Below are positions 1 through 64,000 of a stretch of 64,000 nt of DNA, in pieces. The translations under genes and the position numbers were made by a program. Position 1 is the stretch's first letter. Each line of letters starts with the position of its first letter. The notes under the pieces were generated by a model. That model was not told the origin of the DNA. It made no database searches and saw nothing but the letters and a program-made list of their open reading frames with translations. The stretch is from Candidatus Parepulonipiscium sp. PG-Nuni2H_MBin01 (GTDB lineage Bacteria > Bacillota > Clostridia > Lachnospirales > Cellulosilyticaceae): the NCBI GenBank assembly GCA_001994995.1, contig MDJM01000027.1:1-64000 (forward strand). The letters run 5' to 3'.

Positions 1-9
1 AACAATAAC

Positions 10-80
10 AACTGGTTAGCAATTCATCTCACCACCTACGCTCACGCTTAGAGGTGGGAGAATTCTTGCTATTTCTAGTT
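10..80. repeat. Long imperfect inverted repeat
   Basis: Two arms of about 28-30 bases (10-37 and 52-80) are complementary apart from small bulges; the innermost CCACCT/AGGTGG pairing is perfect and the loop is about 14 bases. No T tract follows, so it is not a standard Rho-independent terminator. It could end a transcript from left of the window, or be the end hairpin of an IS200/IS605-like element. The rest of any such element would lie outside the window, so this is only a suggestion. Confidence 0.45.
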
Positions 81-130
81 AAACTATTTATTCAATACTT
101 CTTTACATTATAATTATTCGGAGGAACACT

Positions 131-1654
131 ATGATACTACGTTTTTTCAATAAATATAAAATTTACTTTATATTTATAGCAGTAGTTTACTCTCTATATT
201 CTTTTATAGTATATTTAAGCAACTACTCAAACATATATTTTCTAAATATCCCAAAAAGGTTAGAAAATAAACCGTCCACTGTCACCACGCTTTCTAACAA
301 TACACAAAATAAATATCAAATCGATATTTTAGACAACACAACAATAGGAGTTCCATCAAGCGATGATAACCCTGTAGTGTTTATATTGCATAATGGAATG
401 GACTTAACATACTTAGTAGAAGAGCTTGCATCTAATGGATACTTAACTTTATCCATTGATACCACAAATACAGATATAACGGACCATCTAAGATTACTAA
501 AACAATATGTAGAAACTGAGGACATATATCTAACTAACAAAGCTGACTTTAGCCAAGTATCAATAATGGGAATAGGCGCAAGCGGCTTGCAAGCATATGA
601 ACAAGCGCTATACCCAATGGACAATTCGCTTGCCAATTTAGTATCTGTGCTACTAGTCGCTCCAGATTTAACTCAACTGCAAGATAACACAGTTCCTAGT
701 GTGCCTGTAGGTATAGTTCTATCTCAATATGACGGTAATGTTAGAACGTTAGATGGACAAAATATATTTGATACGTTAGCATTTTCAAATAACCTGCAAG
801 CTAATGCATCTTGTCTATATCTATTTAATGCAAATCATAACTTCTACGATGCTAGCAACTTAGAAGATGACGCACTAAATGTACCTAACGCAGAATCGCC
901 AAGACTTGAAGCATCTGCTCAGCAAGATTTTTTACGTCAATATAGCGCTGATTTCTTCAATAACTATCATCACAATATAACAAGCACCAATATAGGTCTT
1001 GACTCCAGTCAAATAGCGCCAAACACAATATATGACTATAACGTTTTAACATCGCTAATAACACCAAACTCATTAGCAATACTATCTCCTACAGAATCTA
1101 ATAGTCAATATTTTACCTCGCTAGGTGGCTCTATAGATATGCACAATGCTTCAATAACATATGTAACAGAAAGTTATATGGCACCATATGACAATGCTGC
1201 TGGTTTCCAACATCCTGGTTTGCCAATGGAACTTGGACTACTAAAGTTTAGTTGGACTGTAGATAGTGGATTATTTAGTACATCTGTCCCACCAATATAT
1301 GAGGACTTCTCTAAGTATAATTCACTTTCTTTATGGCTTTCATTAGACCCTATAAATAAATTAAATTCTGGGAACACCCCGCAGTCACTTATGATTACAT
1401 TAAAAGATAATAATGGTTATGTAGAGCACTTAATTTTAGATGAATCCTCAATTGCACTGCATTTGCCAGATGGATACTTGGTATCTAACAACTACCAATC
1501 CCAGTGGTCTACTTTTACCCCACTAAGCAACTTACGCATTCCACTAGATACTTTTACAAAAGTGGATTTAACCCAAATAGATGAAATAACTTTTAAATTT
1601 AATCAAACTCCTAGTGGTTCCATTTTAGTTGGAGACTTTAGATTACTTTATTAA
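131..1654 (+). CDS. Secreted alpha/beta-hydrolase-like protein, probable non-catalytic
   Basis: A 507-residue protein with a basic N-terminus and one hydrophobic segment (about residues 10-30) that should anchor it outside the membrane. Residues 75-290 look like an alpha/beta-hydrolase fold: a conserved His-Asn-Gly strand end near 87-89, a nucleophile-elbow-like MGIGASG at 146-152, Asp201 in QYDGN and His236 in NANHN, in the right order for a catalytic triad. The usual G-x-S-x-G elbow has Gly149 where Ser is expected, so activity is doubtful unless Ser151 serves through a shifted elbow. Residues 310-507 form a beta-rich C-terminal domain ending in a G-x-I-x-V-x-D pattern like carbohydrate-binding sandwiches. 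The ribosome site GGAGG lies 6 bases before the ATG. The gene is unusually C-rich on its coding strand. The substrate is unknown. Confidence 0.6.
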   Translation: MILRFFNKYKIYFIFIAVVYSLYSFIVYLSNYSNIYFLNIPKRLENKPSTVTTLSNNTQNKYQIDILDNTTIGVPSSDDNPVVFILHNGMDLTYLVEELASNGYLTLSIDTTNTDITDHLRLLKQYVETEDIYLTNKADFSQVSIMGIGASGLQAYEQALYPMDNSLANLVSVLLVAPDLTQLQDNTVPSVPVGIVLSQYDGNVRTLDGQNIFDTLAFSNNLQANASCLYLFNANHNFYDASNLEDDALNVPNAESPRLEASAQQDFLRQYSADFFNNYHHNITSTNIGLDSSQIAPNTIYDYNVLTSLITPNSLAILSPTESNSQYFTSLGGSIDMHNASITYVTESYMAPYDNAAGFQHPGLPMELGLLKFSWTVDSGLFSTSVPPIYEDFSKYNSLSLWLSLDPINKLNSGNTPQSLMITLKDNNGYVEHLILDESSIALHLPDGYLVSNNYQSQWSTFTPLSNLRIPLDTFTKVDLTQIDEITFKFNQTPSGSILVGDFRLLY

Positions 1655-1656
1655 AC

Positions 1657-1777
1657 AATAGTCGGTGACTATTTCTAAGCAATCCCACGCGGGCATTCCC
1701 AACTGGATACTATATAAATAATATTTACGTTTACTACAACTCAGTCAACGACTAATTCCCTCACAATCCCACTCGGG
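1657..1777. repeat. Two related hairpin units in the spacer
   Basis: Two units share one layout. In the first, a perfect hairpin AATAGTC-ggt-GACTATT (1657-1673) is followed by AATCCCACGCGGG (1681-1693). In the second, AGTC-aac-GACT (1743-1753) is followed by AATCCCACTCGGG (1765-1777). The distance from hairpin centre to the AATCCCAC motif is 16-17 bases in both. A related hairpin, ATAGTC-aac-GGCTAT, occurs alone at 29142-29156. Function is unknown. Confidence 0.45.
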
Positions 1778-1788
1778 TTTCCATACAC

Positions 1789-1832
1789 AAAAAAAACTAG
1801 TGCTTAATAAGTCAAGCGCTAGTTTTTTTTTT
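1789..1832. terminator. Bidirectional terminator between hydrolase-like gene and accA
   Basis: A hairpin with arms ACTAGTGCT and AGCGCTAGT (one T-G pair) is flanked by an A run on the left and a T run on the right, so it can end transcripts from both sides. The T run overlaps the accA stop codon. Confidence 0.8.
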
Positions 1833-2658
1833 ATACTCCAAATTGCCTAAACCTCTTATATCTATTGTGAACCAATTGCTCAGCAGGCATAGATGTCAAT
1901 ATCTTTAATTGATTTAATAAGTATTGTTTTAAATACTCAGCTGCCTCTTCTGGATTAGTATGTGCTCCACCTACAGGTTCTTGGACAATATCTTCAATCA
2001 CCTTATATTCAAGTAACTCTGTAGGAGTAATTTTCATAACCCCAGCTGCTTTTTCGGCTAATTTACTATCCTTCCATAAAATAGACGCAAATCCTTCTGG
2101 CGACAAAACCGAATAAGTCGTATTCTCCTGCATAAATACACAATCGGCAACTGCAAGAGCTAATGCCCCTCCGCTACCACCTTCACCAATAATGCCAGAT
2201 ATTATTGGTACTCTTAGCCTACTCATTTCCAGTAAATTGCGAGCTATAGCTTCACCCTGATTACGTTCTTCTGCACCTATACCACAATATCCACCCGGTG
2301 TATCCACCAAACAAATAATCGGCCTATTAAACTTCTCCGCTTGCTTCATCAACCTCAAAGCTTTGCGGTACCCCTCAGGATGTGGCATCCCAAAATTAGA
2401 TTCTACATTTTCCTTAGCATTATTACCCTTATTCTGTGCAATAAGAGTGACCACCTGCCCCTCAATCTCAGCTAGCCCTCCGATTATAGCCCTATCATCA
2501 TCAAAAGTTCTATCTCCATGGAGTTCAAAAAAACTATCAAATATCGTTTCTATATAATACTTACTTCGGGGTCTATCCATCTGCCTTGCAATCTGAACTT
2601 TCTCCCAAGCAGTGTTTTCTTTAACTTCTTCGTCTATTTGACTCACCCTTCCTAACAC
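1831..2658 (-). CDS. accA: Acetyl-CoA carboxylase carboxyltransferase subunit alpha
   Basis: AccA pairs with AccD to move carboxyl from carboxybiotin to acetyl-CoA, giving malonyl-CoA. The protein has the family hallmarks: [10 protein letters not shown] near the N-terminus, ELHGDR, the glycine-rich [15 protein letters not shown] segment forming an oxyanion-binding region, and [16 protein letters not shown]. The start is a GTG that overlaps the end of accD by 7 bases without its own good ribosome site, which suggests translational coupling; a second GTG four codons later is possible. The N-terminus is short relative to the 310-320 residues usual in the family. It is the last gene of the acc/fab cluster and ends in a bidirectional terminator. 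Confidence 0.95.
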
Positions 2659-3500
2659 TTATGCCAATGTAATAAGTTAGTTATAGTGCTCTTCATCTCA
2701 GGTCGTGGTACAATAGCATCCACCATGCCATGCTCTAACAAAAACTCTGCACGTTGAAACCCATCTGGCAATCGTTGCTTTATAGTCTGCTCTATTACAC
2801 GAGGCCCTGCAAACGCTATTAAAGCCTTAGGCTCTGCTAATATTATATCCCCTAACATTGCAAAGCTAGCTGTCACCCCACCAGTGGTAGGATTAGTGAG
2901 CACGCTAATATATAATAAACCTTGCTCATCATGACGCGCTAGAGCTGCACTAGTCTTTGCCATTTGCATTAACGAAAAAATCCCTTCTTGCATTCTAGCT
3001 CCGCCCGATGAACAAAAAATTATAATAGGCAATAAATTATCCGTAGCATATTCAATAGCACGTGTAATCTTCTCTCCCACAACAGTCCCCATACTACCCA
3101 TCATAAACCTAGAATCCATAATTGCGATTACACACGGTATACTATCAATCTTAGCACTCCCTGTAATCACCGCTTCTTTCTCATCTATTTTAGTTACATA
3201 ACCCTCTAACTTCTTCTCATAATGCTCAAAATCTAACGGGTTATTACTAACCAAATCTTTATCAAATTCCACAAAAGAATTCTTATCAACTAACCTCTTA
3301 ATACGAACTCTAGCCGCCACAGGGAAATAACCTTCACACACCGTACATACACCGATAGACAATGCTAAATCAGCCACATATACACTTTTCTTACAATGGG
3401 GACACTTAACATACATACCTTCTGGGATTTCAGCTTTAGAAGGTGTATCGGAGCCGTCATTTGCATATTTTTGTTGACGCTTAATTAAACTTTGGAACAT
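2652..3500 (-). CDS. accD: Acetyl-CoA carboxylase carboxyltransferase subunit beta
   Basis: AccD is the zinc-binding half of the carboxyltransferase. An N-terminal C4 zinc ribbon is visible (CPHC at about residue 34, CTVC about 20 residues on), followed by the crotonase-like carboxyltransferase core with [10 protein letters not shown] and [18 protein letters not shown]. At 282 residues it has the normal family length. Its stop codon lies inside the start of accA, consistent with one-to-one synthesis of the two subunits. A spacer of about 57 bases separates it from accC upstream. Confidence 0.95.
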
Positions 3501-3557
3501 ACTCTACACCTCCGCAACTTATCCAAACCAAAATTTCTACTGAAGACTGTAGCATAT

Positions 3558-4913
3558 CTACACCTCCAAAATTTCATCTAAATTCTGTTCTATATAAGAC
3601 GTATTAAAGCACCCTTCCTCAAAAGCTTTAGTATGCAACAAATCTAACTGGAACTCTATATTATTATCAATGCCTTCAATGACTGTTTCGCTTAAAGCAC
3701 GTTTCATAATAGATAAAGCCTCTGCTCTGTCCTTACCAAAAGTAATTATTTTAGCTATCATAGAATCATAAGTTGGAGGGATAGTATATCCAGAATACAT
3801 ATTAGACTCCACACGTACTCCACGACCTCCTGGAAAATGTAATGCAGTAATAGTTCCTGCACAAGGTCTAAAATTTAAAGAAGGGTTTTCAGCATTAATT
3901 CTACACTCAATAGCAGCTCCTACTAAATTAATATCATCTTGTGTATAACATAACTTTTCACCATAAGCAATTCTAATTTGCTCCTTAATTAAATCAATAC
4001 CTGTCACCATTTCCGTAACAGGGTGCTCCACTTGTATCCTCGTATTCATTTCTATAAAATAAAAACTATTGTCCGCATCTAAAATAAACTCAACTGTTCC
4101 TGCATTTTTATAATTCACACTCTGCGCAGCCCTAACAGCAGCCTCACCCATCGCAGCTCTAACATCATCTGAGATATGAGGAGATGGCGACTCCTCAATA
4201 ACTTTCTGATGCCTACGTTGCATAGAACAATCTCGTTCTCCAAGATGAATAATATTACCAAAAGAGTCTCCTAAAATCTGAAACTCAATATGTCGTGGAT
4301 TTCGTATGTACTTCTCCATATACATACTTCCGTCACCAAATGCCAACTGCGCCTCATGACTTGCTGTTAAAAACAACTGCTCTAGCTCATCTTCTTTATC
4401 CACTATACGCATACCACGTCCACCGCCACCTGCCGATGCTTTTAATATAACAGGATAGCCAATCTTTTTAGCGATAACCTTAGCCTCATCAATCGTAGAA
4501 ATAGCACCTTTAGAGCCTGGCACAACAGGAACCTTAGCTTTAATCATAAGCTCTCTAGCTCGTGCTTTATCACCCATATTTTCAATCATCTTAGCATCTG
4601 GACCAATAAATGCTATATGACATTCCTCACAAATACGTGCAAACTTAGCATTCTCCGCTAAAAATCCAAATCCCGGATGGATCGCATCTGCTCCCACTCC
4701 AACTGCTGCACTTATAATGTTTTCTATATTTAAATAACTATCTTTAGGAAGCGCTGTTCCAATGCATATAGCTTCATCCGCCAACTTCACATGTAGCGAC
4801 TCTTTATCTATTTGAGAATATACGGACACTGTTGCTATATTCATCTCTTTGCAAGCTCTAATAATTCTAAGTGCTATTTCACCTCTATTAGCAATAAGAA
4901 TTTTTCCAAACAT
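3558..4913 (-). CDS. accC: Acetyl-CoA carboxylase biotin carboxylase subunit
   Basis: AccC carboxylates the biotin on AccB using ATP and bicarbonate. An ATP-grasp architecture is clear: the N-terminal domain starts KILIANRGEIALRIIRA; the glycine-rich lid KASAGGGGRGMR, the ERDCSMQRRHQK segment and the catalytic FIEMNTRIQVEHPVTE region are intact. Two consecutive ATG codons open the frame. The second (4913) lies 5 bases after the AGGAGG site and the first only 2, so I chose the second; the protein is then 451 residues. The ribosome site overlaps the fabZ stop region, pointing to tight coupling with fabZ. Confidence 0.95.
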   Translation of the reverse strand: MFGKILIANRGEIALRIIRACKEMNIATVSVYSQIDKESLHVKLADEAICIGTALPKDSYLNIENIISAAVGVGADAIHPGFGFLAENAKFARICEECHIAFIGPDAKMIENMGDKARARELMIKAKVPVVPGSKGAISTIDEAKVIAKKIGYPVILKASAGGGGRGMRIVDKEDELEQLFLTASHEAQLAFGDGSMYMEKYIRNPRHIEFQILGDSFGNIIHLGERDCSMQRRHQKVIEESPSPHISDDVRAAMGEAAVRAAQSVNYKNAGTVEFILDADNSFYFIEMNTRIQVEHPVTEMVTGIDLIKEQIRIAYGEKLCYTQDDINLVGAAIECRINAENPSLNFRPCAGTITALHFPGGRGVRVESNMYSGYTIPPTYDSMIAKIITFGKDRAEALSIMKRALSETVIEGIDNNIEFQLDLLHTKAFEEGCFNTSYIEQNLDEILEV

Positions 4914-4922
4914 CATTTCCTC

Positions 4923-5342
4923 CTACTCTCCAATGGCAAACATCAATTCAGCTTTTGCTGCCACTTGTCCATCTACTGTTGCAACAACTTCACCTACTCC
5001 AATTGGTCCTCTTTGTTTTATTATGTTACACTCTAACCTTAACGTATCTCCAGGCACAACTTTTCGCTTGAATTTACACTTTTCTATGCCTCCAAAATAT
5101 GCTATCTTTCCCCGATTTGCTTCTTGTGATAATAACGCAATTGCGCCCACTTGTGCCAAAGCCTCTATTATTAATACCCCTGGCATTACCGGATGTTGTG
5201 GAAAATGTCCTTGAAAAAAAGGCTCATTTATAGTCACGTTCTTAAATCCTACTGCTCCCGTATCGGTTAACTCAGCCTTATCCACAAGTAAAAACGGATA
5301 GCGATGAGGAATTATCTCCATTATTTGTTTTACATCTAGCAT
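4923..5342 (-). CDS. fabZ: 3-hydroxyacyl-ACP dehydratase
   Basis: A single hot-dog-fold dehydratase of 139 residues, which removes water from 3-hydroxyacyl-ACP in the elongation cycle. The active-site His is in [11 protein letters not shown], and the second catalytic motif is [20 protein letters not shown] with its conserved Glu. No FabA-type isomerase is seen in the window, so how unsaturated acyl chains arise is not explained here. It lies between accB and accC, an arrangement common in Firmicutes acc/fab clusters. Confidence 0.95.
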
Positions 5343-5414
5343 TATTGTACTCCCTTTCTAGTAATAATACTCCTAAAAAACTACTTGGGATTATTTATAT
5401 TCTTTGTATTATAC

Positions 5415-6050
5415 TTACATTTTAGACTCTTCTATTAAAAATAGTCCTTCTCCAAACTCTACCATCTTACCGTTTTCAACTAATATTTTTTTAACCACTC
5501 CATCTTTATCAGCCTCAACTTCATTCATAAGCTTCATAGCTTCAATTATACAAATAACCTGCCCTTTTCTCACAGTATCCCCAACACTAACAAAAGGTTT
5601 CTCAGTAGGAGCACTTGCTACATAAAAAGTCCCTACCATCGGTGCTGTTATCTCTGAGCTATTAGGTTGTTCTTCGTGCAAATGAGGTGGTTGTGATTCT
5701 GGTATATACATTGGTGCTGCACCCATCCTATGTGGGTCATGTGCATATGGAATTGGGTGCGCTCCATGAGGTGGCATACGATAACCATGAGGAGGTTGGT
5801 GTATACCATTAGATGGTACGCGGTAACCATGCTGAATCTGATGGATGCCTTGAGGTGGTTGAGGCACCCCATAAACTGGCATAGTCTCACACTCATCTAA
5901 TGCATACTCAACAGGACAATGTTCCACCTCAAGACGAGGAGGTTGTTCACGGTCTAATCTTATTTCACAATCAGGGAGTTTAATCTCTAACGATGTTAAA
6001 TCCGAGTCTTTAAACTCTTGTATTAGTGATTTAATTTCTTCTATTTTCAT
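5415..6050 (-). CDS. accB: Biotin carboxyl carrier protein with His/Pro-rich linker
   Basis: AccB carries the biotin shuttled between AccC and AccD/AccA. The C-terminal biotinyl domain (about residues 132-211) is canonical, with the biotinylated Lys in EAMKLMNEVEA. The N-terminal 45 residues form the usual charged helix region. Between them (about residues 57-120) lies an unusually long linker built from repeats such as HGYRVPSNGIHQPPHGYRMP, rich in His, Pro, Gly and Tyr. Most bacterial AccB proteins are about 150-170 residues with Pro/Ala-rich linkers; this one is 211. A good ribosome site (GGGAAGG) precedes the ATG. Identity is certain; the role of the linker is not. Confidence 0.93.
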   Translation of the reverse strand: MKIEEIKSLIQEFKDSDLTSLEIKLPDCEIRLDREQPPRLEVEHCPVEYALDECETMPVYGVPQPPQGIHQIQHGYRVPSNGIHQPPHGYRMPPHGAHPIPYAHDPHRMGAAPMYIPESQPPHLHEEQPNSSEITAPMVGTFYVASAPTEKPFVSVGDTVRKGQVICIIEAMKLMNEVEADKDGVVKKILVENGKMVEFGEGLFLIEESKM

Positions 6051-6077
6051 ATCGGCCTTCCCTTCTAATAATCTATT

Positions 6078-7316
6078 CTACTTACCTTCCCACTTTTTAA
6101 ATACCAAAGTAGCATTGTGTCCGCCAAATCCTAGCGAATTACTAAGAGCATATTTTATATCGTGCTCCCTACCTACATTAGGAACATAATCAAGGTCACA
6201 TTCTGGATCTGGAATTTTATAATTAATAGTGGCTGGAATAAAACCATCGGTTAACGATTTAGCACAAATAATAGCCTCAATACCTCCGGCTGCACCTAAC
6301 AAATGTCCTGTCATAGACTTTGTGGAACTCACCGCAACTTTAGTATCCTCACCAAAAACAGTTTTTATCGCTTGTGTTTCATATTTATCATTATAATCAG
6401 TACTTGTACCATGGGCATTAATATAATCTATTACATCAGGTTTTATATTAGCATCTTCAATAGCTAGTAGCATAGAACGAACAGCGCCTTCGCCTCCTGG
6501 AGCTGGAGAAGTAATATGATAAGCATCTCCTGTTGCACCATAACCAATAACTTCAGCCATTATATTTGCACCTCTAGCCAAAGCATGTTCTAAAGTCTCT
6601 AACACAACAACTCCTGCACCTTCACCCATTACAAAGCCATTTCTATCTTTATCAAAAGGAATGGAAGCACGAGTTGGGTCAGTTGACGTACTAAGCGCCG
6701 TTAAAGCCTGAAAACCTGCTATACCAGTTTTAGTAATAGTAGCCTCAGCTCCACCCGCAAATATAACATCCTGCTTACCTTCCCTAAGCAATTTAAAAGC
6801 CTCACCAATAGAATGGGTCCCAGAAGCACATGCTGTTACTACAGCAGTACATATTCCTTTAGCACCAATATGAATTGCAGCATTACCAGCACCCATATTT
6901 GCAATAGTCATAGGAATAGTAAAAGGAGATATTCTCTTTGCCCCTTTTTCATTTAGCGTAGTTACTGCTATCTCTAACGTTTCTAATCCACCTATGCCTG
7001 AGGAAATAATAGTTCCCACTCTTGTAGCATCCTCTTTTTCCATGTCCAAGCCAGAATGAATAAGAGCCTCTTTAGCTGCATATATTGCAAACTGCGCATA
7101 CCTATCGAGCCTCTTAAGCTCCTTCTTTGGTATATGCACGGTAAAGTCTACATCCTTAACTTCAGCCGCAAGCCGGGCCTTATACTCATCATTTAACTCA
7201 AACCTTGTAATTTCTGCTATATTAGATTTACCTGCCTGAATACTTTCCCAAAATTCCTCTACTGTATTACCTAAGGAGGATACTACCCCTGCCCCTGTAA
7301 TTACAACTCTATTCAT
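6078..7316 (-). CDS. fabF: 3-oxoacyl-ACP synthase II
   Basis: FabF is the elongating condensing enzyme (malonyl-ACP plus acyl-ACP). The Cys-His-His triad is visible: VTACASGTHS with the nucleophilic Cys, NAHGTSTDYND with the first His, and STKSMTGHLLGAAG with the second. Its 412 residues match the family length. A strong ribosome site (AGGAGG) precedes the ATG. It follows fabG by about 20 bases in the same operon. Confidence 0.96.
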   Translation of the reverse strand: MNRVVITGAGVVSSLGNTVEEFWESIQAGKSNIAEITRFELNDEYKARLAAEVKDVDFTVHIPKKELKRLDRYAQFAIYAAKEALIHSGLDMEKEDATRVGTIISSGIGGLETLEIAVTTLNEKGAKRISPFTIPMTIANMGAGNAAIHIGAKGICTAVVTACASGTHSIGEAFKLLREGKQDVIFAGGAEATITKTGIAGFQALTALSTSTDPTRASIPFDKDRNGFVMGEGAGVVVLETLEHALARGANIMAEVIGYGATGDAYHITSPAPGGEGAVRSMLLAIEDANIKPDVIDYINAHGTSTDYNDKYETQAIKTVFGEDTKVAVSSTKSMTGHLLGAAGGIEAIICAKSLTDGFIPATINYKIPDPECDLDYVPNVGREHDIKYALSNSLGFGGHNATLVFKKWEGK

Positions 7317-7337
7317 AGTTAGTCCTCCTTAAATTAG

Positions 7338-8081
7338 TTACATGGCCATGCCGCCATCAACTCTAATTACTTCACCTGTAACATACGTTGACAAATCGCT
7401 AGCCAAAAATAACGCAACATTAGCAACATCTTTAACAGACCCCAGCCTATTCATAGGAATGTTACCAATAGCTTGCGAAACTACCTGCTCACTTAAAGCC
7501 GAAGTCATATCACTTTCTATAAACCCTGGTGCAATAGCATTAACACGAATATTCTTCTTAGCAAACTCACGCGCTAACGTCTTTGTCATTCCAATTAACC
7601 CCGCTTTTGAGGCTGCATAATTAACTTGACCAGTATTACCACTTATCCCTACAACAGAAGTCATATTAATTATACTACCACCCGACTTAAGCATAGGGCG
7701 CGCAGCATGTTTAATACAATTGAATGCACCTTTCAAATTAACCTCTATCACTTGGTCAAAGTCTTCTTCAGTCATCCTAAGTAGCAACGTATCACGAGTA
7801 ATGCCCGCATTATTAACCAAAATATCTATTTTCCCAAAATGGGCAATTGTATTATCTATTAAAACTTTTGATTCATTAAAATCTGCAATATTAGCTTTTA
7901 TAGCAATAGCTTTTTGTCCTAAAGCCTCTATCTGCTCTACAATATTATCTGCTTTTAGTTTAGAAGAATCGCTACGATAGTTAATAACTACATTCGCACC
8001 ATTTTTGGCAAATGTCAGCGCAACTTCCTCCCCTATTCCTCTTGTACTTCCTGTTACAACTGCAACCTTATTATCTAGCAT
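7338..8081 (-). CDS. fabG: 3-oxoacyl-ACP reductase
   Basis: An NADPH-dependent short-chain dehydrogenase of 247 residues that reduces 3-oxoacyl-ACP. The dinucleotide-binding TGSTRGIGEEVA, the structural NNAG, the catalytic Ser in NMTSVVG, the YAASKAG Tyr/Lys pair and the C-terminal TGEVIRVDGGMAM are all present. It lies between fabD and fabF with short spacers and its own GGAGG site, which supports assignment to fatty acid synthesis rather than another short-chain dehydrogenase role. Confidence 0.95.
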   Translation of the reverse strand: MLDNKVAVVTGSTRGIGEEVALTFAKNGANVVINYRSDSSKLKADNIVEQIEALGQKAIAIKANIADFNESKVLIDNTIAHFGKIDILVNNAGITRDTLLLRMTEEDFDQVIEVNLKGAFNCIKHAARPMLKSGGSIINMTSVVGISGNTGQVNYAASKAGLIGMTKTLAREFAKKNIRVNAIAPGFIESDMTSALSEQVVSQAIGNIPMNRLGSVKDVANVALFLASDLSTYVTGEVIRVDGGMAM

Positions 8082-8094
8082 ATTGCCTCCATAA

Positions 8095-9027
8095 TTAACC
8101 TAACCCTTCTAAAGTTTGAGTTAGCGATTTCATATCATCTATGTGGTACGTATTAAGACTAGAATCTATAACACGAACAAAACCAACAACAGTCCGTTTA
8201 ACACCAATTTCAACAAATGTATCAAACCCATCTGCTATTAATCTATTTAACGATTGTCTAAAATGTACAGTAGTGGCAACTTGTTGTGGCAAAAATTGTT
8301 TAGCTTTAACATTATCCATATAATCTGCACTGACATTACTTACAATCGGAATAGAAGGTGGTTTAAATTCAAATGGCTCGATAAAAGTAGTAAGTTTATC
8401 TTTAGCATAATCCATCATAGGGCTATGGAAAGCGCCCCCTACTCTTAAAGGAATAATACGTCTTGCCCCTATTTTTAAAACCTGTGTAGCCATCTCAACA
8501 GCTTCCTCAGTACCAGATATAGTTACCTGACCTGGACAGTTGTCATTAGCTACCACAACATCTACCTTTTTTAATACCTTATTAATATCATCACACACAT
8601 CATAGACCACTTTAGCATCTACACCTAATACAGAACGCATTATCCCTGGATTTACCAACGTTGCCTCAGTCATAAATGCAGCTCTGTGGTCTATAATTTT
8701 TAACCCATCTTCAAAGCTTAACATTCCACTTGCCACTAAAGCACTGTATTCACCAGCACTAAAACCTGCAAAAGCTTGCGGAGTTATACCTTGTGCCAAA
8801 GCAACCTTATATGCTGCAATACTCGTAACAAAAATGGCTACCTGAGAATAACGTGTTTGATTAATCACCTGGTCTACATCTGTAAAACAAACTTCTTTTA
8901 CATCCCAGTCTAAGAGTTCATTAGCTTTATCAAATATTTCCCTGCTAACTTCATAATTATCATATAAACTTTTTCCCATACCAGCATGTTGAACACCTTG
9001 ACCGGAAAATAGAACTGCTACTTTCAA
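8095..9027 (-). CDS. fabD: Malonyl-CoA:ACP transacylase
   Basis: FabD loads malonyl units onto the acyl carrier protein. It begins with VAVLFSGQGVQHAGMG, carries the nucleophilic Ser in GFSAGEYSAL, and has the catalytic His in GGAFHSPMM. Its 310 residues are typical. It is 13 bases upstream of fabG and downstream of fabK, as in many clostridial clusters. Confidence 0.95.
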   Translation of the reverse strand: MKVAVLFSGQGVQHAGMGKSLYDNYEVSREIFDKANELLDWDVKEVCFTDVDQVINQTRYSQVAIFVTSIAAYKVALAQGITPQAFAGFSAGEYSALVASGMLSFEDGLKIIDHRAAFMTEATLVNPGIMRSVLGVDAKVVYDVCDDINKVLKKVDVVVANDNCPGQVTISGTEEAVEMATQVLKIGARRIIPLRVGGAFHSPMMDYAKDKLTTFIEPFEFKPPSIPIVSNVSADYMDNVKAKQFLPQQVATTVHFRQSLNRLIADGFDTFVEIGVKRTVVGFVRVIDSSLNTYHIDDMKSLTQTLEGLG

Positions 9028-9053
9028 ACTACCCCTCCATCCTAAATTCCAAA

Positions 9054-10001
9054 CTATATTTCAAAATCGATAAGAGCACTGCCTTTATCCATCAATTGTT
9101 TTAACTCAGTTAAATAATCATTAATAATTTCTTGTGCCGACTGCTCTTTATTACACATACCCGCAATTTGACCAGCCATAACGCTACCTGTAGTTACATC
9201 ACCATCAACAGCAGCATTTTTTAAAGCCCCTGCTCCAAATTTTTCTAGCTCTTCAATCGAAACACCTTCTTTTTCCATCTTTAAAAACTCGCGAGTCATC
9301 TTATTTTTTATAGTACGAACCGGGTGACCTGTACTCCTTCCGGTAGCAACTGTATCTGTATCACCAGCTTTAATAATTTTATCTTTATAATTTTGATGAA
9401 CTTCGCATTCATTCGCTAACAAAAATCTAGTACCAACCTGAATACCCTCAGCACCTAACATAAGTGAAGCGGCAAAGCCTCTGCCATCACCAATGCCACC
9501 TGCGGCAATAACTGGGATTTTAAGTGCATCAACAACTTGGGGAACTAAAACCATAGTAGTTAATTCTCCTATATGCCCTCCAGCCTCGCACCCTTCTACC
9601 ACAACCGCATCAGCCCCAGCTTGCTCCATCCTTCTGGCTAATGCCACTGATGGCACAAGAGGTATAACTTTAGTTCCATTTTCTTGCCAAGCCTTCATAT
9701 ATTTAGCCGGATTACCAGCTCCAGTTGTTACAATAGAAACATTTTCCTCCAAAATAACATCTGCAATCTCATGTGCATAAGGACTAAGTAACATTATATT
9801 TACACCAAAAGGCTTACTAGTCTTAGCTCTACACTTCCTTATCTCATCTCTTAACCAATCACCTGGCGCATTTCCAGCTGCAATAATCCCAAGTCCACCT
9901 GCCTCTGATACGGCAGCAGCAATAGCGTGATTTGCAATCCACGCCATTGCACCTTGAAAAATAGGATATTGAATACCAAGCATTTCACATACTCTATTCA
10001 T
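9054..10001 (-). CDS. fabK: Enoyl-ACP reductase II, FMN-dependent
   Basis: A 315-residue flavoprotein of the nitronate monooxygenase/FabK superfamily. Visible features are YPIFQGAMAWIA at the N-terminus, the GCEAGGHIG flavin-binding segment and IAAGGIGDGRG for phosphate binding. The cluster has no FabI short-chain enoyl reductase, so FabK is the inferred last step of the elongation cycle. A FabK-only organism would be expected to resist triclosan; that follows from family knowledge and has not been tested. The gene lies between acpP and fabD. Confidence 0.93.
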   Translation of the reverse strand: MNRVCEMLGIQYPIFQGAMAWIANHAIAAAVSEAGGLGIIAAGNAPGDWLRDEIRKCRAKTSKPFGVNIMLLSPYAHEIADVILEENVSIVTTGAGNPAKYMKAWQENGTKVIPLVPSVALARRMEQAGADAVVVEGCEAGGHIGELTTMVLVPQVVDALKIPVIAAGGIGDGRGFAASLMLGAEGIQVGTRFLLANECEVHQNYKDKIIKAGDTDTVATGRSTGHPVRTIKNKMTREFLKMEKEGVSIEELEKFGAGALKNAAVDGDVTTGSVMAGQIAGMCNKEQSAQEIINDYLTELKQLMDKGSALIDFEI

Positions 10002-10040
10002 AGTTACCTCCTACTTTGTCTTATGTTCTGCCTAAACGCA

Positions 10041-10268
10041 TTATTGTCTATCTTCAATAAACTTAACTAAATCAGCAACAGTTTTAAGATGTTCTTCATC
10101 TTCTGCTTCTATAGTAACATCAAACTCTTCTTCAAGGCTCATAACAATATCTACAATATCTAAAGAATCTGCGTCTAAATCATCTTTTAAATCTGACTCT
10201 AAACTTACATCTGTTGCATCAATCCCTAATTTATCTGCCACAATTTCTTGCAATTTTTCAAATACCAT
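10041..10268 (-). CDS. acpP: Acyl carrier protein
   Basis: A 75-residue, strongly acidic carrier protein with the phosphopantetheine attachment Ser in DLDADSLDIVDIVM. The reading frame stays open five codons further upstream to a TTG, but that TTG overlaps the GGAGG ribosome site. The ATG at 10268 lies 7 bases after that site and gives the normal MVFEKLQEI start. It lies between fabH and fabK. Confidence 0.95.
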   Translation of the reverse strand: MVFEKLQEIVADKLGIDATDVSLESDLKDDLDADSLDIVDIVMSLEEEFDVTIEAEDEEHLKTVADLVKFIEDRQ

Positions 10269-10326
10269 TTTTAATTCCTCCAATAAAGTTATTTATCTTA
10301 AAGGATTTTACCTATTAAGATTAAAG

Positions 10327-11289
10327 CTACCACTCAAATAGAATACTTCCCCACGTTAAGCCTCCGCCAAAACCAGCTAAAATTATTATATCCCCTTTAC
10401 ATAAAGAAGATTTAGCATCATCTAAAGCAATTGGAATGCTCGCCGCTGAAGTATTGCCATACTCAAATAAATTCTTAAACAACAATTTGTCGTCTATACC
10501 TAATTTCTTTGCCACGCTATTTAATATGCGTTCATTTGCCTGATGTAAAATAAACTTTTTAATGCTAGATAAACTATAATCAGTTCCTTCAAGCACCTTA
10601 TTAATACAAAGGGGCACCACAGATGTTGCAAACTTATACACTTCTCTACCATCCATCTTGAGGTAACTAGTAGATAAGTCAGTTGTTACTAAGCAATTAT
10701 TAATTGGGGTATGGTCTAATGTTAACACCTGACCCAATGTGCCATCACTGCCAGTATAAATATTTATTATTTTATTAACATCGCTTTTTTCGTATATAAC
10801 AGCTCCAGCTCCATCACCAAATAATACACAAGTATTTCTATCAGTCCAGTCAATAGACTTGCTAAGAATCTCTGCCCCAATAACTAAAGCTTTCTTCGCG
10901 CTACCTATTCTTATGGCATCAACTGCAATTTTAGAAGCAAACACAAACCCACTACAAGCTGCACTTATATCAAAAGCTGTAGCGTTTTTAGCCCCTATTA
11001 TACTTTGCACACAACAAGCAGTACTTGGCATCATCTGATCAGGTGATATAGTAGCCACTATGATAAGGTCAATTTCACTAGGGTTTACATTTGCATCACT
11101 TATTGCTACCTTAGCAGCATCTACCGCTAACTCAACTGCTGTTTCTCCTGATGAAATATACCTTGATTTTATACCTGTTCTAGTAGTTATCCATTCATCG
11201 GAAGTATCTACAAACTTAGACAAGTCCGTATTGGACACTAAATTCTCAGGTTTCGCACTACCCAGGCCACTTATCCTAACCCCGTTCAT
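10327..11289 (-). CDS. fabH: 3-oxoacyl-ACP synthase III
   Basis: FabH starts fatty acid synthesis by condensing an acyl-CoA primer with malonyl-ACP. The catalytic Cys is near residue 92 (PSTACCVQ), the His is in ILHQANERI and the Asn in YGNTSAASIP. It is the first gene of the cluster; the ATG is preceded by a GGGGTGAGG ribosome site and, about 50 bases further up, a near-consensus promoter. No FapR or FabT regulator gene lies next to it. Confidence 0.95.
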   Translation of the reverse strand: MNGVRISGLGSAKPENLVSNTDLSKFVDTSDEWITTRTGIKSRYISSGETAVELAVDAAKVAISDANVNPSEIDLIIVATISPDQMMPSTACCVQSIIGAKNATAFDISAACSGFVFASKIAVDAIRIGSAKKALVIGAEILSKSIDWTDRNTCVLFGDGAGAVIYEKSDVNKIINIYTGSDGTLGQVLTLDHTPINNCLVTTDLSTSYLKMDGREVYKFATSVVPLCINKVLEGTDYSLSSIKKFILHQANERILNSVAKKLGIDDKLLFKNLFEYGNTSAASIPIALDDAKSSLCKGDIIILAGFGGGLTWGSILFEW

Positions 11290-11310
11290 TACCTCACCCC
11301 TTCAAATTAT

Positions 11311-11327
11311 ATTTTAGAAATCAAACT
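11311..11327. promoter_or_regulatory. Possible FabT-like operator before fabH
   Basis: Read on the minus strand, this 17-base stretch is AGTTTGATTTCTAAAAT, which resembles the left half of the FabT (MarR-family) site of lactic acid bacteria but is a poor palindrome on the right. It lies just downstream of the fabH -10 box, a position suited to a repressor. No fabT gene is in the window, so this is a weak call. Confidence 0.25.
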
Positions 11328-11339
11328 ATTTCTATAGTG

Positions 11340-11368
11340 AGTATAACGCGCTCAATATTTGATGTCAA
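11340..11368 (-). promoter_or_regulatory. Promoter of the fab/acc cluster
   Basis: Read on the minus strand: TTGACA (11368-11363), a 17-base spacer, then TATACT (11345-11340). This nearly perfect sigma-A promoter lies about 50 bases before fabH. I saw no comparably strong promoter inside the cluster, so it probably drives all eleven genes. Confidence 0.8.
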
Positions 11369-11560
11369 GATTATAATGTAAAACTTATAAGCTCTAAAAG
11401 TATTAAAGTATTCCACGATAACATCGTTACTATACAAGTTTTTAAATATTTTGCCTATAAAACCTAAGCTTACTACCAAATTAAATTGATAGAAAAAGCT
11501 TATTATAATAATTTTTTGGGTATCCTTAATAATAAATAGATTTATAAGGAGAGTAAGATT

Positions 11561-13117
11561 ATGAGCGTTTTAGATGTTAAAAATGTAACTCATGGCTTCG
11601 GTTCACGGAGCATATTAGAAGATGTGTCGTTTAGATTATTAAAAGGAGAACATGTTGCACTAATTGGAGCGAATGGTGAAGGGAAATCCACTTTTTTAAA
11701 TATAATTACAGGAACCCTAATGCCGGATGAGGGAACTGTAAAATGGTCAAATCGTGTTAGTGTTGGTTATTTAGACCAGCATTCAGCGCTAAAAGCTGGC
11801 ACTACAATTAGAGATAATTTAAGGCTTGCTTTTGATGATTTATTTGCGCTAGAAAAGGAAATGTTGCAAGCGTATGAGAAAATGGCTGATTGTGACCCAG
11901 ATGAAGTAGATAAATTAATGGAAGACGCTTCTGATATACAAAATATTTTAGATAGCAGCGGATTTTATATTATAGATTCAAAAATTGAAGAAGTAGCACA
12001 AGGGTTAGGGCTTAGCGACATTAGTCTTGATAAGCTAGTAAATGAGCTTAGCGGTGGACAACGTACTAAAGTGTTGCTAACTAAGTTGCTTTTACAAAAT
12101 CCTACTATACTAATTCTAGATGAGCCTACGAACTACTTAGACGATATTCATATTGACTGGTTAAAGCGGTATTTACAAAACTACGAAAATGCCTTTATTC
12201 TTGTGTCTCATGATGTACCGTTTATAAATTCCGTATGTAACATAATCTATCATGTAGAGAAATCACAGCTAACTAGATATGTTGGCAACTATGAGGAATT
12301 TCAGCGGCTATATGAGCTTAAAAAAGAGCAGCAACAAAAAGCATATGATAAGCAGCAAAAAGAAATTGATAAGCTCGAAGACTTTATTGCGCGTAATAAA
12401 GCTAGAGTTGCAACTACAGGTATGGCAAAAAGCCGTATGAAGCAGTTAGATAAAATGGAAATAATAGATAGGCCTCGCGATAAGCCTAAACCTATTTTTA
12501 ACTTTAGATATTCTCGCGCCGCTAGTAAATATTTAATCGATGCTAAAGACCTGGTTATTGGATACGATGAACCGCTTACTCAACCGCTAAATTTTCATGT
12601 TGAGCATGGTGATAAAATTGCTATTCGTGGAGTTAACGGTCTAGGTAAATCAACTTTGCTAAAAACAATATTAGGCATTATTCCTCCTGTAGCAGGGAAA
12701 ATAGAATATGGCGAAAATATAGACTCTGGATACTTTGAGCAAGAGGATATGAGCGATAACAATAGAACTGCGCTAGAAGAGCTGTGGAATGCATATCCGT
12801 CTATGTCCAACCATCAAGTCCGCTCAGAGCTTGCTAAGTGTGGTCTTACTACTGAGCATATCACTAGTATAATGAAAGTTCTTTCTGGTGGTGAAAATGC
12901 AAAAGTTAGACTTTGTAAAGTTTTGCAGCAGCCTCTTAACTTACTAGTGCTAGATGAGCCTACAAACCATTTAGATGTAGAAGCTAAAGATGAATTAGCT
13001 AGAGCATTAAAAGAATTTAAAGGAACAATAATTTTAGTTTCACATGAGCCTGAGTTTTATTCGGACTTTATTTATAACGTATGGAACATTGAAGATTGGA
13101 CTACAAAAGTAATATAA
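11561..13117 (+). CDS. ABC-F family ATPase
   Basis: A soluble 518-residue protein with two ATP-binding cassettes and no membrane segments, as in ABC-F ribosome-associated factors. The first cassette has Walker A GANGEGKST, signature LSGGQRTKVL and Walker B ILILDEPTNYLDD; the second has GVNGLGKST, LSGGENAKVRL and LLVLDEPTNHLD. A charged helical linker rich in Lys and Gln (about residues 245-300) joins them, corresponding to the P-site tRNA interaction motif of the family. It is either a translation factor or an antibiotic-protection protein; the sequence alone does not decide. It is monocistronic, divergent from fabH, and ends in a clean terminator. Confidence 0.88.
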   Translation: MSVLDVKNVTHGFGSRSILEDVSFRLLKGEHVALIGANGEGKSTFLNIITGTLMPDEGTVKWSNRVSVGYLDQHSALKAGTTIRDNLRLAFDDLFALEKEMLQAYEKMADCDPDEVDKLMEDASDIQNILDSSGFYIIDSKIEEVAQGLGLSDISLDKLVNELSGGQRTKVLLTKLLLQNPTILILDEPTNYLDDIHIDWLKRYLQNYENAFILVSHDVPFINSVCNIIYHVEKSQLTRYVGNYEEFQRLYELKKEQQQKAYDKQQKEIDKLEDFIARNKARVATTGMAKSRMKQLDKMEIIDRPRDKPKPIFNFRYSRAASKYLIDAKDLVIGYDEPLTQPLNFHVEHGDKIAIRGVNGLGKSTLLKTILGIIPPVAGKIEYGENIDSGYFEQEDMSDNNRTALEELWNAYPSMSNHQVRSELAKCGLTTEHITSIMKVLSGGENAKVRLCKVLQQPLNLLVLDEPTNHLDVEAKDELARALKEFKGTIILVSHEPEFYSDFIYNVWNIEDWTTKVI

Positions 13118-13125
13118 ACGATTAG

Positions 13126-13149
13126 AACCGCAGCTTATACTGCGGTTTT
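13126..13149 (+). terminator. Terminator after ABC-F gene
   Basis: Perfect hairpin AACCGCAG-cttata-CTGCGGTT followed by further T residues. Confidence 0.85.
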
Positions 13150-13214
13150 AATATGTTGTATCATTTAATTAAAAAACATGTTACAATATTTAGAGCTGTT
13201 AACTTAATATAAAA

Positions 13215-13257
13215 GCCCTTCTGTCAGCTTCAAAATGAGAAATTGGGGCGATTTTTT
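13215..13257 (+). promoter_or_regulatory. Possible leader hairpin before the MATE gene
   Basis: GCCCT (13215-13219) can pair with GGGGC (13245-13249) around a loop of about 25 bases, followed directly by six T residues. This is the shape of a weak attenuator in the leader of the exporter gene. I could not match the loop to a known riboswitch class, including the guanidine classes often linked to small-molecule exporters. Confidence 0.3.
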
Positions 13258-13293
13258 AAATTAACACCAATATTTTTAAAGGAGGCTTTATAT

Positions 13294-14694
13294 ATGCAAG
13301 ATACAAGATTAGGAACTGAACCGTTAAATAAACTCATTTTTAGAATGGTTCTACCAGCCATTATGGCCCAATTAATTAACGCGCTATATAACATTGTAGA
13401 CCGGATGTTTATAGGCAGGATAGCTGGATATGGTGATTTAGCATTAACAGGAGTGGGGATTACATTCCCTATAATTATTATCATTACTGCATTCGCCGCA
13501 TTTGCTGGCTCCGGTGGCGCTCCGCTCGCATCTAGAGCTTTAGGAGAACAAAACAACGATAGAGCACAAAGTATATTATTAAATTCTGTAATACTTCTTA
13601 TTATCTTTGCAATCAGTTGTATGTTATTTTTTTATATTTTCAAAAAACCGTTATTATACTTATTTGGAGCTAGTGATAATACATATCCTTACGCAAATGA
13701 ATATATTTCTGTATATTTAATGGGAACATTATTCGTACAATTTAGTGTAGGATTAAATCCATTTATAAGTGGCCAAGGTAATGCTAAAATAGCAATGTTA
13801 TCGGTTTGTATCGGCGCAATTATCAATTTAATTTTAGACCCAATATTTATATTTGTTTTAGATTTTGGCGTAAAAGGAGCAGGCTATGCTACTATAATAT
13901 CACAAGCATGTAGCGCTATTTGGGTTGTTAGATTTTTAATGTCTAAGAAGAGTGTAATTAGGATAGAAATACATAAATTAAAGCTAGACCCAATAATTAT
14001 TAAAGCTATATTTGCACTAGGCATATCTCCATTTATATTACAAAGCACAAATAGCCTTGTTAACATAGTACTAAATTCAAGTCTGGAACATTACGGTGGT
14101 GACTTATATGTTGGCGCAATGGCCATTATGACTAGTATTACTACTATAACATTTATTCCTCTTGATGGACTAAGACAAGGGATGTTACCTATTTTAGCTT
14201 ATAACTATGGTGCAGGTAACCGCGAAAGGTTAGTAAGTGTAATTAAGAAATTTCTGATAATATCATTTACAACAGGTGTAATAATTATAGGTTTCGTTTT
14301 ATCTTACCCACGACTATTTGCAATTTTATTTACTGATAATAAAGAGCTTGCAGATTTAACAACCTATTTAATTCCAATCTTCTTTGTTGGTTCTATATTG
14401 CTAGGAATTTTATTAGGAGTCCAAGGCTCTTTGCTAGCTTTTGGGCAAGCAAAAAAATCCATATTTATAGCTAGTCTTAGAAAATTGATATTGCTTATAC
14501 CACTAGCGCTAATATTGCCTCATTTCTACGGAGTTATGGGCGTTATATATGCACAACCTATTGCAGATGTTCTATCAGTTACAGCTGCAGCAGTTATTTT
14601 CTTCACTAGTATACGTAAAATCTTAGATGAAATGCCCGTTCCAGCTGCTGATGATGCGGATGATGATAATGAAGACACAGCAGTTGTAGCATAA
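13294..14694 (+). CDS. MATE family efflux transporter
   Basis: A 466-residue polytopic membrane protein with about 12 hydrophobic segments, typical of MATE multidrug/cation antiporters. The N-terminus (LGTEPLNKLIFRMVLPAIMAQLINALYNIVDR) and the PLDGLRQGMLPILAYNYGAG segment opening the second half are hallmarks of the clostridial NorM/MepA-like branch. The frame is open 17 codons further upstream, but GGAGG lies 8 bases before the ATG at 13294, so that start is chosen. The C-terminal tail is short and very acidic (DDADDDNED). The substrate cannot be read from sequence. Confidence 0.9.
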   Translation: MQDTRLGTEPLNKLIFRMVLPAIMAQLINALYNIVDRMFIGRIAGYGDLALTGVGITFPIIIIITAFAAFAGSGGAPLASRALGEQNNDRAQSILLNSVILLIIFAISCMLFFYIFKKPLLYLFGASDNTYPYANEYISVYLMGTLFVQFSVGLNPFISGQGNAKIAMLSVCIGAIINLILDPIFIFVLDFGVKGAGYATIISQACSAIWVVRFLMSKKSVIRIEIHKLKLDPIIIKAIFALGISPFILQSTNSLVNIVLNSSLEHYGGDLYVGAMAIMTSITTITFIPLDGLRQGMLPILAYNYGAGNRERLVSVIKKFLIISFTTGVIIIGFVLSYPRLFAILFTDNKELADLTTYLIPIFFVGSILLGILLGVQGSLLAFGQAKKSIFIASLRKLILLIPLALILPHFYGVMGVIYAQPIADVLSVTAAAVIFFTSIRKILDEMPVPAADDADDDNEDTAVVA

Positions 14695-14697
14695 AAA

Positions 14698-14730
14698 AGC
14701 CCTCCACTCTAAAAGTGGGGGCTTCTTTTA
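14698..14730. terminator. Bidirectional terminator overlapping the nagA stop
   Basis: AAGCCC-t-CCACT pairs with AGTGGGGGCTT apart from one bulge; A and T runs flank it. The nagA stop codon at 14709 lies in the loop, so the last nagA codons and the terminator share sequence. Confidence 0.8.
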
Positions 14731-15857
14731 ACTTTACCGCAAACTATCGCTATATCAATTTCAATATTATCATTAAACACAATAATATCAGCATCCTTAC
14801 CAATATCTAGCGTACCTTTAAATCCATCTACACCAATAAGCTTCGCCGGGTTAATTGTAACATAATCAATAGCCTTTTCAATGGGAACTAAAGTGTTGTT
14901 TAAAATATTAAATAACGCTTTATTCATAGTTAATACGCTACCGGCTAAAGCTCCATTATCAAGCCTTGCAACGCCGTCTTGAACATTAACAGCTTGCCCA
15001 CCTAAATCATACTGCCCATCAATACAACCACCAGCACGCATACAATCCGTAACTAAAACTAATTTCTGCTCCCCTTTAACTTTAACCAAAAACTCAAACA
15101 GACCTGGATGTATATGAATTTCATCACAAATAACCTCACAACTTATATCAGTTGCAAACGCAGCACCGACTACACCAGGCTCTCGGTGATGTAGTGGTGT
15201 CATCCCATTAAACAAATGAGTCACATGACAAGCCCCCGCATCAATACCAGCTTTAGCTTGCTCAAAAGTCGCACCACTATGGCCAATTGAAATAGCAATC
15301 TCAGGCGACACTGCTTCTATAAACTCAATAGCCCCTTCAATCTCAGGCGCAATAGTAATTATCTTAATTACATCTTTATAAGACAAAACAAAATCAATAT
15401 CGCACTTAGTAGGCGAAATAATAAATTGTGGATTTTGCGCTCCTTTGTATATAGAATTAAAATAAGGCCCTTCCATATGAACGCCTAAAATATGCGCTCC
15501 ACTAGTTTGATTAGATTTTGCAATACGCACCATATCTAAAGCAGTTTTAATACTTTCCATAGACATACTCATCGTTGTAGGCAAAAACGAAGTTACACCA
15601 TTTTTAATAACGCCATCTGCCATAGTATAAATAGCATTTTCATTACCATCCATAGTATCAACTTTATCATAACCATGAATATGAGTATCTATAAACCCAG
15701 CACATATAAATTGTCCATTAGCATCAATCTTTTCTAAACCATTTAACACATCTGAATTTATATCCACAATCTGTTCAATTTTATCAGAAAAGACTATCGC
15801 TTTACCTTCAATAATTTGATTGTCTTTTAATATTTTGCCATTACAAATATATAACAA
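14709..15857 (-). CDS. nagA: N-acetylglucosamine-6-phosphate deacetylase
   Basis: An amidohydrolase of about 382 residues that removes acetate from GlcNAc-6-phosphate in amino-sugar recycling. Metal and substrate motifs are present: FIDTHIHG, GVHMEGPYF, SIGHSGAT, the THLFNGM triad segment and LVTDCMRAGG with the catalytic Asp. The frame is open to a GTG within the upstream gene, but a GGAGG site lies 5 bases before a TTG at 15857, which gives an N-terminus LYICNGKIL like other NagA proteins. That TTG begins one base after the stop codon of the binding-protein gene, so translation is probably coupled. Confidence 0.9.
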   Translation of the reverse strand: MLYICNGKILKDNQIIEGKAIVFSDKIEQIVDINSDVLNGLEKIDANGQFICAGFIDTHIHGYDKVDTMDGNENAIYTMADGVIKNGVTSFLPTTMSMSMESIKTALDMVRIAKSNQTSGAHILGVHMEGPYFNSIYKGAQNPQFIISPTKCDIDFVLSYKDVIKIITIAPEIEGAIEFIEAVSPEIAISIGHSGATFEQAKAGIDAGACHVTHLFNGMTPLHHREPGVVGAAFATDISCEVICDEIHIHPGLFEFLVKVKGEQKLVLVTDCMRAGGCIDGQYDLGGQAVNVQDGVARLDNGALAGSVLTMNKALFNILNNTLVPIEKAIDYVTINPAKLIGVDGFKGTLDIGKDADIIVFNDNIEIDIAIVCGKVKRSPHF

Positions 15858-15858
15858 T

Positions 15859-17106
15859 TTAACCTCCAACCTCCACACGAGTTTCTTCTACTACCTCTTC
15901 AATTTCAACCACAATAGCTTCTGTATTAATCCAATCAATCATAGTATTTACAATCTCATTCCATTCATGAGTCTCTTTACCTAGCAAAGGAGTAGAAATT
16001 AACTCTTGAGCCATATGCTCTGATGGATTAACACCACCATTAACATCTGTAAACTGCGTTAACGAATCATCAGAAGTCATAAAATTAATAAATTCTATTA
16101 TAGCGGACTGCTTTTTGGAATTGTTAAAACCAGCTTGAGTAACAAAGAAACCTAAATCAAATCCAGCTATATACTGATTATTAACACCTGTAAGATAAGG
16201 AATAGTAGTCATCTGAACCCAGTTTTCCAATTCCTCATTTTGTAGCCAACTACCTTCTATTATCATGGCAGATTGTTCTGTTAAAAACTCCTCAATAGCC
16301 TCATCATAAGTTTCTGTTACTACATTAGGCGAAAATGCTCCTAACGTATATAACCTTTGAAACTGCTCATCACCATCAGACCACATTATACGCTCCTCTG
16401 TGCGGCTATGCTTATAAATATCATCACCCCCAACAGCAAGCAATAAATGTTCTAACCAATAATAAGTAGTATCAGTAAAAGAGGCTGATATAGGAACAAT
16501 ATCATTTTGTCTAAACACAAGCACCGATACCATTAAATTTTCCCACGTATTAGGGTAGCCTAACGAATATGCATCAAATAAATTTTTATTATAATAAAGC
16601 GCCTTATAATACCCATTGACTGGCACCATATAATTCTCATCCGTTAAAGCTCCTGCTATATCAAGCGATTCGGTAGTAATATTGCCCGCAAAAGACGGGA
16701 ACTGTTGCCTTATTACATCAATTGATACAAACTCATCTAAAAGCACCTCATCAAGCACACCAGACGGTGGCGCAAATATCACATCCGGTTCATTACCAGT
16801 TGCAAAATCAGCTTCAATAGTAACCTGATACGTTTGTGTTGCATTATAATAATGGTCCACATCAATATAGGAATACTCGTCCTCAAAGTCACTCACTCTA
16901 TCTAAAAACACTTGTGTAAACTGTGTACCATCAGGTAAAAAACTCGCCACATTTATAGTTATAATCTCAATCGCCTCTTCAATCTGGTCAGAAGCTATTA
17001 CCTCCTCTGGCGAAAGCTCCGATGTAGTAGAACTATCGTCGCCTATACTATCGCACCCACTAATCATAAGTGCCATTAACACTAATAAAACTTTTAATTT
17101 CCCCAT
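15859..17106 (-). CDS. Sugar ABC transporter substrate-binding lipoprotein (orphan)
   Basis: A 415-residue extracytoplasmic binding protein of the family 1 (MalE-like) type. The signal peptide ends in a lipobox LMISGC, so Cys at about residue 18 should be lipidated. The mature part starts with an acidic, Ser/Thr-rich tether and continues with features of this fold (DVIFAPPSGVLDE, PVNGYYKALYYNKNLFDAYSLGYPNTWEN). No permease or ATPase gene is adjacent; the next gene is nagA. It may bind an amino sugar and use a distant or shared transporter, or act as a sensor. The substrate is inferred from context only. Confidence 0.8.
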   Translation of the reverse strand: MGKLKVLLVLMALMISGCDSIGDDSSTTSELSPEEVIASDQIEEAIEIITINVASFLPDGTQFTQVFLDRVSDFEDEYSYIDVDHYYNATQTYQVTIEADFATGNEPDVIFAPPSGVLDEVLLDEFVSIDVIRQQFPSFAGNITTESLDIAGALTDENYMVPVNGYYKALYYNKNLFDAYSLGYPNTWENLMVSVLVFRQNDIVPISASFTDTTYYWLEHLLLAVGGDDIYKHSRTEERIMWSDGDEQFQRLYTLGAFSPNVVTETYDEAIEEFLTEQSAMIIEGSWLQNEELENWVQMTTIPYLTGVNNQYIAGFDLGFFVTQAGFNNSKKQSAIIEFINFMTSDDSLTQFTDVNGGVNPSEHMAQELISTPLLGKETHEWNEIVNTMIDWINTEAIVVEIEEVVEETRVEVGG

Positions 17107-17130
17107 TTAACCACCCTAACTTTACTTACA

Positions 17131-17970
17131 TTATCTTTTTTTATAGCGCTTCTTAGAAGGGCGAAGTGTTATATACACCATCTCCGGCCTAGTCATTATT
17201 CTAAGCGGAAACTTAGCCGTACCAATACCGTTGCTAACTATAACATCTCTACCATCCTTTTCGCACTGACCACTTAAATAGCTAAAAGCAATAGCTTCAT
17301 CCACAAATGCAGGCACGATTTTACTTAAGTGCTTAAGGGGAGAAAATTGACCACCATGAGTATGCCCTGCTAACACCAAATTAATGTCATACTTATCTTT
17401 AATTTGATACAAGTAGCGCGGATTATGTGTTACTAAAATTATATAATCCTCAAACCGTGTGTTCTTAATAGTTGGCTCAATATGTTGGTTTTGAGTACGC
17501 AAGTCCCCAACCCCTCCTAATCTAATTTTCTGCCCTTTATGCTTAATCCAAAAAGCTGCATTATTTATATTCTTAATGTCACTAATCCTCATAGCTCGCC
17601 TTGTATCAGCCAAACTTTCTGTTACATCATGATTACCCATAACAGCGTAAGTTCCGTATTTAGACTTAAGCTTAGCAAGCTCCTTAAAACATGGGTAAAT
17701 ATATCGTTTATGCATAATATAATCACCGCCTAAAATTACAACGTCTGCGCCCCATCTGTTAACCTCTTTAACCATCTTCTCTAACTTCTTAGAACCAACC
17801 TGACGGCCAAAGTGAATGTCTGCTAAAAAAGCAATTTTAAACCCATCAAAGTTTTCTGGAATTTGTTTATGCTCAATCTCATACTTTTTAATCTTATGCC
17901 AATAAGGCTCTAAAAACGCATATCCTAATACAGTTAAGCCTAATAAACTATACAATTTTTTTCTAGTCAT
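17131..17970 (-). CDS. Membrane-anchored calcineurin-like metallophosphoesterase
   Basis: A 279-residue protein of the YkuE/YaeI-like branch. One N-terminal hydrophobic segment (LYSLLGLTVLGYAF) anchors it. The metal-binding motifs run in order: LADIHFG, GGDYIMH, MGNHD, VTHNP and AGHTHGGQ, so both metal sites look intact. Members of this branch have been described acting on lipid-linked pyrophosphates such as UDP-diacylglucosamine; I infer only hydrolysis of a phosphoester near the membrane. It lies 24 bases upstream of the binding-protein gene and may share its transcript. Confidence 0.85.
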   Translation of the reverse strand: MTRKKLYSLLGLTVLGYAFLEPYWHKIKKYEIEHKQIPENFDGFKIAFLADIHFGRQVGSKKLEKMVKEVNRWGADVVILGGDYIMHKRYIYPCFKELAKLKSKYGTYAVMGNHDVTESLADTRRAMRISDIKNINNAAFWIKHKGQKIRLGGVGDLRTQNQHIEPTIKNTRFEDYIILVTHNPRYLYQIKDKYDINLVLAGHTHGGQFSPLKHLSKIVPAFVDEAIAFSYLSGQCEKDGRDVIVSNGIGTAKFPLRIMTRPEMVYITLRPSKKRYKKR

Positions 17971-18046
17971 TATAAGTCCTACTTTCTAAGTAATTTGTAC
18001 CGCTAATTTTAGTGTTACACAAAATACTTATTAATAAGCTGTCCTA

Positions 18047-18511
18047 TTATTTCCAATTATAGCTACCCATTTTATCCATCTCAAGATTACAAAGCTCATC
18101 CGCGCGATTATTACCCTCATTAGTACTATGACCCTTAACTTTAATAAACTCAATATCTTTAAATTTAGTTTTTAAACTATAGAGCTGTTGCCACAACTCC
18201 TGATTTTTAATCGGTTGCTTCTTAGAATCTTTCCAACCATTACGCCTCCAACCGTTAATCCAACTCGTAATGCCATTAAGCACATACGAACTATCCACAT
18301 GAATTCTCACAGGAATATCATATTTAGTCAAAACTTCAAGAGCGCGAATTACTGCTGTTAACTCCATTTTGTTATTAGTAGTGTTCACATCCCCACCACT
18401 AAGCTCCTTTACAACACCTTTATAAATAAGTACACAACCCCAAGCTCCTATATTAGTTTTACTTTGATTACCTCTACAACCACCATCACAATATATAATA
18501 ATTTCTTCCAC
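18047..18511 (-). CDS. rnhA: Ribonuclease HI
   Basis: A 154-residue RNase H type 1 enzyme that cuts RNA in RNA-DNA hybrids. The catalytic acidic residues are visible: Asp in YCDGGCRGN, Glu in MELTAVIRAL, Asp in HVDSSYVLNG and Asp in NNRADEL. The basic handle region INGWRRNGWKDSKKQPIKN is present, as in E. coli RNase HI. Length is typical. It stands alone between the metallophosphoesterase and a divergent small gene. Confidence 0.95.
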   Translation of the reverse strand: MEEIIIYCDGGCRGNQSKTNIGAWGCVLIYKGVVKELSGGDVNTTNNKMELTAVIRALEVLTKYDIPVRIHVDSSYVLNGITSWINGWRRNGWKDSKKQPIKNQELWQQLYSLKTKFKDIEFIKVKGHSTNEGNNRADELCNLEMDKMGSYNWK

Positions 18512-18645
18512 TACTTTACTTCCTCTCGTTTTTGTTTAATTATACATGCTTTATCAATTGATTAAAAGCTATTTTTAAAATTTAAAGGTTAAAATCCACT
18601 TTTCTTGGCTATACTTTAATAACTCGTTATAGGAAGGTGAGTACC

Positions 18646-19074
18646 ATGCAAAATTATATTATCACTAACAACAAAACATTTATGGCTAATTTGCTAAAAA
18701 GTTCTATATTTGATACGTTTGAAGCCAGAGAGGTTGTTCTACAAACACAAGTTAAACACTTAATTGATGGTTTTAATGGAGTTAATGAATTTATTAAATG
18801 GAACTACCTTCGCCCTACAGTCTATTCATTAATTAGTAAGCAGCACACTCTGTCCTACTTTAAACTAGTTTTATCAATTAGTAAGGTGAATGACCTACAA
18901 CATCAATTTGTTACAGACGATACATGTACTTTTTTCTTAAATATTACTTTTAAGGATAATCAAATTAACTGCACTACAGGCTGTGCTTATAAAACCTTTA
19001 CATTAGATAAGTCGGCCGAACAAAATTGGGATAAATATATAGAGAAGTTATTTATTAGCAATAATTTTATTTAA
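18646..19074 (+). CDS. DUF5721-like small protein
   Basis: A soluble 142-residue protein without signal peptide. Its pattern (KTFMANLL.SSIFDTFEAREVVLQT near the N-terminus, LIDGFN, KWNYLRP, ISKQHTLSYFKLVLSI) resembles the clostridial DUF5721 family as I remember it; function is unknown. The frame is open three codons further upstream to a GTG, but GGAAGG lies 8 bases before the ATG at 18646. It is divergent from rnhA and has no obvious operon partner. Confidence 0.6.
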   Translation: MQNYIITNNKTFMANLLKSSIFDTFEAREVVLQTQVKHLIDGFNGVNEFIKWNYLRPTVYSLISKQHTLSYFKLVLSISKVNDLQHQFVTDDTCTFFLNITFKDNQINCTTGCAYKTFTLDKSAEQNWDKYIEKLFISNNFI

Positions 19075-19275
19075 CAGCTTATCTTACTAGTAAAAGATAT
19101 AGTTTTTTTAAAATCCATGTAATAGTTACGTTTTAAATATAAGGTTACACACATTTTATATAAAGTAGTTATCTTAAATATATGGGCATAGTATATCAAA
19201 ACTAAAGCTAGCACTATTACTAAATTACAAACTTGGCAATTTAATTACAGTTATTTTACAACTCAGTGATTACAC

Positions 19276-19304
19276 TTGATTTTCTATGCACTATCGGTTA
19301 TACT
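19276..19304 (+). promoter_or_regulatory. Promoter before the small secreted protein
   Basis: TTGATT (19276-19281), a 17-base spacer and TATACT (19299-19304), followed about 36 bases later by the ATG at 19341. A good sigma-A match. Confidence 0.65.
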
Positions 19305-19340
19305 AGCTGAGTAACGACACAATTTGAATGGAGTGTTAAT

Positions 19341-19814
19341 ATGAAATCATTAATCTTATTTTCGGCACTGTTAATTACTAATATGTCACTTGTGGTATAT
19401 GCAGCAGATGTGTCGACTGAAGAAGTAACTATTAGCGTTGAGGATGTGGTGCATTTTTCATCTAAAGAAGATGTTACATCTGTCAATTTAAATATAAGCG
19501 AATTGGAAATAGGAAATTTTCAAAGAGGGCAGAAAATATACCTTTCGTTAGAAGGCGCGCAAATAGCAAGTTTCGGCGACATTAGCACAAGCGGCGTACT
19601 TCTTACTTCTAAGATAGATAAGGAAGGAAATATTAGAGAATTAATTTTAGAAATAACCAAATATATAGATAAAGAAGCTATTACTTCTATAGATTTAAAT
19701 TTTGATGTAAAGCCAAATAATACTAGTGCATCAGAAATAATCCTTCATATTGAAAGCCGTGGTTTTGAAGAGAATACCCATATTATTATAGGACAATCGT
19801 CGCTTGGTTCATAA
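19341..19814 (+). CDS. Small secreted protein of unknown function
   Basis: 157 residues beginning with a clear signal peptide (MKSLILFSALLITNMSLVVYA, cleavage after AYA-like VYA). The mature part is about 135 residues, acidic, predicted mostly beta strand, with no cysteines and two similar halves around VTSVNLNISELEIGNF and ITSIDLNFDVKPNN, perhaps a duplicated beta-sandwich motif. It has no LPxTG, SLH or lipobox anchor, so it should be released. GGAGTG lies 6 bases before the ATG and a good promoter precedes it. I do not recognise the family. Confidence 0.65.
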   Translation: MKSLILFSALLITNMSLVVYAADVSTEEVTISVEDVVHFSSKEDVTSVNLNISELEIGNFQRGQKIYLSLEGAQIASFGDISTSGVLLTSKIDKEGNIRELILEITKYIDKEAITSIDLNFDVKPNNTSASEIILHIESRGFEENTHIIIGQSSLGS

Positions 19815-20076
19815 TATATATATTTTTTTATTATTTTTTTAACATATTCTACCAAAAATGTTCATATCTATAGGATAGAATATACTAAATAAATATTTTA
19901 CAATATATGTTTTATCTAATATATGTTTTGCTGAACATACGATTTATCTAAATATCAAATCACAAATATATATTTCCTTAATATAGTCTTAATAATATTT
20001 ACTAACTATATTGCTTTAACAAATATTATTTAATATGTATACAATATCTTTCTCATTTCGAGAGGGGATGTTGGCC

Positions 20077-21825
20077 CTAATCAATCTCTAGGCCAATCAT
20101 CTCCATCAAATATTTTGCATTAGTTTTAGTGGCAATTCCAGTTTTAAGCTTATAGTCAAAATACATTTTTTCATTCTCGAATAAATCGGTGAAGTGGTAA
20201 TTACTTATGCCTTCTTCATCCCCCAAAACACACATTTCTAAATCATGCGTCGTAATTGCACCTATAGCACCGGCGCGTTTTAAAGCGTAAATAACACTTT
20301 TCGCTCCACTTATCCTATCATTTGAGTTTGTCCCTCGAAAAATTTCATCCATCAAAAATAATATTCCTTTATCTTTTGCTTCTAAAATAAGTTGCATACG
20401 AGTAATCTCAGCATGAAACGTAGATGTATTTTGTCCTAGGTTATCGCCAATTCTCATAGACGTATAAATGTCTAATGCACAACATTGCAGTGATTTTGCG
20501 CAAACTGGTGCACCAGCGTATGCCATAACTAAATTGATTCCTATAGTACGTAAAAAGGTAGTTTTACCAGACATATTAGAGCCAGTAATTATAAAAATTT
20601 CGTTTTTTAAACTAAAATCATTTGTAACTCTTTTTTCTTTACATATTAAAGGATGTCCAATATCTTTTGCAATAATTTGTTTAGGCTTATCAATTAACGC
20701 ATAATGTAGTTCTTCTAAGAAACTAAGAGTAGTTAAACTTGCAAGTGCTTCAATTTCTGCGACTAGGTTTAGCGCTTCTTGAATATTAAAGCCAAAGTTA
20801 CGTTGCCATTGTATACACATTTTCGCAATCCAAAAATCCCACATAAATATTCCGTTTAAAGGAATTGCAAACAAAGGTTGTTGACTAAATGTTGCAAGTG
20901 TAGCTATATGTTCAAGTTTAGAAAGTCCTTCTAATATCCCATCTAATTGTTTCTTTTTATTTAATAAATACTCACTTTTAAAGTCAGTTTTATCTAATAG
21001 ACTAAATACTTCAATATAAGGCTCTAGCTGGTAACGTACAGTTCTAAGTATTGATAAATCTACGGGTATAAACAATCTTAAGCCTGCTGCCACTAACGCA
21101 AATGCAAATGCGACTATAATAACTAGGGAGCTGTTTGTTACTTTGCCAATTATAAATAATCCAATTACAATAATAGGAAATGCTGGAGCTAGGATATCTA
21201 TAACGTTAGGAAGAGGAATTTTTTGTGATGCTATATTAATCCATTTGTTAGGGTTTTCTCTAACAGTTTTATTTTGTCTTAAAATTACTTGTAGCTGCTG
21301 CACAAAGTCAATATTATTACTTAGTTCGTTAATTGCCTTTTGTCTATATTCTCTAACAGAAACTGACTGCTCTCTATTTAGTAAGTAGTCGGCTAATTTT
21401 TCACGCCCTAAAAATGTATTAGCCACACTAATTTTTTTATATAATGAAGCTTCTCCTATTATATCTAAATCAAAAGCATATGGATGGGTTGGAGCTGCTA
21501 AGTCAATTCCGCCATCTTCAAAAGCTTGCCAATTATCATATAGCCTGCTAATATATTCGTCATTAATTTTTTGATATAATTTCACTACTGCAATATCTCG
21601 TTTAATTAGTCCATGCCATATAACTAGTGCTAAAAAAGCTAAAACACCAGCTCCAGCCATAACTACGTATATAGTTAATTGTGTATTTATACTTTTGTAT
21701 AGAAAATATATTAATAGTAATCCTATAATCACTCTAAGATGGACAATTTTATTATATACTTTCTGCAACTCTTGTTCCTGGTGCTTACCAGCATCAATGC
21801 GGTTATCAAAATCTTGTTTAGTCAT
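20077..21825 (-). CDS. Membrane-associated MutS-family ATPase
   Basis: A 582-residue protein with the MutS-type ATPase at its C-terminus: Walker A TGSNMSGKTTFLRT near residue 411 and Walker B GILFLMDEIFRGTN near 485, followed by ITTHD. It lacks the mismatch-recognition domain of MutS1 and the Smr domain of MutS2. The N-terminal half has two clusters of hydrophobic segments (about residues 30-72 and 213-247), so it should be embedded in the membrane. Such transmembrane MutS homologues occur in Firmicutes and Bacteroidetes, but their role is unclear. A 16-base palindrome lies 21 bases upstream of its start. It is monocistronic. Confidence 0.85.
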   Translation of the reverse strand: MTKQDFDNRIDAGKHQEQELQKVYNKIVHLRVIIGLLLIYFLYKSINTQLTIYVVMAGAGVLAFLALVIWHGLIKRDIAVVKLYQKINDEYISRLYDNWQAFEDGGIDLAAPTHPYAFDLDIIGEASLYKKISVANTFLGREKLADYLLNREQSVSVREYRQKAINELSNNIDFVQQLQVILRQNKTVRENPNKWINIASQKIPLPNVIDILAPAFPIIVIGLFIIGKVTNSSLVIIVAFAFALVAAGLRLFIPVDLSILRTVRYQLEPYIEVFSLLDKTDFKSEYLLNKKKQLDGILEGLSKLEHIATLATFSQQPLFAIPLNGIFMWDFWIAKMCIQWQRNFGFNIQEALNLVAEIEALASLTTLSFLEELHYALIDKPKQIIAKDIGHPLICKEKRVTNDFSLKNEIFIITGSNMSGKTTFLRTIGINLVMAYAGAPVCAKSLQCCALDIYTSMRIGDNLGQNTSTFHAEITRMQLILEAKDKGILFLMDEIFRGTNSNDRISGAKSVIYALKRAGAIGAITTHDLEMCVLGDEEGISNYHFTDLFENEKMYFDYKLKTGIATKTNAKYLMEMIGLEID

Positions 21826-21846
21826 GTTCTCTCCTTAAATGTAAAA

Positions 21847-21862
21847 TTGGGTATGTACCCAA
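21847..21862. promoter_or_regulatory. Palindrome upstream of MutS-like gene
   Basis: Perfect 7-base arms TTGGGTA and TACCCAA around a TG centre, 21 bases before the ATG of the minus-strand gene. It could be an operator, or a hairpin in the leader. Confidence 0.4.
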
Positions 21863-22039
21863 AAACTCCCGTGTAGGGTAATCTTTATATTAAGTTAAAC
21901 TCCGTAAAATCGTTCCAAAGTTAACTTAAAATCCAAATATATTGTCTAAATTGGTTAATAGTTAGAATTTTTCTTTATAATGTTTATACTACCCAACTTT
22001 CGGCTATAATATAAAAAATATTTGTTGGGAGCGATGTTT

Positions 22040-22633
22040 GTGAACGAAAGCTATAATTTAGACTTATTACCTAAACCTAGAGAGGAATTATTTGACGGTA
22101 GAGTCCAATTTCAAATATTACCTAGACCACGTCACGGCGTTTTAATGTTAGAATTTTATAATATTTTAAGGAGTAAAATACCAGCCCCTTTTAAAGTTTT
22201 TACAGATTGCATAAAGATAGAGAAAAATGATAGTACTATAGTACAACCCGATTTAAGTATAATTGGCGATTTTACTAGATTTAATAGAGCAGGCAATTAT
22301 GCGGGCGCTCCACCACTTGTGGCTGAGATATGGGCACCGGGTAATCGTAGAGATGAACGACGAGAGAAGTTAGCGTTGTATGAATCTATGGGCGTTGCTG
22401 AGTTTTGGAGTATAGATTATAATACAGGTGGGTTTGTTCAGTATTATTTTAAAGATGGTAAGTATGTTATTGGAAAGGATATTATTGTTTATAATCAGCA
22501 GGAATATAGTTCTTTATCTGAACTGGATTTATGCTTAGAAGATTATGATACTTTAGTTAGGTTAAAGAGTTTTCCTAATGTAGAGATTAATTTATTGGAT
22601 TGTTTCGTACCAATGCAAAATTTTATATTTTAA
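22040..22633 (+). CDS. Uma2 family (DUF820) nuclease-fold protein
   Basis: About 197 residues with the Uma2 restriction-endonuclease-like core: VQPDLSIIGD (Pro-Asp of PD-(D/E)xK), then LVAEIWAPGNRRDERREKLALYESMGVAEFWSID, where Glu of AEIW and the Lys of REKL complete the motif. These proteins are multicopy in cyanobacteria and some Firmicutes and have no settled function. The frame opens at TTG 22022, and an ATG lies at 22034. GGGAG is only 2 bases before that ATG but 8 bases before the GTG at 22040, so I prefer GTG. The gene is G-rich on its coding strand, unlike the A/C-rich first gene. Confidence 0.8.
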   Translation: MNESYNLDLLPKPREELFDGRVQFQILPRPRHGVLMLEFYNILRSKIPAPFKVFTDCIKIEKNDSTIVQPDLSIIGDFTRFNRAGNYAGAPPLVAEIWAPGNRRDERREKLALYESMGVAEFWSIDYNTGGFVQYYFKDGKYVIGKDIIVYNQQEYSSLSELDLCLEDYDTLVRLKSFPNVEINLLDCFVPMQNFIF

Positions 22634-22656
22634 AAGGGGCATATGCCCCTTTTTTT
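22632..22656. terminator. Bidirectional terminator
   Basis: Perfect palindrome AAAAGGGGCATATGCCCCTTTT with more T residues, between the convergent Uma2 and aminotransferase genes. Confidence 0.9.
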
Positions 22657-22657
22657 C

Positions 22658-23836
22658 TTACTTATATATCTTAGCCAGTTTAGTAAATGCATCTAAGGAG
22701 TTTATAACTGTTTGGTTACTTACGCAGTAAGAAACTCTAAAATATCCAGGGCAACCGAAGGCGGAGCCTGGTACTAGTAACAGATTAAATTTTTTAGCCT
22801 CCATACAAAACAGTACATCATCACTTATTGGCGCTTTAGGAAATAAATAAAATGCCCCTTGGGGATATACGCAAACAAAGCCTAGGTCGGTTAAATGTTT
22901 ATATAATATATCGCGGTTTAATTTATATAAGCTTATATCGACTTCAACATCTACACATTTTTCAATAACCTTTTGAAATAAAGATGGAGCGTTTACAAAT
23001 CCTAAAATACGATTAGCTACTCTTAAAGCCTGAATCATATCTTCAAAGCTTTCCATATTAGAATTCATACATACGTATCCTATACGCTCGCCAGCTAATG
23101 ATAGCGATTTGCTATATGAATAGGCAATAAACGTATTGTCATAAAACGGCAATACACATGGCACATCCACATTATCATAGACGATCTCTCTATAAGGTTC
23201 ATCGGATATTAAATAAATGGTATTCTGGGCGGACTTTTTGCGCAAAGTTTCGGTTAACTGGGTTAACAGTTGCTCAGTGTACACTACCCCAGTTGGGTTG
23301 TTTGGCGTATTTATAATCACAGCCTTAGTCCGCTCAGTAATAGCACTTTCAAGCATTTGTATGTTTGGCTCAAAAGTTGGATAGTTTGCAGGTATCACAA
23401 CCAATTTAGCCCCAAAGTTAGATACGTAATGTGTATACTCTCCAAAAAACGGAGCGAATACTATTACTTCGTCGGCTGGATTTAAAATACATTTTAAAAT
23501 GATATTTAAGGCACCAGCCGCGCCTACAGTCATAGCTAGGTTATCACTAGCTAAATCTAAATTGTACTTTTCGTTTAGCGAATTAGCAATAACCGCTCTA
23601 GTGGACTCAAAGCCTGAGTTATTCATATATCCATGCACTAATTTAGGTTGTTCGTTAACTAAAATATCATTAATAATAGTAATAATTTCATCTGGTGGAG
23701 CCACATTAGGGTTACCTAGACTAAAGTCATATACGTTTTGTGCACCGTATTTTTCTGTAAGCGCCTTACCTTCTTCAAACATTGCTCTAATTATAGAGCT
23801 TCCTGCTACAAGTTCCTTCATATTTTCTGCTATCAT
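22658..23836 (-). CDS. PLP-dependent aminotransferase, class I/II
   Basis: A fold-type I aminotransferase of 392 residues related to aspartate aminotransferases. Visible are GNPNVAPPDE for substrate binding, NTPNNPTGVVY, SDEPYREIVY, the PLP lysine in YSYSKSLSLAGERIGY and the C-terminal Arg in YFRVSYC. The frame has an ATG three codons further upstream, but it abuts the AAAGG site; the ATG at 23836 is at normal distance. Members of this group act on aspartate, aromatic or branched amino acids; specificity cannot be told from sequence. It follows the PHP gene by about 45 bases and may be co-transcribed with it. Confidence 0.88.
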   Translation of the reverse strand: MIAENMKELVAGSSIIRAMFEEGKALTEKYGAQNVYDFSLGNPNVAPPDEIITIINDILVNEQPKLVHGYMNNSGFESTRAVIANSLNEKYNLDLASDNLAMTVGAAGALNIILKCILNPADEVIVFAPFFGEYTHYVSNFGAKLVVIPANYPTFEPNIQMLESAITERTKAVIINTPNNPTGVVYTEQLLTQLTETLRKKSAQNTIYLISDEPYREIVYDNVDVPCVLPFYDNTFIAYSYSKSLSLAGERIGYVCMNSNMESFEDMIQALRVANRILGFVNAPSLFQKVIEKCVDVEVDISLYKLNRDILYKHLTDLGFVCVYPQGAFYLFPKAPISDDVLFCMEAKKFNLLLVPGSAFGCPGYFRVSYCVSNQTVINSLDAFTKLAKIYK

Positions 23837-23880
23837 AGTATCCATCCTTTTGAACTATTATAAAAGTTCAGGTCTCTACG

Positions 23881-24711
23881 TTAAAGTAATAGACTTTCCA
23901 TAGTTGTAAGTAAAGTTTCTGGCACATAAGTTTTGCCATAACCTTTTCCAATATCTAACCCAGGTTTATTGTCTCCATGAAAATCACTGCCTCCAGAAGG
24001 AAATAAGTTATGCGCTCTACATAGCTCCAGATACTTAGCTTCCTGCTGTGCACTATATTCAGGGTAAATTGACTCAATTCCATCAAGGCCAGCTGCCGCT
24101 AGGTCTGAAATAAACTGCTCAACATTAAGTTTATAAATGTGAGGATGTGCAATAGAAGCAAGTCCTCCAGCTTGGTGAATAACATCAATACATTCGGTAT
24201 AATCTATAAATTCTCTACCAATATACGCAGGTTTACCACGGCCTAAATAGCGATTAAACGCCTCATCCATAGACCCAACGTATCCTTTATCCACTATTAC
24301 TCTAGCTACATTTGCACGGGTAATTATATTATTATCACCAACATTAAGCTCGTCAAAACTAACTTCCATCCCTAGCTCTTTTAAGCGTTCTAACATCATA
24401 ACGTTACGTTCATCACGTACTTTTTTAATTTTAGTTATAGTCTGTTGTAATTTTTGATTTTCTATGTCTAAAAAATACCCAAGTATATGCACCTCAACAT
24501 TGTTGTAACTTGCGCTAAACTCAGTGCCAGCAATTACTCTAAGGCCAACTCTCTCACCCCACTTTTTGCATTCGCTAACACCAGCTGTAGTATCATGGTC
24601 AGTGAGCGCAATAGCCACAAGACCTTTAGCTTTAGCGTAAAAAGCGAGCTCCTTTGGTGTAAAAGTTCCATCAGACATTGTAGAATGTACATGTAAATCA
24701 ACAGGGTACAT
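23881..24711 (-). CDS. PHP domain phosphoesterase
   Basis: A PHP-fold metal hydrolase of 276 residues like the RNase AM / 3',5'-nucleoside bisphosphate phosphatase (YciV/TrpH) group. Metal ligands are visible in DLHVHSTMSDG, ALTDHDT, GTEFSA, IAHPH and GGSDFHGDN. The frame extends one codon to a TTG, but the ATG at 24711 is 8 bases after GGAGG. It likely hydrolyses a small nucleotide or trims RNA ends, from family knowledge. It is first of a two-gene minus-strand unit with the aminotransferase and divergent from the SCIFF gene. Confidence 0.85.
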   Translation of the reverse strand: MYPVDLHVHSTMSDGTFTPKELAFYAKAKGLVAIALTDHDTTAGVSECKKWGERVGLRVIAGTEFSASYNNVEVHILGYFLDIENQKLQQTITKIKKVRDERNVMMLERLKELGMEVSFDELNVGDNNIITRANVARVIVDKGYVGSMDEAFNRYLGRGKPAYIGREFIDYTECIDVIHQAGGLASIAHPHIYKLNVEQFISDLAAAGLDGIESIYPEYSAQQEAKYLELCRAHNLFPSGGSDFHGDNKPGLDIGKGYGKTYVPETLLTTMESLLL

Positions 24712-24863
24712 CAATAACCACCTCCAAATATAAATATATATCTATTGTAACAGGTTATTACTACTATTAAAAGCTATAATTATAAGATAATCATTATATA
24801 AGAAGGTTTTTTAATTTGTGAAAAAATATAATACAAAATTTGTATAAATAATTAATTAGGGCC

Positions 24864-24891
24864 TTGAATGTGGAATTGTATATGTTATAAT
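24864..24891 (+). promoter_or_regulatory. Promoter of the SCIFF-scfB unit
   Basis: TTGAAT (24864-24869), a 16-base spacer and a perfect TATAAT (24886-24891), about 32 bases before the SCIFF ATG. Confidence 0.7.
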
Positions 24892-24922
24892 AAATCGAGC
24901 TTACATTTATAGGAGGCAGCAC

Positions 24923-25054
24923 ATGAAACACATAACAACCCTAAACACAAAAAACTTAACTACTGTAAAAGGTGGATGCGGAGAATGTCAAACCTCTTGC
25001 CAATCTGCATGTAAAACATCTTGTACAGTAGGAAATCAAACTTGCGAACAATAA
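24923..25054 (+). CDS. scfA: SCIFF ranthipeptide precursor (six Cys in forty-five)
   Basis: A 43-residue peptide, too short for most gene finders, with six cysteines (residues 19, 22, 26, 30, 34, 41) after a leader MKHITTLNTKNL and a GG. The Cys spacing and GGCGECQTSCQSACKTSC core match the SCIFF family, found almost universally in Clostridia. In studied members the maturase makes a Cys-Thr thioether link in the core. AGGAGG lies 6 bases before the ATG. It is followed by a strong terminator and then its maturase gene. The biological role of SCIFF is still unknown. Confidence 0.95.
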   Translation: MKHITTLNTKNLTTVKGGCGECQTSCQSACKTSCTVGNQTCEQ

Positions 25055-25060
25055 GTTTTT

Positions 25061-25090
25061 AAGCTAGTAGTCGTAACTACTAGCTTTTTT
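25061..25090 (+). terminator. Intra-operon terminator between SCIFF and scfB
   Basis: A perfect 11-base-pair hairpin AAGCTAGTAGT-cgta-ACTACTAGCTT followed by T residues. It lies between precursor and maturase, so most transcripts should end here and the precursor would be made in excess over the enzyme. Confidence 0.9.
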
Positions 25091-25122
25091 TAGCATCTTT
25101 AAGTTATTTATTGGAGGAACAT

Positions 25123-26553
25123 ATGATTCACAAATTTCAGTTTGAAAACTCAAACATTATAATGGACATTCACAGTGGTGCAGTTCATGTAGTAGACGAT
25201 ATAGCGTATACTATAGTAGAAGATGCACTTAATTTATCTACTGAGCAGGTTGTTCAGAAGTATCAATATCAGTTTGATGATAGGCAGCTAAAAGAAACTA
25301 TTGAGGAGCTTTTGCAGCTGCAACAACAGCAGATATTAAATACGCCGGATATATATCAAGATTTTGTACCTGCTTTGACTAATCGTAGCCCAGTTGTTAA
25401 AGCTATGTGTTTACATGTAGCTCATGATTGTAATTTAGCTTGCAAATACTGTTTTGCTAGTGAAGGTGAATATCATGGCGAGCGCGGACTTATGAGTATT
25501 GATGTTGCAAAGGCAGCTGTGGATTTCCTTATTAAAGGTTCGGCGGGGCGTAGGAATATTGAGATTGACTTTTTTGGCGGAGAGCCACTTATGAATTTCG
25601 ATGTGGTTAAGCAAGTTGTAGAGTATGCGCGCAGTAAGGAAGATGAGCATAATAAAAATTTTAGGTTTACTATGACTACTAATGGTGTTTTGCTTAATGA
25701 TGAGATAATGGAGTTTTTAAATGAGCATATGCACAACGTGGTTTTAAGTTTGGATGGTCGTCGTGATGTTAACGATTGGATGCGTCCAACTAGGAATGGT
25801 AAGAGTAGTTATGATATTATTATGCCTAAGTTTAGAAAGCTAGTTGATAGCCGAAATGGTAAGCAATATTATATTAGAGGGACGTTTACACGAAATAATT
25901 TAGATTTTTCTAATGATGTACTGCATATAGCAGATGCAGGGTTTAATGAAATATCAGTAGAGCCTGTGGTGGCCCCTTCAGATGTGGATTATGCATTACA
26001 AGAAACTGACATTGAGAAGTTGTGCGAAGAGTATGAGACTTTGGCTAAGGAAATGTTGTCGCGACATAAGCTTTGTGGGAAAAGCTTTAACTTTTTCCAC
26101 TTTATGATAGACCTTAGTGGTGGGCCTTGTGTGCACAAGAGACTGGCAGGCTGTGGGTCGGGTACTGAGTATTTAGCGGTAACTCCAGAAGGGGATTTAT
26201 TCCCATGTCATCAGTTTGTTGGGCTAGACGAGTTTAAGATGGGTGATGTTTGGCACGGTGTTACTAATTTTGAAAAGCGTAATGAGTTTGCACAGTGCAA
26301 TGTGTATTCTAAAGAAGATTGCACTAGCTGTTGGGCAAAACTTCATTGTAGTGGTGGCTGTGCAGCTAATTCATATAACTTTAATGGTACTTTAAATGGA
26401 ACTTATCGCATTGGTTGTGAGCTGCAAAAGAAACGACTTGAATGTGCGATTGGATTAAAAGCCGAAATTAGTTTAGAAGTACCAGATATATCTACTGAAG
26501 TTAGAGACTTAAGCATTGAAGTGGCTTCGATTGAAACCATAGAAACTGCTTAA
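25123..26553 (+). CDS. scfB: SCIFF radical SAM maturase
   Basis: A 476-residue radical SAM peptide maturase. Residues 1-90 fit a RiPP precursor recognition element; the 4Fe-4S/SAM cluster cysteines are in CNLACKYC (103, 107, 110). The C-terminal SPASM/twitch part is rich in Cys (GCGSGTEYLAVTPEGDLFPC, CTSCWAKLHCSGGC, GCELQKKRLEC) for two auxiliary clusters. By homology it installs thioether links in the SCIFF peptide. The frame opens at a TTG four codons upstream, but GGAGG is 5 bases before the ATG at 25123. An unusual tail of about 25 residues with repeated S-(L/I/T)-E-V motifs ends the protein. Confidence 0.95.
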   Translation: MIHKFQFENSNIIMDIHSGAVHVVDDIAYTIVEDALNLSTEQVVQKYQYQFDDRQLKETIEELLQLQQQQILNTPDIYQDFVPALTNRSPVVKAMCLHVAHDCNLACKYCFASEGEYHGERGLMSIDVAKAAVDFLIKGSAGRRNIEIDFFGGEPLMNFDVVKQVVEYARSKEDEHNKNFRFTMTTNGVLLNDEIMEFLNEHMHNVVLSLDGRRDVNDWMRPTRNGKSSYDIIMPKFRKLVDSRNGKQYYIRGTFTRNNLDFSNDVLHIADAGFNEISVEPVVAPSDVDYALQETDIEKLCEEYETLAKEMLSRHKLCGKSFNFFHFMIDLSGGPCVHKRLAGCGSGTEYLAVTPEGDLFPCHQFVGLDEFKMGDVWHGVTNFEKRNEFAQCNVYSKEDCTSCWAKLHCSGGCAANSYNFNGTLNGTYRIGCELQKKRLECAIGLKAEISLEVPDISTEVRDLSIEVASIETIETA

Positions 26554-26613
26554 AATTTCATGTTTAAACTTATCTAAGAATGGTTATTCTAGGTATTATT
26601 AAGCGTGGAGAAA

Positions 26614-26648
26614 AGCATTGCACCAATCCGTGCGGTGCTATTTTTTTT
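26614..26648 (+). terminator. Terminator after scfB
   Basis: AGCATTGCAC pairs with GTGCGGTGCT (two T-G pairs) over a 6-base loop, followed by eight T residues. Confidence 0.85.
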
Positions 26649-26702
26649 GGAGGTGAGCACGGGCGCTAAATGGAGATGGTAAAAATTTTATTTTGGAGGT
26701 GA

Positions 26703-27929
26703 ATGAGAATAATGAAACAAATATTACTAGTAATAACTTTAACGGTTGCATGTATATTTCTTGCTGTCTATGGATTTAACGGATTATTTTCATACCATGG
26801 AATAAAGCTAGGACTTGACTTGCAAGGTGGAGTGAATATTGTTTATGAAGCAACAGTGGAAGAAGCGCCGACTGCGGACGAGATGAATGCAGCAGTGCAG
26901 ATGATACAAACTAGGCTAGATAATGAGAATTATACGGAAGCAGAAGTTTCGATTGAGGGAGACAGAAGAATTAGGGTAAATATCCCTGGTGTTGATGACC
27001 CACAAGAAGCGATTTCAAATATTGGAGCTACCGCGCTTTTAACTTTTGAGGACGAGAATGGTAATGTTGTGCTGGAAGGTAAAAATATTGAAAGGGCGAT
27101 TGCTCAAATTGCAGACACTGGTTTTGGTAACGAAAGCATTGTTTCGATTAAGTTAGATGCACAAGGAACTGAAGCATTTAGAATTGCTACTGAAGAAAAT
27201 ATAGGTAAACCAATTATAATTAAGCTTGATGGTGAAATTATAAGTGCACCTATAGTTAATGATGTAATTAGAAGTGGTGAGTCTATGATTTCAGGTTCAT
27301 TTACTCAAGCTTCGGCAAAACAGTTGGCTGAGCGTATTGAAGCTGGTGCATTACCATTTGCACTAACGCCAGTGTCCTCTAGCGGAGTTGGTGCTAAGTT
27401 AGGTATGGAAGCATTTACTTCAAGCTATAGAGCGGCTGTTATTGGATTTGTTATAGTATTACTGTTTATGCTTGTTGTGTATAGAGTTAGCGGAGTTGCT
27501 GCTAATATAGCACTTGTATTATATGTGGCATTAGTTGTAATTACACTTAGCTTAATTGGAGCAACGTTAACATTGCCAGGTATGGCTGGAATTATTTTAT
27601 CAGTTGGTATGGCAGTAGATGCTAATGTAATTATTTTTACACGTATTAAAGAGGAGTTAGCAAATAGAAGTGTGCGTTCAGCAGTTGAGGCTGGATTTAA
27701 CAAAGCTTTAAGTGGAATTGTGGATGGAAACGTTACAACGCTTATTGCGGCATTTGTACTATACTTTCTAGGTACAGGAATTATAAAAAGCTTTGCTACT
27801 ACGCTAGGAATTGGGATAATGATATCTATGTTTACAGCTTTAGTTATAACTAGAATGTTACTAAGAGGATTAGTTGCAGCAGGGCTAAATAAACCACAAT
27901 ACTACGGAGGAGCAAAACCAAATAGTTAA
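26703..27929 (+). CDS. secD: Protein translocase subunit SecD
   Basis: A 408-residue RND-family subunit that works with SecF to drive late steps of Sec export using the proton gradient. One N-terminal membrane segment precedes the GLDLQGGVNIVYE motif and the P1 periplasmic-side domain, followed by five membrane segments containing GMAVDANVIIFTRIKEEL, the functional Asp region. Length is shorter than the Gram-negative SecD and typical of Firmicutes. GGAGG lies 3 bases before the first ATG; a second ATG three codons later is possible. secF follows after a 64-base spacer holding a hairpin. Confidence 0.93.
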   Translation: MRIMKQILLVITLTVACIFLAVYGFNGLFSYHGIKLGLDLQGGVNIVYEATVEEAPTADEMNAAVQMIQTRLDNENYTEAEVSIEGDRRIRVNIPGVDDPQEAISNIGATALLTFEDENGNVVLEGKNIERAIAQIADTGFGNESIVSIKLDAQGTEAFRIATEENIGKPIIIKLDGEIISAPIVNDVIRSGESMISGSFTQASAKQLAERIEAGALPFALTPVSSSGVGAKLGMEAFTSSYRAAVIGFVIVLLFMLVVYRVSGVAANIALVLYVALVVITLSLIGATLTLPGMAGIILSVGMAVDANVIIFTRIKEELANRSVRSAVEAGFNKALSGIVDGNVTTLIAAFVLYFLGTGIIKSFATTLGIGIMISMFTALVITRMLLRGLVAAGLNKPQYYGGAKPNS

Positions 27930-27941
27930 TATAGCTTAAAA

Positions 27942-27967
27942 ATGCGGCAACAAAATAGTTGCCGCAT
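27942..27967 (+). other. Hairpin between secD and secF
   Basis: A perfect 10-base-pair stem ATGCGGCAAC-aaaata-GTTGCCGCAT in the spacer, without a T tract. It could stabilise the secD end of the message or adjust the secD:secF ratio; it is not a normal terminator. Confidence 0.6.
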
Positions 27968-27993
27968 AAATACATTATAAAGGAGGCAATTCC

Positions 27994-28905
27994 ATGAAAA
28001 ACCGTAAAATATTTTTTGCGTTTTCAACAATCTTAATACTGATTGGCTTGGGCGCAATGATATATAATCATATGCAAGGTGAGGATATATTAAATTTTGA
28101 TATAGAATTTAAAGGCGGTACAGTGCTACATCTTGATTTAGAACAGCAGTTTAATATAGAAACTGATATACGCCCACTTGTGGAGGAGTTTTTTGGTTCT
28201 GCAGTAATACAGGAGGTACCAGGAACTTATGAGGTGATTATTACTACACAAGAGACAGACCAACAATCTCGTCAGCAATTTGTGGAACAACTTAAAGTGA
28301 ATTTTGGTCTAACTAATAATATAATTCTTGCTGAAGATTCGGTTTCACCAACCATTAGCCCAGAAATCCAACGAAATGCAGTAAATGCAGTGTTATTAGG
28401 TTCATTTTTAATGTTGATATATATATGGATACGCTTTCAAGACTTTAAATTTGGAGCGGCAGCGGTTTTAGCTCTAATTCATGATGTATTAATTATGATA
28501 GGGGTATACGCAGTGTTTAGGATTCCACTTAATAATTCGTTTATTGCGGCAATCCTAACTATAATTGGGTACTCAATCAATGATACTATTATCGTATTTG
28601 ACCGTATCCGCGAAAATAGAAAGTTAATCAGCGGTCATGATGAAGCGATAGTAACAATAAGTATAAAGCAAACGCTAACACGCTCAATTAACACATCAAT
28701 CACAACACTGATTATGGTGAGTTCGTTATATATATTTGGTACATCATCAGTTAGAGAATTTGCATTCCCACTAGTAATAGGAACAATTTCGGGGACATAT
28801 TCTTCAATATTTATAGCAAGTCCTATTTGGTATGAACTACGCAAATTGACGCGTAACAAAAACCAAAAAAAGAACACAAAAGAACCAGACCCACAAAATG
28901 CATAA
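27994..28905 (+). CDS. secF: Protein translocase subunit SecF
   Basis: A 303-residue partner of SecD. The N-terminal membrane segment is followed by FDIEFKGGTVLHLDL, a small external domain, and five membrane segments with the conserved IGYSINDTIIVFDRIRENR. In many Bacilli SecD and SecF are one fused protein; here they are separate. GGAGG lies 8 bases before the ATG. The tail is short and Lys-rich. Confidence 0.93.
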   Translation: MKNRKIFFAFSTILILIGLGAMIYNHMQGEDILNFDIEFKGGTVLHLDLEQQFNIETDIRPLVEEFFGSAVIQEVPGTYEVIITTQETDQQSRQQFVEQLKVNFGLTNNIILAEDSVSPTISPEIQRNAVNAVLLGSFLMLIYIWIRFQDFKFGAAAVLALIHDVLIMIGVYAVFRIPLNNSFIAAILTIIGYSINDTIIVFDRIRENRKLISGHDEAIVTISIKQTLTRSINTSITTLIMVSSLYIFGTSSVREFAFPLVIGTISGTYSSIFIASPIWYELRKLTRNKNQKKNTKEPDPQNA

Positions 28906-28908
28906 TCT

Positions 28909-28937
28909 AAAGGCTTCAATTTACTATTGGAGCCTTT
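28909..28937 (+). terminator. Weak terminator after secF
   Basis: AAAGGCTTCAA pairs with TTGGAGCCTTT (one T-G pair); only three T residues follow. Confidence 0.6.
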
Positions 28938-29504
28938 CCAATTATTTCTGGATAAGAAGATTATACCAAACTTTTTACATATCTTTCCAATTCTATGTGA
29001 CACCTCTAACATGAACCATCTACTCAATCCCGTGAAAATACAGCGTTTCGCCAGTCTAAAATAGGAAAAAACACACAGCTTGTCCCTAAATTCCGTCATA
29101 TTCACTTACAGACGCGCATAATATATAGCGATATACATCATATAGTCAACGGCTATTTGTGTCGATTTAATTAATGTCATTACAATAAAAATACACGTTA
29201 AGGAGTATATCAATAGTTAGTGTTTATTATATAATCAAATATACTTATAAACCTACAAATATGTTCCTTAAAACCAAAAACATAATAAAAAAGGAGGCAG
29301 CTACTTGACAATATATACCATATCTTATTTATATAGAACGATAACCAAGTTCAGATAAATAATTTTTCAGTACCGATGGCTAGTCGGGAATGCGTGAACG
29401 CAGGTTTACTTGTAATCTGCGGCGTACGCCTTTGGAGTGTTATATCAAATGACGGTAGCAAGCTATACAGCAAAGTCAGACACGATGAATAAGGAAAACT
29501 CTTG
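28938..29504 (+). promoter_or_regulatory. Long spacer with folded leader before the giant surface-protein gene
   Basis: A 570-base gap. The left half (28938-29290) is AT-rich and holds one hairpin like those at 1657 (29142-29156). A strong ribosome site (AAAAAAGGAGG, 29287-29297) precedes a 17-codon frame starting TTG (29305-29358). The same TTGACA is also a perfect -35 box, with a TTTATA -10 candidate 17 bases on. From 29378 to 29460 the sequence is GC-richer and appears folded: TACCG (29381-29385) pairs with CGGTA (29452-29456), enclosing CCGA/TCGG, GCGT/ACGC, GCAGGTTTAC/GTAATCTGC and the palindrome GGCGTACGCC. A TAGC-aa-GCTA hairpin follows. I cannot match it to a known riboswitch. Confidence 0.5.
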
Positions 29505-29506
29505 AT

Positions 29507-32500
29507 ATGGATATGTTTGTCTATAGTTTAAGTAGCAGAGAAAATATGAGTAAAAGAATGAAGAAACATATCGCACTATGCCTAAGCATGTCATTAACAA
29601 TAAGTATAATTCAAATGCCAATACAAACATATGCTAGCTCTACCGAGTTTTACGATATATCAACTCACTGGGCACAAGACAGCATAGAAGCATTAACAGA
29701 CGTTGGAATCCTTGGTGGCTACGGAGATGGTAGCTTCAGACCAAACAACGGCATCACCCGCGCAGAGCTATCAGCCTGCATATATAAAATATTTAATCTA
29801 ACACCAGGTACCGCATACAAAAGCTACAACGACGTACAATCCAGCTTCTGGTATCACGAAGCCATATCAGTAGTCGCTGGCCTAGGCTTAATCAACGATT
29901 ATGGCAACGGCATGTTCTACCCCGACACACTCGCGTCCCGCGAAGAAGTTGCATACGCAATAGTTCAAGCATATAGATTACTTGAAGATAACACCAACAC
30001 CAAAATCAACTTCAGCTTCGCTGACAGCTCCGACATATCAGACTGGGCTGCCGAGTCCGTAACCGCACTCGTTGCAGAAGGACTCCTAGCAGGCAGGCCA
30101 GACGGCACGCTAGACCCAAAAGGAGCCATCACAAGAGCCGAAATGGCCACGCTACTAGACAGACTTACTGGGCGCTTCATCACATCTCCAGGCAACTATA
30201 CAAATTTTACAGAGACCAACAATATAATTATCAATACTGAAGATGTAACCTTAACCAACGTAAACGCCAAAGGCAACGTATACATCGCACAAGGTGTTGG
30301 TGATGGTGATATATACCTAAACAACGTAACCATCGACGGTACATTATTCATAGAGGGAGGCGGTTCCAATTCAATCTACATAAATGGAGGCAACATAAAC
30401 CGCATCATAATAGATAAATACGATAACGACGTACGCGTCGTTAGCACCAACAAAGCTGAAGTAGACGAGATAATAGCGCAGAGCGGATGCACAATAGAAG
30501 GTAGCATGGAACTAGACACAGCATACGTATATGCATCAAACGTAATCTTCAATCTACTTCCAAGCAAAATATTCCTTGCCGATGGCATAAGCACCACAGT
30601 CAACGGCACCAAATTAACAAGCTCCCAAATAGCATCCAACGGTAGCTATAGCCTAAGCACCAGCTCCTCCAGCAGCAGTTCATCCAGCAGCAGCGGTGCT
30701 ACATCATCAACATTACCTGGATACAATTCAAATCCAGATGCATGGTTCCCATGGTATGGTGACAACGACACAACCGTCACATCGCCTACGCTTGCGACCA
30801 ACATAACTGCGCAAGTTGGCGACGACGTAACAGTTAGAGTATCCAACTCAACAACATCATGGACCGATAGTGTAGTTCTTAGATTAAATGGTAACGTTCT
30901 AGTATATGGCGTAGATTATACCTTCGATTCTAGCGGTAACATATGCCTCTACGACCATCTATTCACCGACGCTGGTTCATACACAATAACTGCTGTTGCT
31001 AACGGCTTCACAACCTCCACAGCTACAGTAACAATAACTGCACTTACCATAGAACCAGAAGAGCCTGAAGTAGAAACAGAAGACCCTGACGAAGAAACGC
31101 AAGACCCAGATGTAGAAGAAGAAAAAGATACTACTGCACCAACCTTATCATACTACGGTGCTAACCCATTAGTAATCGAATACAGCAGTACAATGACATA
31201 TCCTTCAGTAACCGTTCGCGACAACGTAGACGGCACATCATATATAACAGTACCAACCACCATATACGATGAAACCGGCCGAATCGTCTCTAGCGTCAAT
31301 ACTAACAACGAAGGTGCTATATATACACTCATATACCAAGCCACCGACAAAGCTGGCAACACTAGTAGCGAGCTTAGCATAACAGTGCAAATTGGGCAAG
31401 CTACTCAAGAGCCTGTTGAAATTAGCCGTCCTGCTGCCTACGCTGATGGCACTCGCAGGCTATACAACAACAGCGAGATTACCACCGCACAAGCAATATC
31501 ACTAGATGTTACTCCTGCTGACTCCAGCATATACTACAGCATCAACGGCAATGGCGAAACTCGCTACACTAGTCCTTTCTATCTTCATGACTTCGCTGAA
31601 GAAGAAACAATATCGCTCTACGCTTATGCCACTAACGATGGTGTTAACTCTGCTGCATTAGATATAGATTTAAAAATTGTCCATGAGTTAACAGAAGACT
31701 TAGACGGCGACGGCACCGACGATGGCAGCACAGAAGAGCCAGACACAGAAGACCCACAAGAGCCTTCTATCGGCCTAGCTCCTAGCATCGGCATTAGCTC
31801 TGCCAACGACATTACCTACAGCTTCAACCAAGACAACTGGACCATAGAACTATACATCCCATCAGCGTGGGAATCATGGGCACAAAGCATCACCAGCATA
31901 GTCCCAGAATTCGGCAGGTCTAGAATTAGCGGCAGCTATTACGAAAACGGCATATATTATATAGACGTTAGCAACCTAACCCAAGCTGGCTCCTACACTA
32001 TGTTTATATATGCTGATGGCTTCAGCAGAACACATTTTGATTACACAATAGAAGATACTTACAACAACGAGATAGCCCTAGAGCTTCAAGCCGCAATGCA
32101 AGCTGCCAGCGACTTTATATTATCACTAAACATCTATCCTGATATAACAACCGTATCAGATGTAGAATATAGCGAGCAGTTCGTATTCCAATACCAAGTT
32201 GATGTTCTAGAAAACATCATGAGCGAGGCGGATATAATTTTAACACAGTTATTACAAGGCAATTATACTGATTTTGATTATATAGATGCACTTATAGATG
32301 ACATTCAAACCACCATAGGCCAAATCTCCACCAACTTCTATACTGGTACAAATGTAGTAACTCCAGATAGCTTCATGTTATCTACATCTGGTAGAACTGC
32401 TACCGTAAAATGCGAATTAGCTAACTACATCACAGCAGCCAGAATAGTATATGAGCAAGAAGACGGCAGCAAGGTATACTACGACATACCTACCAATGAT

Positions 32501-35500
32501 ACCAATTGGCAAACTATTAATTATACAACACTTGATTTAACAGAAGGCAAATACACCATATGGATAGAAGTTAGCGTTGATGGCGTAGTTAGCAACTTAG
32601 CATCCACCTCAAAATCATTCTGGATATACGAAGATGGCAGCGTATCAGTAGCGAATCCTACAATCACATTAGACGGTGTATTAAGCGACGGGTCATATAT
32701 AACTAGCGTAGATGCTACAATCACCATCCCAGAGCAGATAGAGTTTATAGAGTACACATACAACGATAGTGAGTGGGTTAGAGTATATTCTTCTGGCAAC
32801 GGCGGATTTGATAATACAGATATTGCAAACATCAGTTGGTCTCATAAACTAACATTCACACAAAGTGGCACCCTGGAGGTTAAAGCATATCAAAATGGTG
32901 AAGTAACAGGAACTGCTACACAAGAAATAGCAATATCCGAACTACCTGGCCTAGGACTTGTTCCAGATGCAAACCTAAGGGCACAGCTTGGCACAAGTTA
33001 TGCTCAAACCGGTGTAGTAGATGCAAATGGTGAATACGTACTACTTAGCGTATTAGAGTCACTTAAAGTTGCAGATTATGAAAATGCAATAGAGCTATTA
33101 AGTGGTCTTCAGTATGCTACAAACATGTATTATTTAGATGTTAGCAACGATAGCGACATCAGTCCTAACAACATAACAGACTTAAACTTTAATCATCTAC
33201 CTGCATCGCTAATGTACTTAGATGCAAGCAATAATCCTATATCATCAATAACAGGATTAATAGATGCTGCTGTATATGGTAGAAGTAACGGCGCTTCAAA
33301 CTTAAAAACGCTAAAATTAAATAATACAAACTTAACAAACGAAGATATAAGCACACTAGCTACACTTAGTTATTTAGGTAATTTAGAAACTTTAGATATT
33401 AGTAATATAGAAAGTCTTACAGACGTAAGCGAGCTAAAAAGCTTAACTAGTTTAAAGACATTATTACTAAACGATACGCAAATTAGCAGTATAAACGGAA
33501 TATCAGCTCTTAGTAAACTAACAACCTTAAATATCGCAAATACGCTAGTTAGTGATATTTCGCCAATAGCAACATTGACAAACCTAAGTAAGCTATATTT
33601 GCCTGCTGGAGTTACAAATATTAGTACAATAACACAACTGCCTAGCTTGACAGAGTTAATAGTACATTATGATATAGTAGAAACAGAAGCGTTTAAAACG
33701 ACGCTACAAGCTATTTTAGGGACTACTAATGAGTTTAGTCTAGCAATAGATACAGAAGGGCTATATGACGACGATTGGGCGCTTCTGTGGCAAGAGGAGT
33801 TTTTAGAGCAGTATTTGCCTAATGCAAATGTATCACTATACGTAAATGAGGGTAATGAGATAGAAGACCCTGCAGATACGCTAGTAAGCAAACCTAATAT
33901 TTCGCAAATGATAGTAGAAGCAAATGGATGTTCAGCAACAATTACATTTACAGCAGATAATACAAGCGAAAGCGCAGCAACTAGCGCGACATTATTCTAT
34001 GATGTGGATGGAGTTAGACATACCGTAATAGTAGATGAAAATAATACGTATGGAACAAACTCAGCGACATGGCCTAATGTTAAAGTTTATTTAGATGATT
34101 TACCAGATGGCAACTATACGGCTTATATGTATACATCTAATAAGCTAGGTGATAGTGAGATTGATACAGAATCATTTAAGATAGATAACGAAGCGCCTAT
34201 GTTTATATACACAGGAAGTACTACATTAAACTACGCTGTAGGAGAAGGCTTCTCTATGCCAGAAGTAAGCGCAGTAGATGCAGTAGACGGGCCACTAGTT
34301 GTTAGCAGTCAAATTACTAAGTACGGCGAAGTAATAGGGGCGATTGATGCAGATGAGATGGGAACTTATATAGTGACTTATAGCGCAACAGATTCGCAAG
34401 GATTTACGTCAACATTAGTAATAACTATTATTGTTGGAGATGCATCGAAAATAGAGTTATGGGAAGCTATAGGAATTGCTCAAGAGAATGCAGCATCAGT
34501 TGTAGTTAGTTCTTTTGGAGGAGAAGATATATATCCTGGAACTACATGGGTAACACAAAGTGATTTAACGTTATACGAAGCAGCAATAACTACAGCTCAA
34601 GGTGTATATGATAATGAGAATGCTACGGATGATAGCATTGCTAATGCTATAGCTATGCTTGCTTATGCGACTGATATGTTTAATGAGAAGAAGCAAGACG
34701 GTACGTTTGGAACGGGCGGTGTAGTTTCTGGTGTAACTTTACCATCTGAGTATACAATTACTCTAGGTGATAATACGCTACTTAGCGCAACTGTATCAGT
34801 GGAAAACTTAGCTAATATCGTATATGTATCTAGCAATGAAAATATTGTGGCTATTGATGGCTTTAATATTATAGGAACAGGAATAGGATATGCGACTGTT
34901 ACAGTTATAGCGACTGATATATATGGATTTGAATATACTGCGTCATGTGTAGTAGGAGTAGAGCCGGATGGAGAGATAAATGGTCTAGATTTGGATATTA
35001 AGACAGATACGATATTTGCAGGCCAATCTTTGCAATTAACGCCAATATATCTGTATAAAAATAGCAATATACCAGATGTAAGCTGGGCGCTTAGGGATAC
35101 TGATTATGGCATGGCTACCATTACTCAGGATGGTTTAGTTACAGCAGGAAGTGTAACTACTACTTCTGCAATACAAGTAACAGCGGCGGCTACAGTAGGA
35201 AGTTATAGCTATATAGCAAATAGTGATATAACAATATTGCCACTGGGAGCAACTGTACCAAACGTATCAATTACGTTTAGTGACGCAGCATTAACATTAA
35301 GCACTGATGATGAGCCATATGAGTTAGTGACTACGTTAGCGCCTACAGCAGCGCAGATGTTAGATATAACATGGCACTCAACAGCAACTGATGTTGTAAG
35401 CGTGGTGGATGGAGTACTAACGCCAGTAGGAGCAGGGACAGCAACTATTACTGCAACAGTAAATGGCAATGGGAACGCGACAGCGACATGTATTGTAATG

Positions 35501-38500
35501 GTATCGGGAAATGGAGATAGCGGAAGTACAGAGTCGGTGCCAGTGGACTTGGTATCGTTACAGAGTTCGTTAACACTAGATGTAGGAGATGAGTATACTT
35601 TAACTGCAGGAGTGTATCCAGCGAATGCGACTAATCAGGCGATTAACTGGACTTCTAGTGACTCATCGCTAGTGTCAGTAAGTAGCGCAGGTGTGTTAAC
35701 AGCGCATGGAGCGGGAGACGGCGTAGTTATAACAGCGACATCGGCTAGTAATCCGGATGTATCTAGTACATGTACAGTTACAGTAAATACGGTGGAGCCA
35801 GCGGATATAACGTTAAATAGAACTGCTGATACTATAAATATAGGAGGAACTGTGCAACTAAGTGCTGTGATAAGCCCGAGTAATGCAACTAATCAGGCTG
35901 TGGTGTGGAGTTCTAGTGACTCTCTTGTGGCAGCTGTGGATGAAAATGGGTTGGTGACGGGATTATCTGAGGGAACGGCGATTATTACTGTAGTTACAGA
36001 TAATGGAGTAAGCGCTGACTGTGAGATAGAGGTAGTGACTTCGGGAAGCGATATAGTGGTAAGTAAGGTTGAGATAAATCCGGGTGTAAATCAAACGATT
36101 ATGCAAAATCAGACGTTGCAGTTGGAGGCGCTAATAACGCCTTCAGCAGCAAGTAATCAACAAGTGACGTGGAGTTCTAGTAATGAAAGCGTAGCGACTG
36201 TAGATGCAAATGGGTTGGTGAAAGGAGTAGGGAATGGAACGGCGGTGATAACGGTTACGACAGATGATGGGGCTAAAACGGATACTATAACAGTAGTAGT
36301 ATCCGCTATAGCGGCAACAAGTATTACGCTAAATAAGTCTGCTGATGTATTGTTAGTAAATGATGATTCTAAGAGCTATACGCAACTTGTGGCGACTGTG
36401 ATGCCAAGTGATGCAACTAACCAGGAGTTGGTGTGGAGTTCTAGTGACCCATCAGTGGCGACTGTGGACCCGACGGGATTTGTGAGTGCAGTGAAGACGG
36501 GGGTGACAACTATAACAGCGGCAATATCGGATGATGCGAGCTTATGGGCGACATGTAGTGTGACGGTATCGGAGGATGGGGATATTGCGACGACAGGATT
36601 AACGCTTAACTCTACAGCAGAGGTTGTATCAGTAAATCATTCTGTGGATTTGGTGGCTACGGTGCATCCGACAGGTGCGTCTAATCAAAATATACAGTGG
36701 TCAACTAATAACTCTAGCGTGGCGACGGTGGACCAGTATGGGACTGTGACAGCAGTGGGAGAAGGGTCGGCGACTATTACGGCGACGCAAGGGAGCTTTA
36801 GTGCAACATGCGGAATTTTTTGTGTTAATGTACCGGCAGCGTCGTTGTCGCTAAATAGGACGCAAGATACTATAGGATTAGGGTCGAATACTACGCTTAC
36901 GGCGACTTTGGGGCCTGAGAATGTTTCTGATGGAGCTATTACATGGTCTACTAGCGATGCTTCTGTGGTGAGGATTTTGAGCCAGGATGATGAGTGTGCG
37001 ATTATTTACGGAGCATCTACGGGAGAAGCGACTATTACGGCGACTGCGTCTAATGGATTGTCGGCTGAATGTAGGGTGAATGTGGAGACGGGGACTATTT
37101 CGGTTACGGGGATTACGTTGGATAGTTACCATTATGACTTGGTGGAAGGAGAGGCTGTGGACTTGACGGCGTATTTGAATCCATCAGGGGCTTCTAATAA
37201 AACGATAAATTGGACGTTAGGAAATGGGAATTTAGCAATTTTGGATGCAAATGCAGATAGTGCGACTATAACGGCAGTTGGAGCAGGAACTACGACGGTG
37301 ACGGCGACTTCAGCAGATGGGGGATATACTGCGTCATGTACGTTAGTTATAACGCAAAAGCCAGCTGTGGAGATTGATTACTCTGAGGCGGTGTTGTTGA
37401 TGAATGAGACGGTGCAGTTGACTGAGACGATTACGACGGGGGCAGGAACGTTGCAAAGCTTTGGATGGTCGTCAAGTAATCCGGCGGTGGCGAGCGTGGA
37501 TGAGAATGGGGTTGTGAGCGCGGTTGGATATGGGAATGCGATTATTTATGCTACAGCAGTGATTGATGGAGAGACTGTGATTGCGGCATGTGATGTGACG
37601 GTGACTATTGCAGCGCCGGTGGCGACTCCGTCGGGAGGGAATACTACGAGTAAGCTTAGTGTGACGCTGAGCGCAGCAGAGGGGGCGACTATTTACTATA
37701 CTTTGAATGGAGTGGATTTGGTGGATGCTGATGAGGCTGATATTTATGTGTATACGGGGCCAATAGAATTGTCGACGCAAACTACACTTAAGGCGGCAGC
37801 AACTATTGAAGGCGCGACATCGTTGCAATTGGTGGAAGGGTATACTTTTACACCAGCAAGTCCGACTAACTTGAAGTTTGAGAATTTTTCTATGGATGAA
37901 GGGGCTGTGAGTGGGCTTGCGACTTTTAGTGTAACGGTATCTGAGATTACGGATGGAATTACTTTGTATCATAAAACTGCGGATGAGTCTGTTTTTACAG
38001 CGTCTGATAAGGCGGCGGTGTCTTTAGGAGATACGTCGGCTACGGTTAGCGCTATGTTGGAGGATAATCAGACGCATTCGATTTATTTGGTGGCGCATAA
38101 TGGGAATGAGACTAGCGCGGAGTCGTATTTGTATACTTTGACTTTACCGAACTTGGAAGGTTTGGCGGCGGATTTGGAGTCTGCATATAATTTGCATAGC
38201 TCGATGACTAATAAGATTAGTTTTTTTGAAGGAAGGGATTATGATGAGGATGAGCAGTGGGTAAGTAAAGAGGCTTATGATGCGTATTTTAATGCTATTG
38301 ATGAGGCGCAAGGTGTGTGGAATAATAATTCGGATGATACGGTGGCGATTAATAATGCGATTATTGCTTTAGCGGAGGCTACGGCGGTGTTTGAGGCGGC
38401 GATTTCGTATGGTACTCCGGTGGCAGATGCGCCTACTATTGTGGATTTGTCGGTGGGTAATGGTGTGACTGTGACGGTGACGGCAGCGGCGAATAATAGT

Positions 38501-39079
38501 ACTTCGGAGGTGAAGGATACGAAGGGTATTAAGGTTTATTATTCTCGTTCTAATGGGTCTTCGGAGTGGGTGCAGGTTTATGATGATGTTGTTACTTGTA
38601 GTGATGCTAGCGTGAATGTTGAGGATATTTCAGCAGATTTTAATAAGGCGACGGGGTATGGAAAAATAACTTTGCCGGTGACTGAGATTGATGAGTATAC
38701 TATTTATGCTTTTTCGGTGAATGAGAATGGAGAGAGTCTGACTGCGGATAGCGATGTGGTGGAGGTTGCTGCTTTGTTTAACTGGGTGAAGAATGATGGA
38801 ACGGTGGTGCAGTATGCTGGTAATAATGTTATTTGGTTAGGTCCAGAGGATGCAGGCGTGAAGTATGCGTTGCCGGTTGTTTTGCTGGAGGGGACTACTA
38901 TTCAGGCTGGACCTACGATTGAGACTCCAAGTGATGGGAATTCGGATGTGGATATTAATAGCTTTTCGCTGGATTATTCGTTGGCTGACCCGCAGGAGGG
39001 TACTTATAAGGTGACTTATGCGACTAGTGCGGACTCGGATGTGCATGCTACTTTGATTTTCTATATTAGTTTTGAGTAA
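29507..39079 (+). CDS. Giant S-layer-anchored surface protein (SLH, LRR, Ig-like domains)
   Basis: 3190 residues. The start at 29507 gives a long N-region; the ATG at 29546 gives a better signal peptide (MSKRMKKHIALCLSMSLTIS). Three SLH domains lie at about 48-92, 107-165 and 170-225 (GYGDGSFRPNNGITRAE and variants), for binding pyruvylated wall polymers. Then come a beta-rich region, a Ser tract (about 385-400), an acidic linker (515-543), a DUF5011-like Ig domain (543-635), a chitobiase-C-like domain (640-725), a DLDGDGTDDG calcium-loop motif (about 733), a helical module (853-947), internalin-like leucine-rich repeats (1185-1385), a second DUF5011-like domain (1562-1645), a helical FIVAR-like module (1645-1735), about eleven Ig-like group 2 domains (1740-2702), a second chitobiase-C-like domain (2703-2785) and another FIVAR-like module (2887-2972). 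There is no LPxTG. Probably an adhesin. Base composition changes strongly along the gene. Confidence 0.9.
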   Translation: MDMFVYSLSSRENMSKRMKKHIALCLSMSLTISIIQMPIQTYASSTEFYDISTHWAQDSIEALTDVGILGGYGDGSFRPNNGITRAELSACIYKIFNLTPGTAYKSYNDVQSSFWYHEAISVVAGLGLINDYGNGMFYPDTLASREEVAYAIVQAYRLLEDNTNTKINFSFADSSDISDWAAESVTALVAEGLLAGRPDGTLDPKGAITRAEMATLLDRLTGRFITSPGNYTNFTETNNIIINTEDVTLTNVNAKGNVYIAQGVGDGDIYLNNVTIDGTLFIEGGGSNSIYINGGNINRIIIDKYDNDVRVVSTNKAEVDEIIAQSGCTIEGSMELDTAYVYASNVIFNLLPSKIFLADGISTTVNGTKLTSSQIASNGSYSLSTSSSSSSSSSSSGATSSTLPGYNSNPDAWFPWYGDNDTTVTSPTLATNITAQVGDDVTVRVSNSTTSWTDSVVLRLNGNVLVYGVDYTFDSSGNICLYDHLFTDAGSYTITAVANGFTTSTATVTITALTIEPEEPEVETEDPDEETQDPDVEEEKDTTAPTLSYYGANPLVIEYSSTMTYPSVTVRDNVDGTSYITVPTTIYDETGRIVSSVNTNNEGAIYTLIYQATDKAGNTSSELSITVQIGQATQEPVEISRPAAYADGTRRLYNNSEITTAQAISLDVTPADSSIYYSINGNGETRYTSPFYLHDFAEEETISLYAYATNDGVNSAALDIDLKIVHELTEDLDGDGTDDGSTEEPDTEDPQEPSIGLAPSIGISSANDITYSFNQDNWTIELYIPSAWESWAQSITSIVPEFGRSRISGSYYENGIYYIDVSNLTQAGSYTMFIYADGFSRTHFDYTIEDTYNNEIALELQAAMQAASDFILSLNIYPDITTVSDVEYSEQFVFQYQVDVLENIMSEADIILTQLLQGNYTDFDYIDALIDDIQTTIGQISTNFYTGTNVVTPDSFMLSTSGRTATVKCELANYITAARIVYEQEDGSKVYYDIPTNDTNWQTINYTTLDLTEGKYTIWIEVSVDGVVSNLASTSKSFWIYEDGSVSVANPTITLDGVLSDGSYITSVDATITIPEQIEFIEYTYNDSEWVRVYSSGNGGFDNTDIANISWSHKLTFTQSGTLEVKAYQNGEVTGTATQEIAISELPGLGLVPDANLRAQLGTSYAQTGVVDANGEYVLLSVLESLKVADYENAIELLSGLQYATNMYYLDVSNDSDISPNNITDLNFNHLPASLMYLDASNNPISSITGLIDAAVYGRSNGASNLKTLKLNNTNLTNEDISTLATLSYLGNLETLDISNIESLTDVSELKSLTSLKTLLLNDTQISSINGISALSKLTTLNIANTLVSDISPIATLTNLSKLYLPAGVTNISTITQLPSLTELIVHYDIVETEAFKTTLQAILGTTNEFSLAIDTEGLYDDDWALLWQEEFLEQYLPNANVSLYVNEGNEIEDPADTLVSKPNISQMIVEANGCSATITFTADNTSESAATSATLFYDVDGVRHTVIVDENNTYGTNSATWPNVKVYLDDLPDGNYTAYMYTSNKLGDSEIDTESFKIDNEAPMFIYTGSTTLNYAVGEGFSMPEVSAVDAVDGPLVVSSQITKYGEVIGAIDADEMGTYIVTYSATDSQGFTSTLVITIIVGDASKIELWEAIGIAQENAASVVVSSFGGEDIYPGTTWVTQSDLTLYEAAITTAQGVYDNENATDDSIANAIAMLAYATDMFNEKKQDGTFGTGGVVSGVTLPSEYTITLGDNTLLSATVSVENLANIVYVSSNENIVAIDGFNIIGTGIGYATVTVIATDIYGFEYTASCVVGVEPDGEINGLDLDIKTDTIFAGQSLQLTPIYLYKNSNIPDVSWALRDTDYGMATITQDGLVTAGSVTTTSAIQVTAAATVGSYSYIANSDITILPLGATVPNVSITFSDAALTLSTDDEPYELVTTLAPTAAQMLDITWHSTATDVVSVVDGVLTPVGAGTATITATVNGNGNATATCIVMVSGNGDSGSTESVPVDLVSLQSSLTLDVGDEYTLTAGVYPANATNQAINWTSSDSSLVSVSSAGVLTAHGAGDGVVITATSASNPDVSSTCTVTVNTVEPADITLNRTADTINIGGTVQLSAVISPSNATNQAVVWSSSDSLVAAVDENGLVTGLSEGTAIITVVTDNGVSADCEIEVVTSGSDIVVSKVEINPGVNQTIMQNQTLQLEALITPSAASNQQVTWSSSNESVATVDANGLVKGVGNGTAVITVTTDDGAKTDTITVVVSAIAATSITLNKSADVLLVNDDSKSYTQLVATVMPSDATNQELVWSSSDPSVATVDPTGFVSAVKTGVTTITAAISDDASLWATCSVTVSEDGDIATTGLTLNSTAEVVSVNHSVDLVATVHPTGASNQNIQWSTNNSSVATVDQYGTVTAVGEGSATITATQGSFSATCGIFCVNVPAASLSLNRTQDTIGLGSNTTLTATLGPENVSDGAITWSTSDASVVRILSQDDECAIIYGASTGEATITATASNGLSAECRVNVETGTISVTGITLDSYHYDLVEGEAVDLTAYLNPSGASNKTINWTLGNGNLAILDANADSATITAVGAGTTTVTATSADGGYTASCTLVITQKPAVEIDYSEAVLLMNETVQLTETITTGAGTLQSFGWSSSNPAVASVDENGVVSAVGYGNAIIYATAVIDGETVIAACDVTVTIAAPVATPSGGNTTSKLSVTLSAAEGATIYYTLNGVDLVDADEADIYVYTGPIELSTQTTLKAAATIEGATSLQLVEGYTFTPASPTNLKFENFSMDEGAVSGLATFSVTVSEITDGITLYHKTADESVFTASDKAAVSLGDTSATVSAMLEDNQTHSIYLVAHNGNETSAESYLYTLTLPNLEGLAADLESAYNLHSSMTNKISFFEGRDYDEDEQWVSKEAYDAYFNAIDEAQGVWNNNSDDTVAINNAIIALAEATAVFEAAISYGTPVADAPTIVDLSVGNGVTVTVTAAANNSTSEVKDTKGIKVYYSRSNGSSEWVQVYDDVVTCSDASVNVEDISADFNKATGYGKITLPVTEIDEYTIYAFSVNENGESLTADSDVVEVAALFNWVKNDGTVVQYAGNNVIWLGPEDAGVKYALPVVLLEGTTIQAGPTIETPSDGNSDVDINSFSLDYSLADPQEGTYKVTYATSADSDVHATLIFYISFE
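35560..37360 (+). repeat. Ig-like domain repeats visible in the DNA
   Basis: Within the giant gene the Ig-like units recur every 258-264 bases. The 11-mer TGGAGTTCTAG occurs at 35906, 36170 and 36434 (exact 264-base steps), with a variant at 35648. Conservation at the DNA level suggests recent duplication or gene conversion for these units, while those further right have diverged. Confidence 0.7.
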
Positions 39080-39088
39080 TAAGTATTA

Positions 39089-39118
39089 GGCTATCGCTTC
39101 GGCGGTAGTCTTTTTTTT
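39089..39118 (+). terminator. Terminator of the giant surface-protein gene
   Basis: GGCTATCGC pairs with GCGGTAGTC (two G-T pairs) over a TTCG tetraloop, followed by eight T residues. Confidence 0.9.
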
Positions 39119-39127
39119 CTCTCCCGC

Positions 39128-39160
39128 TCAGCAAAGCTGACATCCCCCTCACTAGAGTGA
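39128..39160. repeat. Two covarying mini-hairpins
   Basis: TCAGC-aaa-GCTGA (39128-39140) and TCACT-ag-AGTGA (39149-39160) begin exactly 21 bases apart, and each is followed by a C-rich stretch. The stems differ by paired, compensating changes. Confidence 0.45.
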
Positions 39161-39337
39161 CTCTCACCCACATATTATGCTCCTGTGGAAGCCTAAGTAT
39201 AGTTATATTATCTGTAGTACTTTTATAAAAAATTGGAAAAAACTTACAGGTATATAATAGGGGGTGGGGCTTTATCATATACCCTTAAGATGCTATACTA
39301 ATAGCAAATATTTCTAATTTCGGAAAGGAGATAAAGC

Positions 39338-39667
39338 GTGTTTAGGTTTTTAAAGGTTCAGAAACCAGAATCAATAGACATAGGAGAAGTAGACGACTTT
39401 ATAGCAGACATCGATGTGATAGACATTCGCGATACAAATGAGTTTGAGCAAGGACATATTGAAGGAAGTCGAAATATCCCTGCTAGGAAGTTATTATTAG
39501 AGCCTATGCGCTATCTCAAGCAAGAGCTTAAGTCTTATATAGTGTGCCAAAATGGTGTTAATAGTACTAGAGTAGCACAGATACTTAATAAAGAGGGTTT
39601 TAAAGTAGGTAATGTAAGACATGGTATGGATGCTTATCATAAGGACGACGTTTTACTTGCAGAATAA
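39338..39667 (+). CDS. Rhodanese-like domain protein
   Basis: A single rhodanese domain of 109 residues, cytoplasmic. The fold motifs are VIDIRDTNEFEQGHIEGSRNIP and the active-site loop VCQNGVNST, whose Cys would carry the persulfide. Single-domain rhodaneses move sulfane sulfur to acceptors; the partner is not visible here. The start is GTG with AGGAG 8 bases upstream. The gene is monocistronic and convergent with purA. Confidence 0.88.
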   Translation: MFRFLKVQKPESIDIGEVDDFIADIDVIDIRDTNEFEQGHIEGSRNIPARKLLLEPMRYLKQELKSYIVCQNGVNSTRVAQILNKEGFKVGNVRHGMDAYHKDDVLLAE

Positions 39668-39689
39668 GGGGCTAAAAAGCCCCTTTTTT
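39668..39689. terminator. Bidirectional terminator
   Basis: GGGGCT-aaaa-AGCCCC with T run, between the convergent rhodanese and purA genes. Confidence 0.9.
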
Positions 39690-39690
39690 G

Positions 39691-40968
39691 TTATCTATAT
39701 ATTATATCTTCACGCTTTGGTCCATTTGATATCATTGTTATAGGGTATCCTAAATGTTTTTCTACGAATTCTATATATCCTCTAGCTTGCTCAGGTAAGT
39801 TTTCGTATTTAGTAATGCCTTGTATATCACATTTCCAGCCGTCTACATATTCAAGGACCGGTTTAGCTCTGTTAAGTTCTACTGTATTTGGGAAAACTGT
39901 AGTAGTTTGCCCATCTATTTCATATGCAACACATACAGGGATTTTATCTAGGTAGCCTAGCACGTCTATTAGAGAAAATGCAATGTCTGTAGTGCCTTGT
40001 AACATGCATCCGTATTTAGAAGCGACGCAATCAAACCATCCCATGCGACGTGCGCGCCCTGTTGTAGCTCCATATTCTCCATCATCTCCACCTAGCTTCC
40101 TAAGCTGTGCTGCTTGTTCATCAAATATTTCGCTAACGAAAGCGCCTGCTCCTACTGCTGATGAGTAGGCTTTTACTACTGTAACGACTCTTTTTATTGC
40201 TGTGATAGGAACTCCTGCGCCTACAGTAGCGAAACCTGCTAATGGCGATGATGATGTTACAAACGGATAAATTCCATTGTCAGTGTCTTTTAGTGCACCT
40301 AGTTGTCCTTCTAATAATATGTTTTTTCCTTGCGCGATTGCATCATGGATAAAATAAGTTACATTAGCAATCATCGGTTTTAATCTTTGGCGATAAGTAA
40401 CTAACTTATCAAATAAATCTTTAGGATTAAGCACAACTTCTGAATCATATAGTGATGCTATTGTCTGATTTTTCATTTCACATACTTTGGCTAAACATTT
40501 TATAAGTATGTCATCATCATACATTTGAGCAACCTGAATACCAATTTTTAAATATTTATCTGCATAAAACGGGGCAATGCCTGACTTAGTGGACCCGAAG
40601 CTATCTTGGCCTAAGCGTTCTTCCTCTAATTCATCAAACAATATATGATAAGGCATAACTACTTGCGCTCTATCTGATACTAGTATATTTGGCATAGGAA
40701 CGCCGCGCTCTATTAGTCCGTCAAGTTCTTTAAATAGTTGGTCTAAATTTAAAGCTACTCCTTGTGCAATAATGTTTGTTACTCCATCACGAAATACACC
40801 AGATGGCAGTAGATGCAATGCAAATTTACCATATTCATTGATAATAGTGTGCCCCGCATTAGCACCACCTTGAAAACGCACTATTATATCTGCATCCCCA
40901 GCCATTAGGTCGGTAATTTTACCTTTCCCTTCATCGCCCCAATTTCCTCCTACAATTGCACTAACCAT
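39691..40968 (-). CDS. purA: Adenylosuccinate synthetase
   Basis: PurA joins aspartate to IMP using GTP, the first step from IMP to AMP. The GTP loop GNWGDEGKGKITD, QGGANAGHTI, GSTKSGIAPFYADK, the LLEGQLGALKDTDNGIYPF segment and GATTGRARRMGWFD are all recognisable; 425 residues is normal. It is divergent from purB, the next enzyme of the pathway, across a 190-base spacer, so the two may share control signals. I see no purine riboswitch or clear PurR box there. Confidence 0.95.
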   Translation of the reverse strand: MVSAIVGGNWGDEGKGKITDLMAGDADIIVRFQGGANAGHTIINEYGKFALHLLPSGVFRDGVTNIIAQGVALNLDQLFKELDGLIERGVPMPNILVSDRAQVVMPYHILFDELEEERLGQDSFGSTKSGIAPFYADKYLKIGIQVAQMYDDDILIKCLAKVCEMKNQTIASLYDSEVVLNPKDLFDKLVTYRQRLKPMIANVTYFIHDAIAQGKNILLEGQLGALKDTDNGIYPFVTSSSPLAGFATVGAGVPITAIKRVVTVVKAYSSAVGAGAFVSEIFDEQAAQLRKLGGDDGEYGATTGRARRMGWFDCVASKYGCMLQGTTDIAFSLIDVLGYLDKIPVCVAYEIDGQTTTVFPNTVELNRAKPVLEYVDGWKCDIQGITKYENLPEQARGYIEFVEKHLGYPITMISNGPKREDIIYR

Positions 40969-41091
40969 AGCAACTCCTCCTTATAAATATAATTTATTTA
41001 CTTAATATTACCACACCACTAATAATAATTAAAGCGGATTATGTTATATTATTTGTTAAAATGTCATAAAATGTTAGTATTATCTTAGGCA

Positions 41092-41119
41092 TTGCTTTTT
41101 TGGTAATTTAGGATATAAT
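41092..41119 (+). promoter_or_regulatory. Candidate promoter of purB
   Basis: TTGCTT (41092-41097), a 16-base spacer and TATAAT (41114-41119), about 38 bases before the purB ATG. Confidence 0.55.
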
Positions 41120-41157
41120 TATACTATGATACAAAATAAAATTTAGTGGAGGTTAAT

Positions 41158-42588
41158 ATGAGAAACTCTTACAAAAGTCCGTTAGAGGGAAGATATGCTA
41201 GCAAGGAGATGTTGTTTTTATTTTCTGAGGATAAGAAGTTTACTACTTGGCGTAAATTGTGGGTAACTTTGGCACAGGTACAGCAGGAGTTGGGTCTTGA
41301 TATTTCTGATGAGCAAATTGAGCAGTTAAAGCAATATCAGAATGATGTGAATTATGATGTGGCGCAAGTGTGGGAGCAGAAGGTGCGTCATGATGTTATG
41401 GCGCATGTGCATGCATATGGCGCTCAAGCAACTAAGGCTATGGCGATTATTCATCTTGGCGCTACTAGTTGTTATGTGGGTGATAATACGGATTTGATTA
41501 TTATGTATGAAGCGTTGGAGCTTATTCGCGTTAAGGTGCTTAATGTGATTGATGCGCTTAGTAAGTTTGCGAATGAGTACAAGGATTTACCGACTTTAGG
41601 TTTTACTCACTTTCAAGCGGCGCAGCTTACTACGGTTGGCAAACGTGCAACTCTTTGGATTCAGGAGTTGGTTTTGGATATTGAGGAGATTGATGATATT
41701 TTGGCACATAAAAAGTTGCGAGGAGCGAAGGGTACTACAGGAACTCAAGCTACTTTTATGAATTTGTTTGATGATGATTATGAAAAAGTTAAACAGCTAG
41801 ATAGCATGGTGGCTAAGAGGTTAGGATATGATGAAGTTTTTGCTGTTACAGGTCAAACTTATTCTAGAAAGATAGATTCGCGTATTTTAAATGTGCTTAG
41901 TCAAGTTGCGCAGTCGGCGTATAAGTTTAGTAATGATATTAGGTTGTTGTCGCATTTAAAAGAGATAGAAGAACCGTTTGAGAAAAATCAGATTGGCTCT
42001 TCAGCTATGGCGTATAAGCGTAATCCGATGAGAAGTGAACGTATTTCATCGCTAGCAAGGTTTGTAATTTCATTGCCGATTAACGGTGCTATTACGTCAT
42101 CAACTCAGTGGTTTGAAAGGACGTTAGATGATAGTGCTAATAAGAGACTTGCTATTTCTGAAGCGTTTTTAGCATTAGATGCAGTTCTAGAGACTTATTT
42201 AAATGTAGCAACAGGACTTGTAGTTTATCCTAAAGTTATTGGGAGTCGCATTCAAGCTGAGTTACCGTTTATGTCTACTGAGACTATTCTTATGGAAGGT
42301 GTTAAACGCGGTGGGAATAGACAGGAGTTGCATGAAAAAATTAGGAAATTATCTATGGAGGCGGCTAATAATGTTAAGATTGAAGGCGGCACTAATGATT
42401 TAATCGAACGCATTATTAATGATGGCACATTTAATATGACTAGGGATGAGTTAGAGGGGATATTAGATGCTAAGCAGTTTATTGGCGCTGCTAGTTTGCA
42501 GGTTGATATGTTTTTAACTAATGTGGTTAATCCGTTGCTTGATAGAAATAAACATGTGTTGGGTAGAACTGGCGAAGTTAGGGTGTAG
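41158..42588 (+). CDS. purB: Adenylosuccinate lyase
   Basis: A 476-residue fumarase/aspartase-superfamily enzyme that splits SAICAR and adenylosuccinate. Signature SSAMAYKRNPMRSER is intact, with the catalytic His regions HDVMAHVHAYG and TLGFTHFQAAQ. The frame opens at a GTG four codons upstream, but GGAGG is 5 bases before the ATG at 41158. Its codon usage is rich in G and T, as in most plus-strand genes to the right. A regulator gene follows after 72 bases. Confidence 0.95.
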   Translation: MRNSYKSPLEGRYASKEMLFLFSEDKKFTTWRKLWVTLAQVQQELGLDISDEQIEQLKQYQNDVNYDVAQVWEQKVRHDVMAHVHAYGAQATKAMAIIHLGATSCYVGDNTDLIIMYEALELIRVKVLNVIDALSKFANEYKDLPTLGFTHFQAAQLTTVGKRATLWIQELVLDIEEIDDILAHKKLRGAKGTTGTQATFMNLFDDDYEKVKQLDSMVAKRLGYDEVFAVTGQTYSRKIDSRILNVLSQVAQSAYKFSNDIRLLSHLKEIEEPFEKNQIGSSAMAYKRNPMRSERISSLARFVISLPINGAITSSTQWFERTLDDSANKRLAISEAFLALDAVLETYLNVATGLVVYPKVIGSRIQAELPFMSTETILMEGVKRGGNRQELHEKIRKLSMEAANNVKIEGGTNDLIERIINDGTFNMTRDELEGILDAKQFIGAASLQVDMFLTNVVNPLLDRNKHVLGRTGEVRV

Positions 42589-42660
42589 AACTTTTTTTTG
42601 AATTTACCGTTTTTTATTGTAAAATCGGGTAGAATAACTTTTATAAAGGAGGCAGGGAAT

Positions 42661-43758
42661 ATGATATCTAATCAGATTGTTCAAAATACTATTGATGGAT
42701 TAAAAGCAATAACACGCCATGATTTTTGCGTTTTAGATGCTGAGGCAAAGGTTATAGCGACGACGGGTGAAAGTGTAGTTGGTGAGTATGTGGAGGAGGT
42801 TGAAGCGTTTATTAATTCACATGCTGACAGTCAGGAGATGCAAGGTTCTCATTATGTTAAAGTTTTTGATGAGTATTTAGTGGAGTATGTTATAGCTATT
42901 CGTGGTAATGATGATGATGCATATAAGTTAGGTAAGTTAGGGGCTTTCCAAATTAAGAGTTTGCTTGTTGCTTATAAGGAGAGGTTTGATAAGGATAATT
43001 TCATTAAGAATTTGTTGTTGGATAACCTGTTGTTAGTGGATATTTATAGCAGAGCTAAGAAGTTGCATATTGAAAATAGCGTTGCACGTGTTGTTTATCT
43101 AATTGAGAGCCAGAATATTAAAGATACTAACATTTCCGAGGTGCTGCGTAACCTTTTCCCAGATAAGACTAAGGATTTTGTTACTGCTGTTGATGAGAAG
43201 AGTATTATTTTGGTTAAGGAACTAGAGTCGAGGGAAGATGATGAGATAGAGAACTTTGCCAATGAGATTTATGATACGTTAAGCTCGGAGACTATGAGTC
43301 CAGTGTCGCTTGCTATTGGTACGGTAGTTACTGATTTAAAAGATGTGTCTAACTCGTTTAAAGAATCAGCGATGGCACTTGAGGTTGGGAAGATTTTCAA
43401 CCGTGAAGGTAATATTTCTACGTATTCTAAGCTCGGTGTAGGTAGGATTATTTATCAGTTGCCATTACCTCTTTGTAAAATGTTTATACAGGAGGTGCTT
43501 AAAGGTAAGCGTGTGAGCCATTTTGATGAGGAGACGCTTACTACAGTTAGTAAGTTTTTTGAAAACAGTTTAAATGTGTCTGAAACGTCGCGTCAGCTGT
43601 ATATTCATAGAAATACTTTAGTGTACCGCCTTGATAAGTTGTTAAAACAGACAGGACTTGATTTGCGAAAATTTGATGATGCCATTATTTTTAAAATTAC
43701 TATTATGGTTAGTCAATATATGGAATATATGGAAAAGCAGAACACATCTAGGATGTAA
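42661..43758 (+). CDS. CdaR/PucR-type transcriptional regulator
   Basis: A 365-residue cytoplasmic protein. The N-terminal part (about 1-120) fits the sugar-diacid recognition domain (ISNQIVQNTIDGLKAITRHDFCVLD), the middle resembles the CdaR GGDEF-like domain (PVSLAIGTVV..FKESAMALEVGK), and the C-terminus has the PucR helix-turn-helix (NVSETSRQLYIHRNTLVYRLDKL). The frame is open 21 codons further upstream, but AAAGGAGG lies just before the ATG at 42661. Targets cannot be read from sequence; being 30 bases upstream of ftsE suggests shared transcription rather than a sugar-acid pathway. Confidence 0.85.
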   Translation: MISNQIVQNTIDGLKAITRHDFCVLDAEAKVIATTGESVVGEYVEEVEAFINSHADSQEMQGSHYVKVFDEYLVEYVIAIRGNDDDAYKLGKLGAFQIKSLLVAYKERFDKDNFIKNLLLDNLLLVDIYSRAKKLHIENSVARVVYLIESQNIKDTNISEVLRNLFPDKTKDFVTAVDEKSIILVKELESREDDEIENFANEIYDTLSSETMSPVSLAIGTVVTDLKDVSNSFKESAMALEVGKIFNREGNISTYSKLGVGRIIYQLPLPLCKMFIQEVLKGKRVSHFDEETLTTVSKFFENSLNVSETSRQLYIHRNTLVYRLDKLLKQTGLDLRKFDDAIIFKITIMVSQYMEYMEKQNTSRM

Positions 43759-43787
43759 AGGGTGTAATAAAATAGTGGAGGGTTAAG

Positions 43788-44519
43788 ATGATTGAATTAA
43801 CAGGTGTTTCTAAAATTTACTCTAACGGTGCAGTCGGACTGCACCCGACCTCCTTATATATTTCCAAAGGGGAGTTTGTATTTGTTACGGGAAATAGTGG
43901 GTCGGGTAAATCTACATTATTAAAGCTTATTTTAAAGGAAATTCCACCTTGTACAGGGCGTATAAGTATTAATAGTAGAGATATTACAACTTTGGTGGAG
44001 AGAAAAGTGCCATATCATAGACGGGATGTTGGGGTTGTGTTTCAAGATTTTAGGTTACTGCCTAATAAAACGGTATATGATAATATTGCTTTTGCCATGC
44101 AGGTGGTACAAGCACGTCCGAGAGAGATTAGACAGGCAGTGCCTGTTGCTCTAAATTTGGTTGGGTTAACGGAAAAGGCAAAGTGTTATCCGCATGAGTT
44201 ATCAGGGGGTGAACAGCAGCGTACAGCAATTGCGAGGGCGATTATTAATGATAGCCCTATATTAGTGGCGGATGAGCCTACTGGAAATTTGGACCCAGGA
44301 ACGGCACTTGGGATTATGAAGGTGCTGGAGGCTGTTAATTGTAAAGGGGTTACTGTGCTGGTGGCAACGCATGAGAGGGATATAGTAAATTCGTTTAAGA
44401 AGCGGGTTATTGAAATTAATTCAGGGCGTATTATAAAAGATGAGTTTGAAGGAGGGTATGGTAACCCTAGTTCGTATAATATTTTTAGTAAATCAAAACA
44501 AAGGAGGAATTTCATATGA
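43788..44519 (+). CDS. ftsE: Cell division ATP-binding protein FtsE
   Basis: The ATPase of the FtsEX complex, 243 residues. Walker A GNSGSGKST, Q-loop VVFQDFRLLPN, signature LSGGEQQRTAIAR and Walker B ILVADEPTGNLDP are intact. FtsEX transmits cytoplasmic ATP hydrolysis to a cell-wall hydrolase outside. Its stop codon overlaps the ftsX start (ATGA). Gram-positive FtsEX also acts in sporulation or elongation in some species. Confidence 0.94.
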   Translation: MIELTGVSKIYSNGAVGLHPTSLYISKGEFVFVTGNSGSGKSTLLKLILKEIPPCTGRISINSRDITTLVERKVPYHRRDVGVVFQDFRLLPNKTVYDNIAFAMQVVQARPREIRQAVPVALNLVGLTEKAKCYPHELSGGEQQRTAIARAIINDSPILVADEPTGNLDPGTALGIMKVLEAVNCKGVTVLVATHERDIVNSFKKRVIEINSGRIIKDEFEGGYGNPSSYNIFSKSKQRRNFI

Positions 44520-45403
44520 AGCCGTATACTATTAGTTACCTATTTTTGGAGGGACTGAAAGGGCTTTGGAAAAATAGAATGATGGCGATTGCATCAGTAG
44601 CAACTATTGTATTATCGCTGTCAGTTTTAGGTGTTTCATATTCAATTGCACAAAATTTTGATTATTTGATGAGACAACTGCAGGTGCAGATGGGGATTAC
44701 CGCTTACGTAAGTGAGTGGTATTCTGAAGATGATATAATTAGGTTGCAACAGAAGGTTAAAGACATTCCTAATGTGGAGGAGGTAGTGTATATATCAAAA
44801 GATGAGGCTTTGCAAATGTTTGCCGCGGATGATGCGAGTTTGTATGAAAATTTTAAAGATGATAATCCGCTGCCACCGTCGCTTGAGGTTATGGTATCGG
44901 ATATAGTTTATCAACAAACAATAGCAGATAGCTTAGCCGCAATTGATGGGTTAGAAGTGAGTTATTTTGAAGCAGAAACTAAGGTGTTTATTAAGCTAAA
45001 CAATTCGATACAAATTTTTTCATTTGTACTTATGGCTATACTGGCTATTATATCTTTACTACTTATAACTAACACGATTAAGCTAACACTATTTATTAGG
45101 AAGCGTGAAATAGAAATTATGAAACATATAGGAGCTACAGATTCATTTATAAGGGTTCCTTTTTTAGTTGAAGGATTAACTATTGGCATTATAGGAGCTA
45201 TAATCCCAAGTTTTATTATTTTCCACTCTTATATTTATGTTGATAATCAGGTCGCTACATTACTATCCACTATGTTTGGGGGAATTAGTTTAAAATCTGT
45301 AGAAGAGGTTATGTCTGGTTTAATACCAATTTACGCTATTTTAGCCATAGGTATTAGTGCTATTGGTAGTGCTATTGCTATTAGCAGACATTTAAATGTT
45401 TAG
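44516..45403 (+). CDS. ftsX: Cell division membrane protein FtsX
   Basis: A 295-residue permease-like subunit with four membrane segments (about 21-42, 165-190, 212-235 and 265-288) and a large outer loop after the first segment (about 50-160), the part that contacts the hydrolase. The N-terminal SYLFLEGLKGLWKNRMMAIASVATI is typical. GGAGG precedes the ATG inside the end of ftsE. The next gene, 10 bases on, encodes an M23 hydrolase, the expected partner. Confidence 0.93.
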   Translation: MKPYTISYLFLEGLKGLWKNRMMAIASVATIVLSLSVLGVSYSIAQNFDYLMRQLQVQMGITAYVSEWYSEDDIIRLQQKVKDIPNVEEVVYISKDEALQMFAADDASLYENFKDDNPLPPSLEVMVSDIVYQQTIADSLAAIDGLEVSYFEAETKVFIKLNNSIQIFSFVLMAILAIISLLLITNTIKLTLFIRKREIEIMKHIGATDSFIRVPFLVEGLTIGIIGAIIPSFIIFHSYIYVDNQVATLLSTMFGGISLKSVEEVMSGLIPIYAILAIGISAIGSAIAISRHLNV

Positions 45404-45412
45404 GGTGAGAAA

Positions 45413-46777
45413 ATGAAGCATATACTTAATATAGTTCTTATACCATCTTTGATAGCTTACAACGTATATGCAGCTACTTCACTTGACAGTAATGCTATAC
45501 TTAATAGTGATACTACACTTGCTCGAGCTATTGATTATGATATGATTATAAAAGAGCAGATGGAAGCCACGCAAGAGGTTGAAAATCAGATTAAGTCGGA
45601 GATAGATGGTATTGAACAAGAATTAGAGACAAATAAGGAAGCTATTGCAGAAGCTACGCAAGAGTTAAATCAGAATTTACAACAGCAGAGTCAGACTAGG
45701 GAAGATGTGGAGTTACTAGACTTGGCTGTTATTGAAGTTGAGAATGAGATATTACAAATTGAGCAAGACTTGGAAGTGACTAAACAGCAAATTGAGTTAA
45801 CTGCGGATGAACTTGTGGCGGCGAAGGTGAGTTTGGATAATCATTACGAAGAGACAAAAGAGCGAATGGTTACTATGTATAAAAATAATCGTAGAAGGTT
45901 TATAGAAATATTATTTTCATCGGATACGTTAACGCAGTTATTAAGTAGATCTATTTATATTTCAAGAATAGCAGATTATGATGACAAGTTAATGAGAGAT
46001 TTTGCAACACAACATGAGCTTGTTATTGCTAAACAACAGCAATTTGATTTAGAATATATGCAAATTGGATTATTGCATGAAAAAGCGGTAGTTAAAAAAG
46101 AAGAACTTATTAGCTTGATGGAGCATAAGGTTGAGCAGATATTAGAGTTAGAAAATGCGCATGAGGTAGTTGCTGGGCAAATTAGTGCACTTGAGTTAGC
46201 AGGAGCGGAGTTAGAGGAACAGATTTCTGCTATGATATTAGAGTTAACTAAGCTTAGTGAGGTGCAAGAGGAGCTACAAAATGCGGCTGAGGATGAGAAT
46301 GCAGCAAGGATAGCAGCACAAGCTGCTTTAGCAACAGCGGCAGCAGCAGAAGCGGCAGCATTAGGATATACTTCAAGTTCTAGCAATATATTTAGCTGGC
46401 CAGTGCCGGGGCAATATTATATAAGCTCCCAATATAACTCTAGAAGCAATCCAATTTCGGGGCTAACGGAATTCCACCAAGGTATAGATATACCAGCGCC
46501 ATACGGTACAACTGTGGTGGCGGCAGCTGCGGGTAAGGTTATTACAGCAGGATGGGTTAATGGGTATGGATATACAGTAATGATAGACCATGGTAGCGGA
46601 CTTGTAACTTTATACGCACATAATTCATCATTAAATGTAAGTGTAGGTCAGTTAGTTGCACAAGGACAAAATATTGCTGGAGTTGGTAGCACAGGCTATT
46701 CAACAGGTAACCATTGTCACTTTGAAGTTAGATTAAATGGAGAGCATACTAATCCTTGGTATTTTTTAGAAGATTAA
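45413..46777 (+). CDS. EnvC-like coiled-coil M23 peptidase
   Basis: A 454-residue secreted protein. The signal peptide ends near YNVYA, followed by two long coiled coils (about 45-130 and 185-275), an Ala-rich stretch and a LytM/M23 domain (345-450). Zinc ligands are retained: His and Asp in FHQGIDIP and the HxH in NHCHFEVRL, so it should be an active endopeptidase, unlike E. coli EnvC, which lost activity and acts through amidases. Its position after ftsEX makes it the likely FtsX-controlled wall hydrolase, like PcsB or CwlO in other Firmicutes. Confidence 0.9.
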   Translation: MKHILNIVLIPSLIAYNVYAATSLDSNAILNSDTTLARAIDYDMIIKEQMEATQEVENQIKSEIDGIEQELETNKEAIAEATQELNQNLQQQSQTREDVELLDLAVIEVENEILQIEQDLEVTKQQIELTADELVAAKVSLDNHYEETKERMVTMYKNNRRRFIEILFSSDTLTQLLSRSIYISRIADYDDKLMRDFATQHELVIAKQQQFDLEYMQIGLLHEKAVVKKEELISLMEHKVEQILELENAHEVVAGQISALELAGAELEEQISAMILELTKLSEVQEELQNAAEDENAARIAAQAALATAAAAEAAALGYTSSSSNIFSWPVPGQYYISSQYNSRSNPISGLTEFHQGIDIPAPYGTTVVAAAAGKVITAGWVNGYGYTVMIDHGSGLVTLYAHNSSLNVSVGQLVAQGQNIAGVGSTGYSTGNHCHFEVRLNGEHTNPWYFLED

Positions 46778-46782
46778 AAAGT

Positions 46783-46809
46783 AGGCATTGTAAGACAGTG
46801 CCTTTTCTT
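46783..46809 (+). terminator. Terminator after the M23 gene
   Basis: AGGCATTGT-aag-ACAGTGCCT (one T-G pair) followed by a T-rich tail. It may only partly stop transcription into the next genes. Confidence 0.7.
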
Positions 46810-46827
46810 TATTAGGAGGTAAAAAAA

Positions 46828-48000
46828 ATGGTTAGAGAAATGATACCTAGACTATTAGGGCTAATGACAGGAATTGTATTGGCAGTTATACTAATACTCG
46901 TGTATTTATTAACACCACAATTGGGACTTGCAACGGTGGAGGTATATGATAGAAATAAGTTAATAATCTTAGACCAAGTTGTTGGTTATCAGTATTTTAA
47001 ACAGTCAGATTATGAGGATAGAGTTGAGGGGTTGTATTCTGGTTACGTTTCGGGGCTTGAGGATTCTACAACTATGTATTTTACAGCTGAGGAAGCGGCT
47101 AAATGGCTTGCGGAGGATAAAGGGAAATACGTTGGTACAGGAATTAAATTTACGTGGGGAATTACTAATCAGTATTTAGTGGTGACAGAGGTATTAAATA
47201 ACTCGCCTGCAGAAGCTGCTGGTATACAAGTTGGTGATAGGATTACAGCCATAGATGGAGTTTTTGCTATGATGAGTAATGAACTTGATATATACGAAAA
47301 GCTAACTTCAACATCTGATGCAGTATATACAGTTATCAAAGATGGTATTGAGACTGATATTGCGCTATTTTCAGCGGAAATTGAAACTGATGCTGTTAAT
47401 AGTATGTTATTGCAAAATAATATTGGTTATTTAGAGCTGGCATCTTTAAATGAAGGAGCTGTTGAGGAGATTTACTCTCATATAGATAACTTGGAAACTC
47501 AAGGAGCTAATAAGTGGATTATTGATATGAGATATTTAAGCAATGCAGACTTTCAAGAAACTATACTATTAACAGATTTGTTAACAGATGCAGGTCCTAT
47601 GTTTTTATCTGTAGATAAGGAAGGGGAAACGACTGAATATAACTCAGTGAACGAAAAAATTAATGGGCAGGTAGTAATTCTTACGAATGCTAGTACTAGC
47701 GGAAATGTGGAGGCAGTGATTGCAACGGTTAAGGATGATGAAAGTATAACTACAATTGGAACAAACACTAAAGGGAATGCAAAAGTGCAAGAATTTATAC
47801 AACTTAGTGATGGTAGTGGCTTGTTAATTGCAACAGAAAATCTATACACAACTGACGAAAGAGAAATTGGTAGCGAACCTATGGAGCCAGAAATTCTTGT
47901 AGAATTAGACGTTGCGTATACGCTTAAACTAGTAACAGAAGGTGTATCTGATAAAGAGCTTGACAACCAGCTTATAGCAGCAATAGAGCATTTAAGCTAA
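46828..48000 (+). CDS. S41 (CtpA-like) homologue, predicted pseudoprotease
   Basis: 390 residues: N-terminal membrane anchor (about 10-30), a helical cap region, a PDZ domain (about 105-180: NNSPAEAAGIQVGDRITAIDG) and an S41-type core. An ungapped match to its neighbour over VILTNASTSGNVEAVIATVK shows Gly292 where the catalytic Ser belongs and Asn317 where the catalytic Lys belongs; Ser291 and Lys315 are nearby but out of register. I infer loss of proteolysis with retained peptide-binding PDZ. It arose probably by tandem duplication with the next gene, from which it is separated by 93 bases. GGAGG precedes the ATG. Confidence 0.8.
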   Translation: MVREMIPRLLGLMTGIVLAVILILVYLLTPQLGLATVEVYDRNKLIILDQVVGYQYFKQSDYEDRVEGLYSGYVSGLEDSTTMYFTAEEAAKWLAEDKGKYVGTGIKFTWGITNQYLVVTEVLNNSPAEAAGIQVGDRITAIDGVFAMMSNELDIYEKLTSTSDAVYTVIKDGIETDIALFSAEIETDAVNSMLLQNNIGYLELASLNEGAVEEIYSHIDNLETQGANKWIIDMRYLSNADFQETILLTDLLTDAGPMFLSVDKEGETTEYNSVNEKINGQVVILTNASTSGNVEAVIATVKDDESITTIGTNTKGNAKVQEFIQLSDGSGLLIATENLYTTDEREIGSEPMEPEILVELDVAYTLKLVTEGVSDKELDNQLIAAIEHLS

Positions 48001-48093
48001 CAATTTAGGGATAATCATGTTTTGGACAACGTATAATAATATAGGCTGTTGAATGCTTAGGCAGCCTGAGGTAGAGATAGGAGAATTTATAAG

Positions 48094-49263
48094 ATGAAAA
48101 AGTTTTGTTCATATATGGCAGTAAGCTTTTTATTAAGCATATGTTTTATGGGCTGGACAGTTAAGTCAATGGAAAGCTCAAGTGGCATTGATGAGATTAA
48201 TGACAAATTGTCTATGCTTAGGGACACAATAGATGAATATTATATCGGCGAAATTGATGATGGCAAGTTAGAAGAAGGGATTTACAGAGGATTTGTTGCT
48301 GGAGTAGGAGACCCTTATACTAGTTATTATACACCAAAAGAGTTTGCGGATTTTATGGAAAGCGCAAGTGGAGTGTATGCAGGGATTGGGGTACAAATGA
48401 CTATTGATAAAACGGATAACTCAATTTCTATAGTGGAAGTATTCCCAGGTTCGCCGGCAGAAATTTCGGGTTTGCTTCCTAAAGATAAGATTATAGGTGC
48501 GGATGGGACAACTTTAAATGGCGATGATTTTAGTTTAGCGCCAGAATTGATTAAAGGACCAGAGGGGACAGATGTGGTTGTTACTATATATAGACCTTCT
48601 GAGGAGACGACTTATGATTTTGTTATTACTAGACAAAACGTAATTTATCCGTCAGTGGAATATGAAATGATGGATAATAACATTGGCTATATGGAGCTTA
48701 GAAGTTTTGAGGAGTTAACGTATAGTCAGCTGGTGGAAGGTATTGAGATTCTTGAGTCACAAGGTGCAAAAGGGCTTATTATAGATTTACGAAATAATCC
48801 AGGGGGGCTTTTGCACATTACAGAGCAAATTGTGGATGAGTTTATCCCAGATGGAATTATAGTTTCAACGAAAGATAATTCTAAAGAAATCGTTGATTCT
48901 ATGGCTAGCAGTGATTATAATGATATACCTTTAGTAATACTTGTAAATGAGCAAAGTGCTAGTGCTTCTGAGGTTTTATCGGGTGCTTTAAAAGACCATG
49001 GAAGAGCTAAGTTGGTTGGAACTAGAACGTTTGGTAAAGGAATAGTGCAAAGCATATTACCAATGGTAGATGGTTCGGCGATTAAGGTTACTACTTCTGA
49101 GTACTACACACCGTCAGGAATTTGTATTCAAGGTACAGGGATAGAGCCAGATTATTTGGTAGAGCTGCCAGCGGAGCTTATGATACTCCCTAATTTAACG
49201 TTTGAAGAAGATTTACAATTACAAAAAGCCGTTGAAGTTTTGATTGAAGAAATTGGGTTATAA
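48094..49263 (+). CDS. Carboxy-terminal processing protease CtpA (S41)
   Basis: A 389-residue membrane-anchored S41 protease. A hydrophobic N-terminus is followed by a PDZ domain (FPGSPAEISGLLPKDKIIGADG) and the protease core, with the catalytic Ser290 in NEQSASASEV and Lys315 in RTFGKGIVQS, spaced 25 residues apart as in E. coli Prc. The substrate-gate segment DLRNNPGGLL is present. Such enzymes trim exported proteins and cell-wall hydrolases and act in sporulation signalling; here the M23 protein is a plausible substrate. Confidence 0.93.
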   Translation: MKKFCSYMAVSFLLSICFMGWTVKSMESSSGIDEINDKLSMLRDTIDEYYIGEIDDGKLEEGIYRGFVAGVGDPYTSYYTPKEFADFMESASGVYAGIGVQMTIDKTDNSISIVEVFPGSPAEISGLLPKDKIIGADGTTLNGDDFSLAPELIKGPEGTDVVVTIYRPSEETTYDFVITRQNVIYPSVEYEMMDNNIGYMELRSFEELTYSQLVEGIEILESQGAKGLIIDLRNNPGGLLHITEQIVDEFIPDGIIVSTKDNSKEIVDSMASSDYNDIPLVILVNEQSASASEVLSGALKDHGRAKLVGTRTFGKGIVQSILPMVDGSAIKVTTSEYYTPSGICIQGTGIEPDYLVELPAELMILPNLTFEEDLQLQKAVEVLIEEIGL

Positions 49264-49266
49264 TCT

Positions 49267-49288
49267 AAGGGATTGCTTGCAATCCCTT
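49267..49288 (+). terminator. Hairpin after ctpA
   Basis: A 22-base palindrome, AAGGGATTGC-tt-GCAATCCCTT, followed by a modest T stretch; probably a partial terminator before the next gene. Confidence 0.6.
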
Positions 49289-49312
49289 ATTTGTTCTGAT
49301 AGGAGGGATTTT

Positions 49313-50116
49313 ATGTTTAAAGAATTAATAACGACCATTTTTAATAACGTTTACTATGTAGTTTTTGATTCTGTATTTTTAATTATAGCTATACTCGTTG
49401 TATTTATGTACAGAAAAGAAAATCCTAAGTGGGAGCTGACGGGAATTAAAGATGTTTTACGTGGTACAACTTTAGGGATTATTTTAAGCACTATCATGTC
49501 TATGTGTGGGATAAGCATACAATTAACGTTTGGAATGATGTTTCTTATTCCGCTTACTGTATTGCTAACAAGCTTTAATCCAAAATGGGGTTGTTATGCT
49601 TACGTTATACCTTTTACATATGCTGTTACAGCAATAGTAGAAATTTGCGGCTATAACTTGCCTTGGCTCTATTTGCCATATAAAGAGTTTATATTCCTAG
49701 TCGGTTTTTTACATTTAATAGAAGGTATATTGGTTATGCTATACGGTAGCGAAAACACTTTTGAAGTGCCTGTTTATGATGGGCGAACGATTATAACAGG
49801 GCATTCTATGAAGAAGTTTTGGCCTGTGCCGCTTGTTATATTTACAAATGGTATGACTATAATTCCGCTGTATGCTATTTTGGGCTATATTGATATTGCA
49901 AAAAACTATTCGCCACAAGTTAAATCTGCTAAGATGGGCGCTATAATTTTGATATATGGAATATTTATATTAATATTAGCTACATTAGTAAACGTAGGTA
50001 TTTTAACAATAGGACTAGCTTTAATAATAATGCCTATTGGTCATGAGCTAATGTTTTTAATAAACTATATGCCAGCGACGCAAATGAGTAGGCGTAATCC
50101 AAGTTGGAGAAACTAG
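49313..50116 (+). CDS. Polytopic membrane protein (MinJ-like membrane domain?)
   Basis: 267 residues with about seven hydrophobic segments and no soluble domain. In many Firmicutes the gene after ctpA encodes a MinJ-like protein, a membrane domain ending in G-H-E-L followed by a PDZ domain. Here the last segment ends in MPIGHELMFLINYMP and the protein stops about 20 residues later, so only a membrane half would be present. The frame runs on upstream into ctpA, but AGGAGG sits 7 bases before the ATG at 49313. The MinJ link rests on position and the GHEL motif only. Confidence 0.55.
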   Translation: MFKELITTIFNNVYYVVFDSVFLIIAILVVFMYRKENPKWELTGIKDVLRGTTLGIILSTIMSMCGISIQLTFGMMFLIPLTVLLTSFNPKWGCYAYVIPFTYAVTAIVEICGYNLPWLYLPYKEFIFLVGFLHLIEGILVMLYGSENTFEVPVYDGRTIITGHSMKKFWPVPLVIFTNGMTIIPLYAILGYIDIAKNYSPQVKSAKMGAIILIYGIFILILATLVNVGILTIGLALIIMPIGHELMFLINYMPATQMSRRNPSWRN

Positions 50117-50144
50117 GGAGTGTTAATTTAGCACTCCTTTTTTT
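50116..50144 (+). terminator. Terminator after the membrane protein
   Basis: GGAGTG pairs with CACTCC over a 9-base loop, followed by seven T residues. Confidence 0.85.
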
Positions 50145-50553
50145 ATGTAGTTAAAATAAAGCAAAAAAAAATACAAGTTAGTAAAACTAAAGTATTAAAA
50201 ACTGCAGTCAAAAAATCTAGGGGGATAGGTTTATTAACATTTTAATATTTAGGTTATATGTTACCAACTTGTGTAGTAGCTAGAGTATAGCCAAAAAAAA
50301 TCCGCTTTATACATATTAAAATTATTTTTTTAAAAAAAGACTTTCTAGCTTAAGTAACTAGAGTATTACCATGATTAGTAAATCTTATACATATTATGCT
50401 AAAAATTTTATTTATTTTTTTTGTTACTTAACCACTACAATGGTTAAGCTAAGTATATAGATATAAATTTAGTGGGATAGCGATAATTATGCCTTTAAAA
50501 TAATGGCAAAATAAGGTATTATCAACAAGATAAGTAAATTAGGAGGACTAGTT
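50145..50553. other. AT-rich spacer with an imperfect direct repeat
   Basis: About 410 bases without a gene. Two segments 78 bases apart are alike: each has CTAGAGTAT (50280 and 50358), then CCA, then TTATACATATTA about 25 bases later, then an A/T-rich stretch. TTATACAT resembles a -10 region, so this could be a duplicated promoter segment. Nothing else is recognisable before the PepSY gene. Confidence 0.4.
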
Positions 50554-50988
50554 ATGAAAAAGTTAAGTTTAATAGCAATTGGATTAACATGGGCTATGAC
50601 TAGCACAGTATATGCGCAAAACCCAGAAGACATCAACTATATCACACGAGAAGAAGCGAGAGCTATTGCGTATTCTCATGCTGGGGTTGAACCAACTGAA
50701 GTGGATTACAATTATGTAAATTTAGATTGGGATGATTTTGACCTTGAGTATGAGGTGGAGTTTTGGGTTGGAGACATGGAGTATGACTATGAGATTAATG
50801 CTGCAACAGGTATGATTGTAGATTATGATTATGATGTGGAGCATGACTGGTATAAATGGATTTATCCTTTTATATCATCAGAAGAGAGTGTAACTATTCC
50901 GACTTCACACATTCCTGATTCGGTAGAGTCAGCGTTAGCAATTCCAGCTATGTCTATGTCTGCCTCAGCTGCTAGATGTGAAAATTAG
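50554..50988 (+). CDS. Secreted PepSY-domain protein
   Basis: 144 residues with a signal peptide (MKKLSLIAIGLTWAMTSTVYA) and one PepSY domain (about residues 29-95): ITREEARAIAYSHAGV, then an acidic EYEVEFWVGDMEYDYEINA strand pair and TGMIVDYDYD. PepSY domains are thought to inhibit or modulate peptidases outside the cell. The C-terminal 45 residues are Ser/Ala-rich without a known motif. The mature protein is very acidic. GGAGG lies 8 bases before the ATG. It is monocistronic with its own terminator. Confidence 0.8.
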   Translation: MKKLSLIAIGLTWAMTSTVYAQNPEDINYITREEARAIAYSHAGVEPTEVDYNYVNLDWDDFDLEYEVEFWVGDMEYDYEINAATGMIVDYDYDVEHDWYKWIYPFISSEESVTIPTSHIPDSVESALAIPAMSMSASAARCEN

Positions 50989-50996
50989 GTTAGTGG

Positions 50997-51025
50997 AAAG
51001 GGCATATTTTTATATGTCCTTTTTT
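50997..51025 (+). terminator. Terminator after the PepSY gene
   Basis: AAAGGGCATA pairs with TATGTCCTTT (one G-T pair) followed by T residues. Confidence 0.85.
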
Positions 51026-51083
51026 CATGGCTTGACATTGAGTGAACAAAAATGTATACTACTAATATATTTTTAATGTATTT

Positions 51084-51166
51084 GCGACTGTGGCGGAATT
51101 GGCATACGCGCTAGACTAAGGATCTAGTGGTCCTAGACCTTGGGGGTTCGAGTCCCCCCAGTCGCA
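51084..51166 (+). tRNA. tRNA-Leu (anticodon AAG)
   Basis: Full cloverleaf of 83 bases: acceptor GCGACTG/CAGTCGC with discriminator A, D arm GCG/CGC, anticodon arm CTAGA-CTAAGGA-TCTAG, a long type II variable arm (GGTCC/GACC), and TPsiC arm GGGGG-TTCGAGT-CCCCC. CCA is not encoded. The loop gives anticodon A34-A35-G36, reading CTT and, if A34 becomes inosine, CTC and CTA. Leu is confirmed by the long variable arm and A73. It lies 22 bases before the flavodoxin gene. Confidence 0.96.
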
Positions 51167-51188
51167 TATAAAAAGTGAGGTAAGTTTT

Positions 51189-51662
51189 ATGAGTAAATCT
51201 GTTGTATATGTAAGTGGTACGGGGAATACGGAGTTGTTAGCAAAAACTATTGCACACGAACTTGGCGAGGATGTATATTGCGGTAAGCCTTCTGAAGAAG
51301 CTTTAGAAGCTGATACGATTTTCGTAGGCTTTTGGGCGCAAGCATTTTCGTGTCCACCTGTTATTAAAGATGTATTAGAAAAGCTAAAGAATAAAAAAGT
51401 ATTTATTTTTGCTACAGCGGGTTATGGTAGTACGCCTGAATTTTTTAATCCTATTATGGACTCGGCTGTTGCACATTTAGATAGTAGTAATACTGTTATT
51501 GGCACTTATATATGCCAAGGTAAAGTTTCTGAGAAAAAACAAGAAGCTATTAAGCAGATGGATGCTACTAAATATGAGAACATGAAAGCGGAATTAGATA
51601 ATTCACTATCCCATCCGGATGCAGATGACTTAGATAAGTTACGCAAGGCTATAGTTCTTTAG
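51189..51662 (+). CDS. Flavodoxin family protein
   Basis: 157 residues with the FMN phosphate loop SGTGNTELLAKTI at the N-terminus and an FVGFWAQAFSCPPVIKDVLEKL segment of the BilS/flavodoxin-like group found in clostridia. ATAGYGS should contact the isoalloxazine ring. It probably carries electrons for an unknown partner. There is a gene start just after tRNA-Leu with GAGG 8 bases before the ATG, so the tRNA and this gene may share a transcript. Confidence 0.85.
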   Translation: MSKSVVYVSGTGNTELLAKTIAHELGEDVYCGKPSEEALEADTIFVGFWAQAFSCPPVIKDVLEKLKNKKVFIFATAGYGSTPEFFNPIMDSAVAHLDSSNTVIGTYICQGKVSEKKQEAIKQMDATKYENMKAELDNSLSHPDADDLDKLRKAIVL

Positions 51663-51666
51663 GTTG

Positions 51667-51706
51667 AAAAAAAAGCTTCATGCTACTACGCATGAAGCTT
51701 TTTTTT
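51667..51706. terminator. Bidirectional terminator
   Basis: Perfect hairpin AAGCTTCATG-ctactacg-CATGAAGCTT with A and T runs, between the convergent flavodoxin and O-antigen ligase genes. Confidence 0.93.
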
Positions 51707-53540
51707 AGTTATTTGTAATACGCTCTTGTCCTATAATATAATTAATGGCTATACCAAAACCAAGAATAACCCAGAAGATAGGAGAAACTGAAACTACAGA
51801 ATCGTTAAATATCCCTGCTCCTAAAAACCCTACTACAGCCATAAGACATGCGCTACCTAATATTGCCCCGTAGCTAAAATCATCTTTAAATGCGTAAAGC
51901 CTAATGCTATTAACAATATAAAAACCAACTACAACTAAAAATGCAATTAGTGCTATACCACTTTGGTTAATTGCAATTTGTAGATATAAGTTATGAGGTT
52001 TATCCACTAACATATCTGGAGTTCCATATGCATACCATTTTGCAAGTCTATCGCCTTGAGGAAACTTAAGTACATAAGTATCTGGGCCATTACCTATAAA
52101 AATAGTGTCAAGCATCATTGGAAAACTTCTAGACCAGATGTATCCACGAGATGAACCAAGCTGTTCCTTGCCTTCAAATCCTATATAGTCTGCATCTTCA
52201 ACAAGCATAGGTAATCCAGTTGTACCGTTTACAAAATACATGCCATTAGTTGCATTAGACTCTACTATACAAGCATTTTCATCGTCAATATTAACGATAA
52301 GCCCTACGACATCGCTTGAAATATCTACTGTTTCCAGTTTTACATTTTCAAAACGAGCATCAGAACTTATAAGTACGCCGCCCTGAGCCACGAAAGGTAT
52401 TACAGAACCATCTTCAATGGTCACAACAGGTTGTCGGTTTTCTATAGTAATACTTAAAGTATGTTGCTGCATTTCTAATACAAGTTTTTTACTATCGTCT
52501 GCTAAGTACATCTCTCTAACCGGAATTAAATCTTTGTAATTAATATTAGACTCAGATGATACTAGAATGGCAAACATATCTTGTACTAGCGCGGGAATTC
52601 TGCTAAATAGCATATCATTGCTAATAAAGTTTAAAATAATAAGACCTATAATACCAATTATAAAAACTGGTATAGTAACTTTCCATAGTTTTAACAATTG
52701 TTTTGAAAAAACGATAAGGAAAACAATAGCGGCACAAGCTGCTCCAATTAGTCCAGAACGGGCTGTGCTACCAATAAGTAACCACACTGCAATTAAACAA
52801 ATGACTCCATAAATAACTTTTTCACGCAATGTTTCGCTAAATAAACATAGTGTAAGAAAAAATGGAACAGTAATGGCGGCAAAAGACCCTACATAATTAT
52901 AATGATATAACGTCCCATATATATTACCTTTTTCGTATAAAGGTTGGATTTGTGCTTTTAAATATTCATATTGTGATGGAATTATTAGATTTTTGCCCCA
53001 TTGTGTATTTAGCAGAAAATCGTTACCTGTAAATTGTGATACACCTAAGATTCCAATTACAACTACTAAAAACGCTAATGGCCATATTAAAAACTTAAAG
53101 TCGTCTTTTCCTTTAACTATATAAAAAGTATATAAAAATAAAATTATATAAGAAGTAATAACCACAAACCCCTCAGCTCTATCAGGCACGCCCCATAAGG
53201 CAACCCCAGTAGTGTCAGATAAAATTGTAGATAGCGCTGTCATAGCCCAATAGATAGCAATTCCAATTACGCTAATTCGGGTCCAAAAGTCTATTTTAAG
53301 GCTATTTTTATCAAAAATCATTAGTAGCCCAATTATAGAGGCAACAGCCATGGAAATAATAAAAATTGCCTTATACTGAGAAAAGAAGTCTGACATTGGC
53401 CCTTGCCCAAAAGCTTCATACAAAGCGGGGTCCACTTCTACTAGGGACAGCCTAGTTACAAGAGGAATTACACCAATTACTATAATTATAGGAACAAACT
53501 GCAACCACTTAAAATTAAAGTTATATCCTTCAGAATCCAT
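51705..53540 (-). CDS. O-antigen ligase/polymerase family membrane protein
   Basis: 611 residues with about 12 hydrophobic segments and the Wzy_C/WaaL-type pattern. Near the C-terminus, SRGYIWSRSFPMMLDTIFIGNGPDTYVLKFP and DKPHNLYLQIAINQSG are the conserved outer-face motifs. A stretch of about 130 residues before them (about 325-455) is hydrophilic and beta-rich, an outer domain larger than usual in this family. It would join or polymerise lipid-linked sugar chains at the outer membrane face. It follows the GT2 gene by 18 bases on the same strand and is likely co-transcribed. Confidence 0.82.
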   Translation of the reverse strand: MDSEGYNFNFKWLQFVPIIIVIGVIPLVTRLSLVEVDPALYEAFGQGPMSDFFSQYKAIFIISMAVASIIGLLMIFDKNSLKIDFWTRISVIGIAIYWAMTALSTILSDTTGVALWGVPDRAEGFVVITSYIILFLYTFYIVKGKDDFKFLIWPLAFLVVVIGILGVSQFTGNDFLLNTQWGKNLIIPSQYEYLKAQIQPLYEKGNIYGTLYHYNYVGSFAAITVPFFLTLCLFSETLREKVIYGVICLIAVWLLIGSTARSGLIGAACAAIVFLIVFSKQLLKLWKVTIPVFIIGIIGLIILNFISNDMLFSRIPALVQDMFAILVSSESNINYKDLIPVREMYLADDSKKLVLEMQQHTLSITIENRQPVVTIEDGSVIPFVAQGGVLISSDARFENVKLETVDISSDVVGLIVNIDDENACIVESNATNGMYFVNGTTGLPMLVEDADYIGFEGKEQLGSSRGYIWSRSFPMMLDTIFIGNGPDTYVLKFPQGDRLAKWYAYGTPDMLVDKPHNLYLQIAINQSGIALIAFLVVVGFYIVNSIRLYAFKDDFSYGAILGSACLMAVVGFLGAGIFNDSVVSVSPIFWVILGFGIAINYIIGQERITNN

Positions 53541-53558
53541 ATTTACCTCCTTACAATC

Positions 53559-54491
53559 TTACCTTTTTAATATTTTACGGTTTTTAACATCAATCTTTAA
53601 CATTTTTACCAAATTGACAGTTAGGCTCATTAAATATTTAATAACTATTCCTGAAAACACAGCGATACTAATCAAAATAGGATATTGTTTTAAATAATGC
53701 TTTTTATAAAACAACCACATAGTAGAATGCATGTTGTATATTACACGCGCTTTTATTGCCTTAGAAGAGCTAGAACTACCGCCTTTAAAGTGCGTTATCT
53801 TAACACGCGGATAATAAATGATTTTAAAACCAGCTTGTTTAATACGATAACACCAATCGATATCCTCGCCATACATAAAGTAGTCTTCATCAAGTGCGCC
53901 AACTGTTTTTATGACCTCACGAGGAACTAGCATAAACGCACCAGTAAGACAATCCACTTCGCCAACCTCATCTTCATCGCGATACGCTGCGCAGTATGCT
54001 CCGTACTTCTTAGGATTAATCTTATGCATGCCTAACATATAATACAATGAGGCCAGTGGAGTCGGAAACCCCCTTTTACATGCGTGGTCAAGCTTGCCAT
54101 TTGGCAAAACAACCTTACAACCTAAGGCACCAATAGGCACACCTTTCTTTTGTTTATATTTCTCCATAACATTAACACAAGCAGACAGTACATTCGGCTC
54201 TAGAGTAGTATCTGAATTTAGTAACAAAATATACTTACCAGACGACTTTCTTATCCCTAGATTATTCCCTTTAGCAAAACCCTCATTAACTTGATTGAGG
54301 ATAAACTTAATTAATCCGCTATCGATTTGCTGACTAAATTCAAACCTTAATACATCTGCACTTCCATCGCCAGAAGCGTTATCCACCAAAATAATCTCGT
54401 ACTTAAAATTCACCTTTTGCTTTAGTATAGAACGAATTGCCTGAGAAGTTAATTCACATGTTCTATAATTGACAATTATAATAGATAGCAT
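53559..54491 (-). CDS. Family 2 glycosyltransferase
   Basis: 310 residues with the GT-A fold start LSIIIVNYRTCELTSQAI, VDNASGDGSADVL, the DxD-like LLLNSDTTL, and CLTGAFMLVPREV..FMYGEDIDWCYR, as in rhamnosyl-type transferases. The C-terminus has one hydrophobic segment (about 270-295). It would transfer a sugar to a lipid-linked glycan on the cytoplasmic face. It is divergent from the polyprenyl glycosylphosphotransferase gene, which would start the same glycan. Confidence 0.88.
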   Translation of the reverse strand: MLSIIIVNYRTCELTSQAIRSILKQKVNFKYEIILVDNASGDGSADVLRFEFSQQIDSGLIKFILNQVNEGFAKGNNLGIRKSSGKYILLLNSDTTLEPNVLSACVNVMEKYKQKKGVPIGALGCKVVLPNGKLDHACKRGFPTPLASLYYMLGMHKINPKKYGAYCAAYRDEDEVGEVDCLTGAFMLVPREVIKTVGALDEDYFMYGEDIDWCYRIKQAGFKIIYYPRVKITHFKGGSSSSSKAIKARVIYNMHSTMWLFYKKHYLKQYPILISIAVFSGIVIKYLMSLTVNLVKMLKIDVKNRKILKR

Positions 54492-54631
54492 CCAAAATTC
54501 CTTTCTGTAAGTTATTTTCCTTTAGTATACAACTAAACTATTATACACTTCAAGCCCTTTGGTGGCTGTATAATTTTAGTAGGTGTTTTTTTTCTGTATA
54601 TGTTTAAACTAAATAAAAAGGAGGATTAGCG

Positions 54632-56080
54632 ATGATACGAGAAAATCAATCTTATTTAAATAACCTACGCGTAGCACTGGATATTATAGTAGCTTGGTTA
54701 TCCTTTGCACTCGCATATTTTATTAGATTTAAACTTATAGGGGGAGTTCTATCTATTTCACTTAGGGAACTGCTGTTACCAATAGCAATAATTATACCTA
54801 TAATTTGGATTTTATATTATCTTTTTGACTTATACAGCCCTCTTAGAGTGAAGTCTATACATAAGGAAGTTATGAGTATAATGAAAGCGAACTTACTCGC
54901 ATATCTTATCTTCTTTGTGGCTTTGTACCTATTTAATGAGCCTAATTACTCTAGGTGGCTAGTAACTATATTTTTCATTATAAACACTATGGCAGCTAGT
55001 GCTATGCGTGCTGTTATAAAAAACATTTTGCATAAGTATAGAAAGTCTGGCTATAACTTAAAACATTGCATAGTAATTGGCACAACGCCAACGGCTAGCG
55101 ATTTTATTACAAAAATTAAGCATAATGCGTATTGGGGATATAACATTTGCGGAATAGTGGAGGCTACTTACTTTGAAAAGCCGATAATAACAGCAGCGCT
55201 GGCAGGAGAGATTGATTTAAGTACAAAGTATGCAAATGCTTTTGCTGGGTATAGCGTTTTAGGCCATGTATCTAACTTAGAAGAGATTTTAAATAACAAT
55301 GATATTGATATAATTTTTATCGCATTAGAAGGAGAGCATCAAGTTTATTTAAAAAAGATACTTTATGTTTGCGAAAAGTCAGGCGTTAAAACTAATATAA
55401 TCCCTTACTACCATAGATATGTTCCAGCCAAGCCGTATATGGATGATTTAGATGGGCTACCAGTTATTGATGTTAGGCATGTGCCGCTTGATAACATATT
55501 TAAATGGTTTGTAAAACGCTTTTTTGATATAGTTCTTTCTATTATAATTATTATTTTAATATCACCCGTTCTTATCTTTTCGGCTATAATGATAAAGTTA
55601 TCTTCAAAAGGCCCTATATTATTTAAACAAGAACGAGTGGGGTTAGATAGAAAACCTTTTCAAATGTATAAGTTTCGTTCTATGCGTGTGCAAAGCGCAG
55701 AAACTGAAAAAAGTCAATGGACTACTAAAAACGACCCGAGGAAGACTGCTTGGGGAAGCTTTATGAGAAAAACTAGCATTGATGAATTGCCACAATTTTT
55801 TAACGTATTAAAAGGTGATATGTCTATAGTGGGGCCAAGGCCGGAGCGACCTTATTTTGTGGATAAGTTTAAAGAGGAAATTCCGCGTTATATGATTAAA
55901 CATCAAGTTCGCCCAGGTATTACGGGCTGGGCACAGGTGAATGGTTTGCGCGGTGACACTTCTATTGAGGAGCGTATTGCATATGATTTATATTATATTG
56001 AAAACTGGGAATTCCTTTTTGATGTAAAAATCATTTTTCTAACGATTTTTAAAGGTTTTATTAATAAAAACGCTTATTAG
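54632..56080 (+). CDS. Polyprenyl glycosylphosphotransferase
   Basis: 482 residues of the WbaP/CpsE type. Four to five N-terminal membrane segments, a middle CoA-binding-like domain (HCIVIGTTPTASDFITKI, NDIDIIFIALEG), a further membrane helix, and the C-terminal bacterial sugar transferase domain with FKQERVGLDRKPFQMYKFRSM, DELPQFFNVLKGDMSIVGPRP and the GITGWAQVNGLRGDT end. It loads the first sugar phosphate onto undecaprenyl phosphate to begin a surface polysaccharide. GGAGG lies 8 bases before the ATG. It is divergent from the GT2/ligase pair. Confidence 0.93.
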   Translation: MIRENQSYLNNLRVALDIIVAWLSFALAYFIRFKLIGGVLSISLRELLLPIAIIIPIIWILYYLFDLYSPLRVKSIHKEVMSIMKANLLAYLIFFVALYLFNEPNYSRWLVTIFFIINTMAASAMRAVIKNILHKYRKSGYNLKHCIVIGTTPTASDFITKIKHNAYWGYNICGIVEATYFEKPIITAALAGEIDLSTKYANAFAGYSVLGHVSNLEEILNNNDIDIIFIALEGEHQVYLKKILYVCEKSGVKTNIIPYYHRYVPAKPYMDDLDGLPVIDVRHVPLDNIFKWFVKRFFDIVLSIIIIILISPVLIFSAIMIKLSSKGPILFKQERVGLDRKPFQMYKFRSMRVQSAETEKSQWTTKNDPRKTAWGSFMRKTSIDELPQFFNVLKGDMSIVGPRPERPYFVDKFKEEIPRYMIKHQVRPGITGWAQVNGLRGDTSIEERIAYDLYYIENWEFLFDVKIIFLTIFKGFINKNAY

Positions 56081-56087
56081 GCTTTAT

Positions 56088-56123
56088 AAAAAAGGACGCA
56101 GGTTAAAGTCAGCGTCCTTTTTT
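56088..56123. terminator. Bidirectional terminator
   Basis: AAAAAAGGACGC and GCGTCCTTTTTT pair over a 12-base loop between convergent genes. Confidence 0.9.
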
Positions 56124-56138
56124 AGTTCTAAAAATTAA

Positions 56139-57710
56139 TCAACACTCCACATATACAATAGCGCAAGTATGAGCGTTTTTCTTATCGCTATAATTAATAG
56201 CAACAACCACAATACTGCGCTTATACAACTGCAAATACTTAGCAAAATACTCGCGCGCCATAATATGTTTTAAAATAGTTTTAGTACTGCTGTTAAGTTT
56301 AAGCTCTACAACAATAGGTAAATCACAACTGCTTTTAGGATGAAAACTAAAACCTAAAAATCCGTTAGTACTATGCTCCTCACGCTTAATTTTATACTTA
56401 TTTCGAGCACACAAATAAGCTAACGTTAGCATGCAACCGACGTTGTTTTCATCAGCATAATTAAAAATTTCGCTACTATAAATATCATGAACAATTTGAG
56501 CAACTTTTTTACTATCTTTATTTAACGTCGCTGGCAATATCTCATCAAAATCTTGTTGCTGTCCAAAATAGCGTTGGGTCAAAGCTAATTCAAATTCAAC
56601 CATTAATTCATAATTAGGAATTCTAACTTCTTCATTATAATAAGTTAAAAAGCCCCATGTTAGCATTGCGCTATAAATTTGCTTACGATTTTTTGGTTTA
56701 CGCGACCCAGCTCTAAATTCTTTAGTAATATTAATCGCAATGCCTTCGCCATTTATCATGGTTATAATATCATTCACAATGTCGGGTGTTAAATAATCCA
56801 CTATATCAGCAGTTCCCCAGTAGCTCTGACATTCGTTATTTCTAACCGCTTCAATTACACTTCGCGGATTAAATATTTTAATTCCACTAGCAGTTGTATA
56901 GCCATTGTACCAATAGCGCATATCTAGCTTATTATGCGCTTCATCTTCAGAAAATCCATAAAATCTACCACACGCTTTATCCTTTAAAACAGTACACAGC
57001 AGTTCAACTTCATCTTCAGTAAATCCAAAAAAGCTATCGAACACTTTATCTTTTAAAAAAGTAAACTCACTAAACATATTTAAAGCTGAACATGTGGTGG
57101 ATTGTTTAATCGGCAATATTCCGGTCATATAACATAGCGCTACATAGCTTCTGCCTTTTAATAAGTTAATTAAAAAATCTAAAAATTTATTGTGATTTTT
57201 AATATAGATTGATTTATTGAATATAAAATCCCACTCGTCTAATAAAAATATAAACTTTTCATTTGTTTGCGTATATATTGCGCTTAACATATCTGCAACC
57301 TCATTGTATTGCGATAAGTTTAGCTTTGGATATGCTTGTTGTAAATCGTTAGATAAAAAGGTAATTATACGATTGATATAGCCATCATAAGTATTGTTTT
57401 TAGTATCTACGTTGGAAAAATCTATTTTGATGATATTGTATTTGTTTAAATGCGCTTTATAAGATTTCGTTCGGCTAATTTTTAAGTTGCTAAACAGTCG
57501 CTTACTATTATTTTTTTTACCATAATACGCATCTAATAAATATACAATTTGGGATTTGCCAAATCTTCTAGGCCTTGTAATGCATACAAATTTCCCATCA
57601 GTGTTTATTCTTTCGTTAAGTAATTGAATTATCATTGATTTATCTACATATAATTTGCCGGCTACTATATCTTTAAAATTTTCATATCCATCTTTAGTGT
57701 TTAAGTACAT
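56139..57710 (-). CDS. AAA-ATPase-like / PD-(D/E)XK nuclease-like protein
   Basis: 523 residues of the type often annotated as AAA-ATPase-like plus PDDEXK_9. The N-terminus DGYENFKDIVAGKLYVDKSMII is a hallmark; a Walker-A-like loop RPRRFGKSQIV and a Walker-B-like FIFLLDEWDFIF follow. The C-terminal domain has LGFSFHPKSSCDLPIVVELKL, whose Glu-x-Lys (VELKL) fits a nuclease core, and a terminal IVVVAINYSDKK segment. Such genes are multicopy in many anaerobes and have no established function; they are suspected mobile or defence-related. GGAGGTGA precedes the ATG. It stands alone between convergent and divergent neighbours. Confidence 0.8.
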   Translation of the reverse strand: MYLNTKDGYENFKDIVAGKLYVDKSMIIQLLNERINTDGKFVCITRPRRFGKSQIVYLLDAYYGKKNNSKRLFSNLKISRTKSYKAHLNKYNIIKIDFSNVDTKNNTYDGYINRIITFLSNDLQQAYPKLNLSQYNEVADMLSAIYTQTNEKFIFLLDEWDFIFNKSIYIKNHNKFLDFLINLLKGRSYVALCYMTGILPIKQSTTCSALNMFSEFTFLKDKVFDSFFGFTEDEVELLCTVLKDKACGRFYGFSEDEAHNKLDMRYWYNGYTTASGIKIFNPRSVIEAVRNNECQSYWGTADIVDYLTPDIVNDIITMINGEGIAINITKEFRAGSRKPKNRKQIYSAMLTWGFLTYYNEEVRIPNYELMVEFELALTQRYFGQQQDFDEILPATLNKDSKKVAQIVHDIYSSEIFNYADENNVGCMLTLAYLCARNKYKIKREEHSTNGFLGFSFHPKSSCDLPIVVELKLNSSTKTILKHIMAREYFAKYLQLYKRSIVVVAINYSDKKNAHTCAIVYVEC

Positions 57711-57766
57711 CTTGTCACCTCCTATTACTTGATTTTAATAAATAAATTTTAACACACTAATAAACA

Positions 57767-57786
57767 TTGTAAAGTCCCGTTTACAA
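57767..57786. promoter_or_regulatory. Inverted repeat between divergent genes
   Basis: TTGTAAA-gtcccg-TTTACAA, perfect 7-base arms, in the 132-base spacer between the AAA/nuclease gene and the parvulin gene. A possible operator for either. Confidence 0.4.
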
Positions 57787-57842
57787 ACTAATAGAATGGT
57801 GTTAAACTTTATAGGTACAATATAAAAAAAGGAGAAATAAAT

Positions 57843-58586
57843 ATGAATAATCAAGTAGTAGCAACAGTGAATGGCAAAGATATTACCGAAAAAGATGTAA
57901 ATAGTTTATTAAGAAGCTTAGGGCAACAAGGCGCTAGTCTTAGAGGGCCAGAAGGTAGAAAGAAGCTAATTGATGAGCTAGTGGCGCAGGAATTATTTTA
58001 TTTAAATGCGTTAGAGCAAGGTGATGACAAGGATGAGGAATTTTTAATTGCCCTTGAAGAGATGAAAGTTTCTTTGTTAAAGCAGTACGCGCTTAATAAG
58101 GTTGTAGCGCCAATTACTGCAACTGACGATGAGGTTAGAGAGTATTTTGATACTAATAAGCAAATGTTTGTGCAGCCTCCTGTAGCAAAAGCTAGTCACA
58201 TTTTGGTTAAGACTAAAGAGGAAATTGATAATATTGCTGCTGAAATTAGTGGAGGTAAATCGTTTGAAGATGCTGCTAGGGAGTATTCTCAGTGTCCTTC
58301 TAAAGAGCGCGGTGGTGATTTAGGTGAATTTTCTCCTGGCATGATGGTGCCTGAGTTTGAGAAAGTTGCTTTTAGTATGGAGCCAAATCAAATTAGTGAG
58401 CCTTTGCAAACGCCTTTTGGTTATCATATTATTAAGCTTGATTATTTAAAAGAAGGTGGCGAGCCTAAGTTTGAGGAGTATGCGCCACAAATTAAAGAAA
58501 CTTATTTAAATACTAAGCGCCAGAATACTTATATGGACTGGGTTGTTAAGCTTATGGATAAATATGAAGTTAAAGTTCATGAGTAG
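57843..58586 (+). CDS. Parvulin-type peptidyl-prolyl isomerase, cytosolic
   Basis: 247 residues with a SurA/trigger-like helical N-terminal part (about 1-105) and a PpiC domain (about 112-205: KASHILVKTKEEID, CPSKERGGDLGEFSPGMMVPEFEKVAFSM, TPFGYHIIKL). There is no signal peptide or lipobox, unlike PrsA-type foldases, so it should act inside the cell on proline bonds of new proteins. GGAG lies 8 bases before the ATG. hisS follows after 113 bases. Confidence 0.9.
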   Translation: MNNQVVATVNGKDITEKDVNSLLRSLGQQGASLRGPEGRKKLIDELVAQELFYLNALEQGDDKDEEFLIALEEMKVSLLKQYALNKVVAPITATDDEVREYFDTNKQMFVQPPVAKASHILVKTKEEIDNIAAEISGGKSFEDAAREYSQCPSKERGGDLGEFSPGMMVPEFEKVAFSMEPNQISEPLQTPFGYHIIKLDYLKEGGEPKFEEYAPQIKETYLNTKRQNTYMDWVVKLMDKYEVKVHE

Positions 58587-58699
58587 TATTTTTAGAATTT
58601 TTATGCTAATAACGCCTACTGATTTTAGATATTGGTAAAGCAGCAGATTGGTTTAAAAAGTGGATTTTGTGGAAAAACTTAAGAGAGTGAGGTGGTAAC

Positions 58700-59950
58700 A
58701 TGGGTATTAATGCTCTTAAAGGCACAAAAGATATTTTTGGTGAGGACATAAGGAAGTTGTTGTTTTTGGAAAGTACTATTCGCAACTTATGTGTGGATTT
58801 TGGTTTTAATGAAATTAGAACGCCAATATTTGAACTTACGCATTTGTTCCAGCGCGGTGTTGGTGATACTACTGATATTGTGCAAAAGGAAATGTATTCG
58901 TTTGTAGATAAAGGCGATAATAATATTACGTTAAAGCCAGAGAGTACTGCGCCAGTAGTGCGCGCTTATCTCGAACATAGTATGGCGGCTGATGTGCAGC
59001 CCACTAAGCTTTATTATATTTCGCCTACGTTTAGGTATGAGCGCCCGGAGGCTGGACGGCAACGTCAGTTTCATCAGTTTGGTGTGGAGATGTTTGGTTC
59101 TGAGTCTGCTAGTGCTGATGCTGAGGTAATTAGTGTTGGCTATACGTTGCTTAATAGGCTTGGCGTTGGTAATGTAGCTTTGCACATTAATTCGTTAGGT
59201 TGCTCAGATTGTAGAGCTAAGTATAATGAGCAGTTAAAAGCATTTTTGGAAACTAAAACTGATAGTTTATGTACTTTATGTAATGAACGGCGTGAAAAAA
59301 ATCCATTGCGTGTGTTGGATTGTAAAAATGAGAATTGCCAAGTTTTATTTAATGATGCTCCTACTACGTTAGATGTGTTAGATGAGCAGTGTAGTACTCA
59401 TTTTGAGACGTTAAAAGCACTTTTAACCGCTATGGAAATACCGTTTGTAGTCGACCCTACCATTGTGCGCGGTCTTGATTACTATACTAAAACGGTGTTT
59501 GAGTTTATTTCAACTGATATTTCTCTTGGCACTATATGTGGTGGTGGCCGATATGATAAGTTGGTGGAAGAGATAGGCGGTAAGCCAACTCCAGCTGTAG
59601 GGTTTGGTGCTGGTATCGAGCGATTTTTAATGATTTGTAATTATGATTTACCACAACCAACGCGCGATATATTTATAGGTTATCGCGGTTGTATGGTGGA
59701 AGCGTTTAAACTTGTAAATAAGTTACGCCAAGCTGGTATTGGTGCTGATAGCGACCATTTAGCTCGCAGTGTTAAAGCACAGATGAAGTATGCGTATAAA
59801 CTTGGTTCTAAGTATGCAGGTATTATTGGCGAGAGTGAACTGGAGTCTGGTGAGTTATTGCTAAAGGATTTGCAGACTGGTGAGCAGTATAAAGTTAGTT
59901 TAAATGATGTTGATGACATTTGTCGTCTAATAAAAAAGGAGAGTCCGTAA
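58700..59950 (+). CDS. hisS: Histidyl-tRNA synthetase
   Basis: A class II aminoacyl-tRNA synthetase of 416 residues. Motif 1 lies near FNEIRTPIFE, motif 2 is FRYERPEAGRQRQFHQFGVE, the histidine-binding segment is VRGLDYYTKTVFEF and motif 3 ends in GFGAGIERFLM. A Cys-rich insertion (CSDC, CTLC, CKNENC), seen in Firmicutes HisRS, may bind zinc. GAGGTGG lies about 4 bases before the ATG. I looked for a T-box leader upstream and found none. Its last codons are part of the terminator hairpin. Confidence 0.95.
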   Translation: MGINALKGTKDIFGEDIRKLLFLESTIRNLCVDFGFNEIRTPIFELTHLFQRGVGDTTDIVQKEMYSFVDKGDNNITLKPESTAPVVRAYLEHSMAADVQPTKLYYISPTFRYERPEAGRQRQFHQFGVEMFGSESASADAEVISVGYTLLNRLGVGNVALHINSLGCSDCRAKYNEQLKAFLETKTDSLCTLCNERREKNPLRVLDCKNENCQVLFNDAPTTLDVLDEQCSTHFETLKALLTAMEIPFVVDPTIVRGLDYYTKTVFEFISTDISLGTICGGGRYDKLVEEIGGKPTPAVGFGAGIERFLMICNYDLPQPTRDIFIGYRGCMVEAFKLVNKLRQAGIGADSDHLARSVKAQMKYAYKLGSKYAGIIGESELESGELLLKDLQTGEQYKVSLNDVDDICRLIKKESP

Positions 59951-59965
59951 TGGATTCTCCTTTTT
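59933..59965. terminator. Bidirectional terminator overlapping the hisS end
   Basis: AAAAAGGAGAGTCC pairs with GGATTCTCCTTTTT over GTAAT, with one G-T pair. It contains the hisS stop codon and lies next to the malQ stop. Confidence 0.9.
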
Positions 59966-59968
59966 AGT

Positions 59969-61576
59969 TTATTGAAAGTCTTTAGCATGTTTCATATTTT
60001 TAGTGTCAAACTTATAAGCAAGTTTTTTAACCGTTGCAATTGGACGACGGACAATTTGTACGCTGAAAACATCTGGATTACCTTGATCTCGTCCATATAA
60101 TTTAGTTAAATCTTTTAACTTCTTCGCTAACTCATCAGATAAATCCTCAGCTTTTACACGCCATTGCCAGTTACCACCCAAAGTAGAAGGCAAGTTCATT
60201 CTAGCTTCATTACCAAGTCCTAGTAAATCTTGCATTTGCACTATAGCAAGGTTGCTTACGCTAGCCCAAGCGCATCTGATTATGTCCCAGTGCAGATTGT
60301 CTATATCTGTAACGTTTAAATATTTCATACAATGCTTAACGTCTTCAGGGCTACCTGTAGTGTCAATCCAACCGCGCAATGTATCATTATCATGAGTTCC
60401 TGTATAAACGATGCAATTTTTATCGTAAAAATAAGGTAAGAAGCTACTAGGCTCTTTAGGGTAAAATGCAAATTGTAAAACTTTCATACCCGGATAACCT
60501 GCTTCTTCCAAAAATGCATCTAGCCCTGGAGTAATGTGCCCTAAGTCTTCTGCAATTATATTAAGCTCGCCTAGTTCCTCTTCGATTTTATAAAATAGCT
60601 CCATTTTAGGACCATCAACCCACTTACCATTAGCCGCCGTTTTATCTGCAGCTGGAAATTCCCAATACGCTTCAAATCCTCGGAAGTGGTCAATACGGAT
60701 AACATCAAACATAGTTAAGTTGTTTTTAATTCTATTAATCCACCATTTGTAACCCGTTTTTTTATGATAATCCCAGTTGTAAATCGGATTGCCCCAGCGT
60801 TGGCCGCCTTCAGTAAATACATCTGGTGGACAACCTGCTAATACTGTAGGTTTTCTGTTTTTATCAAACTTAAATAGTTCGGGATTAGCCCAAGCTTCAA
60901 CGCTATCGGCTGCTACGTAAATAGGAATATCGCCTATAATTTGTATGCCTAAGCTATTTGCATAATCTTTTAACGCATACCATTGTTTGAAGAAGCAGAA
61001 TTGTAAAAATTTCCAGAACCCAATTCTATCCGCCAGTTCAGTTTCATAATGCGCTAAAGCTTTAGGTTTACGCATTTTAATATCTTCATCCCACTCTTGC
61101 CATGACAATAAGTTCATTTTTTCTTTAATAGCCATATACAAAGCATATTCATCTAACCAGTGCTGTTGCGCTTTATAAAACTCAGCCATTTGCTGGGTTA
61201 GTTCGGCGCTGGATTTAGCATTTTGGTAAGCTAAATCTAGTATTTTATATCTTATTTTAAATATAGTTGAGTAATCCACATATTCAGCGTCAGTTCCAAA
61301 GTTCTCATTTTCATAATCCGCTTTACGTAGCAGTCCTTCTTTTGCTAGTTCATCTAAATCAATAAAATACGGATTGCCAGCTACGGAGCTAAATGACTGA
61401 TATGGGGAATCGCCGTAAGAAGTTTGGCCTAAGGGTAGTATTTGCCAATAAGTTTGGCCTGACTTTTTTAAAAAATCTGCAAATTCATAAGCTGCTTTTC
61501 CAAACGTGCCTATGCCATATGGTGATGGGAGTGAACTTATATGCATAAGTACTCCGCCGCTTCGTTTTAATTCCAT
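59969..61576 (-). CDS. malQ: 4-alpha-glucanotransferase (amylomaltase)
   Basis: A 535-residue GH77 enzyme that moves maltodextrin segments between chains. The start RSGGVLMHISSLPSPYGIGTFG, the nucleophile Asp in VIRIDHFRGFEAYWEFP, the acid Glu in IIAEDLGHI and the THDNDTLRGW motif are intact. AGGAGG lies 9 bases before the ATG. It is divergent from a sugar ABC transporter operon across a 211-base spacer with a long inverted repeat, which supports maltodextrin as the shared substrate. Confidence 0.94.
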   Translation of the reverse strand: MELKRSGGVLMHISSLPSPYGIGTFGKAAYEFADFLKKSGQTYWQILPLGQTSYGDSPYQSFSSVAGNPYFIDLDELAKEGLLRKADYENENFGTDAEYVDYSTIFKIRYKILDLAYQNAKSSAELTQQMAEFYKAQQHWLDEYALYMAIKEKMNLLSWQEWDEDIKMRKPKALAHYETELADRIGFWKFLQFCFFKQWYALKDYANSLGIQIIGDIPIYVAADSVEAWANPELFKFDKNRKPTVLAGCPPDVFTEGGQRWGNPIYNWDYHKKTGYKWWINRIKNNLTMFDVIRIDHFRGFEAYWEFPAADKTAANGKWVDGPKMELFYKIEEELGELNIIAEDLGHITPGLDAFLEEAGYPGMKVLQFAFYPKEPSSFLPYFYDKNCIVYTGTHDNDTLRGWIDTTGSPEDVKHCMKYLNVTDIDNLHWDIIRCAWASVSNLAIVQMQDLLGLGNEARMNLPSTLGGNWQWRVKAEDLSDELAKKLKDLTKLYGRDQGNPDVFSVQIVRRPIATVKKLAYKFDTKNMKHAKDFQ

Positions 61577-61648
61577 AGTGAAAACCTCCTGTTTATAGTC
61601 TTAATCGTTTTATAGTCTTTAGTCTTTACAAAAACTGCTAGATTATTT

Positions 61649-61680
61649 GCATGTAAAATAAAAAATTTATTTTAGTATGC
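61649..61680. promoter_or_regulatory. Long inverted repeat between malQ and the ABC operon
   Basis: Arms GCATGTAAAATAAA and TTTATTTTAGTATGC, complementary apart from a one-base length difference and one mismatch, over a 3-base centre. The position, central to a divergent promoter region, suits an operator for a maltodextrin regulator. It is not a standard LacI/CcpA site. Short direct repeats TTATAGTCTT lie just to the left (61593-61625). Confidence 0.45.
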
Positions 61681-61787
61681 GTTATTCCCATATGTTAAGG
61701 AATAATTTACACTCTATAATACAATATAATTCGGGCAATAATAGGTTAATATATATATTTAGTTGTTTTTTTTAAGGAGGCGATATA

Positions 61788-63089
61788 GTGTTTAAAAAAG
61801 CGATACTGTATTCTATGATATTTGGTATTTCTTTATCCGCAATAGGTTGTAGTAGTGATGATGAGGCGGAAATTCCTGCTGGAACTTTAGGCAGCGTTTA
61901 TTATTTAAATTTTAAACCTGAGCAAGATGGTGACTGGAAACAGTTAGCATCTATGTATACAGAATTAACAGGAGTAAGAGTAGATGTAGTAACTGCCGCC
62001 AGCGGAGAATATGAAACAACTTTGTTGTCTGAAATTGGCAAAAGCGAGGCTCCAACTTTATTTCAAGTAAATGGCCCAATCGGGCTTGAAGGATGGAGAG
62101 ATTACACTTATAACTTAGCCGGAACGCCAGTTTACCAACAGCTAAAAAGCGATGACTTTGCGCTAATAGAAGATGGTAAAGTGTGCGGCATTGCATATGT
62201 ACTGGAAACTTATGGATTAATTTATAATAAGGAATTGTTAGAGAAAGCAGGTTATACTGCTGATGACATTACTAACTTTGAAACGTTAAAAGCTGTAACA
62301 GATGATATTCAAGCTAGAAAAGATGAGTTAGGCATTAAAGGCGCGTTCGCTTCTGCTGGTTTAGATGGCAGCTCCGACTGGAGATTTAAAACTCACTTAG
62401 CTAATATACCAATTTACTATGAATATGAAAATGATGGAATAGCTACTACAGAAGCTATAAAAGGAACTTATTTAGATAATTATAAAGCCATTTGGGATTT
62501 ATATATAACAAATTCAACTACAGACCCCGCACAGCTTTCCGCTAAAACGGGTAATGATGCTGTGGCCGAATTTGTAAATGGCGATGCGATTTTTTACCAA
62601 AACGGCACATGGGCTTACAATGATATTAAATCAATTGGCGATGAAAACTTAGGCATACTTCCTATTTACATTGGCGTTGATGGTGAGGAAAACCAAGGGC
62701 TAGTTACTGGTTCTGAAAACTATTGGTGTGTAAATCAATTTGCAGCGCCAGAAGACATTCAAGCTACGCTAGACTTTTTATATTGGTGTGTGACTAGTGA
62801 TGAAGGTAAAGATATAATTGCGCATCAAATGAATTTCGTTACGCCGTTTATAGGTTTTACAGAAGAGTATTTACCAGCTAATCCGCTAATAGTTGCTGCT
62901 GATGAGTATATAACACAAGGCAAAACTAGTGTAGATTGGTGTTTTTCAACTATACCAAGTGAAGAGTGGAAAAATGGAGTTGGTTCTGCTTTAAAAGCTT
63001 ACTCAGCAGGTCTTGGAACATGGGAAGCTGTAGAAGATGCGTTTATTGATGGTTGGGAAAGTGAATATAAGTTAATGAACAGCTTTTAA
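61788..63089 (+). CDS. Maltodextrin-type ABC transporter substrate-binding lipoprotein
   Basis: 433 residues with a signal peptide ending in lipobox SAIGC (Cys at about residue 21), then family 1 binding-protein features: YYLNFKPEQDGDWKQLASMYTELTGVRVDV, TLFQVNGPIG, YVLETYGLIYNKELLEKAGY, and FYQNGTWAYNDI. The start is GTG, 7 bases after AAGGAGG. With the permease genes that follow and malQ next door, it probably binds maltodextrins or a related alpha-glucan fragment; that is inferred from context. Confidence 0.88.
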   Translation: MFKKAILYSMIFGISLSAIGCSSDDEAEIPAGTLGSVYYLNFKPEQDGDWKQLASMYTELTGVRVDVVTAASGEYETTLLSEIGKSEAPTLFQVNGPIGLEGWRDYTYNLAGTPVYQQLKSDDFALIEDGKVCGIAYVLETYGLIYNKELLEKAGYTADDITNFETLKAVTDDIQARKDELGIKGAFASAGLDGSSDWRFKTHLANIPIYYEYENDGIATTEAIKGTYLDNYKAIWDLYITNSTTDPAQLSAKTGNDAVAEFVNGDAIFYQNGTWAYNDIKSIGDENLGILPIYIGVDGEENQGLVTGSENYWCVNQFAAPEDIQATLDFLYWCVTSDEGKDIIAHQMNFVTPFIGFTEEYLPANPLIVAADEYITQGKTSVDWCFSTIPSEEWKNGVGSALKAYSAGLGTWEAVEDAFIDGWESEYKLMNSF

Positions 63090-63113
63090 GTAATTTAGAA
63101 AAGAGGGCGGGAT

Positions 63114-63974
63114 ATGAATAAAAGTTTAAAAAACAGTGTGATACCTTTTATAATATTCGTCGTACCTACTTTAGCAGCATTTTGTTTAGGCTTTGTATAT
63201 CCTTTTATCCAAGGTCTATATTTATCATTTTGTCAGTTTACGACTATAAATAATGCTAATTTTGTAGGTATAACAAATTATAAGTATTTACTCACTGATA
63301 CGAATTTTCATAGTGCGTTTTGGTACACAGTACAGTTTACTTTAGCGACAACGGTTACTATTAATATAATAGCGTTTATAATTGCATTAATTTTAACCAA
63401 AGGAATGAAAGGAACAAACATTTTTAGAACGATTTTCTTTATGCCAAACTTAATCGGGGGAATAGTATTAGGTTACATTTGGAAAATTTTAATAGACGGC
63501 TTATTAATACTTATGGGCAAGCCATTGTTGGCACTAAACCCTACAGCAGGATTTATAGGTTTGTTAGTATTAATGTCTTGGCAACAAATAGGTTATATGA
63601 TGATAATTTATATTGCAGGATTACAAAATGTTTCACGTGAACTAATAGAAGCATCCGAAATAGATGGAGCTAACGGATGGCAAACCTTATTTAAGGTTAA
63701 AATCCCGATGGTAATGTCATCTATTACAATTTGTGTCTTTTTAACACTTACGTATTCATTTAAATTATTTGACCAAAACCTTGCTTTAACAAACGGAGAG
63801 CCAAATTCTTCAACTGAATTGTTAGCTCTTAACATTTATAAAACATTCTATGCTCGTACTGGTGCACATTGGCGCGGTATAGGGCAGGCTAAAGCAGTTG
63901 TATTCTTTGTAGTAGTAGCAGTGCTAGCGCTTATCCAGCTAGGAGTAACGCGTTCTAGGGAGGTGCAAAGTTAA
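63114..63974 (+). CDS. Sugar ABC transporter permease (MalF-like)
   Basis: 286 residues with six membrane segments and the family motif ELIEASEIDGANGWQTLFKVKIPM (EAA loop) that contacts the ATPase. The start NSVIPFIIFVVPTLAAFCLGFVYPFIQGLYLSF is typical of the first permease of a family 1 sugar transporter. It follows the binding protein by 24 bases and its stop overlaps the next gene start. No ATPase gene is in view; a shared MsmK-type ATPase elsewhere is common for such systems. Confidence 0.92.
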   Translation: MNKSLKNSVIPFIIFVVPTLAAFCLGFVYPFIQGLYLSFCQFTTINNANFVGITNYKYLLTDTNFHSAFWYTVQFTLATTVTINIIAFIIALILTKGMKGTNIFRTIFFMPNLIGGIVLGYIWKILIDGLLILMGKPLLALNPTAGFIGLLVLMSWQQIGYMMIIYIAGLQNVSRELIEASEIDGANGWQTLFKVKIPMVMSSITICVFLTLTYSFKLFDQNLALTNGEPNSSTELLALNIYKTFYARTGAHWRGIGQAKAVVFFVVVAVLALIQLGVTRSREVQS

Positions 63975-64000
63975 TGGATGGAACTAGAAAAAAATCGAAT
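63974..64000 (+). CDS. Second ABC sugar permease, cut by window edge
   Basis: Nine codons (MDGTRKKSN) begin at an ATG that shares one base with the stop of the previous permease; GGAGGTG lies 9 bases upstream. By operon order this should be the MalG-like permease. Only the start is visible. Confidence 0.65.

Follow-up and report, generated by a model that had tools for sequence, protein, structure and literature searches.

A conserved S41 pseudoprotease gene beside ctpA in the ftsEX-M23 cluster of the family of Epulonipiscium and Cellulosilyticum

In S41 peptidases the oxyanion hole is formed by the NPGG loop, and an S41-type fold without protease function is known from IRBP, an animal retinoid carrier. 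The regulators of C-terminal processing proteases (CTPs) that we found described, NlpI and LbcA, are Gram-negative and unrelated to the protease. Dead S41 folds (IRBP) and CTP adaptors (NlpI, LbcA) are known, but we came across no description of a dead paralogue that is paired with its active CtpA; likewise, searches of the open literature returned no S41 pseudoprotease from bacteria. In B. subtilis CtpB, whose structure has been solved, the catalytic residues are Ser309, Lys334 and Gln338 (PMC3808539). CTPs form dimers or hexamers via N- and C-terminal helices and are PDZ-gated (PMC3808539, PMC8764530), the CtpA of P. aeruginosa needs a partner for activity (PMC8764530), and the CtpA of H. 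pylori is an asymmetric hexamer, which shows that the subunits of a working CTP oligomer need not be equal (PMC12749690). In the passages found of the paper on the Epulopiscium genome, homologues of ctpB are mentioned and a dead copy is not (PMC3416734).

The window analysed here is a stretch of 64,000 nucleotides from Candidatus Parepulonipiscium sp. PG-Nuni2H_MBin01 (contig MDJM01000027.1), and it falls within the family of Epulonipiscium and Cellulosilyticum. At 46828-49263, two same-strand S41/PDZ genes lie downstream of ftsE, ftsX and a PcsB/EnvC-like M23 gene, whose product is a putative FtsX-controlled wall hydrolase (Table 1). As a first-pass annotation of the window had noticed, the two genes are adjacent and of equal length (390 and 389 aa). 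Both carry the Pfam domains Peptidase_S41 and PDZ. They are the only S41 matches in the window's own genome.

Table 1. Features of the cluster in the window. Positions are nucleotides, except in the row on protein layout.
Feature	Position	Strand	Evidence and remarks
PucR/CdaR-like regulator	42598..43758	+	PF13556 HTH_30; conserved first gene of the cluster, position kept in relatives
ftsE, ATPase of FtsEX	43788..44519	+	TIGR02673 FtsE, 268.7 bits, exceeds cut-off
ftsX	44516..45403	+	NF038347 FtsX_Gpos, 233 bits, exceeds cut-off; PF18075 FtsX_ECD
Secreted PcsB/EnvC-like coiled-coil + M23 peptidase	45413..46777	+	PF01551, 118 bits; PF24568 CC_PcsB, 27.7 bits
Terminator-like hairpin, M23/pseudoprotease intergenic	46783..46803	+	Relatives without it
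S41/PDZ pseudoprotease, 390 aa	46828..48000	+	PF03572, 75.5 bits; PDZ, 35-37 bits
Layout of the pseudoprotease (residues)	TM helix 5-31; N-terminal helices 42-97; PDZ 100-186; dead S41 ~190-360; C-terminal helix 380-389		
ctpA, intact S41 C-terminal processing protease, 389 aa	48094..49263	+	TIGR00225 prc, 300 bits; Pfam S41, 178 bits
Terminator-like hairpin 3' of ctpA	49266..49289	+	Relatives without it
MinJ-like polytopic membrane protein, no PDZ	49313..50116	+	Conserved last gene of the cluster; homologue 3' of ctpA in family f1 and several sister-family genomes

The two hairpins flank the pair in the window's genome only, where the pair may be separately transcribed; a family-wide transcription unit bounded by terminators was rejected on the same ground. 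The last gene of the cluster is presumably MinJ-like, a name given from its position and architecture. As seen from the window and the loci L057, L063, L065 and L048, this protein is about 425 aa long and ends in a C-terminal PDZ domain in some sister families; in several Cellulosilyticum-type genomes the domain has degenerated, and most of the family's other genomes lack it, as does the window. A role of the pseudoprotease PDZ as substitute for the one lost from the MinJ-like protein was rejected, since the two PDZ domains occur together in several Cellulosilyticum-type genomes and are both missing from some sister families.

The catalytic site was compared by a global alignment of both proteins (99 identities in 396 columns), which placed Ser290, Lys315 and Gln319 of CtpA opposite Gly292, Asn317 and Gln321 of the first protein. 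The same three CtpA residues aligned to Ser309, Lys334 and Gln338 of CtpB. The first-pass view that Gly292 and Asn317 occupy the positions of Ser290 and Lys315, which are 25 residues apart, was therefore confirmed by both alignments. Furthermore, the NNPGG motif of CtpA is destroyed in the first protein, where it reads YLSNA and Gly-Gly is replaced by Asn239-Ala240. With the prc model (TIGR00225 of NCBIfam, curated cut-off 218.6 bits), the first protein scored 122 bits, below the cut-off, and the neighbouring CtpA scored above it. The loss extends over the family. Homologues of the first gene in which Ser and Lys are both intact, an outcome named at the outset as evidence against a pseudoprotease, were sought in 20 first copies and none was found (Ser-Lys pair 0/20); Gly stands at the Ser position in 19 of them, and the oxyanion Gly-Gly is missing in all. 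The third catalytic residue, Gln, is present in the window's protein as Gln321, but only 5/20 homologues keep it. In the sole copy whose catalytic position is still Ser (G019, locus L049, 8279-9418), the Lys position is taken by Glu. Ser, Lys, Gln and Gly-Gly are all kept in 21/21 second copies and in 18/18 single copies of sister families. Since every first copy has lost the dyad while all second and single copies are intact, chance or sequencing error was excluded. The gene at 46828-48000 thus encodes, as the first-pass annotation had it, a true pseudoprotease beside an active CtpA; this protein is conserved, shares ancestry with the active enzymes, has a fold predicted to be intact, and has lost its catalytic residues clade-wide.

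The suggested survey of the pair found the dead copy in 20 of the 24 genomes of the family, with the dyad lost each time. Three of the other genomes are incomplete (73-83%) and have no S41 match at all; the fourth, G006 (94% complete), carries ctpA directly 3' of the M23 gene and is the only family genome with CtpA and no dead copy. In a tree of PucR, FtsE and FtsX, G006 branches off as sister to the rest of the family (99*). When 196 genomes of the order were searched with a profile of the pseudoprotease, the first copies of the family scored at least 327 bits and everything else at most 262 bits, and no dead copy was found among the approximately 175 genomes sampled from other families. Of the named CtpA loci, 77 lie outside the family; no second S41 gene was found near ctpA at any of them, and many have the plain order ftsE-ftsX-M23-ctpA. 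Because G006 branches first and the gene is absent outside the family, a single gain between M23 and ctpA after the split of G006 was concluded. No loss after the gain was seen, and the gene is kept in 20/20 post-gain genomes in which the S41 locus is assembled. In the S41 tree all pseudoprotease copies form one clade (100/100), the branching of which parallels that of CtpA; a duplication within the family agrees with this tree, on a branch that is unsupported (37/50). Most likely, ctpA was duplicated once in tandem in the ancestor of the Epulonipiscium/Cellulosilyticum family; the capture of a distant S41 gene is a less likely alternative.

We are inclined to regard the pseudoprotease as a partner that is dedicated to CtpA and non-catalytic, acting as a pseudo-subunit or as a PDZ adaptor or decoy, with a slight preference for the former. 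A tandem duplicate of ctpA would have lost catalysis and then been retained in this role. The protein would be anchored in the membrane by its N-terminal helix, with the PDZ and the dead protease domain outside, would join CtpA via the retained N- and C-terminal dimerisation helices, and would bind protein C-termini through its own PDZ. It would thereby set which envelope proteins reach the active site of CtpA, and when. The candidate substrates are the MinJ-like protein and the M23 hydrolase; the latter is considered because its adjacency to ctpA is ancient and because wall hydrolases are degraded by CtpA/Prc enzymes in other systems (PMC8764530, PMC10671308). That the M23 protein carries a conserved degron at its C-terminus was rejected, since this end of the protein looks much the same whether or not a genome has the pseudoprotease gene. 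A mixed oligomer of pseudo-subunit and CtpA is proposed only tentatively. That the dead paralogue is an obligate subunit, so that the CtpA of this family is a mixed oligomer with a second, differently tuned PDZ and with the asymmetry of the ring fixed, is a still more speculative and rather unlikely extension. If true, the obligate pseudo-subunit would add a layer of control over the turnover of wall hydrolases, gained in the lineage from which giant cells with internal offspring later arose.

The choice of CtpA as the partner is based on linkage and co-variation. The pseudoprotease gene and ctpA are directly adjacent in 18 genomes, with an intergenic gap of 15-126 bp, and lie at contig ends in one further genome. 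In three E. viviparus-type genomes (G007, G011 and G017), ftsEX-M23 is separated from the still-joined pair: in the complete genome G007, ftsX-M23 is located at 2.38 Mb and the cluster of pseudoprotease gene, ctpA and MinJ-like gene at 2.54 Mb, about 157 kb apart, and in the other two they are on different contigs. Since the pair stays joined where ftsEX-M23 moved away, CtpA is the likelier partner. Moreover, the M23-ctpA adjacency is ancestral and widespread in Clostridia, which, together with the distance in the E. viviparus type, ties the pseudoprotease primarily to CtpA and not to M23. The co-variation of pseudoprotease distances, corrected by PucR/FtsE, was highest with CtpA (0.89), followed by FtsX (0.70) and M23 (0.53), values that saturation can inflate. 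Linkage and co-variation together favour CtpA as the functional partner, and from them we infer an interaction. Residues D379, L382 and A385 of the C-terminal helix are conserved in both paralogues.

Several observations were counted against the preferred reading. In Epulopiscium Nele67-Bin005, the pseudoprotease gene and ctpA are found on separate contigs, and the genes around them are unrelated; among the pseudoprotease copies, conservation of the N-terminal dimerisation region is only 34%; the bulky Phe108 of the PDZ, described below, may affect binding; and Arg168, the peptide sensor of CtpB, corresponds to Thr160 in the pseudoprotease and to Lys154 in CtpA. An earlier assignment of R167 as the counterpart of this sensor was wrong, since Arg168 aligns to Lys154. 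Likewise counted against it, an AlphaFold chain reading through both genes did not place the two halves confidently relative to each other (pTM 0.48), with only two sequences available for the pseudoprotease half.

Several rearrangements were seen at these loci. In Nele67-Bin005, the pseudoprotease gene (L035, 395-1660) is beside a mutS2-like gene and ctpA (L036, 7010-8203) is beside sugar-utilisation genes, and both are intact. In the E. viviparus type (L208 in G007, L209 in G011, and L038), a rearrangement split the PucR-ftsE-ftsX-M23 block from the ctpA block, and G011 has an enlarged M23 protein of about 680 aa. In G003, a REP-type/IS200-like transposase gene (assigned by eye; L042, 8117-9010, minus strand) lies between M23 and the pseudoprotease gene, with the pair intact.

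The AlphaFold model of the pseudoprotease (49-row alignment; pLDDT 91.8, pTM 0.82) has complete PDZ and S41 domains, and the helix at its N-terminus is membrane-spanning by hydrophobicity. The best solved match was active-state CtpB (4c2f/4c2c, Z 32, rmsd 3.5-3.6), compared with Z 22 and rmsd 7.1 for resting CtpB (4c2e); because AlphaFold may be biased towards the active state, the closer fit to it is no more than suggestive. The next match was P. aeruginosa CtpA bound to LbcA (Z 30-32).

A stand-alone PDZ adaptor or decoy, which like NlpI and LbcA would stay outside the CtpA oligomer, bind the C-termini of CtpA substrates and hand them over or shield them, is the strongest rival, though we consider it unlikely on balance. 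Within the pseudoprotease clade, conservation is highest in the PDZ (40%, vs 35% for the S41 domain), and in CtpA the order is reversed (56% for the PDZ and 68% for the protease domain). The Gly-x-Gly carboxylate-binding loop is kept (Gly103 and Gly105, the latter in 20/20), so the PDZ-based role that the first-pass annotation suggested for the first protein gains indirect support. The residues fixed specifically in the pseudoprotease include Phe259, Thr290 and Gly292 of the former Ser loop, and Trp110, whose invariance beside the groove strand of the PDZ points to a conserved ligand. In addition, CTP adaptors control wall hydrolases (PMC8764530, PMC5686067). However, the whole dead S41 domain and the C-terminal helix are kept and predicted to be well folded, beyond the needs of an adaptor, and the adaptors known so far belong to the TPR lipoproteins and are no paralogues of S41 enzymes. 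The groove itself may be narrowed by Phe108, which occupies the position of CtpB Val118; since Val118Tyr blocks peptide binding in CtpB (PMC3808539), the bulky residue may alter or abolish binding by the pseudoprotease PDZ.

It is improbable that the protein has left the protease pathway, its S41 fold being reused to bind wall, lipid or a small ligand as in IRBP and its position beside ctpA being a relic of the duplication. The IRBP modules, which are non-proteases with this fold, match the model at Z 15-18, the dN/dS of the gene is about twice that of ctpA (0.12-0.19 vs 0.04-0.09 in the least saturated informative pairs), and the pair is unlinked in Nele67-Bin005. Nevertheless, across the family the gene remained linked to ctpA as ftsEX-M23 moved off, and the strongest distance co-variation is that with CtpA.

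The protein is most improbably still an enzyme with a shifted dyad, such as Ser291 with Lys315 or Lys319. The window's sequence does have Ser and Lys one or two positions off, and a working dyad of Ser291 and Lys315 had been named as a result that would speak against the first-pass reading; judged by conservation, which stood in for geometry, this dyad was rejected, because the positions vary freely among the homologues, Thr290 and Gly292 are conserved instead, and the oxyanion Gly-Gly is gone. A decaying pseudogene on its way to loss is scarcely credible: the gene evolves faster than ctpA, but it is under purifying selection with dN/dS well below 1, the ORF is intact in every complete copy, no frameshifted or lost copy was seen across the family, the gene is retained in all post-gain genomes with the locus assembled, and a ribosome-binding site precedes it in the window.

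With the pseudoprotease as CtpA's dedicated partner, duplication and catalytic loss seem to have made a CTP regulator here, in a cell-division gene cluster of the family of Epulonipiscium. The pair offers a testable system for a pseudoprotease capturing its active paralogue, and a lead on the control of CtpA in Clostridia, where the order ftsEX-M23-ctpA is common. Annotation by profiles would probably label the pseudoprotease an S41 peptidase, which is misleading.

Compared with CtpA, CtpB and Prc (MEROPS S41), the pseudoprotease resembles especially B. subtilis CtpB in its fold, domain order, N-terminal membrane segment, PDZ carboxylate loop and C-terminal helix, and differs in that every copy is without the Ser-Lys pair and the oxyanion motif, that most have lost the Gln, and that it stays far from the prc cut-off. 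With IRBP it shares an S41-type fold and, as judged from its sequence, the absence of protease function; IRBP, however, is an animal protein and is not paired with an active protease. The asymmetry of H. pylori CtpA is conformational and arises in one gene product, whereas a pseudo-subunit would make the unequal arrangement permanent. Like NlpI with Prc and LbcA with CtpA, the pseudoprotease is a non-catalytic envelope protein that is expected to control a CTP and that lies near wall-hydrolase functions. Unlike NlpI and LbcA, TPR lipoproteins unrelated to the protease, it is an S41/PDZ protein with a transmembrane helix, in which a domain search gave no TPR match, and the candidate regulator would be the protease's own dead paralogue.
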